From positions 1 to 64,000 of the forward strand of contig NZ_SMYN01000015.1 in assembly GCF_004959935.1 (NCBI RefSeq): a stretch of 64,000 bases of DNA, written 5' to 3'. Origin of the DNA: Falsirhodobacter xinxiangensis (GTDB taxonomy: Bacteria > Pseudomonadota > Alphaproteobacteria > Rhodobacterales > Rhodobacteraceae). The notes under the pieces are model-generated. The model made no database searches and was not told the origin of the DNA. It saw nothing but the letters and a program-made list of their open reading frames with translations. Position numbers and translations under genes: made by a program. Shown one piece after another: positions 1 to 64,000 of the stretch (its first letter is position 1; the number at the start of each line of letters is the position of its first letter).

Positions 1-17
1 TCTGGCTCTGAAACTCA

Positions 18-383
18 ATGAGTCTGGACCCTAAGCTCATCCAGACGCGGCATGAACACGCGCTGTCGCTTGCTAAGCTGGACAGGACACGTTCTCGCCC
101 TGCAGCGAACGCGGACCTGTTCGAACACACCGCAAAATATATCTATGATCCGGAAAACGCGTGGCTGGGCGGCAACTTGCAGGAGCGAAAGCTCCTTCTG
201 AAGTTATGTTTCGACAGCCCTCTCGTCTACCACAACAGACGAGGCTTTCGAACACCGAAATTGACCCGCATCTTCATGGCATTAGATGCCGCAGAAGAGG
301 GAGAGTCTTATCTGGCGGATGGGGTGGGATTCGAACCCACGGTAGAGTCACCCCTACGCCAGTTTTCAAGACTGGAGCCTTAA
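18..383 (+). pseudogene. C-terminal remnant of a serine-family site-specific recombinase
   Basis: The reading frame opens at ATG 18 just after a TGA at 9-11, so no recombinase N-terminus can be joined in this frame. Residues about 33-88, with a stretch ending YHNRRGFRTPK, resemble the last part of large serine recombinases, where an acidic-aromatic segment precedes a GFRTP motif. The resolvase catalytic domain and zinc-ribbon are absent. The frame then runs without a stop into the tRNA-Ser gene and ends inside it, so the natural C-terminus is also lost. This is probably the relic of an element that sat next to the tRNA. The family call is from motif memory only. Confidence 0.55.
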
Positions 384-404
384 ACCGCTCGGCCACCCAT
401 CCGC
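313..404 (-). tRNA. tRNA-Ser (anticodon UGA)
   Basis: Read on the minus strand, the 92 bases form a class II tRNA. The acceptor arm is GCGGATG paired with CATCCGC and the encoded 3' CCA is present. The D-arm is GGCCGAGCGGTTTAAGGC. The anticodon stem CCAGT/ACTGG encloses the loop CTTGAAA (anticodon TGA), followed by a long variable arm and the T-loop GGTTCGAATCC. A long variable arm with this anticodon identifies serine. The 3' end faces the recombinase remnant at 18-383, the usual side for element insertion. Confidence 0.95.
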
Positions 405-436
405 AGAGGCGCTGAATATCACGCCGGGGGCGAAGT

Positions 437-1135
437 TCAAGCCGCTGCCAACGCCTTCGCAATCGCAAGGAAGTCGGCCGACTTCAGGCTTGCGCCGCCC
501 ACCAGCGCGCCGTTGACGTCCGGCACGGCAAATATCTCGGCGGCGTTGCCCGGCTTGACCGAACCGCCATACAAAAGCGGAACGTCCACCCGCGCGCGTA
601 GGAAGCCATGAACTTCGGCGATTTCCTCCAGCGTTGGCGTGCGGCCTGTGCCGATGGCCCAGACCGGCTCATAAGCGACGACCAGCCGCGCGGGATCGAG
701 CCCGGCGACAGACGCGGCGATCTGCGCGCCAACCACGTCCAGCGTGCGACCCGCGTCGCGTTCCGCCTCGGTCTCGCCCACGCAGACGATGGCGGTCAGC
801 CCTGCGCCTTGGGCGGCCTGCGCCTTCGCGGCCACTTCTTCACTGGTCTCGCCATGATCCGCGCGCCGTTCCGAATGGCCGACGATGACATATTCCGCCC
901 CGGCATCGGCAAGCATCGCGGCGGACAGATCACCCGTATGCGCGCCCGCCCCCTTCGCATGGCAATCCTGCCCGCCCACCGCCAGACCGAACGCAGCGGC
1001 GCGCGCAAGCAGTGTCGCAGGCGGGCAGATCAGCACTTCGCACCCTTCGGGCGCCCCGGCCGCAATGGCCTCGATCTCGGCCAGATCGGCCGCAAGGCCG
1101 TTCATCTTCCAGTTTCCCGCCGCCAGCTTACGCAT
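437..1135 (-). CDS. tpiA: Triosephosphate isomerase
   Basis: Interconverts dihydroxyacetone phosphate and glyceraldehyde 3-phosphate in cytosolic glycolysis and gluconeogenesis. The 232-residue product has the substrate-binding Asn and Lys of GNWKMNG near the N-terminus, the electrophilic His in VGHSERR, the catalytic Glu in [10 protein letters not shown], and the phosphate-binding YGGSV near the end. It is slightly shorter than the usual 250 residues. The start is the ATG six bases after a GGAGG Shine-Dalgarno; the frame also opens two codons earlier at TTG. A core metabolic gene this close to a plasmid-type origin is notable. Confidence 0.95.
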
Positions 1136-1192
1136 CCACAACCTCCATTGAACGGGCGGAGGTTACGCGAGACGGACGTGGCAGGGAAGCCG

Positions 1193-1543
1193 TCACATGT
1201 CCTTGAACTTGATGGATTCCCCACAGCCGCATGCCTCGGCCACATTCGGATTGCGGAATTTGAACCCCGATTCCAGAAGCGAGGTCTCGTAGTCGATCTC
1301 GGTCCCGAACAGGAACATCTGCGCCATGGGGGCGATCATCACCCGCGCGCCATCTTGCTCGACCGTCTCGTCCATCGGGTTCACCTCGGACACATAGTCC
1401 ATGGTGTATTCCATCCCGGCGCAGCCGCCCTTCTTTACGCCGATCCGAAGACCGGCAGAGTTCTGCTTCGTCATCAGCCGCGCGATCTGCCGCGCCGCCG
1501 CCGGGGTGATGCTGACCGCCTGCTTGCCGGGGATCGAGAACAT
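1193..1543 (-). CDS. sufA: Fe-S cluster assembly A-type carrier (SufA/ErpA/IscA family)
   Basis: A small A-type carrier (116 residues) that delivers Fe-S clusters from the scaffold to apoproteins. The family's three cysteines are present: one in KKGGCAGMEY and two in the C-terminal ACGCGES. AAGGAG lies seven bases before the chosen ATG, which supports this start over an upstream in-frame opening at 1615. It reads toward tpiA and is followed by it after a short gap. SufA, ErpA and IscA cannot be separated by motif alone, so the gene symbol is a best guess. Confidence 0.85.
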   Translation of the reverse strand: MFSIPGKQAVSITPAAARQIARLMTKQNSAGLRIGVKKGGCAGMEYTMDYVSEVNPMDETVEQDGARVMIAPMAQMFLFGTEIDYETSLLESGFKFRNPNVAEACGCGESIKFKDM

Positions 1544-1601
1544 GGGGCTACTCCTTGGAACGTCCTTGAAAATGGGGCCTCCGGCGCGCGGCTGCAAGAG
1601 G

Positions 1602-2744
1602 TCAGTCGAAGGCACCGGGGTGCAACTCCTCCCAGAACAGCCGAACCGCTTCCGCGTTCAGCGCACTCATCCAGCCGTGCCGCTCGAAATCGTCGCGCGC
1701 CGCGCCCGACAGCATCGACAGGAACAGCCGCCGGTCGGCGTCGCGCTGCGTCGGCGTCCGGCTCGACACCAGCTCCTGTATCCGGCTCAGCTGTTGCGCG
1801 CGCGGCGACAGCACCGCAGGTTCCGGCACCCGCAGCGCCGCCGTCAAATAGCCGACGGGGTTCCTGATACCCCCCTGCCCTTCCACATGATCCAGCTTGG
1901 CATCGACATGCCCTTCCCCATGTTCGGCGATCCACTGCCGCGCCAGCCGGTCCGCCGCACCCAGACGGCGCAACCGCTCATAAACGGGCGAGCGCCGGGT
2001 CCCTTCCCCGTCATCCAGATCCAGAATCGCAAGCTGCGGGTTCTCGCGGATCAGGAACCGGATATCGGTCACCGTCCGGCCCATCTTCCGCGTCTCCGGC
2101 TCGATCACGATGTTCGAGGACCGGTTGACCTCCTCCACCGCGGGCTTGATGATCTTGGCATTCAGATGCTTGAACACCTCGTAATAGGCGCTGTCGTTCA
2201 CGCCCATCAACCGCCGGAATATATCCAGCGACCACCACCCGGTGCTGCCCGTCCGCACGAAGCGATAACAGTTCTCATACAGCGCCAGCGCATGCCCCGA
2301 GGTGAAGCGCCGCTGGATGTTCAGGTTGATCAGCGCAAAGACCTTCGGATCGTTCAGCTTCGACGCCAGCGCCGGCGAATACCCATATTCGCAAACCCCG
2401 CCCTTCAGCTTGGCATAGGACAGCAGCGAGGACACACCCCATTCCTGCCGCCCCTCCTCGTCCAGCATGTCCCACTCGGCCACCGTCTCGGCCAGCCCGC
2501 GCAGCGCCGCCTTCAGCGTGTCCATATCGTTCGAATTGTATCCGATCATCAGGCACAGCGTGCGCGCATCGATCCGGTGCACCTGCTGCGTCACCAGCGT
2601 GTCATAGGCATTCAGCAGCAGCACGTTCGACAACCGCCGCTGCAACAACGACAGCTTGCCTGATACATGGATCGCCGCCACATGCTTCTTGACCGCCCCG
2701 CGCCGCAACGCTCCGGTCAACTGGTCCCTGGGGATGTCGTTCAT
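1602..2744 (-). CDS. repA: Plasmid/chromid replication initiator, Rep_3 (RepA/RepB winged-helix) type
   Basis: The 380-residue protein resembles Rep_3-type initiators, which bind iterons through two winged-helix domains and melt the origin. The N-terminal half (KLSLLQRRLSNVLLLNAYDTL onward) and the central FTSGHALALYENCYRF and GWWSLDIFRRLMGV segments match the pattern of this family. The C-terminal 100 residues look like an extension rather than part of the core. Its start faces the iteron array at 2822-3067, and parAB diverge on the other side, so the layout repA / origin / parAB is that of a low-copy replicon. The initiator subclass was not tested. Confidence 0.85.
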   Translation of the reverse strand: MNDIPRDQLTGALRRGAVKKHVAAIHVSGKLSLLQRRLSNVLLLNAYDTLVTQQVHRIDARTLCLMIGYNSNDMDTLKAALRGLAETVAEWDMLDEEGRQEWGVSSLLSYAKLKGGVCEYGYSPALASKLNDPKVFALINLNIQRRFTSGHALALYENCYRFVRTGSTGWWSLDIFRRLMGVNDSAYYEVFKHLNAKIIKPAVEEVNRSSNIVIEPETRKMGRTVTDIRFLIRENPQLAILDLDDGEGTRRSPVYERLRRLGAADRLARQWIAEHGEGHVDAKLDHVEGQGGIRNPVGYLTAALRVPEPAVLSPRAQQLSRIQELVSSRTPTQRDADRRLFLSMLSGAARDDFERHGWMSALNAEAVRLFWEELHPGAFD

Positions 2745-2848
2745 CCGCCTGCCTCATCACTGCTCCGGAGTCTTCGCGACTCTCTGCCCCCGAGGCTAAA
2801 CCCAAAGGCACCCACCCACAAGCGCCCTTCCGGCACCTTTCCACCCAT

Positions 2849-2867
2849 CCCGTATCCGGGCACCTTT
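2849..2867 (+). repeat. Iteron, perfect copy CCCGTATCCGGGCACCTTT
   Basis: An isolated exact copy of the 19-base iteron. A degenerate copy retaining GGCACCTTT lies just upstream at 2822-2840. Confidence 0.75.
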
Positions 2868-2884
2868 GACGCAGAGGTTCCGCG

Positions 2885-2903
2885 AAAGGTATCCGTTTAC
2901 GGG
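2885..2903 (-). repeat. Inverted iteron copy
   Basis: Read on the minus strand this is CCCGTAAACGGATACCTTT, matching the iteron at 15 of 19 positions in the opposite orientation. Inverted iterons near the initiator promoter often serve initiator autoregulation; that role is inferred here. Confidence 0.6.
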
Positions 2904-3004
2904 ACGGGCCCTGTGGACAACCCAATCGCCACCTTCACCATCCCCAAAAAAACCAAGGAAAACCCCCTTCCGATTCGCTTTTCGGCAGAATCAGCACCCT
3001 TCAT

Positions 3005-3067
3005 CCCGTATCCGGGCACCTTTCACCCCGTATTCGGTCACCCCACATCCCGAACACGGGCACCTTT
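3005..3067 (+). repeat. Tandem iteron array, 22-bp period
   Basis: Three copies begin at 3005 (perfect), 3027 (14/19 matches) and 3049 (16/19), exactly 22 bases apart, about two helical turns. A further degenerate copy retaining GCACC is in the same phase at 2983. This regular spacing is typical of initiator-binding iterons. The AT-rich segment starts immediately after the last copy. Confidence 0.8.
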
Positions 3068-3257
3068 GGCAAGAATTCATGTTTCTAAACATAGACTTGC
3101 TGGCTCCAAAGATTCTAAAATATCCAAAGATTCGAAACTTCAGGTTGCTGCTTTTTTCGATATTTCCTTGGAAAGGGGTCTTGGCGATTCACATCTGGCT
3201 TCGGATGTGCGACTGAACGACGAATATCTGGATAAATCGCGTACAAGAGAGCGCAGG

Positions 3258-4643
3258 ATGAGCAGCAAATCAGATCTTCCGCCCTATTTCGGCATCGACC
3301 CAGAGGAGGAGGCCGCCCGCCTCGCCCAACCTATAGATACGTCGCGATTCGCCAAGGCCGCGGCTTTCGCGGCACGGGGGCGCGACGATCTGGCCAAGCG
3401 CGGCTATGCCCCGGACGGCAAGAAGCGCCTTCGCCGTTTCTCCACTTGGGAAGTGTGCAAATACCTCATCCCCATCGCTCCGGCCCATCTCCGCCGTGTC
3501 CTCAAATCGCATCCGGACCTGCCGCAGGGCACCGGCGAAGGTGGCGCGAAATGGTTCACACTGGACGAAATCCTTATCCTTCGCGATCATTTCGCAACCG
3601 AGGGTGCAGGCTGGCGCGAATACAAGGCGTGGCGTCCCGAAGGGCTTCCGGCGAAGGTCGTCGCAGTTGCGAACTTCAAGGGCGGCGTCGGCAAGACTTC
3701 GACCGCTGCCCACCTTGCCATGTCGGCGGCACTTGACGGATACCGCGTCCTTGTCATCGACCTCGACAGCCAGGGCTCGATGACCTCGATCATGGGCGGT
3801 CAGGTCACCGACGAATGGCAGACCGCCTTCCCCATGCTGGCCCGCGATTTCGCCATGCATCTTCAGGCTGAAAACAAAGTGCGCGAGGCTGCGGGCCAGC
3901 CCCCCCTGCCCTTCGACGAAACCTTGACCGAGGCGCTGAAGGTTTCGCCGCGAAACCTGATCCAGAAAACCCATTGGCCGAACATCGACCTGATCGGTGC
4001 TCAGCTGAACCTCTACTGGGCCGAATTTCAGGTGCCGGTCTGGCGGATGCAGCTTCGAAACTGGCCGCTCTGGGACAGTCTGGGGAATGCATTGTCCGAT
4101 GCTGGCATCCTTGACGAATACGATATCGTCCTTTTGGACACGGCCCCTGCCCTTGGCTATCTGACCATCAACGCCCTTTCGGCGGCAGATATCCTGCTCG
4201 TGCCGCTGGGCGCGTCCTTCCTCGAATTCGACTCGACCGGACGCTTCTTCGACATGATCTACTCCACCTTCGCTTCGATCGAAGAAGGTGAAAACCGTGC
4301 CCGCCGCGCCGACGGACTGCCCGAGATGCGGTTCGAATGGGATGCCGTGCGGGCGCTGATCACCCGGTTCGATCCTGCCCAGCAGACGGATCTGGCGAAT
4401 GTGGTCCAGGCCTATTTCGGGGATTTCATGACCACCTATCGGCAGGAGATCACCGCCATGGTCGGTCAGGCCGGCGAGCAGGTTTCGGGAATCTACGAAA
4501 CCGATTATCGTGACTTCAACCGCGACACCTATGTCCGGGGGCGCGAAACCTTCGATCAGACATGGGCCGAGGTGAAACGCGTGCTTCTGGGAACCTGGTG
4601 GCGCGATATGAAACTGGCCGAGAAGGAGGCGGAGAATGGCTAA
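3258..4643 (+). CDS. parA: ParA-type partition ATPase
   Basis: Walker-type ATPase that moves replicon copies apart together with ParB. The 461-residue product has an N-terminal helix-turn-helix-like region (about residues 55-110, with FTLDEILILRDHF), then the deviant Walker A KGGVGKTST near residue 141, VLVIDLDSQGS (A') near 165 and VLLDTAPALGYLT (B) near 290. The frame is open far upstream to 2667, but the segment before 3258 is the iteron/AT-rich region, so the ATG at 3258 is chosen. It overlaps parB by eight bases, implying translational coupling. A parS-like palindrome lies inside the gene at 3942-3956. Confidence 0.93.
   Translation: MSSKSDLPPYFGIDPEEEAARLAQPIDTSRFAKAAAFAARGRDDLAKRGYAPDGKKRLRRFSTWEVCKYLIPIAPAHLRRVLKSHPDLPQGTGEGGAKWFTLDEILILRDHFATEGAGWREYKAWRPEGLPAKVVAVANFKGGVGKTSTAAHLAMSAALDGYRVLVIDLDSQGSMTSIMGGQVTDEWQTAFPMLARDFAMHLQAENKVREAAGQPPLPFDETLTEALKVSPRNLIQKTHWPNIDLIGAQLNLYWAEFQVPVWRMQLRNWPLWDSLGNALSDAGILDEYDIVLLDTAPALGYLTINALSAADILLVPLGASFLEFDSTGRFFDMIYSTFASIEEGENRARRADGLPEMRFEWDAVRALITRFDPAQQTDLANVVQAYFGDFMTTYRQEITAMVGQAGEQVSGIYETDYRDFNRDTYVRGRETFDQTWAEVKRVLLGTWWRDMKLAEKEAENG
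3942..3956. promoter_or_regulatory. parS-like site GTTTCGCCGCGAAAC (copy 1, inside parA)
   Basis: A 15-base near-palindrome with arms GTTTCG(C) and (G)CGAAAC around one central base. The identical sequence recurs at 4698-4712 and 5711-5725, so all copies lie within 1.8 kb around parB. The shape resembles the ParB site TGTTTCACGTGAAACA, with a GC-rich core. Confidence 0.65.
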
Positions 4644-5709
4644 ACGCAGGAAGCTCGAAGCGCCGTCCGCCGATGATCTCACGCGGTTCGAGGAGGAGTT
4701 TCGCCGCGAAACCTCCCGCATGCCGCTGGTCGCGCCCATCAGCCAGGTCGCAGCCGAGGCCGCCAGCGCGCATGATCCGCGCCCACCCGTCGAGCGTGCG
4801 GAGGCCGCCAAGGACCGCGTCGATGCCGAACGCCACCGGGATGCCGACCGCCGCGGTCTGATGCTGCGGGAAATCCCGCTGACGGATATCGAACCCGACG
4901 CCATCGTTCGCGATCGCATCGCGCTGGACAGTGACGAGCTGACCGAGTTGCAGCTTTCCATTGCCGCGCAGGGCATGCGCCTCCCGGTCGAGGTGTTCGA
5001 GATGGAGGGGCCCGGCAAGCGCTACGGTCTTCTGTCCGGCTATCGGCGCCTCCGCGCAGTCCAGAACCTCCTCGCGCTTAGCGGTCAGGAAAAATACCTG
5101 ACCATCAAAGCCATTGTCCGCGACCCCGAGGCAATGGGCGGAACCTTTGCCGCCATGGTCGAGGAAAACGAGGTCCGCGCCAACCTGAGCCATTTCGAGC
5201 GCGGGCGCATCGCCGTCATCGCCGCAAAGCAAGGCGCGTTTCCGAATGTCGAAGCCGCGGTGGATGCGCTGTTCGTGTCGGCCTCCAAGGCCAAAAGGTC
5301 CAAGGTCCGCTCCTTCGCGCTGGTCTTCGAAGAACTGGGCGACATGCTGACTTTTCCCGGCGCCTTGCGTGAAAAGGACGGGCTGAAGATCGCCGCCGCC
5401 CTGCGCGATGGGCATGAGGCCGCGCTGCGCGAAGCCTTGGCAGACCGCACGCCCGAAAGCCCCGAGGAGGAGATGCAGATCATCGATGACGGGATCGCGG
5501 GCCTTCAATCGGCGGCACCGCGGCCCGAAAGGGGAGGGCGACCGAAATCCGTCTCTCGCGGGCGCAAGGCACGGCTTGCGACGCAAATAACCCTGACATC
5601 GGGTGTCGATTCCAACGGTTGGTTCATCCGGCTGGACGGCGACCGGGTCAGCGCGGATCTGGTCGAAGCCGCGATGTTGGAACTGGAGAGGCTGCTGGGT
5701 CCGGCATGA
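4636..5709 (+). CDS. parB: ParB-type partition protein (plasmid RepB-like)
   Basis: Centromere-binding protein that loads at parS and works with ParA. The 357 residues include a ParB/Srx-like domain at about 75-200, seen in LSGYRRLRAVQ and in EENEVRANLSHFERGRIA, which resembles the family's ENxxRxxLSxFE region. A helix-turn-helix region follows, then a basic linker and a small C-terminal dimerisation region. It overlaps parA by eight bases and is followed directly by a parS-like copy. Copy 2 falls inside the gene and encodes FRRET near residue 23. Confidence 0.92.
   Translation: MAKRRKLEAPSADDLTRFEEEFRRETSRMPLVAPISQVAAEAASAHDPRPPVERAEAAKDRVDAERHRDADRRGLMLREIPLTDIEPDAIVRDRIALDSDELTELQLSIAAQGMRLPVEVFEMEGPGKRYGLLSGYRRLRAVQNLLALSGQEKYLTIKAIVRDPEAMGGTFAAMVEENEVRANLSHFERGRIAVIAAKQGAFPNVEAAVDALFVSASKAKRSKVRSFALVFEELGDMLTFPGALREKDGLKIAAALRDGHEAALREALADRTPESPEEEMQIIDDGIAGLQSAAPRPERGGRPKSVSRGRKARLATQITLTSGVDSNGWFIRLDGDRVSADLVEAAMLELERLLGPA
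4698..4712. promoter_or_regulatory. parS-like site, copy 2 (inside parB)
   Basis: Exact repeat of GTTTCGCCGCGAAAC within the parB coding sequence. Conservation of all 15 bases in an unrelated codon context argues against chance. Confidence 0.65.
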
Positions 5710-5710
5710 G

Positions 5711-5725
5711 GTTTCGCCGCGAAAC
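5711..5725. promoter_or_regulatory. parS-like site, copy 3 (just after parB)
   Basis: Exact repeat one base after the parB TGA stop. With the flanking G and C it becomes a 17-base near-palindrome, as at copy 1. Confidence 0.7.
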
Positions 5726-5794
5726 CGTCAGCCTCGGGCCGAAACGTGAACATGCAGGCGCCGCAAGCGCGAAGCGTTTGCCCGCGGGCCGATG

Positions 5795-5815
5795 CCTCCC
5801 CCTGAGCGGGGGAGG
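5795..5815. terminator. GC hairpin between convergent parB and takP
   Basis: Perfect 8-bp stem CCTCCCCC/GGGGGAGG with a 5-base loop. Neither strand has a following T-tract, so this is a hairpin in a convergent gap, a possible bidirectional terminator rather than a canonical one. Confidence 0.45.
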
Positions 5816-5835
5816 TTGAGGGGCGCGGTTTCCGG

Positions 5836-6936
5836 CTATTGCCCCGCCGCTTGCGCTGCATAGGCATAGCTTTCATAGCTGTATTCGGCGACGCGGAACC
5901 ATTCGAACCCCTCGTCGCGGAATTTCTTCCAGCCCGGATAGATCGCGGCCCACTCCGGCACGCGTTCGCTGTATTCGGCGTAAAGCTCGAACGTCGCCTT
6001 GTAGGCGGCTTGCATCACATCCATCGGCAGGGGGCGGAGTTGCGCCCCTTTGCCAACCAGCGACCGGATCGCGTCCTTGTTCTTCACATCGTAAAGCGCC
6101 TGCATGTTGATGTTCGCGGCCTTGCAGGCCGTGTCCAGCGCCGCCTTGAACTCTTCAGGAAGGGCGTCATGCTGCTGGCGGTTGATGAAGAAGTGGATCG
6201 TCAGACCGCCTTCCCAGAACGCGGGATAATAGTAATAGGGCGCGATCTGATAGAAGCCGAGCCGTTCGTCGTCATAGGGGCCGACCCATTCCGCGGCGTC
6301 GATCGTCCCGCGTTCCAGCGCCGGATAGATGTCGCCGCCCGGAAGTTGCTGCGGCACGACGCCAAGGCGCGACATGACCTCGCCCGCGACGCCTGCGATG
6401 CGCATTTTCAAACCCGAAAGATCGGCCAAGCTGTTGATTTCCTTGCGATACCAGCCGCCCATCTGCGCGCCGGTGCCGCCGCCGGGTTTGCCGATCATGT
6501 TATAGGCGGACAAGAACTCGTCATAGGCTTCGTTGCCACCGCCATGATAGAGCCACGCATTCTGCAGCCGGGAATTGAGGCCGAAGGGAATGGCCGAGCC
6601 GATGGCGAAGGTAGGGTTCTTGCCGGTGAAATAGTATCCGCAGGTATGGGCGATCTCGACCGTGCCGGCCTGCACGGCGTCGATGGCTTGCGGGCCGGGA
6701 ACAAGCTCGCCGGCTTGAAAGACCTGAATCTGGAAACGGCCGCCGGTCATGGCGGACAGCGCCTCGGCCATGACGGTCGCGCCGCCATAGATCGTGTCGA
6801 GGTTGTTGGGAAAGCCCGAGGTCAGGCGCCAGCGGACTTCCGGCTGGCTTTGCGCCACCGCCGGAGCCGCCAATGCGGTGGCGGCCCCGGCAAGGGCGCT
6901 TCGGGACAGGAAACGGCGACGGTCTATGGACTTCAT
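5836..6936 (-). CDS. takP: TRAP transporter substrate-binding protein, DctP/TakP type
   Basis: Periplasmic receptor of a TRAP importer (366 residues). The N-terminus has a twin-arginine leader (DRRRFLSRSALAGAATAL, then an AVA-type cleavage site). GGWYRKEI, MRIAGVAGEVMSRLG and AAEWVGPYDD match the TakP branch, whose Rhodobacter member binds 2-oxo acids such as pyruvate. The Trp-Val-Gly-Pro-Tyr-Asp segment lies where TakP contacts ligand and sodium. It is last in a dctQ-dctM-takP order with short spacing. Substrate is inferred from the branch and could be lactate or another small carboxylate. Confidence 0.88.
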   Translation of the reverse strand: MKSIDRRRFLSRSALAGAATALAAPAVAQSQPEVRWRLTSGFPNNLDTIYGGATVMAEALSAMTGGRFQIQVFQAGELVPGPQAIDAVQAGTVEIAHTCGYYFTGKNPTFAIGSAIPFGLNSRLQNAWLYHGGGNEAYDEFLSAYNMIGKPGGGTGAQMGGWYRKEINSLADLSGLKMRIAGVAGEVMSRLGVVPQQLPGGDIYPALERGTIDAAEWVGPYDDERLGFYQIAPYYYYPAFWEGGLTIHFFINRQQHDALPEEFKAALDTACKAANINMQALYDVKNKDAIRSLVGKGAQLRPLPMDVMQAAYKATFELYAEYSERVPEWAAIYPGWKKFRDEGFEWFRVAEYSYESYAYAAQAAGQ

Positions 6937-6956
6937 GTGGTTCTCCTCCGTGAAAA

Positions 6957-8483
6957 TCAGTTTGCGGGTGTGCCGAAGCTGGGCGGCGGGGGCAGGGCAG
7001 GGGCCCCGCCCGGCGCAGGGGGCGCGCCGAAGGTGGGGACAGAGGGCATCGCGAAGCCGTCGGTTCCCGGCATCGGGACGTTGATCTGGATGCTGTCCGG
7101 GTCCGCCGCGACGATGCCGGACCGGTAATGCGTGACAAGGCCGGGGAAGGCGACGACGATCGCCACCATCGCAAGCTGGATCACCAGAAAGGGGATCGCC
7201 CCCATATAGATCTGCCCCGAGGTCACCGGCTGGATCGTGCGGCCCGTCACCCGGTCCTTGTAGGCGCGGCTTGGGGCCACGGATCGCAGGAAGAACAGCG
7301 AGAAGCCGAAGGGCGGATGCATGAACGAGGTCTGCATGTTGATCGCCAGCATCACCCCGAACCAGATCAGATCGATCCCGAGGCTGTCGGCCACCGGGGC
7401 CAGCAGGGGGATGATGATGAAGGCCAGCTCGAAATAGTCGAGGAAGAAGGCGAGGAAGAAGACCAGCAGGTTGGCAAGGATCAGGAAGCCGATCTCGCCC
7501 CCCGGAACCGAGGTCATCAGATGTTCGACCCAGACATGGCCGTTGATGCCATAAAAGGTCAGCGAAAAGACCCGCGCGCCCAGAAGGATGAACAGAACGA
7601 AGGCCGACAGCCGCACGGTGGAGTAGAGCGAGTCGCGCAGCAGTGGCAGGGTCAGTTTGCCGTTCATGGCCGCAAGGACCAGCGCGCCCACCGCGCCCAT
7701 TGCGCCCCCTTCGGTCGGGGTGGCGATGCCGAAGAAGATCGTCCCCAGCACGAGGAAGATCAGGATCAGCGGCGGAATGAGCGAGGTGAGGACCCGGCCC
7801 AGCAGCTTCCAGCCGCGCAGGGTGCGCGCCTCGGGTGGCAGGGCGGGGACCTTGTTCGGTGCGATGATGGAGGTGATGGCGATATAGGCGGCATAGGCGC
7901 CCACCAGCATCAGGCCAGGAACCAGTGCGCCTTTATACATGTCGCCCACCGACCGGCCCAACTGGTCGGCGAGAATGATGAGCACGAGGCTGGGCGGAAT
8001 GATCTGCGCCAGCGTTCCCGAGGCCGCGATGGTGCCTGCCGCGATGCGCCGGTCATAGCCGTATCGCAGCATGATCGGCAATGAAATCAGACCCATGGAG
8101 ATGACAGAGGCCGCGACGACCCCGGTGGTGGCCGCAAGGATCGCACCGACGAAGATGACCGCATAGGCGATGCCGCCGCGGATCGGGCCGAACAGTTGGC
8201 CGATCGTGTCCAGCAGCGCCTCGGCCATGCCGGATCGTTCGAGGATCAGGCCCATGAAGGTGAAGAAGGGGATGGCGAGCAACGTCTCGTTCGACATCTG
8301 GCCGAAGATGCGGTCGGGGATCGCCTGAAACAGGTTGATCGGCAGGAGGCCCATCTCGATCCCGATGAAGCCGAAGACGAAGCCGACGAAGGCCAGCGCG
8401 AAGGCGACCGGATAGCCGATCAGAAGCACCACGATCAGCGAGGCGAACATGATCGGGGCGAGGTTTTCTGCGATGAAGGACAT
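6957..8483 (-). CDS. dctM: TRAP transporter large permease (DctM)
   Basis: Main membrane subunit of the sodium-driven TRAP importer (508 residues), with about a dozen hydrophobic helices and conserved DctM segments such as ATTGVVAASVISMGLISLP and GTLAQIIPPSLVLIIL. The start is placed at the ATG giving MSFIAENLAP; an in-frame opening at 8516 would overlap dctQ. The last 60 residues form a Pro/Ala/Gly-rich tail ending PPPSFGTPAN, longer than usual and probably flexible. It follows dctQ by four bases and precedes takP by 20. Confidence 0.93.
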   Translation of the reverse strand: MSFIAENLAPIMFASLIVVLLIGYPVAFALAFVGFVFGFIGIEMGLLPINLFQAIPDRIFGQMSNETLLAIPFFTFMGLILERSGMAEALLDTIGQLFGPIRGGIAYAVIFVGAILAATTGVVAASVISMGLISLPIMLRYGYDRRIAAGTIAASGTLAQIIPPSLVLIILADQLGRSVGDMYKGALVPGLMLVGAYAAYIAITSIIAPNKVPALPPEARTLRGWKLLGRVLTSLIPPLILIFLVLGTIFFGIATPTEGGAMGAVGALVLAAMNGKLTLPLLRDSLYSTVRLSAFVLFILLGARVFSLTFYGINGHVWVEHLMTSVPGGEIGFLILANLLVFFLAFFLDYFELAFIIIPLLAPVADSLGIDLIWFGVMLAINMQTSFMHPPFGFSLFFLRSVAPSRAYKDRVTGRTIQPVTSGQIYMGAIPFLVIQLAMVAIVVAFPGLVTHYRSGIVAADPDSIQINVPMPGTDGFAMPSVPTFGAPPAPGGAPALPPPPSFGTPAN

Positions 8484-8487
8484 GGGG

Positions 8488-9042
8488 TTACTCCACCAGC
8501 GCGGCGGCTTCGGCATCCGCCTCGGCCACGGGGTCGGGGATCAGACCGCCAAGGATGGCGATGCGCTTGATCAGCTCGGACAGCCCTTGCAGCGCCAGAA
8601 GCGTGAAGCCGATGGGGATGAGCAGCCATGCCGGCCATTGCACGAGCCCGCCGGTGTTGTTCGACACCTCGCCCGAGGCGAGCTTGTCCATCGCGATCGG
8701 CCATGACAGCCAGATCGTCACGAGGCAGAAGGGCATGAGAAACAGGATCGTGCCGAAGATTTCGACGAGAAGCTGCTTGCGGCGGGACAGGGTGCCGAAG
8801 ACGAGGTCCACCCGCACATGTTCGTTCCGCAGCAGGGTATAGGCCGCAGCCAGCAGGAAGGCGGCGGAGAACAGATACCACTGCGCCTCCAGCCAGGCGT
8901 TGGAACTGATGGAGAAGGCCTTTCGCATCACCGCGTTCACGGCGCTGATGAGGATGGCCGCCAGAAGCAGCCACGAGACGGATTTCCCTATGAATGTGTT
9001 GACGGAATCGATCAGGCGCGAAAGCGCCAGCAATATCTGCAT
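8488..9042 (-). CDS. dctQ: TRAP transporter small permease (DctQ)
   Basis: Small membrane subunit (184 residues) with four predicted helices. The segment [25 protein letters not shown] carries the EAQWYLF-type signature of DctQ, and RVDL follows the second helix. It is first in the three-gene TRAP operon and diverges from nadE across a 146-base gap. Confidence 0.92.
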
Positions 9043-9188
9043 GTGATATCCCCCGGGCGCCGCGCCTCCACGCGCGGGCCTACGCTAAGAAGCGTAAGGG
9101 AGGGCGGGCGTTTCGCGCAACAGGCTTGCGGGGCTTGTGCTGGCGGCGGTGGGGGCTAATTTGCGGCTGGCTGCAAGGAGATGCCCCC

Positions 9189-11204
9189 GTGAGTCGCGAT
9201 CTGCCGTTCCAGTCCATCCACCGCCACGGATTCGTGCGCGTGGCGACCTGCACGCCTGCCGTGCGGCCCGCCGATGTGGCGTTCAACCGCGATGCCGTGC
9301 TGGAGCGGATGGCGGCGGCGGCGCGCGAGAAGGTCGATCTGCTGGTCTGTCCGGAATTGTGCCTGTCCTCCTATGCCATCGACGATCTGCATATGCAGGC
9401 GGCGCTGCTGGATGCGGTCGAGGATGCGGTGGGGGTGATCGCGGCGGCGAGCGAGGCGGCGGTGCTGATCGGCGCGCCGCTGCGGGACGGGGGGCGGATC
9501 TTCAACTGCGCGGTGGCGGTGGCGGGCGGCAGGGTGCTGGGCGTGGTGCCGAAGTCGTTCCTGCCGAATTACCGCGAGTATTACGAGAAACGCTGGTTCG
9601 CGCATGGGCGGGGGCAGCGGGGCGGGACGATCCGTGTGGCGGGGCAGGAGGTGCCGTTCGGCGTGGACCTGCTGTTCCGGTCGGAGGTGCTGCCCGGTTT
9701 CGTGTTCCATGCCGAGATCTGCGAGGATTTCTGGTCGCCGGAGCCGCCCTCGACCAAGGCGGCGCTTGCGGGGGCGGTGGTGCTGGCGAATCTTTCGGCG
9801 TCCAACATCACCATCGGCAAGGCGTCGGACCGGCATCTGCTGTGTGCCAGCCAGTCGATGCGGGCAGTCGCGGCCTATGCCTATTCCGCGGCCGGGTCGG
9901 GGGAAAGCACGACCGATCTGGCCTGGGACGGGCAGGGGGCGATCCACGAGTTGGGCGAGCTGCTGGCGGAATCGCCGCGTTTCGCGCTGGAGCCGCAGCT
10001 TTGCATCGCCGATGTGGATGTGGGGCGGATATTGTCCGAGCGGATGCGGACGGGGACGTTTGCGGATGCGGCCGAGGGCGTCGGCGGATACCGGGTGGTG
10101 GGGTTCGGGCATCCGGTGGGCGGGGCGGAGGATCTGCGGCGGTCCCTGCGGCGCTTCCCCTATGTGCCGAACCGCGAGGCGATGCGGGATCAGGATTGTT
10201 ACGAGGCGTTCTCGATCCAGGTGGACGGGCTGCGGCGGCGGTTCGAATCGACGCCGGTGAAGAATCTGGTCATCGGGATTTCGGGCGGGCTGGACAGCAC
10301 ACATGCGTTGATCGTGGCGGCGAAGGTGATGGACCTTCTGGGGCTGCCGCGCACGAACATCCTTGGCTTCACCATGCCCGGATTCGCGACGGGAGATGAG
10401 ACGAAGGGCAATGCCTGGGCGCTGATGCGCGCGCTGGGCATCAGCGCCGAGGAGATCGACATTCGCCCCGCCGCGCGGCAGATGCTGACCGATATGGGGC
10501 ATCCCTTTGCGGATGGCGAGCCGGTATATGACATCGCGTTCGAGAATGTGCAGGCCGGACTGCGGACCGATTACCTGTTCCGGTTGGCGAACCAGCGGGA
10601 CGGCTTCGTGATCGGGACGGGCGATCTGTCGGAGCTGGCGCTGGGCTGGTGCACCTATGGCGTAGGCGATCACATGAGCCATTACGGCGTGAATGCCGGG
10701 GTGCCGAAGACGCTGATCCAGTATCTGATCCGCTGGACGGCCGATACGCAGGTGGACGCGGGCGCGGCAGAGGTTCTGCGGCGCATTCTGGAGACGGAGA
10801 TTTCGCCGGAACTGGTGCCGGGCGAGGTCTTGCAGGGGACCGAGGCGAAGATCGGGCCGTATGAGCTGCACGATTTCTTTTTGTTCCACATCATGCGCTA
10901 TGGGTTCACGCCGTCGAAGTTGGCGTTTCTGGCCTGGCATGCGTGGCGGGACCGTGCGGCGGGCAATTGGCCTGCGGGATTCCCCGAGGGCAAGAAGAAC
11001 GAATACGATCTGGCGACCATCTGCAAATGGCTGGAAGGGTTCCTGTGGCGGTTCTTCCAGACGGCGCAGTTCAAGCGGTCCGCGCTGCCGAACGGGCCGA
11101 AGGTGTCTGCCGGCGGGGCGCTGTCGCCGCGCGGGGATTGGCGTGCGCCTTCGGACGGGGTGGCGAAGGTGTGGCTGGACGATCTGACGCGGGTGCCGCG
11201 CTAG
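9189..11204 (+). CDS. nadE: Glutamine-hydrolysing NAD+ synthetase
   Basis: Amidates deamido-NAD to NAD+ using ammonia from glutamine. The 671-residue enzyme has an N-terminal nitrilase domain with a Glu in CPELCLSSY, a Lys in VPKSFLPNY and the nucleophilic Cys in [10 protein letters not shown]-terminal ATP-pyrophosphatase domain follows, with the PP-loop [11 protein letters not shown]. Length matches the two-domain bacterial form. The start is GTG 9189, eight bases after AAGGAG; an earlier in-frame ATG at 9126 has no comparable ribosome site. Its stop overlaps that of the convergent regulator by four bases. Confidence 0.95.
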
Positions 11205-12223
11205 GTTCTGTGGCGATAGCGGGGCAAGGCGCCGTGACGCGCGCTCCATGCCTTGCGGAAGGCGGCGAGGGAGTTGAAGCCGGAGGCGAAGGCGATCTCG
11301 GTCAGGGTCATGTCGGTTTCGGACATCAGGCCATGCGCGCGGTCCAGCCGGATGCGGCGCAGGAATTTCGCGGGCGAGGTGCCGATATGGTCGTTGAACA
11401 GGCGTTCCACCTGACGGCGCGAGATTTTTTCGGCATCGAGGATGCCGGCGAGCGAGAATTCGTCGGCCCGTTCCTCGACCATCTGGCGGATGATGCGCAG
11501 AAGCACCGGGTGCCGCGTCTGATAGGTGGCGGCAAGCGAGACGCGCTGGCGGTCGTCGGCGATGCGGGAGCGACCGTGCAGGCACATGTCGGAGACCATC
11601 TGCGCCAACGCCGCGCCGTGGTCGGCGGCGATCAGCGCAGTCATCATGTCCACTGCCGCGTTGCCGCCGCCGCAGGTCAGCACGCGCTTGTGCTGGACAT
11701 AGAGCGCATCGGCAATGGCGAGGTCGGGGAAGTGTTCGGTGAAGGTGGGGTGGACCTCCCAATGGATGGTGAAGCCTGATCTTTCCAGAAGGCCCGCGCG
11801 GGCGAGGCTGAACGCCCCGGTGCAGAGGCCGCCGACCGTGCCGCCGTGGCGGGCATGGTCGCGCAGCCATGCCAGCGCGCGGGGCGATGCGGCAAGGTAT
11901 CCGTCCACACCCGAGCAGATGAAGGCCGTATCCTCGCGCGGGACGGTGGCAATGGCGCTGTCCACCGGGATCGCGATGCCGTTGGAACAGCGGACGGGCT
12001 GGCCATCCTCGGATTGCAGGAACCAGCGATAGAGGCACCGGCCCGTCAGCTGGTTGGCGATGCGCAGCGGTTCGACCGCCGATGAGAAGGCCAGCATCGT
12101 CATCCCGCGCAGAAGCAGGAAGTGGAAGTCGCGCGGCGCATCGACGGCGCGGATCGACAGATGGGCCGCGCCGCGGCTGACGAAGCGGCCGTTGTCGGCA
12201 GGGGGCTTGGGCTGAGCGTTCAT
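11201..12223 (-). CDS. GlxA-family AraC-type transcriptional regulator
   Basis: The 340-residue protein combines an N-terminal DJ-1/PfpI-like (glutamine amidotransferase-like) domain with a C-terminal AraC double helix-turn-helix. Visible marks are [16 protein letters not shown] at the nucleophile-elbow position, [14 protein letters not shown], and the AraC region with [20 protein letters not shown] and [15 protein letters not shown]. Relatives control nitrogenous osmolyte catabolism (GbdR, ArgR types), but no target is visible here. The start follows AGAGG by five bases; an in-frame opening at 12289 has weaker support. Confidence 0.85.
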
Positions 12224-12407
12224 TCTGGCCTCTCGCTTTGGGGTCAGCATCGCGCCGGGCGGGGCGGCGCGCTGTGCGGGGTGCGTCATCCCGTGATGCG
12301 AAGGCGACCTGCCGCTTGACCGGGATGGGGGCGGGGCTAGGTGGATTCTGGTTCCGTGCGGGTGCCGGGCTTTGGGGAAGGAAGCATACGAGGTGCAGAG
12401 GGTTACT

Positions 12408-13187
12408 GTGACGCAGGGCGGCTGGCGTGACCTTCTGGATATGCGGGACGGCGGTGGGCCGGCGCATCGCGCCTCGGCGGCGACGATGGCGCTTTATGGG
12501 CCAATCGCCGGTGCGCGGGGCCGGTTCTGTCTGGCGCAGGTCGGTCAATCGCTGGACGGGCGGATCGCGACCGTGTCCGGGGACGCGCGCGACGTGTCGG
12601 GGCAGGGCGGGCTGGTTCATCTGCATCGGTGTCGCGCGCTGGTGGATGCCGTGGTGGTGGGGATCGGGACCGTGCTGTCCGACGATCCGCGCCTGTCGGT
12701 GCGGCTGGCCGAGGGGCCGGACCCGGTACGCGTGGTGATCGACTGCAACGGTGTGATGCCCGCCGACGCGCAGATGCTGGAGGATGGCGGAACCGAGGTG
12801 ATCGTGGTGCAGGCCGATGACGTGCCGGTGCGGTTTGCCGGAACGATCCGCCTGCCGCGGGGGCCCAAGGGGCTTTGTCCGGGCGCAATACTGGACGCAT
12901 TGGCCGCGCGGGGGCTGTGCCGTGTGCTGATCGAGGGCGGGGCGCGGACCATCGCGCGATTCGTCGAGGCCGACCTGCTGGACCGGCTGCATGTGGCAGT
13001 TGCGCCGCTGATCATCGGGGCCGGACCATCGGGGATCAGCCTGCCCCCGGTGGAGCGGCTGTCGCAGGCGCGCCGCCCCGTGACCGAGGTTTACGACATG
13101 GGCAGCGACGTTCTGTTCGATTGCGTGCTGCGCCTGCCCTCAGCCGTCCGGCAGTGCCAGAAGATCGAGATGCCCCACGCGACATGA
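12408..13187 (+). CDS. RibD C-terminal (dihydrofolate-reductase-like) reductase
   Basis: A stand-alone RibD_C-type reductase (259 residues with this start), lacking the deaminase domain of bifunctional RibD. Typical elements are LAQVGQSLDGRIA, HLHRCRALVDAVVVGIGTVLSDDP, and VLIEGGARTIARFVEADLLD. Such domains reduce a ribosylamino-pyrimidine or related heterocycle with NADPH. The start is uncertain among TTG 12372, GTG 12393 and GTG 12408; AGAGG precedes the last. The gene converges on a methyltransferase and overlaps its 3' end by 48 bases. With the neighbouring pterin-synthase homologue, the substrate is more likely a pterin or pyrimidine intermediate than routine riboflavin synthesis (inference). 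Confidence 0.82.
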   Translation: MTQGGWRDLLDMRDGGGPAHRASAATMALYGPIAGARGRFCLAQVGQSLDGRIATVSGDARDVSGQGGLVHLHRCRALVDAVVVGIGTVLSDDPRLSVRLAEGPDPVRVVIDCNGVMPADAQMLEDGGTEVIVVQADDVPVRFAGTIRLPRGPKGLCPGAILDALAARGLCRVLIEGGARTIARFVEADLLDRLHVAVAPLIIGAGPSGISLPPVERLSQARRPVTEVYDMGSDVLFDCVLRLPSAVRQCQKIEMPHAT

Positions 13188-13868
13188 CCCCCGAGAGGCG
13201 AGACGCGCGGCGAGCCAGTCTTGCGTATCGATGCCGGTTGCAGCGGCGGCCTCTGCGACGCCCGTGACGAAGGCGGTGTGGAGCGGGCCGGGCTGGAGCA
13301 GCCACGGGCTGGGGGCGAGGGTGGCGCGAAGCCCCATCCCTTCGCAGCGTGCGGCAAGGATTTGCGCCGCCTCTGGCCCAGCGGCGGGGCCGAAACCCTT
13401 GTCGCGCCGCTGATGACGGTTGAAGGCGGCGACCACGGCACCGTCCTGTGGGTGCGGGTCGGACCATTCCATCATCCCGTCATAATTCAGCGCGGCATAG
13501 AGGCCGGTGCGTCTGCCAAGATGGGCAACGAAATCCGTAATGAAGGCGGGCGAGCAGAGGTCGAACAGGGCAGAGGCCGTGACCAGATCGGCGGTGGGAA
13601 GCGTGGAGAGGTCGGCGAGGTCGATCCGCAGGGTTTCGGCCTGGGGGTGGTTCTGTGCAGCTTCGGTCAGCAAGGCGGGATCGCGGTCGGCGAGGGTCCA
13701 GCGGGCGGGGCGGTTCACCGCGCGCAGGGTCGATCCGGTGCCGCAGCCGATGTCGAGGATGCGGGTGGCGGGCGTGATCCTTGCGCGGAAGGCGTCCAGC
13801 AGGGCGGGATCGCGGGCGGCGTGGTCGGCAGGCTCGCGCAGGGTCAGCCATGCGGCGGTGAAGCTCAT
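13140..13868 (-). CDS. Class I SAM-dependent methyltransferase
   Basis: The 242-residue product has the SAM-binding motif I RILDIGCGTGS near residue 40, an acidic residue after the second strand (LADRDPALL), and TADLVTASALFDLCSP at motif IV. It overlaps the upstream glycosyltransferase by the four bases ATGA, so the two are co-translated, in the order dehydrogenase - pterin-synthase homologue - glycosyltransferase - methyltransferase. Its substrate is unknown; context suggests it modifies the product of the neighbouring genes. Confidence 0.85.
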   Translation of the reverse strand: MSFTAAWLTLREPADHAARDPALLDAFRARITPATRILDIGCGTGSTLRAVNRPARWTLADRDPALLTEAAQNHPQAETLRIDLADLSTLPTADLVTASALFDLCSPAFITDFVAHLGRRTGLYAALNYDGMMEWSDPHPQDGAVVAAFNRHQRRDKGFGPAAGPEAAQILAARCEGMGLRATLAPSPWLLQPGPLHTAFVTGVAEAAAATGIDTQDWLAARLASRGSCRVGHLDLLALPDG

Positions 13869-14857
13869 GCCAGCGCCTCGGCGACGATGCGGGCGGTTTC
13901 GGTCCAGCGGGGCAGGGGTGTGCGGGCCGCGCCGGAGGCGAGGCGGCAGCGGGTGGCGGGATCGGTCAGCAGAAGGCGCAGGGCAGCGGCGAAGGCCGAG
14001 GCGTCGTTTGGCGGCACGAGGATGCCCGCGCGTTCCGGCACGACATCGGGGATCGCGCCCGCGCGGCAGGCAACGATGGGCAGGCCTTGGGACATCGCCT
14101 CGGCAAAGACCATGCCGTAGCCTTCGTATTTGCTGGCAAGGGCGAAGATGTTCGCGCGGGCCATAAGGGCGCGCGGGTCTGCGACCTCGCCCATGAAGGT
14201 GACGCGCGGGGTGGCGCGGGATTCGAGCGCGGCGGCGGTGGCGGGGTCGAGGCTGCGCGATCCGGCGATGATGCAGGTCCAGTCGAGGTCGTTTAGGGTT
14301 TCGAGCGCGTCCAGCAGGATGTCGTGCCCCTTTCGCGGGATCAGCGTGCCGATGGACAGGATCAGCGGCGGGGTGCTGCCCGTGGCCATCGGGGCCGGGT
14401 CGGTGCCGGGCAGGGCGACGGTGGCGTTGGGGATGCCGAACTGGGCGGCAAGGTCGCGCGCGGTTTGGGGCGAGGTGACGATGACGCGGGCGGCGGCTGC
14501 GAGGGCGCGGGTTTCGGATTGGCGCAGGGCGGTTTCGGTTTCCGGCGGCAGGCCGCCTTCCAGCGCCAGCGGGTGATGGACCAGCGCGGTGATGTCCAGC
14601 GTCGAGCGGGCGGCCCATGCGTCCAGCACGCCATAGGCGAGGCCGTCGATCAGGATACGGCTGCCTTGGGGCAGGGCGTCCAGCGCGGCTTCGGCTTTGC
14701 TGCGGGTGTCCGGCGAGGGGTTCGGAAAGCCTTCGCCGAGCGGCAGCAGGTCCACCTGCCAGCCCAGCTTGCGCAGTTCCGCGATCAGGCGGCGGTCATA
14801 GGCGTAGCCGCCCGTGGGCAGGTCCAGATCGCCGGGATAGGCGAAGGTGAGCTTCAC
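13865..14857 (-). CDS. GT4-family glycosyltransferase
   Basis: A GT-B fold retaining glycosyltransferase (330 residues). The N-terminal glycine-rich turn is PTGGYAYDRRL. The nucleotide-sugar side has LILSIGTLIPRKGHDILLDAL and the EX7E pair in YEGYGMVFAEAMSQGLP. No membrane segment is evident, so a small soluble acceptor is plausible. The GTG start overlaps the upstream gene's stop (GTGA). Being coupled to a pterin-synthase homologue and a methyltransferase argues for glycosylation of a small heterocycle rather than cell-envelope sugar synthesis (inference). Confidence 0.87.
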   Translation of the reverse strand: MKLTFAYPGDLDLPTGGYAYDRRLIAELRKLGWQVDLLPLGEGFPNPSPDTRSKAEAALDALPQGSRILIDGLAYGVLDAWAARSTLDITALVHHPLALEGGLPPETETALRQSETRALAAAARVIVTSPQTARDLAAQFGIPNATVALPGTDPAPMATGSTPPLILSIGTLIPRKGHDILLDALETLNDLDWTCIIAGSRSLDPATAAALESRATPRVTFMGEVADPRALMARANIFALASKYEGYGMVFAEAMSQGLPIVACRAGAIPDVVPERAGILVPPNDASAFAAALRLLLTDPATRCRLASGAARTPLPRWTETARIVAEALA

Positions 14858-15231
14858 AGGTCGGCCTCGTACCAGCCGCGGGCGGCGTGGGATTCGTGTA
14901 GCGTCACGCGGATGCGGGCGATGTTCGGGCCGATGCGCTCTGCGCGGGCGGCCAGTTGGTCGAAGATGTGCTTGGCAAGGAATTCGGTGGTGGTGATCTT
15001 GCCCGGCAGTACCTCGTCAAGGTTCTTGTAGTTGAGGGGGGCGAGGGCTTCCTTCAGTTCGGTGGTGGCGAGGCCGATGTCGATGGCGAGGCCGTCCTCG
15101 TCCAGCTCTCGGGCGAAGAAGGCGGCATCGACGACGAAGGTCGCGCCGTGCATCCCCTGGGCCGGGCCGAAGACCGGGCGGGGCAGGGAATGGGCGATCA
15201 TGATGTGATCGCGGACCTCGATGGCGAACAT
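14854..15231 (-). CDS. 6-pyruvoyl-tetrahydropterin synthase / QueD homologue with altered active site
   Basis: The 125-residue protein has the PTPS/QueD layout: IAHSLP near the N-terminus gives the first zinc-ligand His, and a catalytic-type Glu lies near the end (HESHAARGWYEADL). The family motif CxxxHGH is replaced by AQGMHGA, so the catalytic Cys and the third zinc His are missing while one His of the pair is kept. Family members normally act on dihydroneopterin triphosphate. The altered site suggests a different reaction or metal geometry. It sits nine bases after the dehydrogenase gene and overlaps the glycosyltransferase by four. Confidence 0.8.
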   Translation of the reverse strand: MFAIEVRDHIMIAHSLPRPVFGPAQGMHGATFVVDAAFFARELDEDGLAIDIGLATTELKEALAPLNYKNLDEVLPGKITTTEFLAKHIFDQLAARAERIGPNIARIRVTLHESHAARGWYEADL

Positions 15232-15240
15232 GGCGGGCTC

Positions 15241-16170
15241 CTAGTAGCGGATGCGGTGGCAGATGGTGTCCGGCGCGGAGAGGATTTCGCCGTAGCGGGC
15301 GGGCAGGTCGTCGAAAGCGGTCTCGCCGGTGATGAGGGCGTCGAGCGCGGGGTCGCGCAGGAGGTCGAGCGCCTTTTGCATCCGGCGGGTGTGGGTCCAG
15401 CTGGGGCGGCGGGTTGGCGGCAGGTTTCCGACCTGCGATCCGGCGATGCGCAGGCGGTTCGCGTGGAACGCGCCGCCAAGGGGGATGGTGACGGGGGCGG
15501 GGTGCCAGCTTGCCTCGACGATGAGGCTGTCGGGGGCGGCGTGGTCGATGGCGGTGGCGAGCGCGTCCGCCGAGGCGCTGGCGTTGATGGCGATGTCAGA
15601 TCCGGGTTGGGGCGGGCCGAAGGGGATGTTCAGCGCGCGGGCCGGGGTGGCGCGGGCGGGGTTGGGGTCGGTCAGGCGCAGGTCCGTGCCGGGGATGCGC
15701 GCGGCGATCCATGCCGTCAGAAGGCCGACCGTGCCTGCGCCGAAGATGTTCACCCGGTCGCCGGGGGCGATCCCGGCATCCCAGACGATGTTCAGCGCGG
15801 TTTCCATGTTGGCCGCGAGGATGGCGCGTTCGGGGGGCAGGCCGGGGGGGAGGGGGTATGCCTCGGGCGCGTCGAACTGGGTCTGGTGGGGGTGGAGGCA
15901 GAAGACGGGGATGTCTCCGGCAAGGCCGACGGTGGCGTAGCCGTATTTGACGGGGAAGGGAAAGCTGCCGCCCTGGTTCGGGCCGCGCATCCGGTCGTAC
16001 TCGCTTGGCGGGACGCGTCCTGAGAAGACCATCGCCTCGGTTCCCCGGCTGATGCCGCCGAACAAGGCGCGGATGCGGGTCTGGCCGGGGGGCGTGGGGG
16101 GCAGGGTTTCCGCGCGAAGCTCAGCTTCTTGGGCGCGGGGGAACCAGAGGGCGCGGGCGGTGTCGGGCAA
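15241..16170 (-). CDS. Medium-chain dehydrogenase of the zinc-less 'dehydrogenase' group
   Basis: A 309-residue MDR-fold protein with a Rossmann motif NIFGAGTVGLLTAW near residue 140. At the usual catalytic zinc site (GxCGTD) it reads GGISRGTEAMVF, with no Cys, as in BchC-like proteins and a pterin-cluster dehydrogenase group. FPFPVKYGYATVG and VFCLHPHQ follow. No four-Cys structural zinc loop is seen. The start is TTG 16170, eight bases after AGGA; a much longer in-frame opening to 16347 would run through the TPP riboswitch. It heads the four-gene coupled unit 16170-13140. Confidence 0.8.
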   Translation of the reverse strand: MPDTARALWFPRAQEAELRAETLPPTPPGQTRIRALFGGISRGTEAMVFSGRVPPSEYDRMRGPNQGGSFPFPVKYGYATVGLAGDIPVFCLHPHQTQFDAPEAYPLPPGLPPERAILAANMETALNIVWDAGIAPGDRVNIFGAGTVGLLTAWIAARIPGTDLRLTDPNPARATPARALNIPFGPPQPGSDIAINASASADALATAIDHAAPDSLIVEASWHPAPVTIPLGGAFHANRLRIAGSQVGNLPPTRRPSWTHTRRMQKALDLLRDPALDALITGETAFDDLPARYGEILSAPDTICHRIRY

Positions 16171-16278
16171 TGGGTTTTTCCTGAGGGCTGCTTGGCAGCT
16201 AGTGTCGTGCGGGGCCGGGGCAAGGCTGCAAATCCGGGCTGGACGGGGGAAGGGCGCGCGGATAGGCTTTGTCTTGAT

Positions 16279-16367
16279 TATCCGTTGGGGTGCCCTGCGA
16301 GGGGCTGAGAGGCGATGCGCCAACCCATCGAACCTGATCCGGGTCATGCCGGCGGAGGGAACGGATA
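16279..16367 (+). ncRNA. TPP riboswitch (THI element)
   Basis: The thi-box core is present: GGGGTGCC, then GGGGCTGAGAGG, then ACCTGATCCGGGTCATGCCG and GCGGAGGGAA. The closing stem P1 is exact, TATCCGTT at 16279-16286 with AACGGATA at 16360-16367. It precedes thiD by 69 bases. Binding of thiamine pyrophosphate should switch off the downstream thiDOSGEF genes. Confidence 0.96.
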
Positions 16368-16435
16368 GGCGGCGCTTTTCCCGGCGCGGCCGTCTTGTCT
16401 TTCGTCGTCGCCCCCGGTCCGACCGAGGAGGGAAG

Positions 16436-17245
16436 ATGACGAAGGTTGTGCTTGCGATCGCCGGGTCCGACAGCGGCGGCGGTGCGGGAATTCAGGCGGA
16501 TCTGAAGGCGGTCTCGGCGCTGGGCGTCTATGGCGCGACGGCGGTGACTGCTGTGACGGCGCAGAATACGCGCGGGGTGACGGCGATCCATGCGGTGCCG
16601 CCTGCGGTGATCGGGGCGCAGGTTGCGGCGGTGATGGCCGATATTCGCGTCGATGCGGTGAAGATCGGGATGGTTGGCGGGCCGGGCGCGATTGCGGCTG
16701 TGGCCGAGGGGCTGCGGGGCTGCGGGGCGCCGGTGGTTCTGGACCCGGTGATGATTGCGAAATCGGGGGACGCCTTGGTGGGCGCCGATGGGGTGGCGGC
16801 GCTGATGCGGCTGCTGCCGCTGGCGACGGTGCTGACGCCGAACCTGCCGGAAGCCGCGCGGCTGTTGGATATGCCCGAAGCGCAGGGCGAGGAGGAGCGG
16901 GTCCGGCAGGGGCGGGCGCTGTTGGCGCTTGGCCCGCGATATGTGCTGATGAAGGGTGGCCATGCGGAGGGGGCGGTCTGCACCGATCTGCTGGTCGGGG
17001 CGGAAGGGGTGGCGCGGTTTGCGGCGCCGCGCATTGTCACGCGGAACACGCATGGGACGGGGTGTTCGCTGTCCTCGGCCATTGCGGCGGGGCTGGCGCG
17101 GGGGATGGCGGTGCGCGACGCGGTGGGGCTGGCGCATCGTTGGCTGCATGGGGCGATCCTTGCGGCCGATGGGCTGGGGATCGGCGGCGGGCACGGGCCG
17201 GTCCATCATTTCCACGCGCTTTGGCCGGTGCCGGAATGCGTGTGA
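16436..17245 (+). CDS. thiD: Hydroxymethylpyrimidine/phosphomethylpyrimidine kinase
   Basis: Phosphorylates HMP and HMP-phosphate to the pyrophosphate used by ThiE. The 269-residue protein begins with the ribokinase-fold AGSDSGGGAGIQADLK and has the HMP-P kinase anion hole NTHGTGCSLSSAIA near residue 205. The ATG at 16436 follows GAGGAGGGA, directly downstream of the TPP riboswitch. It is first in a tightly packed thi operon and overlaps thiO by ten bases. Confidence 0.95.
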   Translation: MTKVVLAIAGSDSGGGAGIQADLKAVSALGVYGATAVTAVTAQNTRGVTAIHAVPPAVIGAQVAAVMADIRVDAVKIGMVGGPGAIAAVAEGLRGCGAPVVLDPVMIAKSGDALVGADGVAALMRLLPLATVLTPNLPEAARLLDMPEAQGEEERVRQGRALLALGPRYVLMKGGHAEGAVCTDLLVGAEGVARFAAPRIVTRNTHGTGCSLSSAIAAGLARGMAVRDAVGLAHRWLHGAILAADGLGIGGGHGPVHHFHALWPVPECV

Positions 17246-18156
17246 CGGTGATCGGCGCGGGTGTCGCGGGGCTGTGCGTCGCCCGCGAATTGCGGGCGCG
17301 GGGGGCGGAGGTTGCCGTGATGGGCGCGGCGCCGGGGCCGGAGGCCTGTTCGTGGTGGGCGGGCGGGATGCTCGCCCCCGATTGCGAGGGCGAGAGCGCC
17401 GAGGAGCCGGTCGTCCGGCTGGGGCGCGAGGCGGCGGATTGGTGGCAGGCGCAGGGCGTGCGGGTGCATCGGCGGGGAACGCTGGTGGTGTCTCCGCAGC
17501 GGGATGCGGCGGCGCTGGCGCGGTTCGCGCGGCGCAGCGGCGGGCATCGCGAGGTGGATGTGGCGGAGATTGAGCCTGCGCTGCCGCAGCGGCGGGGGCT
17601 TTTCTTTGCCGGCGAGGCGCATCTGGCCCCGCGCGAGGCGCTTGCGGTGTTGGCGGCGGGGGCGGAGTTCACGCGCCGGGCCGAGGGGCGGGTGATCGAT
17701 TGCCGGGGCCTGTCTGCGCGGGATGCGCTGCCGGATCTGCGCGGGGTGCGGGGAGAGACGGTGCTGATCCGCTGCCCGGACGTCGCGATCTCGCGTCCTG
17801 TGCGGCTGCTGCATCCGCGGATGCCGCTTTACCTCGTGCCGCGGGGGGAGGGTGTTTACCTTCTGGGCGCGACCAGCGTCGAAAGCGACGGGCGGGGGCC
17901 GCCGACGGTGCGCGCGGTGCTGGAATTGCTGTCCGCCGCGTTCGCGCTGCATCCGGCGCTGGCCGAGGCGGAGGTGCTGGAACTGGGCGCGGACGCGCGG
18001 CCCGCCTTTGCCGACAACCTGCCGCGCGTTCGCCGGGTGGGCGAGGTGCTGCATGTCAACGGGCTTTATCGCCACGGCTTTTTGCTGGCGCCCGCGATGG
18101 CGCGGTTGGTGGCGGATCATCTTTTGCTGGGGATCGAACCGGAGGTCATGGAATGA
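17236..18156 (+). CDS. thiO: Glycine oxidase ThiO (FAD-dependent)
   Basis: Oxidises glycine to iminoglyoxylate (dehydroglycine) for thiazole synthesis in the aerobic pathway. The 306-residue protein starts with the FAD-binding VIGAGVAGLCVARELRARG and ends with a DAO-type NGLYRHGFLLAPAMARL segment that closes the flavin site. It is shorter than the typical 360 residues but no domain gap is obvious. It overlaps thiD by ten bases and thiS by four. Confidence 0.9.
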   Translation: MRVTVIGAGVAGLCVARELRARGAEVAVMGAAPGPEACSWWAGGMLAPDCEGESAEEPVVRLGREAADWWQAQGVRVHRRGTLVVSPQRDAAALARFARRSGGHREVDVAEIEPALPQRRGLFFAGEAHLAPREALAVLAAGAEFTRRAEGRVIDCRGLSARDALPDLRGVRGETVLIRCPDVAISRPVRLLHPRMPLYLVPRGEGVYLLGATSVESDGRGPPTVRAVLELLSAAFALHPALAEAEVLELGADARPAFADNLPRVRRVGEVLHVNGLYRHGFLLAPAMARLVADHLLLGIEPEVME

Positions 18157-18344
18157 GGATCATCGTCAACGGCACGCCGCGCGAGGTGGTTGCGACCACG
18201 CTGGCCGGGGCGTTGGAGGAGGTGGGGATCGTCGGGCGCTTTGCCACCGCCGTGAACGGCGTGTTCGTGCCAGCGGCGGGGCGGGAGATCGCGTTGTCCG
18301 AAGGGGACGCGGTCGAGGCGTTGGCCCCGATGCAGGGGGGCTGA
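18153..18344 (+). CDS. thiS: Sulfur carrier protein ThiS
   Basis: A 63-residue ubiquitin-like sulfur carrier whose C-terminal Gly-Gly is adenylated by ThiF and thiocarboxylated before donating sulfur to ThiG. Family traits are [12 protein letters not shown] at the start, [11 protein letters not shown] in the middle and the terminal QGG. The ATG overlaps the thiO stop as ATGA. Confidence 0.95.
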
Positions 18345-18348
18345 TCGG

Positions 18349-19110
18349 ATGGCGGTTTTCTATGGCGAGGAGTTGGGGAGCGCGCTGATGCTGGGGACGG
18401 CGGGCTATCCCTCGCCCGCCGTGCTGGCGCGGGCGTTTCGGGTGTCGGGGGCGGGGGTGGCCACTGTCTCGCTTCGGCGCGAGGCGGGGGGCGGGCAGGA
18501 TTTCTGGGCGCTGGTGCAGGATCTGGGCGTGCGGCTTTTGCCGAACACTGCCGGCTGTCATGGCGTGCGCGAGGCGGTGACGACCGCCCAGATGGCGCGC
18601 GAGGTGTTCGGCACCGACTGGATCAAGCTGGAGGTGATCGGCCATGCCGACACGCTTCAGCCCGATGTGTTCGGGCTGGTCGAGGCGGCGCGTATACTGA
18701 GCGCCGAGGGGTTTCGGGTGTTTCCCTATTGCACCGAGGATCTGATCGTCTGCGAGCGTTTGCTGGAGGCGGGTTGCGAGGTGCTGATGCCTTGGGGCGC
18801 GCCCATCGGGTCGGGGATGGGGCTGAACAATCCGTTCGGTTTGCGGGCGTTGCGGGCGGCGTTTCCGGGCGTGCCGCTGGTGGTCGATGCCGGGATCGGG
18901 CTGCCGAGCCATGCCGCGGCGGCGATGGAGATGGGATATGACGCCGTGCTGGTGAACAGCGCCGTGGCGCGGGCGGGCGATCCGGCGGCGATGGCGGGCG
19001 CGATGGCCGGTGCGGTTCGCGCGGGGCGGGCGGCATGGCTGGCCGACCCGATGGAGCGGACGGATATGGCTGTCGCCTCGACCCCCGTGCTGGGGAGGGC
19101 GTTTTTGTGA
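18349..19110 (+). CDS. thiG: Thiazole synthase
   Basis: Builds the thiazole phosphate carboxylate from DXP, dehydroglycine and ThiS-thiocarboxylate. The 253-residue TIM barrel shows [32 protein letters not shown], the Schiff-base Lys in WIKLEVIG and [16 protein letters not shown]. It lies four bases after thiS, and thiE starts within its stop codon. Confidence 0.96.
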
Positions 19111-19700
19111 AGCTGCCACGGTTCTATCCGATTTTCGACAGCGCGGATTGGGTTGCGCGGGCGCTGCCTTTGGGTGTGCGGATGGTGCAGTTGCGGATGA
19201 AGGACCGGCCCGAGGAGGCGTTGCGGGCCGAGATCGTCCGGGCGCGCGACCTGTGCCGGGATCATGGGGCGATCCTTGTGGTGAACGACCATTGGCGGTT
19301 GGCGATCGGGGCGGGCTGCGACTGGGTGCATCTGGGGCAGGAGGATCTGGACGATGCCGATCTGGGCGTGATCCGGGCGGCGGGGCTGCGGGTCGGCATC
19401 TCCACGCATGATGGGGCGGAGTTGGATCGGGCGCTGGCGGCGGGGGCGGATTATGTCGCACTCGGCCCGGTCTGGCCGACGATCCTGAAGAAGATGAAGT
19501 GGGAACGGCAGGGGGTGGAGCGGCTGACCGAGTGGAAGCGCCGCGTGGATGTGCCGTTATGCGCCATTGGCGGCCTGACGCCCGCGCGGGCGTTGGAGGC
19601 GTTTGCGGCGGGGGCGGATGTCGCCTCGGCGGTGACGGATATCACGCTGCACCCGGACCCCGAGGGGAGGATGCGCGAATGGCTGAGGGTGACGGGATGA
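19107..19700 (+). CDS. thiE: Thiamine-phosphate synthase
   Basis: Couples HMP-PP and thiazole phosphate to thiamine phosphate. The 197-residue barrel contains [36 protein letters not shown] and [13 protein letters not shown], all ThiE marks. The start is GTG 19107, overlapping the thiG stop (GTGA); ThiE proteins usually carry only a few residues more at the N-terminus. Confidence 0.93.
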
Positions 19701-20602
19701 GATATGCGCGGCAAGAGGTGATGATCGGCGCCGAAGGGCAGGCGCGGCTGGCGGCGGCGCGGGTGCTGGTCGTGGGCGCGGGTGGGCTGGGCGTGCCGGT
19801 GCTGCAATATCTGGTGGCGGCGGGGGTGGGGCATATCGTGCTGGTGGACCCCGACCGGGTGGAAGTGTCGAACCTGCACCGCCAGCCGATCTATGGTCGT
19901 TATCCGGGGATGCCCAAGGTGGAGGCGGCGGCGCTGGAGATGGCGGCGCTGAACCCGGAGGTGGTCGTGGAGGCACGCAGCTGTCGGCTCGACCCGACGA
20001 ATGCCGATGGGCTGGTTTCGGCGGCGGATCTGGTGCTGGACTGCGCCGACAGTTTCGCCGCGACCTATGTGCTGTCGGATGCGTGTCTGGCGGCGGGGCG
20101 GGCGCTGATCTCGGCCTCGGTCCTGCGGGCGGAGGGGTTCGTGGGCGGGTTCTGCGGGGGGGCGCCCTCGGTCCGGGCGGTGTTCCCGGAATTGCCGGAG
20201 CGGGCGGGGACTTGCGCGACCTTGGGCGTCATGGGGCCGATGGTGGGGATGATCGGCGCGGCGCAGGCGCAGATGGCGCTGACGGTGCTGCTGGGCGACC
20301 GCACGCCGCTTGGGATGCTGCTGCGGTTCGACGGGCTGCGTCCGTCGGCGTTCCGCTTCGACGGGGCGGTGGAGCAGGGGGGCTTTCGGTTCATCGCGGC
20401 GCAGGATGTGCGCGAGGATGATCTGGCGGTGGAGTTGCGGGACGAGGAGCCGGTGCCCTTCGTCCCTTGGGCCGTGCGCGAGGTGCGTGCGGATGGGCGG
20501 CGGGTCGTGTTCGCCTGCCGGTCCGGGCTGCGCGCATGGGCGGCGGCGGACCGGCTGCGTCGCGACTGGCCGGGAGAGATCGTGCTGGTCGCGATGGGTT
20601 AG
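19697..20602 (+). CDS. thiF: ThiF/MoeB-family adenylyltransferase with rhodanese-like C-terminus
   Basis: Adenylates the ThiS C-terminus. The 301-residue protein has the nucleotide-binding VVGAGGLGVPVLQYLVAAGVG, VDPDRVEVSNLHRQ and the GTCATLGVMGPMVG loop. The usual zinc-binding CxxC before the FPE motif is absent (PSVRAVFPELP), and the second CxxC is also not seen. The last 50 residues (RRVVFACRSGLRAWAAADRL) look like a truncated rhodanese module with a Cys that could carry sulfur. It closes the thiDOSGEF operon. No thiC lies in the window, so the pyrimidine branch must be encoded elsewhere or salvaged. Confidence 0.9.
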   Translation: MRYARQEVMIGAEGQARLAAARVLVVGAGGLGVPVLQYLVAAGVGHIVLVDPDRVEVSNLHRQPIYGRYPGMPKVEAAALEMAALNPEVVVEARSCRLDPTNADGLVSAADLVLDCADSFAATYVLSDACLAAGRALISASVLRAEGFVGGFCGGAPSVRAVFPELPERAGTCATLGVMGPMVGMIGAAQAQMALTVLLGDRTPLGMLLRFDGLRPSAFRFDGAVEQGGFRFIAAQDVREDDLAVELRDEEPVPFVPWAVREVRADGRRVVFACRSGLRAWAAADRLRRDWPGEIVLVAMG

Positions 20603-20730
20603 CCGCAGACGCCCTGTTTGCCGCCATCGGCCTGATCGCTGCCGCCGCGCGTCTCGCGCTGCCAGCCGCAATCGTGGTCTGCCTGACGGACCGGAGCGGG
20701 TTCGGATTTGGGTGTGGCGGATTGTTTCAT
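20599..20730 (-). CDS. Small hydrophilic protein, 43 residues, function unknown
   Basis: This short minus-strand frame has a good ribosome site (GGAG eight bases before ATG) and ends four bases into the convergent thiF. The product is polar with two Cys (DCGWQ and the terminal GVCG) and no membrane segment. I do not recognise the family. It could be a small zinc-ribbon-like or stress peptide, or spurious. Evidence is start context and tidy packing only. Confidence 0.4.
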   Translation of the reverse strand: MKQSATPKSEPAPVRQADHDCGWQRETRGGSDQADGGKQGVCG

Positions 20731-20802
20731 GAGGGTGCTCCTTGTCTGGCGGCGTTTGAACATCCGGGAGGGGGATTTGTTCCAGCTTGACGAATCCAAC
20801 GT

Positions 20803-20818
20803 ATGAACAGATGTTCAT
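20803..20818. promoter_or_regulatory. ArsR/SmtB-type operator upstream of the zinc exporter
   Basis: Perfect inverted repeat ATGAACAGATGTTCAT (7-2-7), ending 20 bases before the exporter's ATG. It matches the ATGAACA...TGTTCAT pattern of SmtB/CzrA operators. The regulator encoded at 21755 in the same operon carries the matching zinc-sensing motif, so autoregulation is expected. Confidence 0.8.
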
Positions 20819-20838
20819 GTCATTCGCGGAGGGATGCC

Positions 20839-21762
20839 ATGCACGATCATGACCACGACCATCATCATCACGCGCCGGATGTGACCGCCCGGAACGAAAA
20901 GGTGGTTCTGGCGGGGTTCCTGCTGACCTTCGGTTTCATGTTTGCCGAGATCGCGGGCGGGCTCTTGTCGGGGTCGCTGGCGTTGATCGCGGATGCGGGG
21001 CATATGGCGACGGATGCGCTGGCGCTGGCGCTGGCATGGCTGGGGTTCCGGCTGGGACGGCGCGCGCAGGACGAACGGCGCAGCTTTGGATACCTGCGGA
21101 CCGAGGTTCTGGCGGCGCTGTTCAACGCGGTTGCGCTGATCCTGCTGACCGTGTGGATCGTCTATGAGGCGGCGGTGCGGCTGGCTGATCCGGGGCCGGT
21201 TCTGGCCGGGCCGATGGCGGCCGTGGCGGCGCTGGGCCTTGTCGTGAACTGCGCGGTGTTCTGGATGCTGAGCCGGGGGCAGCGCGATCACGTCAACATC
21301 CGCGGGGCGATGCTGCATGTGCTGGGGGACCTTCTGGGCTCGGTCGCGGCGATCGGGGCGGCGGTGATGATCCATTTCACCGGCTGGACGCCGATCGATC
21401 CGATCCTGTCGGTGCTGCTGTCCGCGTTGATCCTGCGCAGTGCCTGGGGGCTGCTTGGGAATTCGCTGCACATCCTGATGGAAGGTGCGCCGGGCGGTGC
21501 GGCCCCCGAGGCGGTGCGGGCGGAGGTTCTGTCGCTGCCGGGCGTGCGCGAGGTGAGCCATGTGCATACATGGTCGATTTCCTCGGGCAGCTCCGCCGCG
21601 ACGATGAGCGTCACGCTGACCGACGGCGCCGACCCGGCGGGGGTGGTGGCGGAGGTGAAGCATCTGCTGGCGGAACGGTTCGCGCTGTCCCATTCCACCA
21701 TCGAGATCGACTGGACGGGCCGGGACGATCATTGTCCGCTGGGACGGCACGCGCGTGGATGA
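20839..21762 (+). CDS. Cation diffusion facilitator zinc (Zn/Co/Cd) exporter
   Basis: Inner-membrane metal/proton antiporter (307 residues). The N-terminus is His-rich (MHDHDHDHHHH). Six helices follow, with the transport-site residues in ALIADAGHMATDALALAL (helix 2) and MLHVLGDLLGSVAAIGA (helix 5), both of the HxxxD type that favours zinc. A cytosolic ferredoxin-like domain with VSHVHTWSISSG completes the ZitB/CzcD-like plan. The ATG at 20839 has GGAGGGA upstream; an in-frame opening at 20803 falls within the operator. The downstream ArsR gene overlaps by eight bases. Confidence 0.93.
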   Translation: MHDHDHDHHHHAPDVTARNEKVVLAGFLLTFGFMFAEIAGGLLSGSLALIADAGHMATDALALALAWLGFRLGRRAQDERRSFGYLRTEVLAALFNAVALILLTVWIVYEAAVRLADPGPVLAGPMAAVAALGLVVNCAVFWMLSRGQRDHVNIRGAMLHVLGDLLGSVAAIGAAVMIHFTGWTPIDPILSVLLSALILRSAWGLLGNSLHILMEGAPGGAAPEAVRAEVLSLPGVREVSHVHTWSISSGSSAATMSVTLTDGADPAGVVAEVKHLLAERFALSHSTIEIDWTGRDDHCPLGRHARG

Positions 21763-22045
21763 TGTGGAAGTGATGGCGGGGATATTCCGCCTGATGGGCG
21801 ATCCGACCCGGCTGCGCATCCTGCTGGCCTGTCTGGACGCGCCGCAGTCGGTGGGGGCCATCGCGGCGGCCACGGGCGCCTCGCAATCGCTGGTCAGCCA
21901 TCACCTGCGCCTGCTGCGCGCCGCGCGTCTGGTCGCGGGCCGGCGCGAGGCGCGGCAGGTCTTCTACGTCGCCGCCGACGACCACGTGCGCGACGTGCTT
22001 CGGAACCTGATGCATCACGCGGCAGAGCAGGGCGGCCCGACTTGA
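21755..22045 (+). CDS. ArsR/SmtB-family zinc-responsive repressor
   Basis: A 96-residue winged-helix metalloregulator with recognition-helix SQSLVSHHLRLLRAARLV. At the C-terminal helix it shows the exact alpha-5 zinc site spacing Asp-x-His-x10-His-x2-Glu (DDH...HHAAE), the hallmark of SmtB/CzrA/NmtR-type sensors. No alpha-3 Cys-box is present. It overlaps the exporter gene by eight bases and most likely represses it from the palindrome at 20803 until zinc binds. Confidence 0.93.
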   Translation: MDDVEVMAGIFRLMGDPTRLRILLACLDAPQSVGAIAAATGASQSLVSHHLRLLRAARLVAGRREARQVFYVAADDHVRDVLRNLMHHAAEQGGPT

Positions 22046-22104
22046 CGCGCCCTCCAAGGCCCTTAAAACTCGGCATACAGCAGTTGCGCTGCACAAGGCG
22101 AAGC

Positions 22105-23670
22105 ATGAACGAAAGCGAGCGACTTTGCGAACTGGATTCCCTTGGGATCATGGATACCCCGGCGGAACCGGAATTCGACACGCTCGTCACGGTCGCTCGC
22201 GCGCTGTGCGACGTGCCGGTGGCGCTGATCAGCCTTGTTCATCGCGAAAGGCAGTGGTTCAAGGCCCGCATCGGCTTTGCCCCGCATGAGACGCCGATCA
22301 ATCAATCGGTCTGTGCCCATGCGCTTGGTGGAACCGAACTTCTGGTCATTCCCGATCTGACGCTGGATGCCCGGACGGCGGCGAATACGCTGGTGACGGG
22401 GGAGCCGCATATCCGTTTCTATGCCGGGGCGCCGCTGGTATCGTCCAGCGGGGCGGTGCTGGGCAGCCTTTGCGTGATCGACACGGTGGCGCGCGACGGG
22501 CTGACCGCGTCGCAGGCGGCGGGGCTGGAGGCGTTGGCCCGGCAGGTGATCCTGCAGATCGAGGCGCGGCGGCGCGATCGCCAGCTGGTCGAGGAAAGCG
22601 CGATGGCCGCGCAGCGGGCGCTGGCTCTGGTCGATCTGGGCGACAGGCTGCGCGATGCCGAGGATGTGGGCGACATGGTGCGCCTTGGGTCCGAGGCGAT
22701 GGCGCGGGTCCTGTCGCCGTCGCGCGCGGGCTTCGGCATCGTCTCGCCCGAGACGGAGACGGTGATGATGCAGCCCGAGTGGCTGCGCGGTGGCGTCGTG
22801 TCGCTGGCGGGGCTGCACCGGTTCCGCGACTACGGGACCTTCATCGACGATCTGACCCAAGGGCGCACCGTCATCGTCGAGGATGTGGAGCTTGACCCGC
22901 GCACCCGCCGGAATGCGCAGGCGCTTCTGGATATCGGCATACGGGTGCTGATCAACGTTCCGGTGTTTCAGCTTGGGCGCTTTTCCTTGGTCAGTTTCGT
23001 GCATTACGACACGCCGCGCCCGCTGACCGCCGACGACATCGGGTTCATCCGCAGCGTGGGCGACCGGATGCAGGCGGCCATCGCCCAAAGCCAGGCGCGT
23101 GAAGAACGCCATCTGATGAATTTGGAGCTGAGCCACCGGCTGAAGAACACTTTCGCCATGGTGTCTGCCATCGCGCGCCAGACCTTTCCGAACGAGGCGG
23201 AACGGCAGCAACTGTTCAACCAGCGGCTGGGCGCGATCGCCTCGGCCTATGCCGCGCTGGCCGAGGAGCGCTGGTCCGAGACGGATCTGCATTCGCTGCT
23301 GCGCGCCGGGACATGGCTGGGTGGGGATGACCGCATCCGCGCGGATGGTCCGCATCTGGCGCTGAGCGCGGCGGCGGCGCCATCGATTTCCATGCTGTTG
23401 CACGAACTGGCGACGAACGCGCTGAAATACGGCGCATTGTCGGTGCCGGGCGGGCGCGTGGATCTGCGCTGGATGGTCGATGGGCCGGATGTGGTGCTGG
23501 ACTGGATCGAGAGCGGCGGGCCAGTGGTGACGCCGCCATCGTCGCGGGGCTTCGGATCGCGGCTGATCCGGGCGGGTTTAGATGGTGCGGGACGCACCGA
23601 GATCGACTTTGGCGCGTCGGGGCTTCGGGGACGGTTCCGGGCGGATCTGGGGGCGCTTGCCCCGCAATAG
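22105..23670 (+). CDS. GAF-GAF sensor histidine kinase, HWE/HisKA_2 type
   Basis: A soluble 521-residue sensor kinase. Residues about 20-165 form a GAF domain (HRERQWFKARIGF, SVCAHALGG, YAGAPLVSSSGAVLGSLCVID); a second GAF-like domain spans about 190-330. The phosphoacceptor region is ELSHRLKNTFAMVSAIARQT, followed by ALAEERWSETDLHSLL and the N-box HELATNALKYGALS, all typical of the HWE group. No response regulator is adjacent. An in-frame ATG at 22042 lies inside the ArsR gene; ATG 22105 fits the GAF start better. Confidence 0.88.
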   Translation: MNESERLCELDSLGIMDTPAEPEFDTLVTVARALCDVPVALISLVHRERQWFKARIGFAPHETPINQSVCAHALGGTELLVIPDLTLDARTAANTLVTGEPHIRFYAGAPLVSSSGAVLGSLCVIDTVARDGLTASQAAGLEALARQVILQIEARRRDRQLVEESAMAAQRALALVDLGDRLRDAEDVGDMVRLGSEAMARVLSPSRAGFGIVSPETETVMMQPEWLRGGVVSLAGLHRFRDYGTFIDDLTQGRTVIVEDVELDPRTRRNAQALLDIGIRVLINVPVFQLGRFSLVSFVHYDTPRPLTADDIGFIRSVGDRMQAAIAQSQAREERHLMNLELSHRLKNTFAMVSAIARQTFPNEAERQQLFNQRLGAIASAYAALAEERWSETDLHSLLRAGTWLGGDDRIRADGPHLALSAAAAPSISMLLHELATNALKYGALSVPGGRVDLRWMVDGPDVVLDWIESGGPVVTPPSSRGFGSRLIRAGLDGAGRTEIDFGASGLRGRFRADLGALAPQ

Positions 23671-23683
23671 GGAGGGTGAGGGC

Positions 23684-24916
23684 ATGTGGATCGGAACGGA
23701 TGGGCCGCGTCTTGTCGCGCGTCAGGCGCATCGGCTGTGGCTTTTGGAACAGGCGCGGCATCTGCTGGATCTGCATGGGACGCGCACGATGGATGTGCGC
23801 GGCGGGTTCCGCCCCCTGACGACGGAAGGCGGGCCGCGCCAGATCCACGACACCGCGCGCATGGTGCATTGCCACGCGGCGGGGCATCTGCTGGGTCATC
23901 CCGGATCGGACCGGATGGTGGATCATGGCATGGCGTTCCTGCTGAACGGGCATCGGGACGCGGTTCATGGAGGCTATGTCTGGAGCCCGGATGGGAATGA
24001 CACGAAGCAGGCTTACGGCCATGCCTTCGTGCTGCTGGCGGCAAGTTCGGCCAAGGTGGTGGGCCACCCGGACGCGGACGGGCTGTTGGCCGATGTCGCG
24101 CAGGTTCTGACGGATCGGTTCTGGGACGAGGAGGCCGGAGCCTCGCGGGAGGAGTTCGGGCGCGACTGGTCCGGGATGGGCGGCTATCGCGGCCAGAACT
24201 CCAACATGCACCTGACCGAGGCGCTGATGGCGGCTTTCGAGGCGACGGGCGAGCGGGCGTTTCTGACCCGCGCCGAACGGATCGCGGAATTGGTGATCGA
24301 CCGCCTTGCCCGCGCCGAGGGCTGGCGCGTGGCCGAACATTTCCACGAGGATTGGACCGTGGACCGCGATTACGCCGGGGACCCGATGTTCCGCCCCGCT
24401 GGCACCACCCCCGGTCATGCGCTGGAATGGAGCCGACTGCTGGTGCAGCTTGGCCAGCTTTCGGGGCAGGGGTGGGTGCTGGAAGCGGCGCGGGCGCTGT
24501 TTCTGAACACCGTGCGGATCGGCTGGGCGGCGGAGACGGGCGGGTTTTATTACACGCTGGATTGGCAAGACCGGCCCGCGCGGACGGATCGGTTCTGGTG
24601 GCCCTGCGCCGAAGGGATCGGGGCTGCCGCCGTGCTGGCCGAGGTGACGGGCGATCCGGTCTTCGAGGAATGGTATCGCCGCATCTGGGATACCGTCGCC
24701 GCGCATTTCATCGACCCGGCGGATGGCGGCTGGTTCCCCGAACTCGACGAGCAGATGCGGCCCGTCGAGAGGGTGTTTTCAGGCAAGTCGGACCTGTATC
24801 ACGCGCTTCAGGCCTGCCTGATCCCGCTGCTGCCTGCCGATGGCAGCGTGACGCGGGGGCTTTCGGAACGGGTGGACCTGCTCAATCCCACTTGGGGGCA
24901 AGGCCCGCGGGGTTGA
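23684..24916 (+). CDS. AGE-family sugar epimerase/isomerase
   Basis: The 410-residue (alpha/alpha)6-barrel protein belongs to the N-acylglucosamine 2-epimerase / mannose isomerase / YihS family. Conserved points visible are RQIHDTARMVHCHA, GGYVWSPDG, KQAYGHAFVLLAASS, NSNMHLTEALMAAFEATGE and GHALEWSRLLVQL, the last two carrying the catalytic-site His residues. Length fits mannose/sulfoquinovose isomerases. GGAGGG precedes the ATG. Its 3' end overlaps the convergent aldo/keto reductase by 35 bases. Substrate is not determinable from sequence. Confidence 0.85.
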   Translation: MWIGTDGPRLVARQAHRLWLLEQARHLLDLHGTRTMDVRGGFRPLTTEGGPRQIHDTARMVHCHAAGHLLGHPGSDRMVDHGMAFLLNGHRDAVHGGYVWSPDGNDTKQAYGHAFVLLAASSAKVVGHPDADGLLADVAQVLTDRFWDEEAGASREEFGRDWSGMGGYRGQNSNMHLTEALMAAFEATGERAFLTRAERIAELVIDRLARAEGWRVAEHFHEDWTVDRDYAGDPMFRPAGTTPGHALEWSRLLVQLGQLSGQGWVLEAARALFLNTVRIGWAAETGGFYYTLDWQDRPARTDRFWWPCAEGIGAAAVLAEVTGDPVFEEWYRRIWDTVAAHFIDPADGGWFPELDEQMRPVERVFSGKSDLYHALQACLIPLLPADGSVTRGLSERVDLLNPTWGQGPRG

Positions 24917-25706
24917 CGATGCGGCCGTCCGGGCGGGCAAGACCGTGGATCGCGGCCATGTCGTCCGCCGAAAGATCGAAGCCGAAGATGTCGAGGTTTT
25001 CGGCCACCCGCGATTGGGTTGCCGTCTTCGACAAAGCGATCAGCCCGTCCTGTTGCACGATCCAGCGCAGGACGATCTGCGCAACGGTCTTGCCATGGGC
25101 GGCGGCGATCTCCTTCAGCACCGGCTCGGCAAAGACCTTGCCGTCGGCCATAGCGTAGTAGGCGGTCAGGGAAACGCCCGCCTCGCGCGCGGCGGTCAGC
25201 AGCGGGGTCTGGTCCAGCCACGGGTGGTATTCGACCTGATTGGTGACGATGGGTGCATCCGACAGGCGCACGGCCTCGCGCAGCAAGGCGGTGTTGAAGT
25301 TCGACACGCCGATGTGGCGAACCTTGCCAGCCTGTCGCACCGCGTTCAGCGCGCCGATCTGTTCGGCCAGCGGCACGTCGCTGTTCGGCCAGTGCAGCAG
25401 CAGCAGGTCCACATGGTCCGTCTTCAGCTTGGCAAGGCTTTCATCGACCGAGGCGAGGAAGGCGTCGTGGCGGTATTTGTCCACCCAGACCTTGGTGGTC
25501 AGGAAGATGTCGTCCCGCGCAACGCCGGATGCGGCGATCGCCTCGCCCACCGCCGCTTCGTTGCCATAGATCTGGGCGGTATCGACATGGCGGAAGCCCA
25601 GTTGCAGCGCATGGGGGACGGTGTTCATCACCTCGGCGTCGGACATGCGGTAGGTTCCGAAGCCGAGGGCCGGAATCTTCGCGCCGTTTGCGTTGACATA
25701 TTGCAT
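24882..25706 (-). CDS. Aldo/keto reductase
   Basis: NADPH-dependent reductase of the AKR superfamily (274 residues, TIM barrel). The catalytic tetrad is visible: Asp and Tyr in FRHVDTAQIYGNE, Lys in TTKVWVDK, His in LLLLHWPN. The cofactor region is near LSKTATQSRVAENL. It has the size of 2,5-diketogluconate-reductase-like AKR5 enzymes, though the usual AYSPLG is AYYAMADG. It follows the MFS gene by 11 bases in one transcription unit, opposite a LysR gene. Confidence 0.9.
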   Translation of the reverse strand: MQYVNANGAKIPALGFGTYRMSDAEVMNTVPHALQLGFRHVDTAQIYGNEAAVGEAIAASGVARDDIFLTTKVWVDKYRHDAFLASVDESLAKLKTDHVDLLLLHWPNSDVPLAEQIGALNAVRQAGKVRHIGVSNFNTALLREAVRLSDAPIVTNQVEYHPWLDQTPLLTAAREAGVSLTAYYAMADGKVFAEPVLKEIAAAHGKTVAQIVLRWIVQQDGLIALSKTATQSRVAENLDIFGFDLSADDMAAIHGLARPDGRIVNPAGLAPKWD

Positions 25707-25717
25707 GGTCGTTCCTT

Positions 25718-26890
25718 TCAGGCGGCAAGGGGGGCTGCGCGGCGGTCGAGCGCGCCGCTGAGCATGGTAAGGCCGGTGGCGACCGCGACAAGGATCGCGC
25801 CGACGAAGGGTGTGGCCGTCAGGCCGGGGCCATCCGCGACGATACCGCCCAGCCACGCGCCCAAGGCAATGCCAAGGTTGAAGGCCGCGATGTTCAGGGC
25901 CGAGGCGACATCGACGGCAGCGGGGCGGTGTTCTCGCGCCATCTGCACGACGTAAAGCTGCAGGCCCGGCACATTGGCAAATTGCAGGAACCCGAGCGCG
26001 GCGAGGGTCGGGATGACCAGCCAAGCCGAAGGTGCGGTGAAGCCGAAGACGACGAGCACGGCGGCCTGAAGCGCGAACAGCACCGTCAGCGCGCGAACCG
26101 GATCGGCATTCGCCAGCCGCCCGCCCGCGACGTTCCCGGCGGCGATGGCAAGGCCATAGAGCACGAGGATCAGGCTGACCGCGTTCTCCGAAAAGCCGGT
26201 GACCTGCTGAAGGATCGGTGCAAGGAAGGTGAAGGCGACGAAGGTGCCGCCATAGCCCAGCGCGGTCATCGCGAAGACCAGCAGCAGGCGGCCAGAGCCG
26301 AGCACGCGAAGCTGATCCTTCAGGCTGGCGGGCGGGGCTTTGGGCAGCCGGCCAGGCAGCAGCGCGGCGATGGCCAGCAGGGCGATGACGCCAAGGCCCG
26401 CCACCGCGGCGAATGTCGCGCGCCAGCCGAAGGTCTGGCCGATCAGCGTTCCCAGCGGGACGCCGGTGACGATGGCGACGGTCAGGCCCATGAACATCAT
26501 GGCGATGGCCGAAGCGCGGCGGTCCTTGGGCACCAGATCGGCGGCGATGGTCGCCCCGACGGAAAAGAACACGCCATGGGCGAAGGCGGACAGCACCCGC
26601 CCCGCCAGCAGCGCGTGATAGCCGGGGGCAAGCGCCGCGACGGCATTGCCGAGGATGAACAGGGCCATCAGGCCCAGCAGCAGCGGTTTGCGTTCGATCC
26701 GTCCGGTCAGGGCGGTCAGCACCGGTGCGCCGAAGGTGACGCCAAGCGCATAGATGCTGACGATCAGCCCCGCCAGTGGAAGGGTGATCTGAAGGTCCGA
26801 GGCAACCGTCGGCAAAAGGCCGACGATCACGAATTCTGTCGTGCCGATCGCATAGGCCGCGATCGTAAGAGCGATGAGGGCAAGTGGCAT
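25718..26890 (-). CDS. MFS efflux transporter (AraJ/NepI/sugar-efflux type)
   Basis: A 12-helix major facilitator (390 residues) of the drug/arabinose-efflux branch: AYAIGTTEFVIVGLLPTVASDL in the first helix and LTGRIERKPLLLGLMALFILGNAVAALAP after the second are typical. The start gives MPLALIALT; an in-frame opening at 26956 would reach into the intergenic operator. Transcribed with the aldo/keto reductase and divergently from a LysR regulator. Confidence 0.9.
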   Translation of the reverse strand: MPLALIALTIAAYAIGTTEFVIVGLLPTVASDLQITLPLAGLIVSIYALGVTFGAPVLTALTGRIERKPLLLGLMALFILGNAVAALAPGYHALLAGRVLSAFAHGVFFSVGATIAADLVPKDRRASAIAMMFMGLTVAIVTGVPLGTLIGQTFGWRATFAAVAGLGVIALLAIAALLPGRLPKAPPASLKDQLRVLGSGRLLLVFAMTALGYGGTFVAFTFLAPILQQVTGFSENAVSLILVLYGLAIAAGNVAGGRLANADPVRALTVLFALQAAVLVVFGFTAPSAWLVIPTLAALGFLQFANVPGLQLYVVQMAREHRPAAVDVASALNIAAFNLGIALGAWLGGIVADGPGLTATPFVGAILVAVATGLTMLSGALDRRAAPLAA

Positions 26891-26922
26891 GGAGGGGGTC
26901 CGATCTTGTAACCCCGCCCATA

Positions 26923-26941
26923 TCGCATCTTGCGGATGCGA
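26923..26941. promoter_or_regulatory. Candidate LysR operator between the MFS and LysR genes
   Basis: Perfect inverted repeat TCGCATC-5-GATGCGA in the 104-base divergent gap. A second imperfect dyad with arms TTGC and GCAA lies nearer the lysR start (about 26965-26980). This is the common arrangement for a LysR activator and its divergent target. Confidence 0.6.
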
Positions 26942-26994
26942 CGATAATGGCGGCAATCTGCATATTGCTTGTTCCGCAAAATCACAGGTGGCCT

Positions 26995-27867
26995 ATGGAC
27001 AATCGGTTCGGAGAGATGGAGGTCTTCGTGCGCGCGGTCGCGGCTGGCAGCTTTTCAGCGGCGGCGCGGCAGCTTGGGATGACCCCTTCGGCCGTCAGCC
27101 GGCTGGTGTCGCGGTTGGAGGAGCGGTTGCGCGTGCGGCTTCTGGTCAGGTCCACCCGAAGCCTGACCCCGACCCCCGAAGGCGAGGCCTATTTGGCCGA
27201 GGCGCGCGAACTGGTGGACCGGCTGGCCGATCTGGAGGGGCGGCTTGCGCGCCGGGACGTGCCGCGCGGGCCGCTTCGCGTCAGTTCGACCGTTGGATTC
27301 GGCGCTGCGGTGATCCTGCCGCTGGTGCCCGATTTCCTGCGCGCCTTCCCCGAGGTGGAGCTGGATCTTACGCTGGATGACGGGGTGATCGATCTTTGGC
27401 AGGAGCGGACGGATCTGGCGATCCGGTCGGGGCGGCTTTTGTCTTCGACGTTGAAGGCGCGGCGGATTGCGACCATGCGGCGGATCGTGGTGGCGGCACC
27501 GGACTATCTGGCGCGGCGGGGCGTGCCGGAAACTCCCGCCGATCTTCAGGCGCATGACTGTCTGCTCTATAACTTCCTGCCAAGCGAGTGGGAGTTCGCG
27601 GGGCCGCTGCGCCAACCCGTGCGTGCGACGTTCCGGGGCAGCGACGGGACGGTCCTGCGCCATGTCTGCCTTGCCGGGCTCGGCCTGATGAAGACGGGCG
27701 AACGGGCGGTGGCGGAGGATCTGGCTGCGGGCCGGTTGGTCGAGGTTCTGGCCGACTGCTGCCCGCCCGAGCCGGAGGTGATCCACGCCGTCTTTCCCGG
27801 TCATCCGCATCTGGCCAGCCGCATCCGTGCCCTCATCGATTTCGTCGCGGATCGGGCGGGCCCCTGA
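26995..27867 (+). CDS. LysR-family transcriptional regulator
   Basis: The 290-residue protein has an N-terminal winged helix (FVRAVAAGSFSAAARQLGMTPSAVSRLVSRLEERL) and a type 2 periplasmic-binding effector domain starting near GPLRVSSTVGFG. It belongs to the CrgA/DsdC-like subgroup by its short sensor domain. Divergence from the MFS-AKR unit across a palindromic gap suggests local control. The inducer is unknown. Confidence 0.92.
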   Translation: MDNRFGEMEVFVRAVAAGSFSAAARQLGMTPSAVSRLVSRLEERLRVRLLVRSTRSLTPTPEGEAYLAEARELVDRLADLEGRLARRDVPRGPLRVSSTVGFGAAVILPLVPDFLRAFPEVELDLTLDDGVIDLWQERTDLAIRSGRLLSSTLKARRIATMRRIVVAAPDYLARRGVPETPADLQAHDCLLYNFLPSEWEFAGPLRQPVRATFRGSDGTVLRHVCLAGLGLMKTGERAVAEDLAAGRLVEVLADCCPPEPEVIHAVFPGHPHLASRIRALIDFVADRAGP

Positions 27868-27891
27868 CAGGCGAGGGCACGCCCTATGGGT

Positions 27892-28704
27892 TCATGACTT
27901 GTGGGCGAAGGTATCCTTTGCCTCGCCCATGGCGGCCTGCGCCACGTGTTCGACCTTTTCCGCCAGTGTGCGACCGCCTTCGGGGACAAGCCCTTCCTCG
28001 CGGGCCGTATCGACGGCTGCGGCGTAGCCCGCGCGGGCGGCAGCTTTGGCCCTTCCGCCCGCATCGGCGGCTACGTGCCTCGCTTCGTCGCGCAGATGTT
28101 CGGCGCCGGGGCCGATCCAGCGATCCTCGACGTCGGAGCGTGGCATCGCGGCGGCGATGACCGCGCCGACCCCCGCGGCAAGCATGCCGATCAACAGCGG
28201 ATGATCTTCGATCTGGCGGCCCGCGCGGTGCGTAAGATCCGAACTGCGATGCCGGGCGCGTTCATATCCCGAATGCAGTGCGTGTTGCGCATCGTGCAGC
28301 TTTTCCCGGGCCATGTCCGTGTATTCGGACGCGGTATCGCGGATCTGCCCGCCATATTGCGAAGCGCCGTCGCGGACGCGGCTGGCAAGCCCCGGCCCGT
28401 CATCGTAACGGGCATAGCTGCGGGACAGGTCATGCTGCGGGCGATACCCGTCGCTGCGGCGGGTCGCCCCGGTCGCCAGAAGTGCGAGGCCAAGACCTAT
28501 CAGGCCGAACGCGACCGGGTTTGCGTTCACCTCGCGTCCTGCGGATTCCAGCGTTCCTCGGGCATCGCGGATGCCGATGAAACGGGTTGCGTCATTCACG
28601 ACGCCTTCGAATGAAAGCCGGTCCTTCAGCGCGTCCAGCGTGTGTTCGACCTTGGCGCGGTTTGCTTCGACCTCGGCTTCTATCCGGTCGGGATTGTCGC
28701 TCAT
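27892..28704 (-). CDS. DUF3618-type membrane-anchored stress protein
   Basis: A 270-residue Ala-rich protein. It opens with the DUF3618 pattern (DRIEAEVEANRAKVEHTLDALKDRLS), has one short hydrophobic helix (FGLIGLGLALLATGA) and a second one (LLIGMLAAGVGAVIAAAMP). Long amphipathic helical stretches lie in between, giving a hairpin-like, ElaB/YqjD-like look. Such proteins anchor at the inner membrane and rise in stationary phase or stress. It is last in a three-gene coupled unit. Confidence 0.8.
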   Translation of the reverse strand: MSDNPDRIEAEVEANRAKVEHTLDALKDRLSFEGVVNDATRFIGIRDARGTLESAGREVNANPVAFGLIGLGLALLATGATRRSDGYRPQHDLSRSYARYDDGPGLASRVRDGASQYGGQIRDTASEYTDMAREKLHDAQHALHSGYERARHRSSDLTHRAGRQIEDHPLLIGMLAAGVGAVIAAAMPRSDVEDRWIGPGAEHLRDEARHVAADAGGRAKAAARAGYAAAVDTAREEGLVPEGGRTLAEKVEHVAQAAMGEAKDTFAHKS

Positions 28705-29099
28705 CTGAGAGTCTCCTTTGCAAGTTTGGCGTCGCGTGCCGTCTGATCGACGGTACGCTCGGGCACGAGGGTCTGAAGCGAAAGGTTCGTGCGGCCTTTG
28801 ACCATCAAGAGCCCGCCGATGACGAAGAGCACCCCACCCACCGCAACTGCCGCCCAGAGGGGGCCGAGCCAGAAGGCGAGCGCGATGACCAGCGCCTGAA
28901 GCAGAACGATCGCGGCCAGCAACATGATGATCGCGCCTGCTGCCAGCATTTCGGCCCCGGTGGCAAGGCGTCGGCTGCTTTCGTTGATTTCGGCGCGCAC
29001 CAACCGGCTTTCGCTTCGGATTAGGTCTGAGAGATCGCGGATCAGATCACCCAGCAGGGCGGGCAGGCTGCGCGTTTCGTGCTGGTCATGAATTGCCAT
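28701..29099 (-). CDS. Phage-holin-superfamily / YqjE-like membrane protein
   Basis: The 132-residue product has an N-terminal amphipathic helix (LPALLGDLIRDLSDLIRSESRLVRAEI), which is the Actino-holin/YqjE signature, then two adjacent membrane helices. It is the middle gene of the DUF3618 unit and overlaps both neighbours by a few bases. Despite the family name there is no phage context, and a housekeeping role at the membrane is more likely. Confidence 0.82.
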   Translation of the reverse strand: MAIHDQHETRSLPALLGDLIRDLSDLIRSESRLVRAEINESSRRLATGAEMLAAGAIIMLLAAIVLLQALVIALAFWLGPLWAAVAVGGVLFVIGGLLMVKGRTNLSLQTLVPERTVDQTARDAKLAKETLR

Positions 29100-29685
29100 C
29101 GAACGCCCCTGTGAGCGGACGGCCGGATGCGTCGCGCGCGGTGGTGGATGGCGTGCCATAGATCGGCGGCTCCACGCCCGGCTCGCGCGTTTGCGGCGCG
29201 GTGTAGGTGCCGTATTGTGGACGGGTGCTCGACGCAGTGACCAGCCGCCCCACGGCGATCCCGGCCAGAACGCAGCCCCCGATGAAGATTGCCGGATTGG
29301 CGCGGGCATAATCGGATACCGAACGCGCGATATCTTCGACCGAACGCTTTTCCAACCCGTCGCCGAGGCTTTCCAGAACGCCCGCCCCCTGACGCAGCAG
29401 CGAGGAAGGCGCGGTCCCGGCCCCGATTTCAGCCTTCTCCTCCTGCTCGTCCGCGGCATGGCGCAGCGTGTCGGCCAGATTGCGGATTTCCGAGCCGAAG
29501 CCGGTCCGGCGGCGGTCAAGCTCGTCCGTCACCAGCGCGCGGATGTTCTGCCCGCCTTCGCGCCGCAGCTTGTCCGCCTGATGCGAAAGCCGGTCCTTGG
29601 CGTCCTGATATTCGTGGCGCGCAGCCCTGCCGATGTCGTCGGCCCTGGGTTCGCCCAAATCGGCTGTGTGATCTGTATGGGTCAT
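29086..29685 (-). CDS. Nutrient-deprivation-type membrane protein with long amphipathic helix
   Basis: A 199-residue protein with about 110 residues of charged helix (SHQADKLRREGGQNIRALV, NLADTLRHAADEQEEKAE), then a single hydrophobic segment AIFIGGCVLAGIAVGRLV and a Pro/Thr-rich tail. The layout resembles rhizobial nutrient-deprivation-induced proteins. First gene of the three-gene stress unit; its end overlaps the holin-like gene by 14 bases. Function is unproven. Confidence 0.7.
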   Translation of the reverse strand: MTHTDHTADLGEPRADDIGRAARHEYQDAKDRLSHQADKLRREGGQNIRALVTDELDRRRTGFGSEIRNLADTLRHAADEQEEKAEIGAGTAPSSLLRQGAGVLESLGDGLEKRSVEDIARSVSDYARANPAIFIGGCVLAGIAVGRLVTASSTRPQYGTYTAPQTREPGVEPPIYGTPSTTARDASGRPLTGAFDGNS

Positions 29686-29809
29686 GGTCTGTCTCCTGTG
29701 AGGCGATTGCCTGACGGCCCGGTTAAAGGAACCGCCGTCTTCGCGATTGGTTCGCGGAAAATCACAGAGAGACGTTTGGCGCGGGCCGATGACCCGCGCC
29801 GGGTGTTGG

Positions 29810-30991
29810 TCAGTGGCTCAGACCGCTGCCGCCGACGACCGCGATGTTATAGGGCTGGCCGCCGATCTCGACCGCGCGCGCCACATCCAGCGTCTCGGCA
29901 TCGACCACCTGCACCGCACCCTTGGCCGGATCGGTCACGAGAATGCTGCCCCCCGCCACGGCAAGACGCGGGCGGGCATCGTTCCAGTGCCCTTCCATCG
30001 AATAGGGGCCGGTGACCTTGGCGCTGTCCTCGATCCGGGCGTCCAGCATGTTCAGGCGGTGCAGGCTGCCGTCTTCGGTCAGGATATAGGCCGCGCCGGG
30101 GCGTGCCGGGTCCAGCGCGAAATCGACGCGGCGGAAGGGCAGTTTCACATGGCGGAAATGCGGCTCGTCCACCGGGTCGATGACCACGAGGCCATCGGCC
30201 CCGAAATTGCCGAGGAACATCTGGATCGAGGTCGAGCCCAGCAGCGTGCCTGTCTTGCCTTCGGGGAAGTCGGCCGGATAGGGCAGCATCGCAAAGCGCG
30301 GGCCGTCGCCGGATTCCTGAACGGTCAGCACGCCTTCGTTGCAGCCCGCGGCAAGGAAGCTGCCCGAAAACGCCTCGCCATGGATGCCGGTGCAGGTCGC
30401 GACTTCGCCCATCGGATCGCCTTTCGCATCGAAGGCCTGAAGGCCCAGCCGGGGGCCGTCGGTCGCGTCGGAGGCAACGGTGGACAGGGTCACGCCGTCG
30501 AAGGGCGTGACGAAGCCGTGATGGGCGCGGGACTGCCGGAACTCGGTCGGCTCGACCTTGCCGGTCGCCAGCGCGGATTGCGGCAGGATCGCAGCGTAGC
30601 CGCCTTGGTCGAAGTTGATGACGGTCTGCCCGTCATGGTTCACGACGTGGAAGGGGCGCGGGCCGGTCAGGGTGCCGTCGATGGCCGAAGGGTCCGCGAC
30701 CGAGATGTCGGAATGATCGCCATGCGAGGTCAGGGTGATGCCGCTGTTCAGGAAAGATACGGTCTCGTCATCCGACTGCACCGCGACGAGGGCCGCGCCA
30801 TTCGCTGCCGGATACAGCTTCGCCTGCCCGACCGTAGGGAAGGTCCAGCGGCCGTCGCCCTCCAGATCGAAGGCGGTGATCCCGGCATCGCCGTGATCGG
30901 CGACGAAGACGCGAAAGGCGGTGTGCGTGTCATCGGCAAGCGCGGGAGAGGCGGCAAGGGCGGCTGCGGAAAGAAGCCAGCGGAAGGTCAT
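29810..30991 (-). CDS. AztD-like periplasmic zinc metallochaperone
   Basis: The 393-residue protein has a signal peptide ([19 protein letters not shown]) and a beta-propeller pattern like Paracoccus AztD, which hands zinc to the AztC receptor. His-rich loops such as TLTSHGDHSDIS, GPRPFHVVNHDGQ and TGIHGEAF may bind zinc. aztABC, the usual partners, are not in the window. Instead it overlaps DUF6525 by four bases in a Zur-box operon, supporting a zinc role. The identification rests on family resemblance. Confidence 0.75.
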   Translation of the reverse strand: MTFRWLLSAAALAASPALADDTHTAFRVFVADHGDAGITAFDLEGDGRWTFPTVGQAKLYPAANGAALVAVQSDDETVSFLNSGITLTSHGDHSDISVADPSAIDGTLTGPRPFHVVNHDGQTVINFDQGGYAAILPQSALATGKVEPTEFRQSRAHHGFVTPFDGVTLSTVASDATDGPRLGLQAFDAKGDPMGEVATCTGIHGEAFSGSFLAAGCNEGVLTVQESGDGPRFAMLPYPADFPEGKTGTLLGSTSIQMFLGNFGADGLVVIDPVDEPHFRHVKLPFRRVDFALDPARPGAAYILTEDGSLHRLNMLDARIEDSAKVTGPYSMEGHWNDARPRLAVAGGSILVTDPAKGAVQVVDAETLDVARAVEIGGQPYNIAVVGGSGLSH

Positions 30992-31263
30992 GTAGTGCTC
31001 CTGTTTGAAATCGAAGGGTGGTCCTTGCCCCAGATCCGGGCTGCGTCGCGGGCGATGGATCGCGCCTCTGCTGCGGCAAGGAAACGGGCGGGGTCGGCGG
31101 GCGAGACGGCCAGCGCGCGAGTCCAGAGCCGCAGAGCGGAGGTCGCGCTCCACGGCAGGGCGGCATCCTGAAGCCATGCGCGCAGGTCCGGGGGCAGCGC
31201 GTCGTAGCGGCGCATCGGATCGGGGTGGGCGCGGCGGGCCAGCGTGGTGCGCAGGTTCCTCAT
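30988..31263 (-). CDS. DUF6525 family protein
   Basis: A 91-residue basic protein with [32 protein letters not shown] and [14 protein letters not shown], a small family I associate with Rhodobacterales. It overlaps the COG0523 GTPase (ATGA) upstream and the AztD-like gene (ATGA) downstream, so all three are translationally coupled. No metal-binding Cys or His cluster is evident. Role unknown, presumably linked to zinc handling. Confidence 0.75.
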
Positions 31264-32444
31264 GCGCGGCGCCATGCGGGGAAGGGATCGGGCAGGTTTG
31301 CCCAAGCGTCGGGGGTGAAGGCATCGCCGGGGATGAGCGCGGCATCCAGCGCGGCGGTGATCGCGTCGCGGTCCATACCGGCGCCGATGAAGACCAGTTC
31401 TTGCCGCCGGTCGCCCCAAGGGTCCTGCCAGCGGGTGGCCAGTTCCGCGATGGCGTCGGGGTGGTCCGGCCAGCGATCGCGCGGGATGCTGGCCCACCAG
31501 CCGCCCAAGGGGGACAGGGAGGATACCGCCCCGGCAAGGCTGAATTCGACCACCCAGCCGGGGCGGGTCGCGATCCACAGATGACCCTTGGCGCGGATGA
31601 CGCCCGGCAGGTCGGCGTTCAGCACCCGGTGGACCTGCGCCGGATCGAAGGGCCGCCGCGCGCGATAGACGAAGGAGGAGATGCCGTATTCCTCGGTCTC
31701 CGGCACGTGGTCCGCGAAGCCGTAGAGTTCCTTGGCCCACATCGGGTGCATATGGGCGCGGTCCAGATCGAACAGGCCGGTGTCGAAGATCGCATCCGGG
31801 TCGACACGTGCGAAATCGGTTTCGATCAGTCGGGCGTCGGGGTTCAGGGCGCGGATGATCTTGCGTGCCTCGTCCAGACGCTGCGGGCCGGCGGCGGTGG
31901 CCTTGTTCAGCACGATCACGTCGGCAAATTCGATCTGGTCGGTCAGCAGGTCCACCAGCGTGCGTTGATCGTCGGGGCCAAGGCTTTCGCCCCGATCCGC
32001 GATGAAGTCATGGCTGGAGAAGTCGCGCGTCAGGTTCGCGGCATCGACAACCGTGACCATCGTGTCCAGCCGTGCAAGGTCGGACAGGCTTTGCCCGTCG
32101 GCATCGCGGAAGTCGAAGGTGGCGGCGACGGGCAGCGGTTCGGCAATGCCGGTGGATTCGATCAGCAGGTAGTCGAAGCGGCCTTCCTCGGCCAGCCGGC
32201 GCACCTCGGTCAAAAGGTCGTCGCGCAGGGTGCAGCAGATGCAGCCATTCGTCATCTCGACCAGTTTTTCCTCGGACCGGGAAAGGCTTGCGCCTTCGCG
32301 GACGAGGTCGGCGTCGATGTTCACCTCGGACATGTCGTTGACGATCACGGCGACGCGGCGGCCATCGCGATTGTTCAACACGTGATTCAGAAGCGTGGTC
32401 TTTCCTGCGCCGAGGAAGCCGGAGAGCACTGTGACGGGAAGCAT
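31260..32444 (-). CDS. COG0523 GTPase, zinc metallochaperone (ZigA/YciC/ZagA-like)
   Basis: A G3E GTPase (394 residues) with Walker [17 protein letters not shown], the metal-binding GCICC motif ([14 protein letters not shown]), Walker B IESTG and the base-recognition motif LNKA. The C-terminal CobW_C domain starts near VYRARRPFD. Such proteins deliver zinc to target enzymes under limitation, and their genes are commonly Zur-repressed. A Zur-like palindrome lies 13 bases upstream of its start. Confidence 0.92.
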
Positions 32445-32456
32445 GGCGCGTCCTTG

Positions 32457-32479
32457 GTAATGTTATGACATAACGCTAC
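32457..32479. promoter_or_regulatory. Zur box upstream of the zinc operon
   Basis: A 23-base dyad centred on A32468: left arm GTAATGTTATG, right arm CATAACGCTAC, with 9 of 11 paired positions matching. The core GTTATGACATAAC is a perfect 6-1-6 palindrome close to the alphaproteobacterial Zur site with GTTATA and TATAAC arms. Its position just before the COG0523 gene predicts repression by zinc-loaded Zur. Confidence 0.85.
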
Positions 32480-32529
32480 TAAGGCGCGATAAGGATGGGG
32501 GCAAGCCGGAAAATGGCTTGCCCTTTGGG

Positions 32530-33903
32530 TCAGGCGGGGATGATCTTGCCGGGGTTCAGAAGGTCCTGCGGATCGATCGCGGCTTTCAGCGCGCGCATCA
32601 CGGCCAGCGCGCCCGCATCGTGCTCAAGTCGCAGGTAGTCCATCTTGCCCGTGCCGACGCCATGTTCGCCCGTGCAGGTTCCCCCGACCGAGATTGCATG
32701 TTCGACCATCCCGGCATTCACCCGTTTGATGGCCGCGATCTCCTTGGGGTTATCCGCGTCCAGCGCGAAGACGACGTGGAAGTTGCCGTCGCCCACATGG
32801 CCAAGGATCGCGGCGGGGGCGGGGCAGTCCTTCAGCAGTTCGCGCGCGTTGCGGATCGCGCCCGACAGTTCCGACACTGGCACGCAGACGTCCGACGACC
32901 AGCCCTTGGCGCCTTCGCGCTGGCCGACCACGGCATAGAAGGCGTTGTGGCGTGCCTTCCACAGGCGGTTTCGTTCCTCGGCATTGGTCGCCGCCTCGAA
33001 CCCCGTGCCGCCGCAATCGGCGACGATCTCGGCCACCTGTTCGGACTGTTCGGCCACTCCGGCATCCGAGCCGTGGAATTCGAACGCCAGCGTATCGGCG
33101 ACGGGCAGCGACAGGCCGAAGCGGTCGTTGACCATGCGGATCAGCCCTGCATCCATCAGCTCCATCCGCGCGACCGGGATGCCGAACTGCGTCACCATCG
33201 TCGCGGCGCGGACCGCGTCCTCGACCGTGGCGAAGCTGCACACCGCGGCCGAGACGGCCTGCGGGATGCCGAACAGGCGCAGCGTCACCTCGGTGATGAT
33301 GCCGAGTGTGCCTTCCGATCCGATGAACAGGCGCGTCAGGTCATAGCCCGCCGCGCTTTTGCGTGCGCGCGAGGCGGTCGTGATGATCTCTCCGCTGGGC
33401 AGCACGACCTTCAGCGACAGGACGACCTCGCGCATCGTGCCGTAGCGCACGGCGTTGGTGCCGGAGGCGCGGGTCGCGGCCATGCCGCCGATGCTGGCAT
33501 TGGCGCCGGGGTCGATGGGGAAGAACAGGCCCTGATCGCGCAGGTGGATGTTCAGCGCCTCGCGCGTGACGCCGGCTTGGACGGTGCAGTCCAGATCGTC
33601 GGGGCTGACGCGCAGCACGCGGTCCATGCGCGACAGATCGACCGAAACGCCGCCCTTCAGCGCGGCAAGCTGCGCCTCCAGCGAGGTGCCCGCGCCGAAG
33701 GCGATGACAGGAACACCCGCCGCCGCGCATTGGCGCATGATGGAGGCGACTTCCTCGGTGGTTTCGGGATGCACGACGGCATCGGGCGCGACGGTGGGGT
33801 GCCACGTCTCGCCCTTGCCGTGCTGGTCGCGCAGCGCGACCGAGGTGGAGAACCTGCAGCCGAATTCCAGCGACAGGGCGGTGAACAATGCTTCTTTCGA
33901 CAT
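32530..33903 (-). CDS. FAD-linked oxidase, D-lactate dehydrogenase (cytochrome) / glycolate oxidase type
   Basis: A VAO-fold flavoenzyme (457 residues). The FAD-binding domain has VIAFGAGTSLEAQLAAL, DPGANASIGGMAATRASG and FIGSEGTLGIITEVTLRL. The C-terminal oxidase domain ends with the His-rich metal/substrate site VGGTCTGEHGVGTGK. Size and motifs match D-lactate dehydrogenase (cytochrome) rather than the larger quinone type. The start follows the ATG of MSKEALF; an in-frame opening at 33999 would overlap the sulfurtransferase. Last gene of a long co-directional run. Confidence 0.88.
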   Translation of the reverse strand: MSKEALFTALSLEFGCRFSTSVALRDQHGKGETWHPTVAPDAVVHPETTEEVASIMRQCAAAGVPVIAFGAGTSLEAQLAALKGGVSVDLSRMDRVLRVSPDDLDCTVQAGVTREALNIHLRDQGLFFPIDPGANASIGGMAATRASGTNAVRYGTMREVVLSLKVVLPSGEIITTASRARKSAAGYDLTRLFIGSEGTLGIITEVTLRLFGIPQAVSAAVCSFATVEDAVRAATMVTQFGIPVARMELMDAGLIRMVNDRFGLSLPVADTLAFEFHGSDAGVAEQSEQVAEIVADCGGTGFEAATNAEERNRLWKARHNAFYAVVGQREGAKGWSSDVCVPVSELSGAIRNARELLKDCPAPAAILGHVGDGNFHVVFALDADNPKEIAAIKRVNAGMVEHAISVGGTCTGEHGVGTGKMDYLRLEHDAGALAVMRALKAAIDPQDLLNPGKIIPA

Positions 33904-33910
33904 CCTGACC

Positions 33911-34771
33911 TTATGCTTTCCCGGTTGCGACGGGGGTGTCGCCTTCGCGGCCCCACTCGCTCCACGAGCCGTCATAGACCGCCACATCGTCGCGGCCAAG
34001 CAGCGACAGCGTGAAGGCGAGCACGCCCGCCGTCACGCCCGACCCGCAAGAGGTGATGACCGGCTTGTGCGGATCGAGCCCGGCATCGCGGAAGCGTTCG
34101 GCAAGGGCTTCGGGCGGCAGGACCTCTCCGGTCGCCGGGTCCGACAGCTTGCCGAAGGGCAGGTTCAGGCTGCCCGGGATATGGCCCGACCGGATGCCCG
34201 GGCGCGGTTCGGGCACGGTCCCCTCGAACCTGTCGGCGGCGCGGGCGTCGATCACCTGCGCGGCGGCAGTGTCGAGGTTCGTCAGAACGTCTTCGCGGCT
34301 GCGGACCAGTTCAGGGCGGAAGCGCGGGGTGAACGTCGCCTTCTTGGGTGGCGCGGGTTCGGTCGTCTCGGCCCGGCCTTCGGCCTTCCATTTGCGAAAA
34401 CCGCCATTCAGGATCGCGACGTTCTCATGCCCGAAGACGCGCAGGGTCCACCATGCACGCGGGGCGGACATGAGGCCGGTGGCGTCATAGATCACGACCG
34501 GCGCGCCGTCATGGATGCCCAGCCCTTCCGCCACGGTTGCGAAATCCTCGGGCGAGGGGAGCATGTGCGGCAGGGGGCTGTTCGGATCGGCGATATGGTC
34601 GATGTCGAAGAAGCGCGCGCCGGGGATGTGGCTGGCTGCAAAAATCTCGGGCGCGGTGGGTGTCGCGCCGGGCATGGCGAAGGTTGCATCCAGCAGCACC
34701 AGTTCCGGCGATGACAGGTGGTCGGCAAGCCATTCGGTCGAAACCAGCGGGCCGGGGAGTTCGAGCGTCAT
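33911..34771 (-). CDS. sseA: 3-mercaptopyruvate sulfurtransferase
   Basis: A tandem-rhodanese enzyme (286 residues) that transfers sulfur from 3-mercaptopyruvate. The C-terminal active-site loop is SCGSGVTAG, the mercaptopyruvate form rather than the thiosulfate form (CRxGxR). Domain 1 shows LDATFAMP, HIPGARFFDID and VIYDATGLMSAPRAWW. AAAGGA precedes the ATG at 34771. It follows the isomerase gene by 11 bases. Confidence 0.92.
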   Translation of the reverse strand: MTLELPGPLVSTEWLADHLSSPELVLLDATFAMPGATPTAPEIFAASHIPGARFFDIDHIADPNSPLPHMLPSPEDFATVAEGLGIHDGAPVVIYDATGLMSAPRAWWTLRVFGHENVAILNGGFRKWKAEGRAETTEPAPPKKATFTPRFRPELVRSREDVLTNLDTAAAQVIDARAADRFEGTVPEPRPGIRSGHIPGSLNLPFGKLSDPATGEVLPPEALAERFRDAGLDPHKPVITSCGSGVTAGVLAFTLSLLGRDDVAVYDGSWSEWGREGDTPVATGKA

Positions 34772-34782
34772 ATGCGGTCCTT

Positions 34783-35379
34783 TCACGCAGTCAGCTTTTC
34801 GCCGCGCAGATGGCGGTCGAGGAAGGGCAGGCTGTCCTGTCCCCAGAAAAGCTGGCCGTTATGGCGATAGGTGGGGATGCCGAACACGCCGGCAGCCGTT
34901 GCGGTTTCGCGGCTTTGGGCAAGGCGGGCGGTCACGTCATCCTGCGCCGCGCGGGACTCCAGCGCCGCTCCGTCGAACCCGGCCTCTGTCACCACCGCGA
35001 TGCGCACATCCGCCGCGCCGATGTCCTGTGCCTTGGACCAGAAGGCGCGGTGCAGCGCGCGGGCCACGCCCAGCCAGTCCTGACCGTCCAGCCATGCGGC
35101 GACGATGAGGCGGCCCGCCGGGGTCGGATCGGACAGTGCGGCGCGGTCGAAGGACAGCTCGATCCCGCGCAGATGCGCCCAGCGTTTCAGATCCTCGGTC
35201 CAGTAGTCGCGGCGGGCGGCGGGGCGGTTGCGGGAATAGATGCCGCCGTTTTCCTCGATCAGCGGGATGACATGCGGCTCCACGCTGGCGCCATGCTGGG
35301 TTGCCAGCGCGGCAAAGGCGTCCAGTCCCACGTAAGCCCAAGGAGAGCCGATCCCGAAGAAGTAGTCGATATGTGCCAT
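34783..35379 (-). CDS. 2-hydroxychromene-2-carboxylate isomerase-like / GST-kappa (DsbA superfamily)
   Basis: A thioredoxin-fold protein of 198 residues, with DYFFGIGSPWAYVGLDAF at the N-terminus (Ser in place of a CxxC) and VFGIPTYRHNGQLFWGQD at the cis-Pro region. This matches the GST-kappa/HCCA isomerase family, which uses glutathione. Its position next to mercaptopyruvate sulfurtransferase suggests a thiol-linked step. The actual substrate is unknown. Confidence 0.87.
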   Translation of the reverse strand: MAHIDYFFGIGSPWAYVGLDAFAALATQHGASVEPHVIPLIEENGGIYSRNRPAARRDYWTEDLKRWAHLRGIELSFDRAALSDPTPAGRLIVAAWLDGQDWLGVARALHRAFWSKAQDIGAADVRIAVVTEAGFDGAALESRAAQDDVTARLAQSRETATAAGVFGIPTYRHNGQLFWGQDSLPFLDRHLRGEKLTA

Positions 35380-35380
35380 G

Positions 35381-35929
35381 TCAAATCACCTGAGCCTGCG
35401 CTGCGTCGAGAAGGAAAAGTGCGGAGTTCCGGGCGTCCAGCATCGGCTGCGCGTTGCCGGTGACTGCCCGCCGGGCCAAAGCCCCGTCGTAAAGCAGCGC
35501 AAGATGGCCGCCAATGGCCGGATCGCCGACGATCCTGCGCAGAAGATCGGCGACGGCCTGTTTGTGCATCCGCGCCAGCCCCACGATGCGATCGGACGAG
35601 CCGTGTTCCGCCACCGCCAGCGCGAAGGCGCATCCGCGGAATTCGGGGTTCTCGGCCTTTTCGTGCAGACGCGCGAAGATCACCTCGATCCGGCGCCGTG
35701 CGTCGGGACAGGCGGCCAGAACCTCCTCCAGCCCCTCCATCACGCGGGCATGGCGGTCGTTCAGATAGGCGAGGACCAGATCTTCCTTCGATGGGAAGTG
35801 ACGGTAGAAGGTCGCCTTGGCGATGTCGGCCTCCTGGATGATCCGGTCGATGCCGACGGTGCGGATGCCTTCGCGGAAGAACAGCCCGCTGGCGACGGCA
35901 AGGATCTTGTCGGAGACGGGTGCCTTCAT
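35381..35929 (-). CDS. TetR-family transcriptional regulator
   Basis: The 182-residue protein has the TetR helix-turn-helix at residues 8-55 (ILAVASGLFFREGIRTVGIDRIIQEADIAKATFYRHFPSKE, in overlapping parts). The C-terminal ligand domain resembles AcrR-like regulators. It overlaps the oxidoreductase upstream by four bases (ATGA) and ends two bases before the isomerase, so it is embedded in the run and may control it. Confidence 0.9.
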   Translation of the reverse strand: MKAPVSDKILAVASGLFFREGIRTVGIDRIIQEADIAKATFYRHFPSKEDLVLAYLNDRHARVMEGLEEVLAACPDARRRIEVIFARLHEKAENPEFRGCAFALAVAEHGSSDRIVGLARMHKQAVADLLRRIVGDPAIGGHLALLYDGALARRAVTGNAQPMLDARNSALFLLDAAQAQVI

Positions 35930-36921
35930 GATGCCGCCCGCAGGGCCGCATCCGGCCCGGCGAGTTCGATCAGCCGCGCGATGGCGATGCTGCCCGGTGC
36001 GCCGCCCGCCGCCGCAAGCTCGGCTGCAAGGCGCTGCGCTGCGCGGTTCCACGGGGTCGGCACGCCATGCAGCGCGCCCAGCAGGGCGACTTCGCCGTTC
36101 AGGTAATCGACTTCGCTGCGGGCGCCGCGGGTGAAGCTTTGCCATGTGGACTGGCCGGTGCGCGCCTTGCTCTGCGGGCGCATCAGCTTCCAGTCCGTGA
36201 TATCCACCAGCCGCTCGTCCGGTCGCGCGGGGTCGTGGCCTGCGGCGATCAAAACCTGCCGCGCCTCGTCCGCGATGCGGCGGGCGGTCAGTTCGACGGT
36301 CGCCGCATCGCCCGCGAACAGTTCCAGCACGTTCTTGACGTTGTGCAGCAGCTTGGCGGCCTTCCAGCGCCGGATGTCGTTACGTTCCTCGGCCAGCGAA
36401 TTGGCGCGGGTCAGGTCGGCGACGATCCGGGCCGATGTCGCATCGCGGCCCGAGGGGAAGCGTCCGACGACGACCGAGGCAAGCTGCGGTCCTGAAAACA
36501 CACTGACCTTGCCGGTTTCGACATAGACCGCGGGGACGAGGATGCTGGCAGCATAGACGCGCGCGAAACGGCGCAGCGCCGCGCGTTCGGTTTCCAGCCC
36601 GTTCTGCAATGTCACCAGCGGCAGATCCGCGCCGCGCTCGCCACCTTCCACCGGCTGGTCCGCCCAGAAGGAAATGGCGGCCTCGGCATCCTGCGTCTTG
36701 ACGGTCAGCAGCAGGATATCGTCTGCGCGCAGATCGGCGCGGTCCGACAGGTCCAGCCGCAGGGTCTGCGTGCCGGTGGGGCGTTCGTAGATCAGGCCGT
36801 CCGCCTTCAGCTTTTCAAGCTGCGCGCCGCGCCCGATCAAAAGATAGTCGATGCCGGCCCGTTCGAACTCTGCCGACAGTGCAAGCCCGACGGCCCCCGC
36901 CCCGATGATGATGTAGCGCAT
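35926..36921 (-). CDS. Ketopantoate reductase-family oxidoreductase (PanE/ApbA-like)
   Basis: An NAD(P)H-dependent reductase of 331 residues. The dinucleotide motif is YIIIGAGAVGLALSAEF, followed by LLTVKTQDAEAA and LVTLQNGLETE. The C-terminal 6PGDH-like helical domain contains DYLNGEVALLGALHGVPTPWN, the family's NG-E-..G...PTP pattern. Pantothenate synthesis is possible, but the setting among sulfur- and flavin-linked enzymes suggests a paralogue with another 2-oxo acid. It is coupled to the TetR gene. Confidence 0.85.
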   Translation of the reverse strand: MRYIIIGAGAVGLALSAEFERAGIDYLLIGRGAQLEKLKADGLIYERPTGTQTLRLDLSDRADLRADDILLLTVKTQDAEAAISFWADQPVEGGERGADLPLVTLQNGLETERAALRRFARVYAASILVPAVYVETGKVSVFSGPQLASVVVGRFPSGRDATSARIVADLTRANSLAEERNDIRRWKAAKLLHNVKNVLELFAGDAATVELTARRIADEARQVLIAAGHDPARPDERLVDITDWKLMRPQSKARTGQSTWQSFTRGARSEVDYLNGEVALLGALHGVPTPWNRAAQRLAAELAAAGGAPGSIAIARLIELAGPDAALRAAS

Positions 36922-37002
36922 GTATCGACCTCTTGGACTGCCGCGTGTTTCATGTGTAGGGGGCTGGCGCGCATTTTTGAACCCCGCGCCAGACCGTTCC
37001 GA

Positions 37003-38151
37003 TCAGGCAAGCGCGGCCCGGCCCAGAATGGAGATCGCGACGTCCTCCTGCGGGGCGTGGACCAGCGTGGCCTGCACGTTGCGGAAATGACGCTCCAGCC
37101 CCAGATCCGCCGACAGGGCCGGGTTGCCCAGCGTGCGGACGGCGATCTGCACCGCCTCCTGGATGTTGCGCCCCGCGATCAGGCGGGCGCGCATCAGCGT
37201 CTCGGGGCTGTCCTGATGATGATCCAGCGCGTCGAAGATGATGTCGCGGGCGCTGCCTGTCAGCAGGGCGATCTCGCCCGCCGCCGTGATGATGCGGTCG
37301 GTGGTCGCGATCGGGCGGCCAAGGTTGGCGGGGATGCGGGTTCTGGCGAATTCGGCAAAGACGTCCTGCGCCGCCTCGGCCACGCCAAGATAGATGGCGG
37401 TCAGGCCCAGCGTCATCGCGGCATGGGCGCGGTTGTCCTGTTCCGCCCGCCCGGCGGGGCCGATGTTGATGACATGATCCGCCGCCACGGCCACGTCGCG
37501 GAACACCACGTCATGCGAGGAGGTTGCCCGCATCCCGAGGCTGTCCCAGTTGCGGACGATCTCGATTCCGGGCGTGTCGGTGGTGACGATGAACGTGCCG
37601 ACGCGCTGCTCCGGCTCGTCCGTCGCGGCCCAGACGAGGAAATGCGTCAGCCCCTCCGATCCGGTGACGAAACGCTTGCGGCCGCTGATGCGCCAGCCAT
37701 CCGCCATGCGGCGCGCGATGGTGCTGGGCAGCCCCCCGCGCGATGGGGAGCCGAGATCGGGCTCGCCGCGCGCGGCGTTGATCAGCACCGGCTGCCGGCG
37801 CGCCTGTTCCAGCAGGGCACGATAGACATCGGTGGGCCAGGTGGAACGTTGCGCCTGCGTCAGGTGGTTGAACAGGTTCATCGACGCAATCAGCGCGACC
37901 GAAGGATCGGCCCGGCCGATTTCGGCCAGTATCCGGGCGGCGGTTGCCAGATCGGCGCCATGCCCCCCGTTTTCCGTGGAAACCGTGGCTTCCAGCAGGC
38001 CCGCCTCGTGCAGCGCGCGCAACCCTTCCCATGGGAAGCTGCCGGTCCGGTCGGCCTCGGGGGCGGCGGCGGCGATCCGGGCCAGCGTGGCGGCGGGGAC
38101 CAACCCACCGGCGCTGGCGGCGGCGGCGAGGGGCTTCTTGTCGGCGATCAT
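37003..38151 (-). CDS. Acyl-CoA dehydrogenase-fold flavin monooxygenase (SfnB/DszC-like)
   Basis: The 382-residue protein has the acyl-CoA dehydrogenase fold: LHEAGLLEATVSTENGGHG in the N-domain, RFVTGSEGLTHFLVWA and the DSLGMRATSSHDVVF hinge, then a four-helix C-domain. The catalytic Glu of true acyl-CoA dehydrogenases is not evident. This group includes SfnB and DszC, FMNH2-using oxygenases of sulfur compounds. It overlaps the LLM monooxygenase stop by one base, so the two are likely coupled. Confidence 0.82.
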   Translation of the reverse strand: MIADKKPLAAAASAGGLVPAATLARIAAAAPEADRTGSFPWEGLRALHEAGLLEATVSTENGGHGADLATAARILAEIGRADPSVALIASMNLFNHLTQAQRSTWPTDVYRALLEQARRQPVLINAARGEPDLGSPSRGGLPSTIARRMADGWRISGRKRFVTGSEGLTHFLVWAATDEPEQRVGTFIVTTDTPGIEIVRNWDSLGMRATSSHDVVFRDVAVAADHVINIGPAGRAEQDNRAHAAMTLGLTAIYLGVAEAAQDVFAEFARTRIPANLGRPIATTDRIITAAGEIALLTGSARDIIFDALDHHQDSPETLMRARLIAGRNIQEAVQIAVRTLGNPALSADLGLERHFRNVQATLVHAPQEDVAISILGRAALA

Positions 38152-39251
38152 CAGGCGACGGCCTGTTTCGCGGCTTCGCGCGCGGCAAGCTCCTTGCGGA
38201 CCAGCGGCAGGATATAGCGCCCGTAATCCACGGCGTCGTTGTAGTTGTCGTAACCCCGGATCGAGATGAGGTCCGCGCCAAGATCGACGTAATCCAGAAG
38301 CGAGGCCGCGATGGTTTCCGGCGATCCGACCAGCGCCGTGGACGCACCGCCCGCATTCGTCGCCGTCACGGTCGGATACCACAGCGCGCGATCCTGCACA
38401 TCGCCGCGCTTTGCGATCTCCAGCAGGCGCTGCGAGCCGACGTTCTTCGGCGCATCGGCGCCCGGGGCAAAGCGGCCCAGACCCTTGGCGCGGTTCGCCG
38501 TCAGCAGATCGAGGATGTTATGCGCCTTCTTCCACGCAAGATCGTCCGTCTCGGCCACGATCGGGCGGAAGGTGACCCAGATGCGGGGGCGGTCCTTGCG
38601 GCCTGCCTTGGCGGCTTCGGCATGGATGCGTTCGATCTGCTCGCGCGTTTCCTTCAGCGGCTCGCCCCACAGCCCGAAGATGTCGGCCAGCGCCCCGCCC
38701 ACGCGATAGGCTTCGTCCGACGATCCCCCGACCGAAATCGGGATCGTTCCCTTGGTTGGCCGCACCTTGTTGGAAAAGCCGCGGAAGCTGTAATGCACGC
38801 CGTCGAAATCGAAGGGTTCCGACGATTCCCATGCGCGGCGCAGGATGCGGATATATTCCTCGGTCCGGGCATAGCGTTCTTCCTTGGTCGAAAAATCGCC
38901 TTCGCGGGCCTGTTCCTCGTCGCTGCCGCCCGCGATGAAGTGGACGACGACGCGCCCGCCGCTCAACTGGTCCAGCGTGGCAAGCGCCTTTGCCGCGACG
39001 GTGGGATAGACCGTGTTGGGCCGCAGCGCGACGATGATGCTGATGTTCTTGGTATTGGCGAGGATCGTCGCGCCGATGGTGAACGGATCGAAAGAGGACG
39101 AATGATATGGGATCAGCGTATAGTTGAAGCCGTAATCGTCCAGCGCGCGGGCATAGCGCACCAGGAATGCCGGATCGATCTTCGGCTCGACTTCGGGGGC
39201 AAGCTCGTTCGAGGCGTTGGGGAAGGTCACGCTGATGAATTCGGTCGGCAT
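38151..39251 (-). CDS. LLM-class FMNH2-dependent monooxygenase (alkanesulfonate type)
   Basis: A luciferase-like TIM barrel of 366 residues. SsuD-like marks are ALDDYGFNYTLIPYHSSSFDPF, LDQLSGGRVVVHFIAGGSDEEQAREGD (split here by family wording) and ISVGGSSDEAYRVGGALADIF. SsuD/MsuD-like enzymes cleave C-S bonds of sulfonates using reduced flavin from a partner reductase. No flavin reductase or sulfonate ABC transporter is in the run. First gene of the co-directional block, with a dyad element upstream at 39308-39329. Confidence 0.87.
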   Translation of the reverse strand: MPTEFISVTFPNASNELAPEVEPKIDPAFLVRYARALDDYGFNYTLIPYHSSSFDPFTIGATILANTKNISIIVALRPNTVYPTVAAKALATLDQLSGGRVVVHFIAGGSDEEQAREGDFSTKEERYARTEEYIRILRRAWESSEPFDFDGVHYSFRGFSNKVRPTKGTIPISVGGSSDEAYRVGGALADIFGLWGEPLKETREQIERIHAEAAKAGRKDRPRIWVTFRPIVAETDDLAWKKAHNILDLLTANRAKGLGRFAPGADAPKNVGSQRLLEIAKRGDVQDRALWYPTVTATNAGGASTALVGSPETIAASLLDYVDLGADLISIRGYDNYNDAVDYGRYILPLVRKELAAREAAKQAVA

Positions 39252-39307
39252 CTGGGTTTCTCTCTCGCTGGAGGATTTGACCAGAAGCTAGCCAGATTGG
39301 CGGCGAA

Positions 39308-39329
39308 ATAGAACGACCTGTCTTTCTAT
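39308..39329. promoter_or_regulatory. Candidate operator upstream of the LLM monooxygenase
   Basis: Inverted repeat with 10-base arms ATAGAACGAC and GTCTTTCTAT separated by two bases; nine of ten positions pair. It lies 57-78 bases before the LLM start, in a 158-base gap that is AT-richer than its surroundings. The TetR encoded in the run is one candidate ligand; a CysB- or SsuR-like protein is another. Confidence 0.5.
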
Positions 39330-39409
39330 AATGTTCGGGGCGGGGAGAACAGTTTTATCCCGCGCGAGTTTTCCGGAGAATCCCGCTCTTGCGCCGCTTG
39401 CCGGGCGAT

Positions 39410-40852
39410 TCACGCCCAGAAGCGCTTGGCCTCCACCAGATCGTCATAGGCCGCCGCCGCCGCGCGCAGCAGGGGTTTGCGGCGGGCATGTCCCAGCAGG
39501 CTCGGCGCCGCCGGATCGCTTGCGATCCCCAGATCCGCCAGCAGTTGCGGCGCGGTCGCCATGTCGTTGAGCGTGCCCAGCTGTTCCTGAAGATCCTTCA
39601 ACGCGCCGACGAATTTCTTGCGCGATTTTCGCTTGGCGAACAGGGGGGCGAAGAAATCGACGGCATAGCGCAGCTTCTTGGCGTCCTTGCGGACCTCGTG
39701 TCGGGTCTCGTCGTCGATCTTGGTGATATTCGCGCCATCCTTTCGGACCTTGCGGCGAAAGCGGGCCAGCGCGGTTGCCGCGAAATCTTCGGCTGGTTCG
39801 TCGCGATCCTTGGCACGGGCCTCGTCGCGAAGCCAAGGGCCGACTGCCAGCCATTCCGACAGGTCGATCATCAGCCGCGCCGCCCGGTCCGATCCAAGCG
39901 CCTTTGCCGCGCGATCATGGGCGTCCTCCCGTTCGCGCCGCAGGCGATCCTCCAGCGGCCCGCCGGAGGCGCGGTGCAGGATCACGTCGAGATCGCGCGC
40001 GGGGCCAAGCTCGCCTGCCAGCCAGCGCAGCTCGTTGGCGATGGGGCGGCCTTCATCGCCCAGCATCGGGCGAAAGATCGAAAACGCCGACCGCAACCGG
40101 CGCAGCGCCACCCGTGTCTGATGAAGCGCCTCTGCCCCGCGCGTGGTCAGCAACAGGTCTTCGTTCAGGCGGAACTGCCGCAGACAGGATGCCGCGATCT
40201 GTTGGAAGGCGTCGGCGGCTGTCGCATCCTCGGTCAGCGCGATGGGGTCGGCCTTGTGGCTGTCCGGCATCGGCGCAAGCAGCATGTAGCCCCGCGCGGA
40301 TTTGGACAGAACGCCGATCCTGACCGGGATCACATCTGCAATTTGCCTTGCCAGCACGAAAAGCGCCTCGGCGGGGCCGGATTTCAACTCCAGCTCGCAT
40401 TCATGGATCGGCGTCTGCCTGTCCGCGATGCGAACATCACCGCCGTCGAGCGCAACTTCGATTTCCGCGCCGTCGCGGTGCAGCGTCCAGACGCGGCGGT
40501 CGATCTCCACATCGAAAACCCGGATCAAATCCTCGGTCCGGTCGCCAAGGATCGCACGAACGGGTGTCACGTCGTCCAGCACCGGGTGATCCGTCTCGAC
40601 CAGCTTTTCCCATTCGCCGCGATCGAACAGCCCTGCCGCGCGGGCGGGCGCGTGTTTGGTGGTCTGGATGCGCTTGCCGTCGGTTTCGCGGATGCGCAGC
40701 GAGACCCCATGTGCCGCCAGCAGGTGATCAGGCGTATCGAAATAGACGGCGCGCTGCATCCGGCGCAAGGGCGCCCCCGGCAACATGCCCGAATCCGCGA
40801 GCGCGTCGCCCGCCCCGGGCGCGATTGCGAGCTTCAGTTCGATTTCCGACAT
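39410..40852 (-). CDS. CYTH-CHAD inorganic (tri)phosphatase
   Basis: The 480-residue protein opens with the CYTH signature EIELK (MSEIELKLAIA), continues through the tunnel fold with basic and acidic strands (VSLRIRETDGKRIQTTKH, IHECELELKSG), and from about residue 215 carries a CHAD helical domain with conserved His (LHQTRVALRRLRSAFSIF, EVRKDAKKLRYAVDFF). CYTH domains hydrolyse triphosphate; CHAD binds polyphosphate. Like E. coli YgiF but a little longer. The start is set at MSEIE; an in-frame opening exists at 40873. Confidence 0.93.
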   Translation of the reverse strand: MSEIELKLAIAPGAGDALADSGMLPGAPLRRMQRAVYFDTPDHLLAAHGVSLRIRETDGKRIQTTKHAPARAAGLFDRGEWEKLVETDHPVLDDVTPVRAILGDRTEDLIRVFDVEIDRRVWTLHRDGAEIEVALDGGDVRIADRQTPIHECELELKSGPAEALFVLARQIADVIPVRIGVLSKSARGYMLLAPMPDSHKADPIALTEDATAADAFQQIAASCLRQFRLNEDLLLTTRGAEALHQTRVALRRLRSAFSIFRPMLGDEGRPIANELRWLAGELGPARDLDVILHRASGGPLEDRLRREREDAHDRAAKALGSDRAARLMIDLSEWLAVGPWLRDEARAKDRDEPAEDFAATALARFRRKVRKDGANITKIDDETRHEVRKDAKKLRYAVDFFAPLFAKRKSRKKFVGALKDLQEQLGTLNDMATAPQLLADLGIASDPAAPSLLGHARRKPLLRAAAAAYDDLVEAKRFWA

Positions 40853-40964
40853 GATCCGGGCCCCCGTCTGCAACTCAAAGGCAAACGCGCGAGGGGAGAA
40901 TGGGTTTCGTCGAACTTTGCCGAATGGCGAGAGCCGTCATCAGGCAGCTTCCGCCGTTCTGCTC

Positions 40965-42221
40965 TTATTTCCGGCGGCGCAGCAGGGCCATCGCCCCGAG
41001 TCCCGCGCCCAGCAGCCATGCCGCGCCCGGAAGCGGGACAGGGGCGACCTCGATATCCGTCCAGACCAGCCGGTGATCCGAGGATGGAAAGCCCCCCGGC
41101 AGCGAGGGATCGTAATCCCCCACCAGCGAAAAGAGCGGGTCTTCCGGCAGGGGCCAGAACACGCCGCTGTCCGAAATCTTCAGCCCCGCCGAGGGCAGGA
41201 CATAGTCGGCGCGCAGGTTGCCGGGGGCCGTATCGGCGAAATCGGCGGTGTCCTGTGCGGGGTCGCCGCCATGGCCCGCGTTGGCATTGCCCTGACGGTC
41301 CGACGCCGCCGCGCCGCCAGCACTGGACGGCACATCGCCGGCATTCACGCGCGGGTTCTCCAGCAGTTGGCGGATGGCCTTGTCGTAGCTGTCGCCGTCG
41401 AACGGATCGGCGTTCAGATCGCCCGCGATGACGAATGCCTTGCCTGCGGCCAATCCGCCCGTGCGGCCCTGATCGTCGGTCATGTAATCCGCGCCGCCGA
41501 CATAATCCGAGATCAGGCGGATCTCGTCATGGTTGCGGCGACCGTTGCGATCCTCGGGTCCGTCGAAGGTCGGTGGGGTCGGGTGACTGGCGATGAGGTG
41601 AACGGTCTGACCGTCGATCTTGACCGGCACGTCCCAATGGCTTTTCGACGACAGGCGCAGGATCGCCTGCTCCTCGGCATCATAGAAGCCTTCCGGCATC
41701 GCATTGCCGGGCATGTCCTTCCACAGGAAATTCTGGAAGCTGCGGATCGCATCGACGTCCAGCTCGTGTTTCGAAAAGACGGCCATACCGTATTGCCCAG
41801 CAAACTGCCCGAAGCCGAGCGCGTCGTCGCCGCCGCCGACCGTTCCGTCGTTGTTCAGGTCGAACCCGCTGGGAATGCCGGTGTTGGACGGTGCGATGAA
41901 GCTGTAGCGATAGTCGAGCCCGGCGGTGCCGCCCTGACCGGACACGTTTTGCGCCTTGGCAAGGTAGTTGTCGGCGAACAGCCGGTCGTTGCCGGGGGCA
42001 TAGTCGAATTCGTTGATCAGCAGCACGTCGGGGTTCACGCGCTGGATGATTTCGGCCACGGCCTGCGCCTGACGGTCGGCGCCGGTGGCAAGATCCGCCG
42101 CAAGCTTCCCCTCGGTCCCGCGGTTCAGCGAGGCGTTGAAGGTGGCGAAACGGATCGTCTCGGCTTGCACGGTTCCGGCAAGGGCCGCAACCGGGATGGT
42201 CAGGATGAGCGTTCTGCGCAT
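40965..42221 (-). CDS. Secreted endonuclease/exonuclease/phosphatase-family protein with VPLPA-CTERM tail
   Basis: A 418-residue exported protein. It has a signal peptide (MRRTLILTIPVAALAGTVQA), then an EEP domain with RFATFNASLNR, VLLINEFDY, VHLIASHPTPP, VIAGDLNADPF and SSDHRLVW, the catalytic set for metal-dependent phosphoesterases. An insertion DLNNDGTVGGGDD looks like a calcium-binding loop. The C-terminus is VPLPGAAWLLGAGLGAM followed by Leu and Arg-rich residues, a VPLPA-CTERM sorting signal cut by an exosortase. The active site would act outside the cell, for example on DNA or phosphoesters. Confidence 0.88.
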   Translation of the reverse strand: MRRTLILTIPVAALAGTVQAETIRFATFNASLNRGTEGKLAADLATGADRQAQAVAEIIQRVNPDVLLINEFDYAPGNDRLFADNYLAKAQNVSGQGGTAGLDYRYSFIAPSNTGIPSGFDLNNDGTVGGGDDALGFGQFAGQYGMAVFSKHELDVDAIRSFQNFLWKDMPGNAMPEGFYDAEEQAILRLSSKSHWDVPVKIDGQTVHLIASHPTPPTFDGPEDRNGRRNHDEIRLISDYVGGADYMTDDQGRTGGLAAGKAFVIAGDLNADPFDGDSYDKAIRQLLENPRVNAGDVPSSAGGAAASDRQGNANAGHGGDPAQDTADFADTAPGNLRADYVLPSAGLKISDSGVFWPLPEDPLFSLVGDYDPSLPGGFPSSDHRLVWTDIEVAPVPLPGAAWLLGAGLGAMALLRRRK

Positions 42222-42284
42222 CGGATGTCCTCGTCACTCTACATACAGGTGCATCCTCGCCCATGGCTGCGACAGACATATGTC

Positions 42285-42306
42285 AGGGGAGGCGTTCGCC
42301 TCCCCT
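42285..42306 (-). terminator. Hairpin downstream of doxX
   Basis: Perfect 9-bp stem AGGGGAGGC/GCCTCCCCT around a GTTC loop, nine bases after the stop of the DoxX gene on the minus strand. There is no strong T-tract, so termination is likely but not certain. Confidence 0.5.
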
Positions 42307-42314
42307 TCGTGTCG

Positions 42315-42752
42315 TCAGATCTCGCGTCCGATCAGCCGATCGACCGAGAACCTGCCGCCGCCGCGGGCGACGAAGAACAGCGTCACCCCCGACCAGATCA
42401 GCGAAAGTTCGGCACCCGAATATCCTTCGGCCTTCAGGACCCAATGGAAATACACCGTCACCAGCAGGATCACCGTCGTCGCCCCTGCCGCAAAACGGGT
42501 CAGCAGGCCGAACATCAGCAAGAGGCCGCCGAAGAATTCGCCCGCCGCCAGCGCAGGTGACCAGAGCCAGCCCGGATGGAAGCCGATGCTTTCGACCATG
42601 CCGACGGCGCGCATCGGGTCCTGAATCTTGGGCCATCCATGCATGGCCAGCGCAAAGCCGGCGATCACGCGCAGCCAGGTTTCCGCCAGCGGCGCGGCGC
42701 TGGAGTAAAGGGGCCGCAGGGCGGGGATGAGAAGTCTGTTCTGTTGGGTCAT
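42315..42752 (-). CDS. DoxX-family membrane protein
   Basis: The 145-residue protein has four membrane helices and DoxX marks: LRVIAGFALAMHGWPKIQDP, FFGGLLLMFGLLTRFAAGA. Related proteins take part in thiosulfate oxidation complexes or redox homeostasis, but most are unassigned. It is co-directional with a small Cys-containing exported protein upstream. The start is MTQQNRL; an in-frame opening at 42773 has no better support. Confidence 0.85.
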   Translation of the reverse strand: MTQQNRLLIPALRPLYSSAAPLAETWLRVIAGFALAMHGWPKIQDPMRAVGMVESIGFHPGWLWSPALAAGEFFGGLLLMFGLLTRFAAGATTVILLVTVYFHWVLKAEGYSGAELSLIWSGVTLFFVARGGGRFSVDRLIGREI

Positions 42753-42822
42753 GTCATATCTCCGTTCGCACAATCACGCGGGATCGTGCTGCAAATCGTC
42801 TTCGATGGTATGCTCGTCACGC

Positions 42823-43137
42823 TCAGGCGCGTGGGGGACGCCATCGGTCCGTGGCGGCGGTCTGCGCCTTCGGAACGACCGGAGAGAGGGGCGGCAGCGC
42901 GGACATCTCGCGCGGCTGCGGCGGCAGGAGTGATGCCACGGGGTTCAACGCGCAGCTGATGCAGGATTTGCTGTGCGGCTGTGCAGGTGCGGCGGGTGTG
43001 CCGGGCGCTGTGCAGATGTCGATCCTGGTGGCTTGGCTGGCACAACCGCCTTGCGCATATGCCATGCCCCCGCCGCGCATCGGCGCAAGCGCGAAGCAAA
43101 GCGAGACGATCAGAAGAAGGCGCGCGAGGTGCATCAT
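42823..43137 (-). CDS. Small exported protein with Cys pairs, unknown function
   Basis: About 104 residues, with an N-terminal hydrophobic signal-like segment (LARLLLIVSLCFALAP) followed by a Cys-rich stretch with KSCISCALNP and isolated Cys before it. The rest is Pro-rich. I do not recognise the family; it could be a small periplasmic redox or metal-binding protein. The start is ambiguous (43155, 43137 or 43134) and no clear ribosome site is seen. It overlaps no other gene. Confidence 0.45.
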   Translation of the reverse strand: MMHLARLLLIVSLCFALAPMRGGGMAYAQGGCASQATRIDICTAPGTPAAPAQPHSKSCISCALNPVASLLPPQPREMSALPPLSPVVPKAQTAATDRWRPPRA

Positions 43138-43304
43138 GACATGCCGTGATTGCATGATGCGGGCAGCCGGTGCAATCCCCGCGTGATGCCCCCCGGCTGA
43201 ACGACCGCGATCGAGAGTTCACGGAATGTTAACGATTGCGGCAACTTTACGTCATAAATCCGGCCTAGCAATCGCCTCACGGTTTCGCGATCGAGAGGAT
43301 TTCC

Positions 43305-44834
43305 ATGAAACTTCAACAGTCTTTGCTGGCGGCGGCTTCGGCCATCGCCCTGACCGCCCCGCTTGCCGCCGAGGCTGCGAGCGTGAAGAACACCATCCTG
43401 CTGGTCTCGGACGGCGCCTCGTGGGGCACCTGGGACATGGCCAGCTATTGGCAGCACGGCGAGAAGGGCCGCCAGACCTATGACGGCTTCGACGTCAAGC
43501 TGGGCATGACCACGCTGCCGCTGAACACGTCCAACACGCCGACCAACTCGAACACGCCCGAAGTCAGCTACGAGCCCGGCAAGGCCTGGGACGCGACCCC
43601 GGTGGACAATGGCGAGAAATTCGCCGGATACGACTACATCAAGCAGGGCGCGACCGACAGCGCCGCCGCCGCGACCGCCCTTTCGACCGGCAAGGCGACC
43701 TATAACAACGCCATCGCCTATGACAACTTCGGCCGCCCGCTGCCGTCGATCACCGACAAGCTGAAGGATCAGGGCAAGGCCGTTGGCGTCGTGTCCTCCG
43801 TTCCGCTGAGCCATGCGACCCCCGCCGGGTTCGCCGCCGAAAACATCTCGCGCAACAACTATGGCGAGATCAGCCGCGAGATGATCCAGTCCGGCAACAT
43901 GAATCTGGTCATGGGCGGCGGCCATCCGTTCTATGACAGCAACGGCCAGTTGAAGACCGAAGGCGCCTTCGCGAACGAGACCGGCACCGGCGGTGGCTAC
44001 ATCGCGAAAAGCGTGTGGGACGACGTGACGGGCGATGCCGCCTCGATGCAGCTGATCCAAGAGCGCGCCGATTTCGAGGCGCTGGCGGATGGCAGCAAGA
44101 CCGTGGACGGCCCGCTGCTGGGTGTGTTCAAATCGGGCGACACGCTGCAACAGGCCCGCAGCGAAGACGTCTTCGGCGCGGATGCCGCGGATGCCGCGAA
44201 TGCCTCGGGCATCGCGTACAATCAGGACGTCCCCACGCTGGAGACGATGACCAAGGGCGCGCTGAACCATCTTGGCCGTGACGAGGACGGTTTCTTCGTC
44301 ATGATCGAAGGCGGTGCCGTGGACTGGGCGGCCCATGCCAACCAGACCGACCGCATCATCGAAGAACAGGTGGATTTCAACAAATCCGTCACCGCCGCCT
44401 ATGACTGGGTCAATGCCAATTCGAACTGGGACGAGACGCTGCTGATCGTCCTGACCGACCATGGCAACGGGATGCCGATGGGCCCGAACTCTGACACCAT
44501 CGCGTTCGAGGGCATCCAGAACAACGGCGCGGGCAACCTGCCGGGCGTTCAATGGCATCACGGCACCCACACGCGCGAGAATACGCTGCTTTGGGCGCAT
44601 GGCGCAGGGTCGGACCTGTTTTCCGATGCGATCCTCGGTTCGGACCCGGATTTCGCGCGCCTGATCGGCCACACCCCGACCGGGGACTACATCGCCAACA
44701 CCTCGGTCCATGATGTGATCGCGGCGGCGAATGGGGTCGAAGCCCCCGCGCCGGTTCCGGTTCCGCTGCCGATCGCGCTGCTGGGCGGTGGACTTGCCCT
44801 GCTGGGCGGGCTGAAGCTGCGCCGCAAGGGCTGA
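43305..44834 (+). CDS. Alkaline phosphatase (PhoA superfamily) with VPLPA-like C-terminal sorting tail
   Basis: A 509-residue exported phosphatase. After a signal peptide (LLAAASAIALTAPLAAEA) it has the metal site of ILLVSDGASWGTWD, the nucleophile Ser in TDSAAAATALSTGKATYNN, FVMIEGGAVDWAAHAN, VLTDHGNGMP and WHHGTHTREN, all alkaline phosphatase metal ligands. The end is VPVPLPIALLGGGLALLGG then a Lys/Arg-rich tail, of the same type as the EEP protein 1.1 kb away, so both are probably sorted to the outer surface. It is followed by a strong hairpin. Confidence 0.93.
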   Translation: MKLQQSLLAAASAIALTAPLAAEAASVKNTILLVSDGASWGTWDMASYWQHGEKGRQTYDGFDVKLGMTTLPLNTSNTPTNSNTPEVSYEPGKAWDATPVDNGEKFAGYDYIKQGATDSAAAATALSTGKATYNNAIAYDNFGRPLPSITDKLKDQGKAVGVVSSVPLSHATPAGFAAENISRNNYGEISREMIQSGNMNLVMGGGHPFYDSNGQLKTEGAFANETGTGGGYIAKSVWDDVTGDAASMQLIQERADFEALADGSKTVDGPLLGVFKSGDTLQQARSEDVFGADAADAANASGIAYNQDVPTLETMTKGALNHLGRDEDGFFVMIEGGAVDWAAHANQTDRIIEEQVDFNKSVTAAYDWVNANSNWDETLLIVLTDHGNGMPMGPNSDTIAFEGIQNNGAGNLPGVQWHHGTHTRENTLLWAHGAGSDLFSDAILGSDPDFARLIGHTPTGDYIANTSVHDVIAAANGVEAPAPVPVPLPIALLGGGLALLGGLKLRRKG

Positions 44835-44845
44835 TCCGAAGCGCC

Positions 44846-44875
44846 TCCCCGCCGCAGCGGTTCGCGGCGGGGAGA
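44846..44875 (+). terminator. Strong hairpin after the alkaline phosphatase gene
   Basis: Perfect 11-bp stem CTCCCCGCCGC/GCGGCGGGGAG with an 8-base loop, twelve bases after the stop. It is not followed by a T-tract, but its stability and position suit a terminator. Confidence 0.6.
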
Positions 44876-44945
44876 GCCGTTGCCCTTCTTGCAAAAGCGG
44901 GGCAGAAGGCAGTGTGTGAAAAGATGCGCAGTGCGCAGGTGCCAG

Positions 44946-45446
44946 ATGCCGATTGAAATCGAGCGCAAGTTCTTGCTCGCAGATGCCTCGTGGCGGGCGG
45001 TGGTCGTCAGATCGGTGCGGCTTCGGGATGGCATTCTCGCCTTCTATGACGGGCGGAAGATCCGCATCCGGTTCTATGACGACGTGGCGACGCTGACGGT
45101 GAAGGGTCCGCGCAAGGGACTGGCGCGGGACGAGTTCGAATATGCGATCCCGACCTCCGATGGGCTGATCCTTTTGGAACAGCATTGCAAGGGAGAGGTC
45201 ATCGAAAAGACGCGCCATCATATCGCCATGGGCGATCACGAATGGGTCGTGGACGAATTTCACGGGCTCTTGTCAGGTGTGCTGCTGGCCGAGGTGGAAC
45301 TGCCGGATGAGAGCGCGAGTTTCGTGCTGCCGGACTGGGTCGGCAAGGAAGTCACGGGTGTCGAAAAATACCGGCAGATCAACATGATAAAATCGCGCAA
45401 ACGCAAGTTGGCGGATGCGGCACGGCGGGCAAGGAAGCCGAAGTGA
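44946..45446 (+). CDS. CYTH-domain triphosphatase-like protein
   Basis: A single-domain CYTH protein (166 residues), with EIERKFLL at the start and the alternating charged strands RKIRIRFYDDVATLTVKGP, RDEFEYAIP and GVLLAEVELPDE that line the tunnel. It lacks CHAD. Relatives are thiamine-triphosphatase-like or inorganic triphosphatase enzymes. ATG 44946 is chosen over the in-frame opening at 44880 because it starts exactly at the EIERK motif. Confidence 0.9.
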   Translation: MPIEIERKFLLADASWRAVVVRSVRLRDGILAFYDGRKIRIRFYDDVATLTVKGPRKGLARDEFEYAIPTSDGLILLEQHCKGEVIEKTRHHIAMGDHEWVVDEFHGLLSGVLLAEVELPDESASFVLPDWVGKEVTGVEKYRQINMIKSRKRKLADAARRARKPK

Positions 45447-45474
45447 GCGCCCGGCGGGATGTCGGGCGACCTGT

Positions 45475-46152
45475 TCAGATGTCGTTCTGCCGTGCCGCAA
45501 AGCCTTTGGCGAGGATCGGCCCGGTCGGCCGCCCGGTCGGAGAGCCGCCTAGAGGCTCCAGCGTGATCTCGTAAAGCTGACCGTCGGCGGGCGTCGGCAG
45601 TTCGGGCGGCGACAGATGCTCGGCGCGATCCTCCTTCAGCAGCCCGAGCGAGACGGGGCCCCGTTCGGGCGACGGCAGCGTCCAGACCTGCATCTGCTGC
45701 CCGTCCGGCACCGCGACATCGCTGACGAACCGCACGCGCGCGGATTCGGAGCCGTAATCCTCGACCACGGCACGGGCGGCGCCGCTATCGTCCATCAGCA
45801 CGGCGATGACCACCGGCTCCGGGCGCAGCGTCTGGCTGCCGATTCCGATGCCGACGGCCAGCGCGATGGCGGCGGCGATGCTGGCGGGCAACAGACGGCG
45901 CAAACGCGGCGCCGATGGCAGGTTCGCGGCCTTCGGTTTCGCCATCTGCAGCTCGGGGGCGATCCTTTCCCACAGATCGGCAGGCACGGGTGCGGGTACG
46001 GCGGTCATGTCCAGCGGCAGGAAACGATCCCGCGCCTGACCGACGGCCCGCGCCCATTCGGGGTCGGTCGCGAGCGCCGCTTCCGCCCGGCTGGCTTCGG
46101 TATCGTCCATCAGTCCAAGGACGAAGGCTTCGGCTTCTTGTTCACGGCTCAT
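45475..46152 (-). CDS. RskA-type anti-sigma factor
   Basis: A 225-residue membrane anti-sigma protein. Residues 1-60 form the sigma-binding part (AEAFVLGLMDDTEASRAEAAL), one membrane helix follows (LLPASIAAAIALAVGIGIG), and the periplasmic C-terminus is an RskA domain ending GGSPTGRPTGPILAKG. The ATG overlaps the sigma-factor stop (ATGA), a classic coupled pair, so it should hold the sigma factor until signalled. Confidence 0.9.
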   Translation of the reverse strand: MSREQEAEAFVLGLMDDTEASRAEAALATDPEWARAVGQARDRFLPLDMTAVPAPVPADLWERIAPELQMAKPKAANLPSAPRLRRLLPASIAAAIALAVGIGIGSQTLRPEPVVIAVLMDDSGAARAVVEDYGSESARVRFVSDVAVPDGQQMQVWTLPSPERGPVSLGLLKEDRAEHLSPPELPTPADGQLYEITLEPLGGSPTGRPTGPILAKGFAARQNDI

Positions 46153-46703
46153 GAAAGGCACCGGCGCAGGGCATCGAGGCCGCGTTTGATCCAGGATTTG
46201 CAGGTTCCCAGAGGTATGGACTGCAGGGCCGCGATCTCTCCATGGCTGTAGCCGCCGACATAGGCGAGAAGGATGGCGCGGCGCGGCGCAGGCTCCAGTT
46301 CCGCGAGGCAGTCCTTCAGCGCCATTTCATCCAGCGCGTCGAAGCTTTCCAGCGCCGCGGCCTGCCGCCCGTCCTGGATCGCCAGCAATGCCGCATCGTC
46401 CAACGTCGAAAGACGACCGCCATCGCGCAGGATGTTCAGACAACGGTTGCGAAGGATCGCAAAGACCCATCCGCGCGCCGATCCCTCGCCCGCACGGAAC
46501 TGGGAGGCCTTGCGCCATATCTGCACCAGAGCGTCCTGCACGGCTTCCTCGGCCAGATCGCGCCTTTGCAGCATCCGCTTTGCGATGCCCATCAGGCGCC
46601 CGCCCTCCAGTTCGATCACGCGGTGCAGGCCTGTCTGTTCGCCTCTGGCACAAGCGGCAATGGCGCTCGTCATCTCGCAAGCCTCGGTCTGGTTTGTCGT
46701 CAT
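46149..46703 (-). CDS. ECF sigma-70 family sigma factor (SigK/RskA-linked group)
   Basis: The 184-residue protein has region 2 (RDLAEEAVQDALVQIWRKA, WVFAILRNRCLNILRD) and region 4 (AILLAYVGGYSHGEIAALQSIPLGTCKSWIKRGLDALRR) of group IV sigma factors. The start is the ATG at 46703, preceded by GGGGAAC; the frame is open much further upstream but without sigma motifs. It pairs with the anti-sigma at 45475. A 15-base element upstream is shared with the divergent gene at 46916. Confidence 0.9.
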   Translation of the reverse strand: MTTNQTEACEMTSAIAACARGEQTGLHRVIELEGGRLMGIAKRMLQRRDLAEEAVQDALVQIWRKASQFRAGEGSARGWVFAILRNRCLNILRDGGRLSTLDDAALLAIQDGRQAAALESFDALDEMALKDCLAELEPAPRRAILLAYVGGYSHGEIAALQSIPLGTCKSWIKRGLDALRRCLS

Positions 46704-46777
46704 GCGTTCCCCGTGCGGTCCGGCCGATATTCCGAACGTCGCACGAAGCGCATTGCAAAGTCCACGCACGGGTTCAG

Positions 46778-46792
46778 TCGCCCCAAGGACAC
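46778..46792 (-). promoter_or_regulatory. Shared 15-base promoter element, sigma-factor side
   Basis: Read leftward this is GTGTCCTTGGGGCGA, 75 bases before the sigma start. The identical sequence faces rightward at 46862-46876. A perfect repeat pointing toward both genes in a divergent gap is what an autoregulated ECF promoter element or operator looks like. Confidence 0.55.
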
Positions 46793-46861
46793 ATGGCACG
46801 GCCCGCGGGATGCATCGGTGAAAAAAATTTGCCTGGTCTGCATCCGTTGCTCGCCTCTCGC

Positions 46862-46876
46862 GTGTCCTTGGGGCGA
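46862..46876 (+). promoter_or_regulatory. Shared 15-base promoter element, DUF4394 side
   Basis: GTGTCCTTGGGGCGA, ending 39 bases before the DUF4394 ATG. It is the mirror copy of 46778-46792. Position is right for a -35 region. Confidence 0.55.
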
Positions 46877-46915
46877 GGACTGCGAAAGCACGTCCCTTGA
46901 ACCGGAGGAATTTGG

Positions 46916-47695
46916 ATGAAAGCTTTTTATCGGACCGCCGCGCTGCTGGCGCTTGCCGCCCCGGCAGCCCATGCTGCACCGGTGATCGGTCTGGTCGGTG
47001 ACGGCACCTTGGTTTCGTTCGATACCGACACCCCGTCCGAAGTGACGATGATGGCGGTTTCGGGCGCGGGGCCGCTGGTCGGCATCGATCTGCGCCCGTC
47101 GAACAATACTCTGGTCGGCGTGACGCGCACGAACGAGATCGTGACCATCGATCCCGCCACGGGCGCCGCGACACCGCTTTCCACGATGAACACGCCGCTG
47201 CCGATGGGCGACGGGCCGGTCATCGTGGACTTCAACCCGATGGCCGATCGCCTGCGCCTGATGACCGGCACGACCAATCACCGGGTGGACGTGGACACCG
47301 GCGGGGTGACGGTCGATGGCTCGCTGGCCTTCGAGGCGGCCGACATGCATGCGGGCGAGACGCCGATGATCGCGGCTGCGGCCTACACCAACGCCTATGG
47401 CAAGCCCGAGGCGACGGCGATGTATGATATCGACACCACCATCGGCGCGCTGATCCGGCAGACGAAGCCCAATGACGGCACGCTGGCGGCCGTTGGCAAG
47501 CTGGGTATCGATCTGAACGACACCACCCCCGCCTTCGACATCCAGACCACCGCCGATGGCACGAACACGGCCTGGCTGGTGGCGTTGGGCAAGCTCTATA
47601 CCGTCGATCTGGAAACCGGCACCGCGACGGAATCCGGCACGATCGAGGGTGTGGACGGCGATCTGATCGATATCGCCGTGATGCCCGCACCCTGA
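46916..47695 (+). CDS. Exported DUF4394-type protein
   Basis: A 259-residue protein with a signal peptide (MKAFYRTAALLALAAPAAHA) and a repeated beta-strand pattern such as LVGIDLRPSNNTLVGVTRTNEIVTIDPATGAATPL, typical of the DUF4394 beta-propeller-like family. GGAGG precedes the ATG. Divergent from the ECF sigma operon with a shared promoter-like element, so it is a likely regulon member. A strong terminator follows. Function is unknown. Confidence 0.85.
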   Translation: MKAFYRTAALLALAAPAAHAAPVIGLVGDGTLVSFDTDTPSEVTMMAVSGAGPLVGIDLRPSNNTLVGVTRTNEIVTIDPATGAATPLSTMNTPLPMGDGPVIVDFNPMADRLRLMTGTTNHRVDVDTGGVTVDGSLAFEAADMHAGETPMIAAAAYTNAYGKPEATAMYDIDTTIGALIRQTKPNDGTLAAVGKLGIDLNDTTPAFDIQTTADGTNTAWLVALGKLYTVDLETGTATESGTIEGVDGDLIDIAVMPAP

Positions 47696-47754
47696 TCCCG
47701 GCTTTCAAAAAGTCATTCTTGCGAGTTCTTGCGCGTTTTGCATTTCATAGGGTC

Positions 47755-47790
47755 GATGCGCTCGTTCGAAAGAACGGGCGCATCTTTTTT
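47755..47790 (+). terminator. Rho-independent terminator after the DUF4394 gene
   Basis: A 13-bp stem (GATGCGCTCGTTC with GAACGGGCGCATC, one G-T wobble) closed by a GAAA tetraloop and followed by six T. It lies 60 bases after the stop codon and is the clearest intrinsic terminator in the window. Confidence 0.9.
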
Positions 47791-47905
47791 CCCATGCGCC
47801 CCCGAACAGGCTCCAAGACCGGGATCATGGGTATTGCGGCGCCCGGCTCTACTGGAACTTGGCCCGTGTTTGCCGTAACGGATGCAAAACGATTTGGGTC
47901 AGACA

Positions 47906-48184
47906 ATGCGAACACCTTTTGCCGCGCTTGCCGCTTTGATGATCGTCGCCAGTTGCGGGATGGGCGGCGGCACCGTGGTCAAGGGTGCCGGGCCGGACGA
48001 TCTTCTGAAACTTCGGGCGGGCCCCGGACTGAACTACAAGATCCTTATGGGCCTTCCCGATGGGACGCGCCTCCGGCGGCACCGCTGCGTGACCGAAGTC
48101 GGCCAACTCTGGTGCCAGGTCTCCCTTGCATCGACGCCCGCCGTAACGGGCTACGTGTCGGCTGATTATATTTCGGATCTGTGA
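47906..48184 (+). CDS. SH3-domain lipoprotein
   Basis: A 92-residue lipoprotein: signal peptide with lipobox LMIVASCG, then one bacterial SH3 (SH3_3) domain with LLKLRAGPGLNYKILMGLPDGTRL, LWCQVSL and GYVSADYI. Such proteins bind peptidoglycan or protein partners in the envelope. An in-frame opening at 47882 precedes it by eight codons; the lipobox spacing favours 47906. Confidence 0.85.
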   Translation: MRTPFAALAALMIVASCGMGGGTVVKGAGPDDLLKLRAGPGLNYKILMGLPDGTRLRRHRCVTEVGQLWCQVSLASTPAVTGYVSADYISDL

Positions 48185-48206
48185 TCTTTGACGATCGCGA
48201 GCCGCG

Positions 48207-48455
48207 TCACTTGGCGGGCAGGCCCGGCGGGTTGGTCCGCGATGCCGTCAGCCCTTCTGCGGTCAGACTCCATTTCTCCAACGCCTTGGCATAGTTGCCG
48301 TTGGCGATCTGGGCATTCAGCGCGGCGGTGATCGCATCGGCGATGCCGACATCCTTTTTCGTGGCGACGGCGATCTCGGCGGTTTCGGGGAAGCCGCCGG
48401 AAAGCGTGCTGACCAGTCGCGTCTTGCCCTCGCGCGCGGCTTGGAAGGCCAAGGT
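48207..48455 (-). pseudogene. C-terminal fragment of an amino-acid ABC transporter substrate-binding protein
   Basis: On the minus strand the frame encodes TRLVSTLSGGFPETAEIAVATK, then DAITAALNAQIANGNYAKALEKW and a tail ending TNPPGLPAK. This is the last lobe of a PAAT-type binding protein with an intact stop. The N-terminal three-quarters is missing and replaced by sequence that does not fit. No start or signal peptide remains, so it is a decayed remnant. Confidence 0.75.
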
Positions 48456-48699
48456 CGGTCGTGGTAACATCGCGCAGCACGGCCGATCGCCGGAGGATTT
48501 GAAGATTCCGTGCGCTTCTACCCGCCCGCCGTCACGTTTGGTCCGGGCTGTCGCGGGGTACGCATTGGCGGCGACGGAGATGGCGGGTGCCGCGGCATGG
48601 AGGCGCAGGATGCCCAGCTTGACCAGCACTTCTCGGCAAGCGATCGGCGGTAGGGTTCGCAGTGCGCCGCGGGCATAATGGTGAAGCCGACCAGCGCCC

Positions 48700-48850
48700 C
48701 CAAGCGTTGTCAACAGCAGGGTCCGGCCAAGCCCGACCAGCACGGTTTCGGCGAAGAAACATTCCGCAAAGACGCCCCAGCCCCGACGCGGATTGCCAAG
48801 GACTGAAACCAAGATCGCCAAGATGATGATCCCGGGGATGGTGCCGAAGG
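48700..48850 (-). pseudogene. Fragment of an amino-acid ABC transporter permease
   Basis: The minus-strand frame contains IIILAILVSVLG and then FAECFFAETVLVGLGRTLLLTTLGGA, which resembles the first helices of PAAT-type permeases. The protein then ends in unrelated residues. It shares a continuous but meaningless frame with the binding-protein fragment, as expected for a deletion-collapsed operon. Confidence 0.55.
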
Positions 48851-48929
48851 TGCGGGCATGATGACGGGCCGGAAGGATGGGGGCAGGATCGCGGCGGCGT
48901 CGGCTGGATTTCACCTCCCACCAGACCGC

Positions 48930-49050
48930 CCGGCGATTTGCCGATGCCCAGATCGACCCGTCCAGGTGCGACCGAGGCCAGCACGCCGAACACTCCGGCC
49001 ACCTTGAGCGCGCCGTAATGTTGCAGCAGAACGCCGCTCGACCCGCAGCA
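48930..49050 (-). pseudogene. Fragment of an LLM-class monooxygenase
   Basis: Minus-strand translation in one frame gives VLLQHYGALKVAGVFGVLAS followed by VAPGRVDLGIGKSPGG, the diagnostic loop of bacterial-luciferase-like monooxygenases (about residues 75-115). Nothing else of the gene is left. Its association with the ABC fragments recalls sulfur-compound uptake loci. Confidence 0.65.
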
Positions 49051-49463
49051 TATGTGTCACCGCCAAGCGTGGTTGATCCGTGATGTTAGGCCAGCCAGAA
49101 GCGATGATACCCAAGACCATCGGCGGCGCGTGCCGGCGCGATCGTTGCCTGAAGGGCGTCAGTTGCGCTTCGTCCCGGTGCGACAGGGCTTTTGTCCAGA
49201 AGACTGAGTTTACAGACCACGTGCATCCCGGTTGCGGTGCCATTGAACGCTACCGATCAGGCCGTCATTTCGTCCATGATAAGTTTTCACGTATTTTGCC
49301 GGGAAAGAAGTCCGATCCGCCGCCCGGATGCCGGTTTGGAGAAATTGGTTCTCCGCCCCGCCGGATGATGCGCGAAAGGGGCGCCCGGCATCTTGAAAAG
49401 TCATGCCCGCACGACGTATCGCGTGGCCGCCGGGGTTTGCGCCGGAACTGCTGCGAGAGCCAC
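49051..49463. other. Gap without a supported gene before the antiporter
   Basis: A stretch of about 410 bases. Long frames cross it but show no family motif and read into the antiporter's start without a ribosome site of their own. It probably contains further decayed sequence and the antiporter promoter; I see no hairpin, tRNA or repeat. Confidence 0.5.
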
Positions 49464-50915
49464 ATGTCCTATCTGTCCATCGATCCCTCACGCGGTGCCG
49501 AAGGGTTTCGCCGCAAGCGCGTCATCCCGGTGCTTGCCATGTTCGCCGCGATCCATGTCGCCTCGGTGCTGGCGGGCGTGCATTTGAACGCCATCGTGGT
49601 GTCCATCGTCGTGATGATGGCGCTGTGCCTGCTGCGCGTGCCGGTTGCCATCGCGCTTGTTGCTTCGGCCATTCTGGGCGGGCTTCAGGCCGGAATGTCG
49701 ATGACCGATACGATCGCGGCGCTGAACGATAACATGCTGATCGGATCGCAGGTGGGGATCACCTATGTCATGATCGGGGCTTTCGCGGTGGCGCTGGCGC
49801 GCAGCGGCTTGCTGGAACTGCTGGCGGCGAAGATCTCGGGCAGGCTGGGCGCGGACGAGGGCAGAACCAATCGCGGCGTGAAATGGAGCTTGCTTCTGAT
49901 CCTTTGCGCAGCTTCGGTGATGTCGCAGAACGTGGTTCCGGTCCATATCGCCTTCATCCCCGTGCTGATCCCCCCGCTACTGGGCGTCATGAACCGGCTG
50001 CGGATCGACCGCCGGGCCATCGCCTGCGTTCTGGCCTGTGCGATCAGCTCCAGCTATCTGCTGCTTCCGACCGGCTTCGGTGCGATCTTTCTGAACGACA
50101 TCCTGCTGACCAACCTGAACGAGGTCGGGGGCAGCCTCGGGCTTTCCGTGACCGCCGACATGGCACCCAAGGCGATGTTGCTGCCAGTGATGGGCATCGT
50201 GGCTGGGATGCTCGTCGCCATCTTCATCACCTATCGCAAGCCCCGCGACTATGCCTTGGTCGAGACGGAGACGCGGGATACGCCGCCCGTCACCCTGACA
50301 TTCACGCAGCTTGCCGCCACCGTCGTCGCCCTGATCGCCGCGCTTGTCTGCCAGTTGCAGTTCGACTCGCTTCTGATCGGGGCAATGGTCGGCTTCGTCA
50401 TCCTCAGCTTTGCGGGGATCTTCCGCTGGCGGGATCAGGACGATGTCTTCACCGAAGGGCTGCGGATGATGGCGCAGGTCGCGGTCATCATCACCATCGC
50501 CTCCGGCTATGCCGGCGTTCTGAGCGCCACCGGAGAGGTGCAGCCGCTTGTCGGGGCCTCGGCGGAATTCATCGGCAACAACAAGGCGCTTGGTGCGGCG
50601 ATCATGCTGCTGGTCGGCCTGTTCATCACCATCGGCTTCGGCGACTCCTTCGCCTCGGTGCCGATCCTTGCGCCTATTTATGTCCCGCTGGCGCTGACGC
50701 TCGGCTTTTCGCCGCTGGCGACGGTGGCGTTGCTGGGGGCGGCGGCGGCCTTGGGCGATGCGGGATCGCCCGCCTCCACGATCACGCTTGGCGCCACTTC
50801 GGGCCTGAATGCGGACGGGCAGCACGATCACATCAAGGACAGCGTGATCCCGACCTTCTTCCACGCCAATATCGGGATGGTGCTGTTCGCATGGGTCGCG
50901 GCGTTGATCCTGTAG
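49464..50915 (+). CDS. Na+/H+ antiporter-family (NhaC/YuiF-like) transporter
   Basis: A 483-residue integral membrane protein with about 12 helices. Typical segments are MGAFAVALARSGLLELLAAKI-like (IGAFAVALARSGLLELL), SVMSQNVVPVHIAFIPVLIPPLLG, SSYLLLPTGFGAIFLNDILL and LGDAGSPASTITLGATSGLN. YuiF-type members include sodium and amino-acid (histidine) transporters, so the ion or solute is not certain. The ATG at 49464 has GAGAG before it. Transcribed alone after a decayed region. Confidence 0.83.
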   Translation: MSYLSIDPSRGAEGFRRKRVIPVLAMFAAIHVASVLAGVHLNAIVVSIVVMMALCLLRVPVAIALVASAILGGLQAGMSMTDTIAALNDNMLIGSQVGITYVMIGAFAVALARSGLLELLAAKISGRLGADEGRTNRGVKWSLLLILCAASVMSQNVVPVHIAFIPVLIPPLLGVMNRLRIDRRAIACVLACAISSSYLLLPTGFGAIFLNDILLTNLNEVGGSLGLSVTADMAPKAMLLPVMGIVAGMLVAIFITYRKPRDYALVETETRDTPPVTLTFTQLAATVVALIAALVCQLQFDSLLIGAMVGFVILSFAGIFRWRDQDDVFTEGLRMMAQVAVIITIASGYAGVLSATGEVQPLVGASAEFIGNNKALGAAIMLLVGLFITIGFGDSFASVPILAPIYVPLALTLGFSPLATVALLGAAAALGDAGSPASTITLGATSGLNADGQHDHIKDSVIPTFFHANIGMVLFAWVAALIL

Positions 50916-51045
50916 GGCGATCCCGCGCAGGCCGCAGATTTTTCGGCGGGATCGCGCGAAAACCCGCAACGCGGCGCTAGCTCTGTCGCGAAGGACGCAC
51001 ATCGGGCGGCGATGGGATGCGAAAACAGGAAGGACTTGGCCCGCG

Positions 51046-52977
51046 ATGACGGACCCGACCCGGATCAAAGGCGCATTCCCCGGCTCACCATTGCCTTCGC
51101 GATCCGCCGCGACCTCACGGCGGATCAACCTGCCGACTTTGGCGACCATCGCGGCGGTGGTCGCGATCATCTATTTCGCGCAAAGCATCATCCTGCCGCT
51201 GGCCATCGCGATGCTGCTGACCTTCGCGCTTTCGCCGTTGGCGAATGCGCTGCGCAAAATGGGCCTGCCGAACCTTCCCGCGGTTCTGATCGTAACCACC
51301 GGTGCCTTCGTCGCCGTCGCGCTTTTCGTTCTGGTGGTTGCCAGCCAGCTTTCCAGCCTGAGCGCCAGCCTGCCGGAGTTTCAGGCGAACATCATCGCCA
51401 AGGTCGACGCGATCCGCGAGGCCAGCAGCGAAACCGGCCTCGTGCGGCGGTTTTCGAACATGCTGGCGGCGATCAATGCAGAGATCGGCGCGGGGGCTGC
51501 GGACGATCTGGCCGGGGGGCAGGACCCGATGCAGGTCGAAGTGATCGAACGGCAAAGCATCATCGGAATGGTCAGCTCGCTTATCCTGCCGCTGGTCAGC
51601 CCGATCGCCACCACGGGCCTCGTGGTGGTCATCGTCGTCTTCATGCTGCTGGAACGTGCCGAAATCCGAGACCGTTTCATCAAGCTGATCGGGTCGGACG
51701 ATCTGCACCGCACGACGCAGGTGATGCAGGAGGCGGGCGGGCGGGTCGGGCGCTACTTGCTGATCCTGCTGATGGTCAACGTGATCTATGCGGTTCCGGT
51801 CGGCCTGGGGCTTTGGCTGATCGGTGTGCCGAACGCGCTGCTTTGGGGGTTGCTGACGCTCGTGCTGCGGTTCGTGCCCTATATCGGCACGATCCTTTCC
51901 GCCGCGTTTCCGCTGTTCCTTGCCTTTGCCGTGTCGCCCGATTGGTCGGCGGTGCTCTGGACGCTTGCGCTGTTCGCCGCGATCGAGCTTGTGACCAGCA
52001 ATATCATAGAGCCCTGGCTTTACGGATCGCGCACGGGGGTCAGCCCGCTTGCGATCATCGTGTCGGCGATCTTCTGGACGTGGCTTTGGGGGCCGCTTGG
52101 CCTCATCATCTCGACACCGCTGACGGTCTGCCTTGTGGTGCTGGGTAAGCACTTGCCGCAGTTCGCGCTGTTCGACATCCTGTTCGGGGATGAGCCTGTG
52201 CTGGCACCCCATTCGCGCCTGTATCAACGGCTTCTGGCAGGGGATGCCGTCGAGGCGACGAGCCGTGCGCATGAAGCGCTGGAGGAGGCCTATATCGGCG
52301 AATATTATCGCGACGTCGGCATCCCGGCCCTGCTGATCGCGCAGTATGATGTGCAGCGCGGCGTGCTTGCGCAGGATCAGCATGACCGGCTGGTGCATGT
52401 GGCAAAGGCGATGGTCGAAGATCTGGCCGACGTCGCCGAAGCCGAGGAGGAGGACGAGGATCGACCGGGGCAGGGGGTCCGTGTCCTTTGCGCCGGGGGA
52501 CGCACCGATCTGGATGACATCTCCGCCTCGATGCTGATGCAGACCATGCTGGCCGAAGGGGCATTCGCAAGGCAGATCCCCCATGGCGATCTTCTGCGCG
52601 AACGCTTCCGCGCCATCCACGCCGAGGAATACGATTGCGTCGTGCTGAGCTTCACCGACCCGTCGCCCAGCCGCGCGTCGCTTCTGCACATCCGGCGTAT
52701 CAAGCAGGTCGCACCGCATCTGCGTGTCGGCGTCGCCGTCTGGGCCATGGCGGACGAGGCGGAGGCGAAATCCGATCCCGAAGTGCGCGGCGCCTTTGCG
52801 GTCAGGGATGAAAAGCTGGAGGAAGCGCGGGCCATCGGCGCTGATTTCGCCGTCAGCACCTTCGAGGGTCTGCTGGAAGAGGCGTTCAAATCCGATCGCC
52901 CCATCCCGCTGCCCGCCCCGCATCACGCCCGCAGGGGGGCGTTCAGAAAGGCTTCTGCCGCACCAACATTCCCGTGA
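51046..52977 (+). CDS. AI-2E-family transporter with extra C-terminal cytosolic domain
   Basis: The first 370 residues are an AI-2E/PerM-type membrane protein: LPLAIAMLLTFALSPLANALRK, then LRFVPYIGTILSAAFPLFLAF and WGPLGLIISTPLTVCLVVLGK. An unusually long tail to residue 643 follows, with a helical linker (HEALEEAYIGEYYRD) and, from about 480, GVRVLCAGGRTDLDDISASMLMQTML and IKQVAPHLRVGVAVW, which look like a Rossmann or cobalamin-binding-like fold. The membrane part may export a signal or metabolite or act as an ion antiporter; the tail could regulate it. Confidence 0.87.
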   Translation: MTDPTRIKGAFPGSPLPSRSAATSRRINLPTLATIAAVVAIIYFAQSIILPLAIAMLLTFALSPLANALRKMGLPNLPAVLIVTTGAFVAVALFVLVVASQLSSLSASLPEFQANIIAKVDAIREASSETGLVRRFSNMLAAINAEIGAGAADDLAGGQDPMQVEVIERQSIIGMVSSLILPLVSPIATTGLVVVIVVFMLLERAEIRDRFIKLIGSDDLHRTTQVMQEAGGRVGRYLLILLMVNVIYAVPVGLGLWLIGVPNALLWGLLTLVLRFVPYIGTILSAAFPLFLAFAVSPDWSAVLWTLALFAAIELVTSNIIEPWLYGSRTGVSPLAIIVSAIFWTWLWGPLGLIISTPLTVCLVVLGKHLPQFALFDILFGDEPVLAPHSRLYQRLLAGDAVEATSRAHEALEEAYIGEYYRDVGIPALLIAQYDVQRGVLAQDQHDRLVHVAKAMVEDLADVAEAEEEDEDRPGQGVRVLCAGGRTDLDDISASMLMQTMLAEGAFARQIPHGDLLRERFRAIHAEEYDCVVLSFTDPSPSRASLLHIRRIKQVAPHLRVGVAVWAMADEAEAKSDPEVRGAFAVRDEKLEEARAIGADFAVSTFEGLLEEAFKSDRPIPLPAPHHARRGAFRKASAAPTFP

Positions 52978-53043
52978 TCGGCGGAACCGACGCCCCCTGT
53001 TTTGCGATGATCCGGCATAGGCTCGTGCATGTAGGAGGTCACG

Positions 53044-53220
53044 ATAGGTTCGACGACTGACAAGCTGAAAGCGGCAGGAAACAAGCTGACGGGCGGCGCG
53101 AAGGACGCTGTCGGCAAGGCGACCAACGACAAGCAGCTTCAGGCCGAAGGCAAGGCGCAGAAGGCCAAGGGCGCGGTTCAGGACGCTGCCGGCACCGTGA
53201 AGGGGAAGCTTGGGCACTAA
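53044..53220 (+). CDS. CsbD-family stress protein with an apparent ATA start
   Basis: The frame encodes 58 residues in the CsbD pattern: GSTTDKLKAAGNKLTGGAKD, then NDKQLQAEGKAQKAKGAVQDAAG. CsbD proteins normally begin M-G-S-T-T-D-K, and here the codon at the Met position is ATA. AGGAGG lies five bases upstream (53033-53038), ideally placed. The frame is closed by TAG at 53032 and contains no ATG, GTG or TTG before the domain. Either ATA initiates, the start codon is mutated, or the base call is wrong. A hairpin terminator follows. Confidence 0.8.
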   Translation: MGSTTDKLKAAGNKLTGGAKDAVGKATNDKQLQAEGKAQKAKGAVQDAAGTVKGKLGH

Positions 53221-53249
53221 GCCCCGGCATCCCAGTGGACGTGGACGGG

Positions 53250-53276
53250 ACGGCCCTGCGATAGCTGGGCCGTTTT
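53250..53276 (+). terminator. Terminator after the CsbD gene
   Basis: Stem ACGGCCC/GGGCCGT with a 10-base loop followed by TTTT, 30 bases after the stop. It supports the CsbD reading frame as a real transcription unit. Confidence 0.7.
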
Positions 53277-53647
53277 CGCATTGGGCAAAGGGGTGCTGTC
53301 GCCGGCCGCGTGGACAGGTCCGGGCAGATTTCACCATCCCGAGGTGCGATCTCTGGTTCGTCTGTAAAGCGATACCGCTACGCGCCGCGGCACGTCCCAA
53401 GATTGAGACCAGCGACGCCGCCCATGCGCTCGCCGCGGTGACTCGGCGGCATTCGATTAAGGGTTTGTTCGGGGTGATGCCCAGTTCCTCCAGCGCGCGG
53501 CAGATCGTTCATCGACAGGCTACCAACCGCTTCGGGCGTATTGAATCGCCGGGGATGATTGCTTCCGCCTAGCTTCGCATTTCCGAGACGGGCCGATGAC
53601 TGCCGTGGTTCCGCATGCAAACAGCGCGCCGTTGAAGGCGGATCGGA
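53277..53647. other. Gap without a supported gene
   Basis: Frames here are short and show no recognised domain. One minus-strand frame reads ALEELGITPNKPLIE, which might be a remnant of a decayed gene, but it has no recognisable family. No repeats, tRNA or terminator were seen. Confidence 0.45.
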
Positions 53648-54523
53648 TTACTGCAGATCGATCAGCGCACCGTGGCGTGCCACGACCTGCGCGGCGACGC
53701 GGTGGGCCTGCCGCGCGCTTTCCTGTGGGGAAAGCCCTGCGAGGCGGCCCGCAAGATAGCCACCGCAGAAGCTGTCCCCCGCGCCGGTCGTGTCGATTGT
53801 CTCCACCTGCGTGGCAGGAATTTCGGCGTGGCCTTGGCCGGTCAGGAGGTAGGCGGGCGCGGCGCCGCATTTCACCACGATCTCGGCCACTCCGGCGCCG
53901 TGCAGACGGCGGGCGGCGGCGTCGGGTGTTGCTTCGGCCAGATCCTCGAATGTGGGCAGGGCGATGTCCGCCAGCGCGAAGGCGCGGGCATATGCCAGTC
54001 GGGCGCTGGCATCGTCAGGCCAGAGCCGCAGGCGGTGGTTGGGATCGAAGGCGATCCGTGCGCCATTCGCCCGCGCATTTTCCAGCGCGGCGAAAAGAAC
54101 CTCGCGGTCCGGTTCTGCCAGAATGGCAAGCGTGATCCCGGTGAAATAGGCGATGTCGCAGCCCGCAAGGCTTCGGTCCAGCGCGGCGGGATCGCTTGCG
54201 AGGCGGCGGGCGGCGGAATCCGATCGCCAATAGGTGAAGGACCGTTCGCCCCCATCCAGCGCGATGGCGTAAAGGCCGGGGCGCGCGCCGGGGATGGTCG
54301 GACTGCTGGCGGTGCCGATGCCCGCCCGGCGCAGGAAATCGCGCTGCTGGTCCGAAAAGGCGTCGTCGCCGAAGGCCGAGACGAAGTGGACCTCCGCCTC
54401 GGGCAGCAGGGCGCGCACATACCATGCGGTGTTCAGCGCATCACCGGCGAATCCCATCGTCCAGCGGCTGTCGCGCTGATCCGACAGTTCCAGCATGCAT
54501 TCGCCGATGGATGCGAACCTCAT
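53648..54523 (-). CDS. kdgK: 2-keto-3-deoxygluconate kinase-like PfkB sugar kinase
   Basis: A 291-residue PfkB kinase. The N-terminal GECMLELSD and FAGDALNTAWYVRALLP match KdgK. DPNHRLRLWPDD is the KdgK-type loop, and DTTGAGDSFCGGYLAG carries the catalytic Asp and anion hole. It phosphorylates 2-keto-3-deoxy-gluconate, feeding the Entner-Doudoroff route. It overlaps the upstream dehydrogenase by four bases and is last in the GntR operon. The exact keto-deoxy sugar acid is not certain. Confidence 0.9.
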   Translation of the reverse strand: MRFASIGECMLELSDQRDSRWTMGFAGDALNTAWYVRALLPEAEVHFVSAFGDDAFSDQQRDFLRRAGIGTASSPTIPGARPGLYAIALDGGERSFTYWRSDSAARRLASDPAALDRSLAGCDIAYFTGITLAILAEPDREVLFAALENARANGARIAFDPNHRLRLWPDDASARLAYARAFALADIALPTFEDLAEATPDAAARRLHGAGVAEIVVKCGAAPAYLLTGQGHAEIPATQVETIDTTGAGDSFCGGYLAGRLAGLSPQESARQAHRVAAQVVARHGALIDLQ

Positions 54524-55533
54524 GCGAGGCTGACCAGCGTCTTCATCGCGCGGGCATCGCCGTCCAGTTCGGCAAAGGCGGTCGCGACCTCCTCCAGCGG
54601 GCGGATACCGGTGATCATCGTCTTCGCATCGATCACGCCTCGCGCAATCAGGTCGATCGCGGCGTCGAAATCCTCGGGTTCATAGACGCGGGCACCGATC
54701 AGTTCCAACTCTCGCCAGAAGAAGCGGAACATGTCGATCTGCGGGCGGGTGGTATGGATGGCGACCATGACGATGCGCCCCCGGCTGGCGGCGACATCTG
54801 TCATCAGGTCGGTGCCAGCCTGAGTGCCGGACACCTCGAAGACGACATCCGCGCCTTTGCCGCCTGTCGCGGCGGTAACATGCGCCACCGGATCGACCTC
54901 GCGCGGGTTCAGCGTCGCGAAACCGAGTTCGGCGGCGACACTCAAACGGTGCGGATTCACCTCGGACAGGATGACCTTGGCGCCTGCATGGCGGGCGACC
55001 ATCGCGATAAGGATGCCGATGGGACCGCCGCCGATCACTAGCACATCCTCGCCCACCGCCACGCGCCCACGCCGCACGTCATGGCAGGCGACGGCGACGG
55101 GTTCGGTCAGGGCGGCATGTTCCAGCGACGCGCCGTCGGGCAGGCGGTGGACGGCATAGGCGGGCACAGACCAGTATTCCTGAAGCGCGCCATCTGTATC
55201 GAGGCCGAGGAACTTCAGCCGGTGACAGATATGCGCAAGGCCCCCTTCGCAGGCCGGGCAATCGCCGCAGGGGGCCAGCGGGCGGATCGCCACCGCCGCG
55301 CCGATCGGCAGGTCCACGCCTTCGCCGACCGAAGCGACGGTGCCGGACATCTCGTGTCCCAGCACGCGGTTATGCCCGATCCGCGCATCCATCGCCCCGT
55401 GCCAGGCGTGCATGTCGGTGCCGCAGATGCCGTTATATGCGACGCGCACCTCCACCTCGCCGGCCTTTGGCGGTTGGCGGGGGATGTCGCGGATCTCGAA
55501 ATTGCGGTGGCCGGTATAGAAGGCGGCTTTCAT
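54520..55533 (-). CDS. Zinc-dependent polyol/sugar-acid dehydrogenase (L-idonate 5-dehydrogenase-like)
   Basis: A 337-residue MDR dehydrogenase. The catalytic zinc site is NGICGTDMHAWHG with GHEMSG, the four-Cys structural zinc loop is CGDCPACEGGLAHIC, and the NAD-binding turn is VIGGGPIGILIAM. Relatives include L-idonate 5-dehydrogenase, sorbitol and threonine dehydrogenases; position between a sugar-acid ABC operon and kdgK favours a sugar-acid substrate. The start is set at MKAAF; GTG/ATG two codons earlier is also possible. 51 bases follow the binding-protein gene. Confidence 0.87.
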   Translation of the reverse strand: MKAAFYTGHRNFEIRDIPRQPPKAGEVEVRVAYNGICGTDMHAWHGAMDARIGHNRVLGHEMSGTVASVGEGVDLPIGAAVAIRPLAPCGDCPACEGGLAHICHRLKFLGLDTDGALQEYWSVPAYAVHRLPDGASLEHAALTEPVAVACHDVRRGRVAVGEDVLVIGGGPIGILIAMVARHAGAKVILSEVNPHRLSVAAELGFATLNPREVDPVAHVTAATGGKGADVVFEVSGTQAGTDLMTDVAASRGRIVMVAIHTTRPQIDMFRFFWRELELIGARVYEPEDFDAAIDLIARGVIDAKTMITGIRPLEEVATAFAELDGDARAMKTLVSLA

Positions 55534-55584
55534 TGTCATGTCCCTCGTGGGTGGGTCCGGGCGACGGCCGCCCGGACGGATGGT

Positions 55585-56355
55585 TCAGCGCGAGGTCAGA
55601 TCGTCCGGCAGATCGCGGTTATGGAACTGGGTGAACAGGGTGCGGATGGTGCCGTCCTCGAAATTGGTCGCGACCCATTCGTTCAGCCAGGCCGTCAGCT
55701 CTGGGTTGTTCTTGGGGATGCCGATGCCAAGGTTGGTCTCCTTCTGGACGAACTTGATCTCCATCGGGGTGCCGCCGCGTTTGGCGTTGATGCCGCCGAT
55801 GACGGCGGACTGGCTGGACAGGATGTCGATCTGGCCGGAAACGGCGGCGGTGATCAGAGTCGCGTCATCTTCGAAGCGCAGGATTTCCGCGCCCGAGGTG
55901 TTGGCCGTCAGATCCTGATCGTTGGTGGTCGCGCGGGTCACGCCGATGCGCTGCCCGGTCAGATCATCATAGCTGGCGATCTCCACATCCTCGGGGGCGG
56001 CGACCACGATGGCGAGCGTTGCATAGGGGACCGAGAAGTCGATCGCCTGCTTGCGTTCATCGGTGATGCCAAGGGCCGAGACGACGATGTCGGCCTTGCC
56101 GGTCTGGATCGTCGGAACGCGGGCGGCATTGGTGATCTCCACCAGTTCCAGATCGACGCCAAGGTCTTCGGCGATCAGCTTGGCGGTTTCGACATCCGAC
56201 CCGGTCGGCTGCATGGACCCGTCGATATAAGAGTATTGCGGAATGCCCATCGCGACGGCGATGCGGATCTTGCCCGCGTCCTTGATCTGCTGCAGGTCGG
56301 CATGGGCCGCCCCCGCCATCAGCGCGAATACGGCGGTCAGTGTGGTCAGTTTCAT
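55585..56355 (-). CDS. PAAT-type ABC transporter substrate-binding protein
   Basis: The 256-residue periplasmic protein has a signal peptide (MKLTTLTAVFALMAGAAHA) and the lysine/arginine/ornithine-like fold: GKIRIAVAMGIPQYSYIDG, GSDVETAKLIAEDLGVDLELVEI and the NRVPTI-type loop NAARVPTIQTGKADI. The second lobe starts near YDDLTGQRIGV. Family members bind polar amino acids, but the neighbouring enzymes act on sugar acids, so the ligand may be an acidic sugar or amino-sugar acid. Confidence 0.85.
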   Translation of the reverse strand: MKLTTLTAVFALMAGAAHADLQQIKDAGKIRIAVAMGIPQYSYIDGSMQPTGSDVETAKLIAEDLGVDLELVEITNAARVPTIQTGKADIVVSALGITDERKQAIDFSVPYATLAIVVAAPEDVEIASYDDLTGQRIGVTRATTNDQDLTANTSGAEILRFEDDATLITAAVSGQIDILSSQSAVIGGINAKRGGTPMEIKFVQKETNLGIGIPKNNPELTAWLNEWVATNFEDGTIRTLFTQFHNRDLPDDLTSR

Positions 56356-56373
56356 CTTTCTTCCTCCCCAGGT

Positions 56374-57102
56374 TTAAAGATCATGTTCCAGAAACTCGCG
56401 CAGTTCGGCGGTTCCGGGGTTCGTCAGGATGTTGGGCCCGCCAACCTCGTGGACATGGCCGTGATGCATGAAGATCACCTTGTCGGCGGCGCGGCGGGCG
56501 AAGGCCATCTCGTGCGTGACGACGACCATCGTCATGCCGCCTTTGGCCAGATCCTCCATTACGCGCAGCACTTCGCCCGTCAGTTTCGGGTCCAGCGCGG
56601 ATGTCACCTCGTCGAACAGCATGACCTTGGGCGACATGGCAAGGCTGCGGGCGATGGCGACGCGCTGTTGCTGGCCGCCCGAAAGCTGTTCGGGGTAGCT
56701 GTCGATCTTCTCGGCCAGCCCCACCTGTTTCAGCACCCGTTCCGCGATCCGCATCGCCTCGGCCTTGGGCATCTTCTTGACGCGTTTCAGCGCGAGGATC
56801 ACGTTCTGCCCGACGGTCATGTGCGGGAACAGGTTATAGGACTGGAACACCATGCCCACGTCCTGCCGCAGGGCGCGCGGGTCCAGCGTGGGGTCCTCGA
56901 CCCGGTGGCCGCAGACGTGGATGCTGCCGCCCTGAATCTGCTCCAGCCGGTTGATGCAGCGCAGGGCGGTGGATTTGCCCGACCCCGACGCCCCGATCAG
57001 GGCCACGACCTGTCCCGGTTCGATGTCGAAGGATATGCCCTTCAGCACCTCCAGCGCGCCGAAGCGTTTGACGACATTCTCAAGCTTGACGGCGGCCGGC
57101 AT
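56374..57102 (-). CDS. PAAT-type ABC transporter ATP-binding protein
   Basis: A 242-residue ATPase with Walker A GASGSGKST, the signature LSGGQQQR, Walker B VMLFDEVTSALDP and the switch His in VVVTHEMAFARR. All are GlnQ/HisP-like. It overlaps the upstream permease gene by 23 bases and lies 18 bases before the binding-protein gene. Confidence 0.94.
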   Translation of the reverse strand: MPAAVKLENVVKRFGALEVLKGISFDIEPGQVVALIGASGSGKSTALRCINRLEQIQGGSIHVCGHRVEDPTLDPRALRQDVGMVFQSYNLFPHMTVGQNVILALKRVKKMPKAEAMRIAERVLKQVGLAEKIDSYPEQLSGGQQQRVAIARSLAMSPKVMLFDEVTSALDPKLTGEVLRVMEDLAKGGMTMVVVTHEMAFARRAADKVIFMHHGHVHEVGGPNILTNPGTAELREFLEHDL

Positions 57103-57736
57103 TCAGCTTCCTTTCAAGGGTGCGGCTCCACAGCGACAGCGGGTAGCAGACGGCGAAATACAGCGCCGCCGCGATCCCGAAGACGAGGAAGGGCTGGAAA
57201 AGCGAGTTGTTGATGACCTGGGCCGAGCGCGTCAGCTCCAGAAATCCGACGACCGAGGCAAGCGAGGTGTTCTTGACCAGCTGCACCACGAAGCCGACGG
57301 TCGGGGGCGTCGCGATGCGTGCGGCCTGCGGCAGGATCACGTCGATCAGCGATTGCCAGCGGGTCAGGGCCAGCGTCTCCGCCGCCTCGAACTGGGTCTT
57401 GCCGATGGACTGGACGCAGCCGCGCCAGATCTCGCCCAGATAGGCCGAGGAGTAGATCATCATCGCGAGCGCCGCGGCCAGCAGCGCGGGAACCTGAACG
57501 CCCGCGACGCCAAGGCCGAAATACATCAGGAACATCTGGATCAGCAGCGGCGTGCCCTGCACGATCTGGACGTAACCCATCGAGACGCGGCGCAGCCATC
57601 GCCGTTGCGATATGCGCGCCAGCATGACGCCAAATCCTGCGATCCCACCCAGCAGAAGCGCCAGCACCGACAGCACCACCGTCCACAGAAGCCCGTTCAG
57701 CAGATAGACCAGATGGCCCGTTCCGAACCCGTCCAT
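57080..57736 (-). CDS. PAAT-type ABC transporter permease (second)
   Basis: A 218-residue His/Glu/Gln-type permease with five helices. The ATPase-docking loop is QFEAAETLALTRWQSLIDVILPQAARIATPP. The ATG at 57736 shares a base with the preceding permease's TGA; a GTG one codon upstream also fits. Its 3' end overlaps the ATPase start by 23 bases. Confidence 0.9.
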   Translation of the reverse strand: MDGFGTGHLVYLLNGLLWTVVLSVLALLLGGIAGFGVMLARISQRRWLRRVSMGYVQIVQGTPLLIQMFLMYFGLGVAGVQVPALLAAALAMMIYSSAYLGEIWRGCVQSIGKTQFEAAETLALTRWQSLIDVILPQAARIATPPTVGFVVQLVKNTSLASVVGFLELTRSAQVINNSLFQPFLVFGIAAALYFAVCYPLSLWSRTLERKLNAGRRQA

Positions 57737-58416
57737 CACGCCTCTCCCAGTTTGCGGCGGCGGGGGAAGGCGATCTGCCCGATGCCCCAGAACGCGGCCC
57801 GCATCAGGAACGTGATGCCGATGTAAAGCAGCCCGACCACGATATACGTCTCGAACGACCGGAACGTGTTGGACTGGATGTTGTTGGCAACACCCGTCAA
57901 CTCCTCGGCCGAGATTTGCGAGGCGATGGAGGTGGTCAGCATCATCAGCACGAACTGGCTGGTCAGCGCGGGGTAAACCTTTTCGATCGCGGGCATGATG
58001 ATGATGTCGCGATAGATCTGGAATTTGGTCAGGCCCAGCGCCTCGGCGGCCTCGATCTGGCCGTGCGGGATGGCGTCCATCCCGGCGCGGACGATTTCAG
58101 CGGTATAGGCGCCGACGTTGATGACCAGCGCGAAGATCGCGGCCCAGAGGATGGGCATCCTCAGCCCGACCGAGGACAGGCCGAAGAAGATGAAGAAAAT
58201 CTGCACGATGAACGGCGTGTTGCGCACCGTCTCGATATAGATGCCTGCCGCCGTCCGCAGGCTGCGGAAGGCCGAGCGGCGCGCGATGGCGCACAGCACC
58301 CCGATCACCATGCCCAGCGCGACCGATGCCACGGTCAGCTGGATCGTCACCCAAGCCCCCGAGAGGAAACTTCCCCAATAGGGCGCAAGGGCTGCGAAGT
58401 TGAATTCGTATTGCAT
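57736..58416 (-). CDS. PAAT-type ABC transporter permease (first)
   Basis: A 226-residue permease with the docking loop HGQIEAAEALGLTKFQIYRDIIIMPAIEKVYPAL and a family-typical IETVRNTPFIVQIFFIFFG. Two permease genes in tandem are usual for the histidine/glutamate subclass. The start is the ATG before QYEFNFAAL; an in-frame opening to 58467 would run into the dehydrogenase. Confidence 0.9.
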   Translation of the reverse strand: MQYEFNFAALAPYWGSFLSGAWVTIQLTVASVALGMVIGVLCAIARRSAFRSLRTAAGIYIETVRNTPFIVQIFFIFFGLSSVGLRMPILWAAIFALVINVGAYTAEIVRAGMDAIPHGQIEAAEALGLTKFQIYRDIIIMPAIEKVYPALTSQFVLMMLTTSIASQISAEELTGVANNIQSNTFRSFETYIVVGLLYIGITFLMRAAFWGIGQIAFPRRRKLGEA

Positions 58417-58444
58417 CGCCGGGCCTCCCCTCCCAGTTGTGCAG

Positions 58445-59191
58445 TCAGCGGGCGAGCCATCCCCCATCGACCGGCAGCACCACGCCGTTCACGTAATCGG
58501 ACGCGGAAGATGCAAGGAACACCGCCGCGCCGCCCATGTCCGAGGGCTGCCCCCAACGCCCCGCCGGGATGCGGCCAAGGATGTCCGCGTTGCGTTTTGC
58601 ATCTTCGCGCAGGGCAGCGGTATTGTTCGTTTCGATATATCCCGGGGCGATTGCGTTCACATTGACGCCCTTGGACGCCCATTCGCAGGCCAGCAGCCGC
58701 GTCAGCCCCGCCACGCCGCTTTTCGCCGCGGTATAGGCCGGGACGCGGATGCCGCCCTGAAATGACAGCAGGGATGCGACGTTGATGATCTTGCCCGACC
58801 CTTGCGCGATCATCGCCCGGCCCGCCGCCTGCGACAGGAAGAACAGCGATTTGAGGTTGGTGTCGATGACCGCGTCCCAATCCGCCTCGGCGTAATCCAC
58901 CGCATCGGCGCGGCGGATGATGCCCGCATTGTTCACGAGGATGTCGATGCGGCCCATCTTCGCCACGACCTCGTCGATGATCCCCGCCGTCGGCGTGGCC
59001 GAAGACAGATCGGCGCGGATGTCGTGATGGCGAACGCCTTGCAGCATCGCTTGCGTCGCATCGGTGGGCGAACGGCCCACGGTCACGATGTCGGCCCCGG
59101 CGGCGGCCAGTGCCGCGGCGATGCCTTGGCCGATGCCGGTATTGGCACCCGTCACGACGGCCACCCGGCCTGTCAGATCGAATGGATTCAT
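58445..59191 (-). CDS. kduD: SDR-family sugar-acid dehydrogenase (KduD-like)
   Basis: A 248-residue short-chain dehydrogenase. It has TGANTGIGQGIAAALAAAGAD for NAD, NNAGII, the catalytic Ser in NVASLLSFQGGIRVP, the YTAAK pair, and APGYIETNNTAAL, a KduD-type sequence. KduD interconverts 2-keto-3-deoxygluconate and a 5-keto compound. It overlaps the GntR stop by ATGA, and the permease follows after 28 bases. The symbol is a best guess within SDRs. Confidence 0.82.
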   Translation of the reverse strand: MNPFDLTGRVAVVTGANTGIGQGIAAALAAAGADIVTVGRSPTDATQAMLQGVRHHDIRADLSSATPTAGIIDEVVAKMGRIDILVNNAGIIRRADAVDYAEADWDAVIDTNLKSLFFLSQAAGRAMIAQGSGKIINVASLLSFQGGIRVPAYTAAKSGVAGLTRLLACEWASKGVNVNAIAPGYIETNNTAALREDAKRNADILGRIPAGRWGQPSDMGGAAVFLASSASDYVNGVVLPVDGGWLAR

Positions 59192-59943
59192 CTGGGGTCT
59201 TCCTCCTCGCGGTCGTCCAGAAAATATTCGGGATGGCCGATGCCCGCGCTTTCGATCTCGGTCAGCATCTGGCCGATATGGCTGCCCATTGCCGTGCCTG
59301 CCGCAGCAGGGTTGCGCGCGGCAAGCCCGTCGCGGATGGCGCGATGTTCCTCGATCACGCGCAGAAGCCGCCCGGCCTGCGGCAGCGTCGTCAGGCGGTA
59401 GCGATCGATCTGGGCCTTCACCGCATCGACCGTCGCCATGATAGTCCGCCGCTGCGACGCTTCTTGAATCATGCGGTGAAAGCCGCTGTCGGTGCGGTGG
59501 AAATCGTCGAGGTTTCCATCCGCGCGCGCTTCATCCAGCGCGGCCAGGTTCGCATCCAGCCGGCCTATGAATGCGGCGTCGGCGCGGCGGGCGGCATCCT
59601 CGGTCATCGCCATTTCAAGCGAGCGGCGAATCATGATGCTTTCATAGAGAACCCGCATCGGAATGCGCGCGACGAAGGTGCCGACCTGCGGATAGATCAT
59701 CACCAGCCCCTCATCCGCCAGCCGCAGAAGTGCCTCGCGCAGCGGCGTGCGGCTTACGCCGAAGTGGCCGAGCAGGTCGCGTTCGGGAAGCGGATCGTTC
59801 GGGGCGCGGCGCATCGCGACGATGTCGTCGTAAAGCTCGCGGTAGATCAGTGTGGCGGTGCGGGGTTGTTCTGCCCGCGACAGCGCGGCGGGGGTCATCG
59901 CACTCAGGCGGCGCGGTCGGCGATGTCGAAGCCCTTCTTCCAT
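59188..59943 (-). CDS. GntR/FadR-family transcriptional regulator
   Basis: The 251-residue regulator has an N-terminal winged helix (PLPERDLLGHFGVSRTPLREALLRLADEGLV) and a C-terminal FCD ligand domain of helices with EMAMTEDAARRAD and HRMIQEAS plus the metal-type His. Proteins of this class control sugar-acid catabolism. It is the first gene of the operon, overlapping kduD. The start at 59943 has GGGGGAACGC before it; ATG 59898 is an alternative. Confidence 0.9.
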   Translation of the reverse strand: MEEGLRHRRPRRLSAMTPAALSRAEQPRTATLIYRELYDDIVAMRRAPNDPLPERDLLGHFGVSRTPLREALLRLADEGLVMIYPQVGTFVARIPMRVLYESIMIRRSLEMAMTEDAARRADAAFIGRLDANLAALDEARADGNLDDFHRTDSGFHRMIQEASQRRTIMATVDAVKAQIDRYRLTTLPQAGRLLRVIEEHRAIRDGLAARNPAAAGTAMGSHIGQMLTEIESAGIGHPEYFLDDREEEDPR

Positions 59944-59967
59944 GCGTTCCCCCTCGATTCGTCAGTC

Positions 59968-59977
59968 ATACTAGTAT
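59968..59977. promoter_or_regulatory. Candidate GntR operator 1
   Basis: Perfect palindrome ATACTAGTAT, 25 bases before the regulator start. A one-base variant, ATACTAATAT, lies at 60051-60060, 83 bases away on the other side of the gap. The central ACTAGT is compatible with the weak GT-N-AC core of FadR-type operators. Confidence 0.6.
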
Positions 59978-60050
59978 ACCTGTAAAACGACGCAAGTCGG
60001 AAAGGGCGGATACGGCGCGCGAAAGAAAATGCTTCCCATGTCATCTTTGC

Positions 60051-60060
60051 ATACTAATAT
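60051..60060. promoter_or_regulatory. Candidate GntR operator 2
   Basis: ATACTAATAT, matching operator 1 at nine of ten positions and lying upstream of the second ABC transporter. If both are bound by the same regulator, it could control both divergent operons. Confidence 0.5.
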
Positions 60061-60138
60061 TTCAGATGATGATCGTGCGATTCGAGGTGGCGGAGGAGGC
60101 TGCTTCATCCAGCGATGGCCCAGAGGAGGGGTCTGCCC

Positions 60139-61053
60139 ATGAAGCAATTCATAGGAAAACGAGCCATTGCGAGCGCGGTATCGCTCGTAGGGCTTGTTAT
60201 TCTGGTATTCTTTCTGTCGCGGCTGACAGGCGATCCTACGGATCTCTATCTGCCCATCGATGCCAGCCAGGAGATGCGGGACCAGTTCCGCGAGTTGAAC
60301 GGGTTCAACGATCCGCTGATCGTGCAGTTCGGGCGCTATGTCGCGGATCTGGCCCGACTGGATTTCGGCCAGTCGATCCGCGAGGCGCGGCCCGCGATCG
60401 ACGTGGTGCTTCAAGGCTTTTCGTGGACGCTTAGCCTTGCTGCGATCACCATGACGCTGGTGACGATCGCCGCCATCGTCATCGGATCGCTTGCGGCGTT
60501 CAACGTCGGCGGGGTGTTCGACCGGATCACCACATTCTTCTCGCTCATCGGGGCGTCCGCGCCGGATTTCTGGATCGCCATCGTCGCCATCGTGATCTTC
60601 GCGGTGAACCTGCATTGGCTGCCGACGTCGGGGACGGGGACGCCGTGGCATTGGGTCCTGCCGGTTGCGGTGCTGTTCATCCGGCCGTTCGGTCTGATCC
60701 TGCAGGTCGTGCGTGGGTCTATGATCACGGCGCTGTCCTCGCCCTATGTGAAGACGGCGAAGGCCAAGGGCGTCCGCTCGCGCCCGATCATTTTCGTGCA
60801 TGGTCTGCGGAACGGGATGCTGCCGGTGATCACCGTGATCGGCGATCAGGCGGCGGGCATCCTGAACGGTGCCGTGGTGGTCGAGACGATCTTCGGCTTC
60901 CCGGGCATCGGCAAGCTGATGATCGACAGCATCCTGCAGCGTGATTTCGCGGTGGTGCTGGCGGCAATCATGGTTTCGGCCCTTGCGATCTTCATCATGA
61001 ACCTGCTGATCGACCTGGCCTATGCGCTGCTCGATCCGCGCATCCGGTATTGA
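60139..61053 (+). CDS. Dipeptide/oligopeptide-type ABC transporter permease (DppB-like)
   Basis: A 304-residue permease of the peptide/nickel type with about six helices. The first helix and the following DPTDLYLPIDASQEMRDQFRELNG region, plus the EAA-like loop SSPYVKTAKAKGVRSRPIIFVHGLRNGMLPVITVIG and VETIFGFPGIGKL, are DppB-like. ATG 60139 follows GAGGAGGGG; an in-frame ATG at 60115 is also possible. First in a coupled operon. No binding-protein gene precedes it. Confidence 0.88.
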   Translation: MKQFIGKRAIASAVSLVGLVILVFFLSRLTGDPTDLYLPIDASQEMRDQFRELNGFNDPLIVQFGRYVADLARLDFGQSIREARPAIDVVLQGFSWTLSLAAITMTLVTIAAIVIGSLAAFNVGGVFDRITTFFSLIGASAPDFWIAIVAIVIFAVNLHWLPTSGTGTPWHWVLPVAVLFIRPFGLILQVVRGSMITALSSPYVKTAKAKGVRSRPIIFVHGLRNGMLPVITVIGDQAAGILNGAVVVETIFGFPGIGKLMIDSILQRDFAVVLAAIMVSALAIFIMNLLIDLAYALLDPRIRY

Positions 61054-61056
61054 GCG

Positions 61057-61983
61057 ATGAGCATGACGGAAACACTCAAATCCGCCGGCGAGCCGCCGAA
61101 GGGCCGCCTGACGACATTCCTGAAACTGCTCTGGGCCGACAAGTTCGCGTTCTTCGCGGCGGTCTTCCTGCTGATCGTGGTGCTGTGCGCGGTGTTCGGG
61201 CCGCTGCTGCTGGAAACGCTTGCGACGAAGCAGAACCTGCGTGGGCGCAATGCCGCGCCGTTCGATCTGGAAGCGGGCTGGGCGATGATCCTTGGCGCCG
61301 ATGCGCTGGGCCGTCCGCTGCTGCCGCGCATCGTGGTCGCGGCGCAGAACACGATCTTCGTGGCGGCGGGGGCAGTCTTCTTCTCGATGCTGATCGGCAC
61401 CGCGCTGGGCCTGATCGCGGGGTATTCGCGCGGCCGTGCGGCGCAGATGATCCCGCGTCTGGGCGACGTGATCATGTCCTTCCCGTCGCTGCTGCTGGCG
61501 GTGATCGTGCTTTACATTCTGGAGCCGTCGGTGGTGAACATCGTCATCGTTCTGGCGATCACGCGCATCCCGATCTATCTGCGGACCGCGCGGGCCGAGG
61601 TGCTGGAAGTGCGCGAGCGGATGTTCGTGCAGGCCGCCAAGGTCATGGGCGCATCCGACCGCCGCATCGTGTTCCGCCACATCCTGCCGGTGGTGCTGCC
61701 GACGCTGCTGACCATCGCGACGCTGGATTTCGCCTTCGTGATGCTGGCCGAAAGCTCGCTGTCCTTCCTTGGGATCGGCATTCAGGCACCGGATATCACC
61801 TGGGGCCTGATGGTGTCGCAGGGGCGTCCCTATCTGACGAATGCGTGGTGGCTGTCGTTCTGGCCGGGTCTGGCGATCATTCTGACCACGCTGTCGCTGA
61901 ACCTGCTGTCGAACTGGATGCGCATCGCGCTGGACCCGACGCAACGCTGGCGCCTTGAAATGGGAGGTCGCAAGAATGGCTGA
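61057..61983 (+). CDS. Dipeptide/oligopeptide-type ABC transporter permease (DppC-like)
   Basis: The 308-residue permease has an N-terminal cytosolic segment, then a DppC-type helix set with LGADALGRPLLPRIVVAAQNTIFV, GDVIMSFPSLLLAVIVLYIL and AESSLSFLGIGIQAPDITWGLMVSQG. It starts four bases after the first permease and overlaps the ATPase gene by eight. Confidence 0.9.
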   Translation: MSMTETLKSAGEPPKGRLTTFLKLLWADKFAFFAAVFLLIVVLCAVFGPLLLETLATKQNLRGRNAAPFDLEAGWAMILGADALGRPLLPRIVVAAQNTIFVAAGAVFFSMLIGTALGLIAGYSRGRAAQMIPRLGDVIMSFPSLLLAVIVLYILEPSVVNIVIVLAITRIPIYLRTARAEVLEVRERMFVQAAKVMGASDRRIVFRHILPVVLPTLLTIATLDFAFVMLAESSLSFLGIGIQAPDITWGLMVSQGRPYLTNAWWLSFWPGLAIILTTLSLNLLSNWMRIALDPTQRWRLEMGGRKNG

Positions 61984-63601
61984 TCATCTGCTGGAAGTGC
62001 GCGACCTGTCGGTGGAATTCCACACCGCCGCGGGCACCGTCAAAGCCGTGCAAGGCGTGACCTGGCATCTGGACCGGGGCGAGACGCTGGCGATCCTTGG
62101 CGAATCCGGGTCGGGGAAGTCGGTGTCCGCCTCGGCGGTAATGAACCTGATCGACATGCCGCCGGGCAAGATCACCTCGGGGCAGATCCTGCTGGACGGC
62201 AAGGACATGCTGAAGATGACGGCCGAACAGCGCCGCCAGATCAACGGCAAGCGCATTGCGATGATCTTTCAGGACCCGCTGGCGCACCTGAATCCGGTCT
62301 ATACCGTCGGTTGGCAGATCGCCGAGATCATGACCACCCACGGCACCGCCAAGGCCGAAGCGCAGTCCCGCGCGCTGGCGCTGTTGAAGCGCGTGGGCCT
62401 GCCCGAGCCGGAAGTGGCGATGGGCAAATATCCGCACCAGTTCTCGGGCGGGCAGCGGCAGCGTCTGATGATCGCGATGGCGATGGCCTGCAAGCCGGAC
62501 ATCCTGATCGCGGACGAGCCGACCACCGCGCTGGACGTGACGGTTCAGGCGCAGATCCTCGCGCTGATGGAGGAGTTGCAGCACGAGACGGGGATGGGTC
62601 TTCTGCTGATCACCCATGACCTTGGCGTCGTGGCTGAAATCGCCGACCGCGTGGTGGTGATGAACGGCGGCCGCATCGTCGAGGAAGGCGGCGCGGCAGA
62701 GGTCTATCGCAACCCCAAGCACCCCTATACGAAAAAGCTGATCGACGCCGCGCCTGGTAAGGGCGCGATGCCCGAAGAACGCGACCGCTCTGCCCAGCCG
62801 CTGTTGCAGGTGGAAAACCTTCAGCTGTCCTATGGCGCGTTCAAGGCGCTGAAAGGCGCGAGTTTCAACATCATGCCGGGTGAGACGGTCGCGGTGGTGG
62901 GCGAAAGCGGGTCCGGAAAATCGACGCTGGCCCGCGCCATCCTGCGGCTTGAAGAACCGGATGGGGGCCGCGCGCTTTATAATGGAAAAGACCTCGTGAC
63001 GATGGGTGCACGAGAGCTTTACGGGCTGCGCCGCGACATCCAGATGGTGTTTCAGGACCCGACCCAATCGCTGAACCCGCGCATGACGGTGTTCCAGCTG
63101 ATCTCGGAGGCTTGGGTGATCCATCCCGACATTCTGCCCCGTGCGCAGTGGAAGGAACGGGTGGGCGAGCTGCTGGTGAAGGTGGGCCTGAGCCGCGAGA
63201 TGGCGCAGCGCTATCCCCACCAATTCTCGGGCGGGCAGCGGCAGCGGATCGCCATCGCGCGGGCGCTGGCGATGGAGCCGAAGCTGATCATCTGCGACGA
63301 GGCGGTATCGGCGCTTGACGTGTCCATTCAGGCACAGGTGATCGCGCTGCTGGAAGGGCTGCGGCGCGAGTTCGACCTGTCCTATCTGTTCATCGCGCAT
63401 GACCTGCCGGTGGTGAAGGATTTCGCCGACCGCGTGATCGTCATGAAATCCGGCCAGATCGTCGAGGAAGGGCCCGTGCGTCAGGTCTTTGAAAACCCGG
63501 CCCAGCCCTATACCCGCGCGCTTCTGGCCGCGAGCCTCGATCCGGACCCTGAAGTGCAGGCCCGCCGCCGCGCCGAACGCAAGGAAGCCCTTCCCGCATG
63601 A
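61976..63601 (+). CDS. Fused double ABC ATP-binding protein (GsiA-like)
   Basis: A 541-residue protein containing two peptide-type ABC ATPases in tandem. Domain 1 has Walker [10 protein letters not shown] and the signature FSGGQRQR; domain 2 has [17 protein letters not shown] and [12 protein letters not shown]. Fusion of DppD/DppF-type subunits is as in E. coli GsiA. The ATG at 61976 overlaps the DppC-like gene by eight bases and the next gene starts at its stop. Confidence 0.93.
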
Positions 63602-64000
63602 AACCCGATGTTCTTCTGGCTTTCGAGCCGCGCCGCCGTCAGATGGAAGCGCTGGAGCGCGACTATACCCTCCACCGCTATGATCTGGCCAAGGACAAGA
63701 AGGCGCTGCTTGCCGAGGCCGGGCCGATTTGCCGCGCGATGTATGCCAACGGGCATCTGCATGTCGATCAGGCTTTCCTCGACCTTGCCCCGGCGCTGGA
63801 GATGATCGCCGTCACCTCTGCCGGCTACGAGCCGATGGATGTCGATGCGATTGCGAACCGGGGCATCCGGCTGACCAACACCTCGGTCGCGCTGGTCGAG
63901 GATGTGGCGGATATGGCGCTGCTTTTGGTTCTGGCAACGCGGCGGCAACTCGTGCGCGGCGACGCCTATGTGCGTTCGGGCGAATGGGCGCAAAAAGGGA
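63598..64000 (+). CDS. 2-hydroxyacid dehydrogenase (N-terminal part, runs off the window)
   Basis: The visible 134 residues match the catalytic-domain start of D-2-hydroxyacid dehydrogenases: PALEMIAVTSAGYEPMDVDA, IANRGIRLTNTSVALVEDVADMALLLVLATRRQL. The Rossmann domain lies beyond the end. It overlaps the fused ABC ATPase stop by four bases (ATGA), so it is in the same operon, consistent with import of a compound that yields a 2-hydroxy or 2-oxo acid. Confidence 0.88.
   Translation, partial: MKPDVLLAFEPRRRQMEALERDYTLHRYDLAKDKKALLAEAGPICRAMYANGHLHVDQAFLDLAPALEMIAVTSAGYEPMDVDAIANRGIRLTNTSVALVEDVADMALLLVLATRRQLVRGDAYVRSGEWAQKG

Follow-up and report, generated by a model that had tools for sequence, protein, structure and literature searches.

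A conserved operon with a PTPS-IV protein in Falsirhodobacter xinxiangensis, probably acting on an early riboflavin precursor

Results

The operon described here is a widely conserved, uncharacterised unit whose probable role is to make a modified pterin-like compound from an early precursor of riboflavin. It was found in a 64,000-nucleotide stretch of Falsirhodobacter xinxiangensis DNA (contig NZ_SMYN01000015.1), which is called the window below. Two papers already describe, in their text, the PTPS-IV subfamily and some of its gene neighbourhood (PMC5445326, PMC5041015).

Layout of the operon

Four genes are packed on the minus strand in the order DH, PTPS-IV, GT4 and MT, and a RibD-C gene converges on them:

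15241..16170, minus strand, MDR-type dehydrogenase (DH) without the zinc-site GHE motif, operon gene 1; the TTG start at 16170 is plausible
14854..15231, minus strand, PTPS-IV protein (COG0720 subfamily, motif FGPAQ) without the canonical catalytic Cys, Asp and His and one metal His
13865..14857, minus strand, GT4-family glycosyltransferase (GT4)
13140..13868, minus strand, class I SAM-dependent methyltransferase (MT)
12372..13187, plus strand, RibD-C / RIB7-like reductase (RDC), convergent with MT; start codon uncertain, homology begins at about 12399

Between the DH stop (15241) and the PTPS start (15231) lie 9 bp, the PTPS/GT and GT/MT pairs overlap by 4 bp each, and 48 bp are shared by the end of MT (13140) and the RibD-C gene, which runs to 13187. 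The coordinates thus bear out the translational packing and the convergent RibD-C gene claimed in an earlier note on this DNA. Its family calls were confirmed by Pfam scores for PTPS (68.4 bits), GT4 (111.6 bits), RibD_C (119.3 bits) and the methyltransferase (36.4 bits). DH gave nothing past the Pfam cut-off and was assigned by its modelled MDR fold. All five frames are conserved, with dN/dS of 0.10-0.20 against Cereibacter flavus: these are genuine, intact genes held under purifying selection. Riboswitch control of the operon was rejected, since the sole riboswitch above the Rfam threshold in the window, a TPP riboswitch, lies on the opposite strand.

The PTPS homologue is not an ordinary QueD

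Judged by its sequence, the PTPS homologue is a member of PTPS-IV, a COG0720 subfamily that is named in print and uncharacterised (PMC5041015; PMC5445326). It carries the FGPAQ signature of PTPS-IV, as do 23 of 23 (A1) and 22 of 22 (A4) aligned sequences. In PMC5445326 the neighbourhood of cluster-node 62 (561 sequences) holds PF00925 and PF01872. Both were found in loci of the order, and the window itself has RibD-C only, its RibA being unlinked. PF00925 is worded there as 'GTP cyclohydrolase I / FolE2', whereas its Pfam name is GTP_cyclohydro2. The partners that the two papers give for PTPS-IV, supplements aside, do not include DH, MT, GT4, a CDP-alcohol transferase or b561, and a mechanism or product is likewise absent from their text. 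Beyond these two papers, again supplements aside, we noticed no description of the full cluster in the literature searched.

The earlier note had allowed for the homologue being an ordinary QueD. A queuosine/QueD identity was rejected on residues, on score (34.5 bits with the QueD NCBIfam model, cut-off 89.25) and on the presence of a separate canonical QueD with CxxxHGH elsewhere in the genome. The window protein shares with QueD / PTPS-I the fold, two metal-ligand His and apparently the Glu anchor, but lacks CxxxHGH and the Asp-His pair. Relative to QueD, Cys is replaced by Ala24, His by Ala30, Asp by Asn67 and His by Tyr68, so that the catalytic Cys, Asp and His are missing, along with one metal His; His14, His28 and Glu113 are retained, the last apparently being the pterin-anchoring Glu. 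When the genome's own QueD was searched against 131 loci (E 1e-10, a search without positive control), there were 0 matches. With the canonical catalytic residues absent, it is doubtful that this enzyme makes the heterocycle, as the note had proposed.

Structure prediction, suggested as a check on the homologue, gave a model with an intact PTPS fold (pLDDT 92.9). The closest solved structure was 3d7j (SCO6650 of Streptomyces coelicolor; 54% identity, TM 0.92), whose entry names the molecule 'Uncharacterized protein' and gives only homology to 6-pyruvoyltetrahydropterin synthase. An intact predicted fold without catalytic Cys, Asp, His and one metal His, together with the two Streptomyces plasmid loci that carry PTPS-IV alone, would suit a non-catalytic binder or carrier, in an operon that produces or detects a pyrimidine or pterin signal and leaves the core chemistry to DH, RDC and MT alone. 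We consider this unlikely, because 42 columns are invariant among 22 diverse PTPS-IV sequences (including His9, His14, His28, Asp51, Tyr68, Asp72, Glu83 and Glu113), as if an altered active site had been preserved.

Distribution of the gene set

Of 244 genomes of the order, 23 have the PTPS homologue, and exactly these 23 have DH and cluster-type RDC, an agreement far above chance with kinship uncorrected. This result agrees with the claim of a co-conserved, uncharacterised pterin-family gene set. Recurrence in Rhodobacterales, also claimed, was found, but the range is far wider and takes in Rhizobiales, Gammaproteobacteria and Actinobacteria. In the species-level genome set at least 582 PTPS-IV-encoding stretches were confirmed. 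PTPS-IV was also present on plasmid records from two phyla, and 14 of the 21 matched records annotate it as 6-carboxytetrahydropterin synthase. Two of the eight plasmid loci examined (of 21 records) had PTPS-IV without the remaining genes; these solo genes are on Streptomyces plasmids. No relative was confirmed in viral_contigs.

RibD-C was present in 21 of 22 order loci. RDC was absent from 15 of the 62 distinct full-flank named loci (full-flank counts leave out 16 of the 80 named loci, with cut flanks; distinct counts leave out the four duplicates L105, L116, L176 and L179), and the rest of these 15 genomes yielded no cluster-type RDC either. MT was matched in 117 of 127 distinct loci and missed in 5 of 20 phylum loci, where threshold or frame effects are possible.

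The reductase and the dehydrogenase

The catalytic Asp and Glu-Gly-Gly of RDC are retained in 12 of 12 aligned sequences. In a wider set of 84, two duplicate loci included, 83 sequences matched Glu-Gly-Gly and 75 the Asp pattern. At the position of EcRibD Lys152, this set has Gln in 82, Lys in none and no pattern match in two, whereas the RibD of the own genome has Lys at this specificity position; the Thiodictyon RDC protein has His. In yeast RIB7, the T35K change turned a preference for the 2-amino substrate into one for the 2-oxo substrate (PMC3631187). Gln in place of the flavin-type specificity Lys predicts the 2-amino substrate 2,5-diamino-6-ribosylamino-4-pyrimidinone 5'-phosphate (DARPP) for RDC. 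Like the RIB7-type DARPP reductases (M. jannaschii 2azn, yeast RIB7), RDC is a single RibD-C domain without deaminase and has a non-Lys specificity residue and the catalytic Asp and Glu; it differs in having Gln rather than Asn (2azn, 6p8c) or Thr (yeast). It scored 101.4 bits with the archaeal DARPP reductase equivalog TIGR01508, below the cut-off of 186.45.

RibA and RibD-C are riboflavin-pathway families, and PTPS-IV is involved in making F420 in archaea according to Zallot et al. 2016 (PMC5041015), who cite unpublished work. The product could be a derivative of flavin, lumazine or deazaflavin (F420-like), with the two enzymes making the ribitylaminopyrimidine that such a modified cofactor of flavin type would need. 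This is improbable in our view: the RDC residue is Gln (82/84), whereas a preference for the deaminated flavin precursor goes with Lys, and no lumazine synthase, riboflavin synthase or F420 gene was among the recurrent neighbour families identified (searched without dedicated models; c10, c14 and a LysR-like cluster lie outside them).

The AlphaFold model of DH (pLDDT 93.8) has a clear MDR alcohol-dehydrogenase fold. Its structural matches include polyol dehydrogenases, and also quinone oxidoreductases and liver alcohol dehydrogenases, a fold match generic for MDRs. GHE is the zinc-site motif of zinc-dependent MDR alcohol dehydrogenases; it is absent in 16 of 16 aligned DH sequences, with the MDR fold present. 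The best NCBIfam match was the bacteriochlorophyll dehydrogenase BchC, at 36.9 bits far under its cut-off of 291.25.

RibA recurs with the operon

As the earlier note had stated, no GTP cyclohydrolase was matched in the window. On other contigs of the genome (80 contigs, 99.6% complete) we found FolE2, RibA and a RibB with a weak RibA-like domain, and no FolE1 match. FolE2 gave 0 matches in 131 loci (127 distinct; positive control run); FolE1 was covered in the own genome only. The neighbourhood is conserved, as had been expected, but the recurrent partner is GTP cyclohydrolase II (RibA) and apparently not I. RibA lies in the cluster in 16 of 22 order relatives, and in all 16 it is a second strong copy (>165 bits). 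One strong RibA each was found in the 7 cluster genomes without an in-cluster RibA (the own genome included, where this copy is unlinked to the operon) and in 6 of 6 sampled cluster-free genomes. An IMPase-like gene was present in 17 of 22 order loci. Among the 62 distinct full-flank named loci, RibA was found in 27 and IMPase in 16. At a Streptomyces locus, RibA is paired with a member of the creatininase family, to which the archaeal ArfB deformylase belongs; the best NCBIfam match of the Streptomyces protein was MftE (141 bits; ArfB only 37).

FolE2 was found at none of the 131 loci while RibA recurs in the cluster, so the heterocycle probably comes from a source other than GTP cyclohydrolase I. 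Modification of a classical pterin from dihydroneopterin triphosphate (here via FolE2) by PTPS-IV, then reduction, methylation and glycosylation, would fit the FolE2 of the genome, the PTPS fold and the apparently kept anchor Glu, but is the least likely of the alternatives given these locus counts, the extra RibA copies, the absent PTPS catalytic Cys/Asp/His and a RibD-C family whose named members are pyrimidine-riboside reductases.

GT4 and the envelope module

Relatives of GT4 also occur in an envelope/lipid module of genomes without pterin genes, together with a CDP-alcohol phosphotransferase, a flippase-like protein and a sulfatase-fold protein. The idea of a pterin-specific GT4 was dropped on this ground. 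For the same reason, of the glycosylated and methylated pterin that the earlier note envisaged, the methylated part is more secure than the glycosylated part. In many bacteria the operon adjoins genes seemingly suited to building a membrane or envelope molecule.

Discussion

Gene content, conservation, co-occurrence, residue differences and predicted folds are the observed basis for the following route, in which we infer all reactions and the product. Tentatively, and with somewhat less than even confidence, we propose a dedicated operon that diverts the RibA product DARPP into a methylated pterin-type compound. RibA, here the unlinked single strong copy, would supply DARPP. RDC would reduce the ribosyl chain with the 2-amino group retained, and a phosphatase, perhaps the IMPase-like protein encoded in many order relatives, would strip the phosphate. 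DH would then oxidise a ribityl-chain hydroxyl; were a 2'-ketone formed, the 5-amino group could close the second ring to yield a 7,8-dihydropterin carrying a trihydroxypropyl side chain, and GTP cyclohydrolase I would not be needed. PTPS-IV may bind the intermediate via its conserved Glu and assist closure or reshape the side chain by non-standard PTPS chemistry. MT would methylate, and GT4 probably links the product, or its carrier, to the envelope/lipid module.

This RibA-fed route is supported by the co-occurrence of PTPS-IV, DH and RDC, the extra in-cluster RibA, the absence of FolE2 from the loci, the RDC catalytic residues and Gln, the RibA-creatininase pair, the IMPase-like gene of the order loci, the polyol dehydrogenases among the DH matches and the retained His14, His28 and Glu113. 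Against it stand the counts of RibA (27) and IMPase (16) among the 62 distinct full-flank loci, the unlinked RibA of the window genome, the generic DH fold match, a creatininase nearer to MftE than to ArfB and the solo PTPS-IV plasmid loci; the PTPS residue losses fit a non-catalytic binder equally well. The loci without RDC argue against a fixed route. In toxoflavin-type pathways, too, RibA-like and RibD-like enzymes feed a methylated pteridine-like product; that product is a 7-azapteridine, and to our knowledge these clusters have no PTPS-IV or MDR.

A bolder and quite unlikely version is a FolE-independent pterin route in which reduction of the RibA product, then ribityl re-oxidation, replaces the FolE Amadori step. 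The methylated pterin would sit on a glycosylated phospholipid or envelope glycan from the CDP-alcohol transferase/GT4/flippase-like module, as a pterin that is anchored in the membrane, is redox-active or absorbs light, and has cytochrome b561 for a partner.

According to the text of PMC13259868, no efflux system for pterins is known. If RibA does feed this pathway, the whole subfamily would be set apart from queuosine, pterins would have a second biosynthetic origin, and the operon would offer candidate genes for how bacteria place pterins outside the cytoplasm.

Organization of the gene cluster

The earlier note had described four packed minus-strand genes with a converging RibD-C gene, and this arrangement was confirmed by reading frames, overlaps and family calls:

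9126-11204, plus strand: NAD synthase (1023.6 bits to PRK02628), flanking the operon
11201-12289, minus strand: GbdR-like AraC-family regulator, flanking the operon
ending at 13187, plus strand: RibD-C protein (RDC; reading frame and family call)
13140-13868, minus strand: methyltransferase (MT; reading frame and family call)
13865-14857, minus strand: glycosyltransferase (GT4; reading frame and family call)
14854-15231, minus strand: PTPS homologue (reading frame and family call)
15241-16170, minus strand: MDR-type dehydrogenase (DH; reading frame, TTG start)
16276-16377, plus strand: TPP riboswitch (RF00059, 75.6 bits), divergent from the operon

In the window, the frames overlap by 4 bp at both PTPS/GT4 and GT4/MT, and the RDC and MT genes overlap by 48 bp at their 3' ends. 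The DH start at 16170 was favoured because a longer DH frame, extended upstream, would run into the riboswitch. By eye, the plus-strand ORFs downstream of the riboswitch are thiamin biosynthesis-like. All five frames were conserved versus Cereibacter flavus (locus L063), with dN/dS of 0.20 (DH), 0.11 (PTPS), 0.15 (GT4), 0.16 (MT) and 0.10 (RDC), and this species was the closest named relative of the PTPS protein among the matches listed (96%). The neighbourhood of NAD synthase and GbdR-like regulator is the same in C. flavus; neither was matched within 19 kb in a genus mate (L036).

Co-occurrence and distribution

Among 244 genomes of the order, the source genome included, orthologous PTPS was found in 23 (59-100% identity), and the remaining 19 with a hit gave weak matches only (E 3e-6 or worse). 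The DH profile (E up to 1e-30) detected exactly these 23 genomes and no others. The RDC profile scored 285-400 bits in exactly the same 23, followed by a next listed score of 151 bits and then a continuum including housekeeping RibD; in genome G141 the RDC and PTPS genes are about 360 kb apart. If two sets of 23 genomes were drawn independently and at random from the 244, the chance that they coincide would be about 1e-32, kinship ignored. The co-occurrence of PTPS, DH and RDC is more than chance, and the gene set does recur in Rhodobacterales, as had been believed. It is patchy inside genera, with members of genus g7 both carrying and lacking the operon.

Scanning genomes with the PTPS alignment yielded at least 582 confirmed stretches, of which 80 were kept. 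Their titles included Rhizobiales, Rhodobacterales, Elstera, Arenibaculum, a Xanthomonas, a Pseudohaliea and two 'Aquiluna' MAGs that may be binning errors. In a phylum sample the PTPS type was present in 27 of 398 genomes, 11 of them outside the class; plasmid records added Streptomyces, Arthrobacter, Microbacterium, Methylosinus and Thiodictyon, and no PTPS relative was confirmed in the viral contigs searched.

Locus content was counted by profiles in 131 loci (127 distinct). The distinct loci contained DH (124), MT (117), GT4 (106), RDC (100), CDP-alcohol phosphotransferase (67), flippase-like protein (57), RibA (57), sulfatase-fold protein (55), cytochrome b561 (52) and IMPase (38). MdoH-like glucan glucosyltransferase genes lie near the operon in 33 of the 127, and cytochrome b561 genes also recur there (examples come from L050, L055 and L146). 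An Arthrobacter plasmid locus matched the DH, PTPS and GT4 profiles only. At two Streptomyces plasmid loci (L144, 12001-12426; L150, 10001-10399) the PTPS gene stands alone, with no DH, GT4, MT or RibD-C matches; cupin and MBL-fold genes lie near it. The operon is complete, with RibA, on Agrobacterium tumefaciens plasmid pAt (strain Yub001, L148), together with CDP-alcohol transferase, flippase-like protein, sulfatase and a b561-type cytochrome. A passage of PMC13259868 reports that A. tumefaciens makes a pterin, proposed to be 2'-O-methylmonapterin.

The PTPS homologue is not an ordinary QueD

The homologue was aligned with the genome's own canonical QueD, for which we assume the usual residue roles. 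The catalytic Cys is replaced by Ala24, the third metal His by Ala30 and the Asp-His pair by Asn67-Tyr68, whereas metal His14 and His28 are retained. These replacements uphold the view that it is not an ordinary QueD. The automatic alignment placed the QueD Glu opposite His115; from the shared local pattern, we judge that it probably corresponds to the invariant Glu113. The AlphaFold model (pLDDT 92.9), which had been suggested as a check, has the PTPS/QueD fold. Its best match was SCO6650 (3d7j; TM 0.92, 54% identity), also the top sequence match, followed by QueD and PTPS structures.

FGPAQ was present in all sequences of two PTPS alignments (23/23 in A1, 22/22 in A4), and is given as the PTPS-IV signature in a passage of PMC5445326. 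The same passage lists PF00925 and PF01872 among the neighbours of PTPS-IV and describes PF00925 as GTP cyclohydrolase I/FolE2, whereas Pfam itself calls it GTP_cyclohydro2. An excerpt of PMC5041015 mentions unpublished work in which PTPS-IV takes part in F420 synthesis.

A proposed RibA-fed route to the heterocycle

As stated earlier, no GTP cyclohydrolase lies in the window; elsewhere, the source genome has FolE2, a single strong RibA and a RibB whose RibA-like domain is weak, and it gave no FolE1 match. As cluster partner, RibA was found and FolE2 was not: RibA lies inside the cluster in 16 of 22 order relatives, and the source genome's FolE2, used as query, had no match in the 131 loci (E 1e-5, positive control included). 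All 16 genomes with in-cluster RibA have a second strong RibA (>165 bits) elsewhere. Where the cluster lacks RibA (7 genomes), and in 6/6 sampled cluster-free genomes, there is a single strong copy. At a Streptomyces locus RibA adjoins a gene of the creatininase family, which includes the archaeal deformylase ArfB; the best NCBIfam match of its product was MftE (141 bits), with just 37 bits for ArfB.

RDC is without a deaminase domain. According to PMC3631187, enzymes with Lys at the position of EcRibD Lys152/BsRibG Lys151 prefer the deaminated substrate, and T35K in yeast RIB7 moves preference towards it. At this position 82 of 84 cluster reductases have Gln and the Thiodictyon protein His, whereas the source genome's own RibD has Lys and the solved DARPP-type reductases 2azn and 6p8c have Asn. 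With Gln rather than Lys, RDC would be expected to take DARPP, the 2-amino product of RibA, so that the ring formed would be of the pterin type and not of the flavin type.

DARPP would be reduced to ribityl-diaminopyrimidine phosphate, DH would oxidise the 2' hydroxyl to a ketone, and the 5-amino group would condense with it to give a 7,8-dihydropterin with a trihydroxypropyl chain. Reduction, oxidation and closure would together reach the net outcome that FolE achieves by Amadori rearrangement. The predicted DH structure (pLDDT 93.8) has the MDR fold and matched threonine, idonate, xylitol and sorbitol dehydrogenases and TarJ, as well as quinone oxidoreductases and liver alcohol dehydrogenases; this fold lends no more than generic support to the proposed ribityl-chain oxidation. 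The GHE zinc motif was absent from DH in 16/16 aligned sequences.

RDC is missing from 15 of 62 distinct full-flank named loci (15/64 with duplicates kept), and no cluster-type RDC was found in these 15 genomes (four give scores of just 107-119 bits, and eleven have no hit at E 1e-30); thus the reductase is replaceable or not essential. The same 62 loci have RibA in 27 and IMPase in 16. Our results support a pterin-family pathway, not queuosine, in agreement with the earlier note. Its source and step order, a heterocycle from the PTPS-like enzyme followed by reduction, call for revision, and we infer a RibA-fed route in their place.

The glycosyltransferase and the envelope module

The CDP-alcohol transferase of the envelope module retains its catalytic motif. 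Its relatives (E 1e-15) occur in 51 of 244 order genomes: 20/23 with the operon (missing in G110, G141 and G227) versus 31/221 without (Fisher p 8.7e-13, kinship ignored). All eight inspected of the 31 operon-free genomes have CDP-alcohol transferase, sulfatase-fold protein, flippase-like protein and GT4 in the module, and their GT4s interleave with operon GT4s in the tree. Seven operon genomes are without GT4 in the operon region; six carry it in the module, and in the seventh the contig ends before it could be judged. In the source genome the module lies on another contig (L198), without GT4.

Since GT4 is shared with the module in operon-free genomes and its tree is interleaved, GT4 either acts in both halves or is part of the envelope half. 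The glycosylated pterin proposed earlier is thereby weakened, and a possible lipid- or glycan-linked reading of the pathway is opened.
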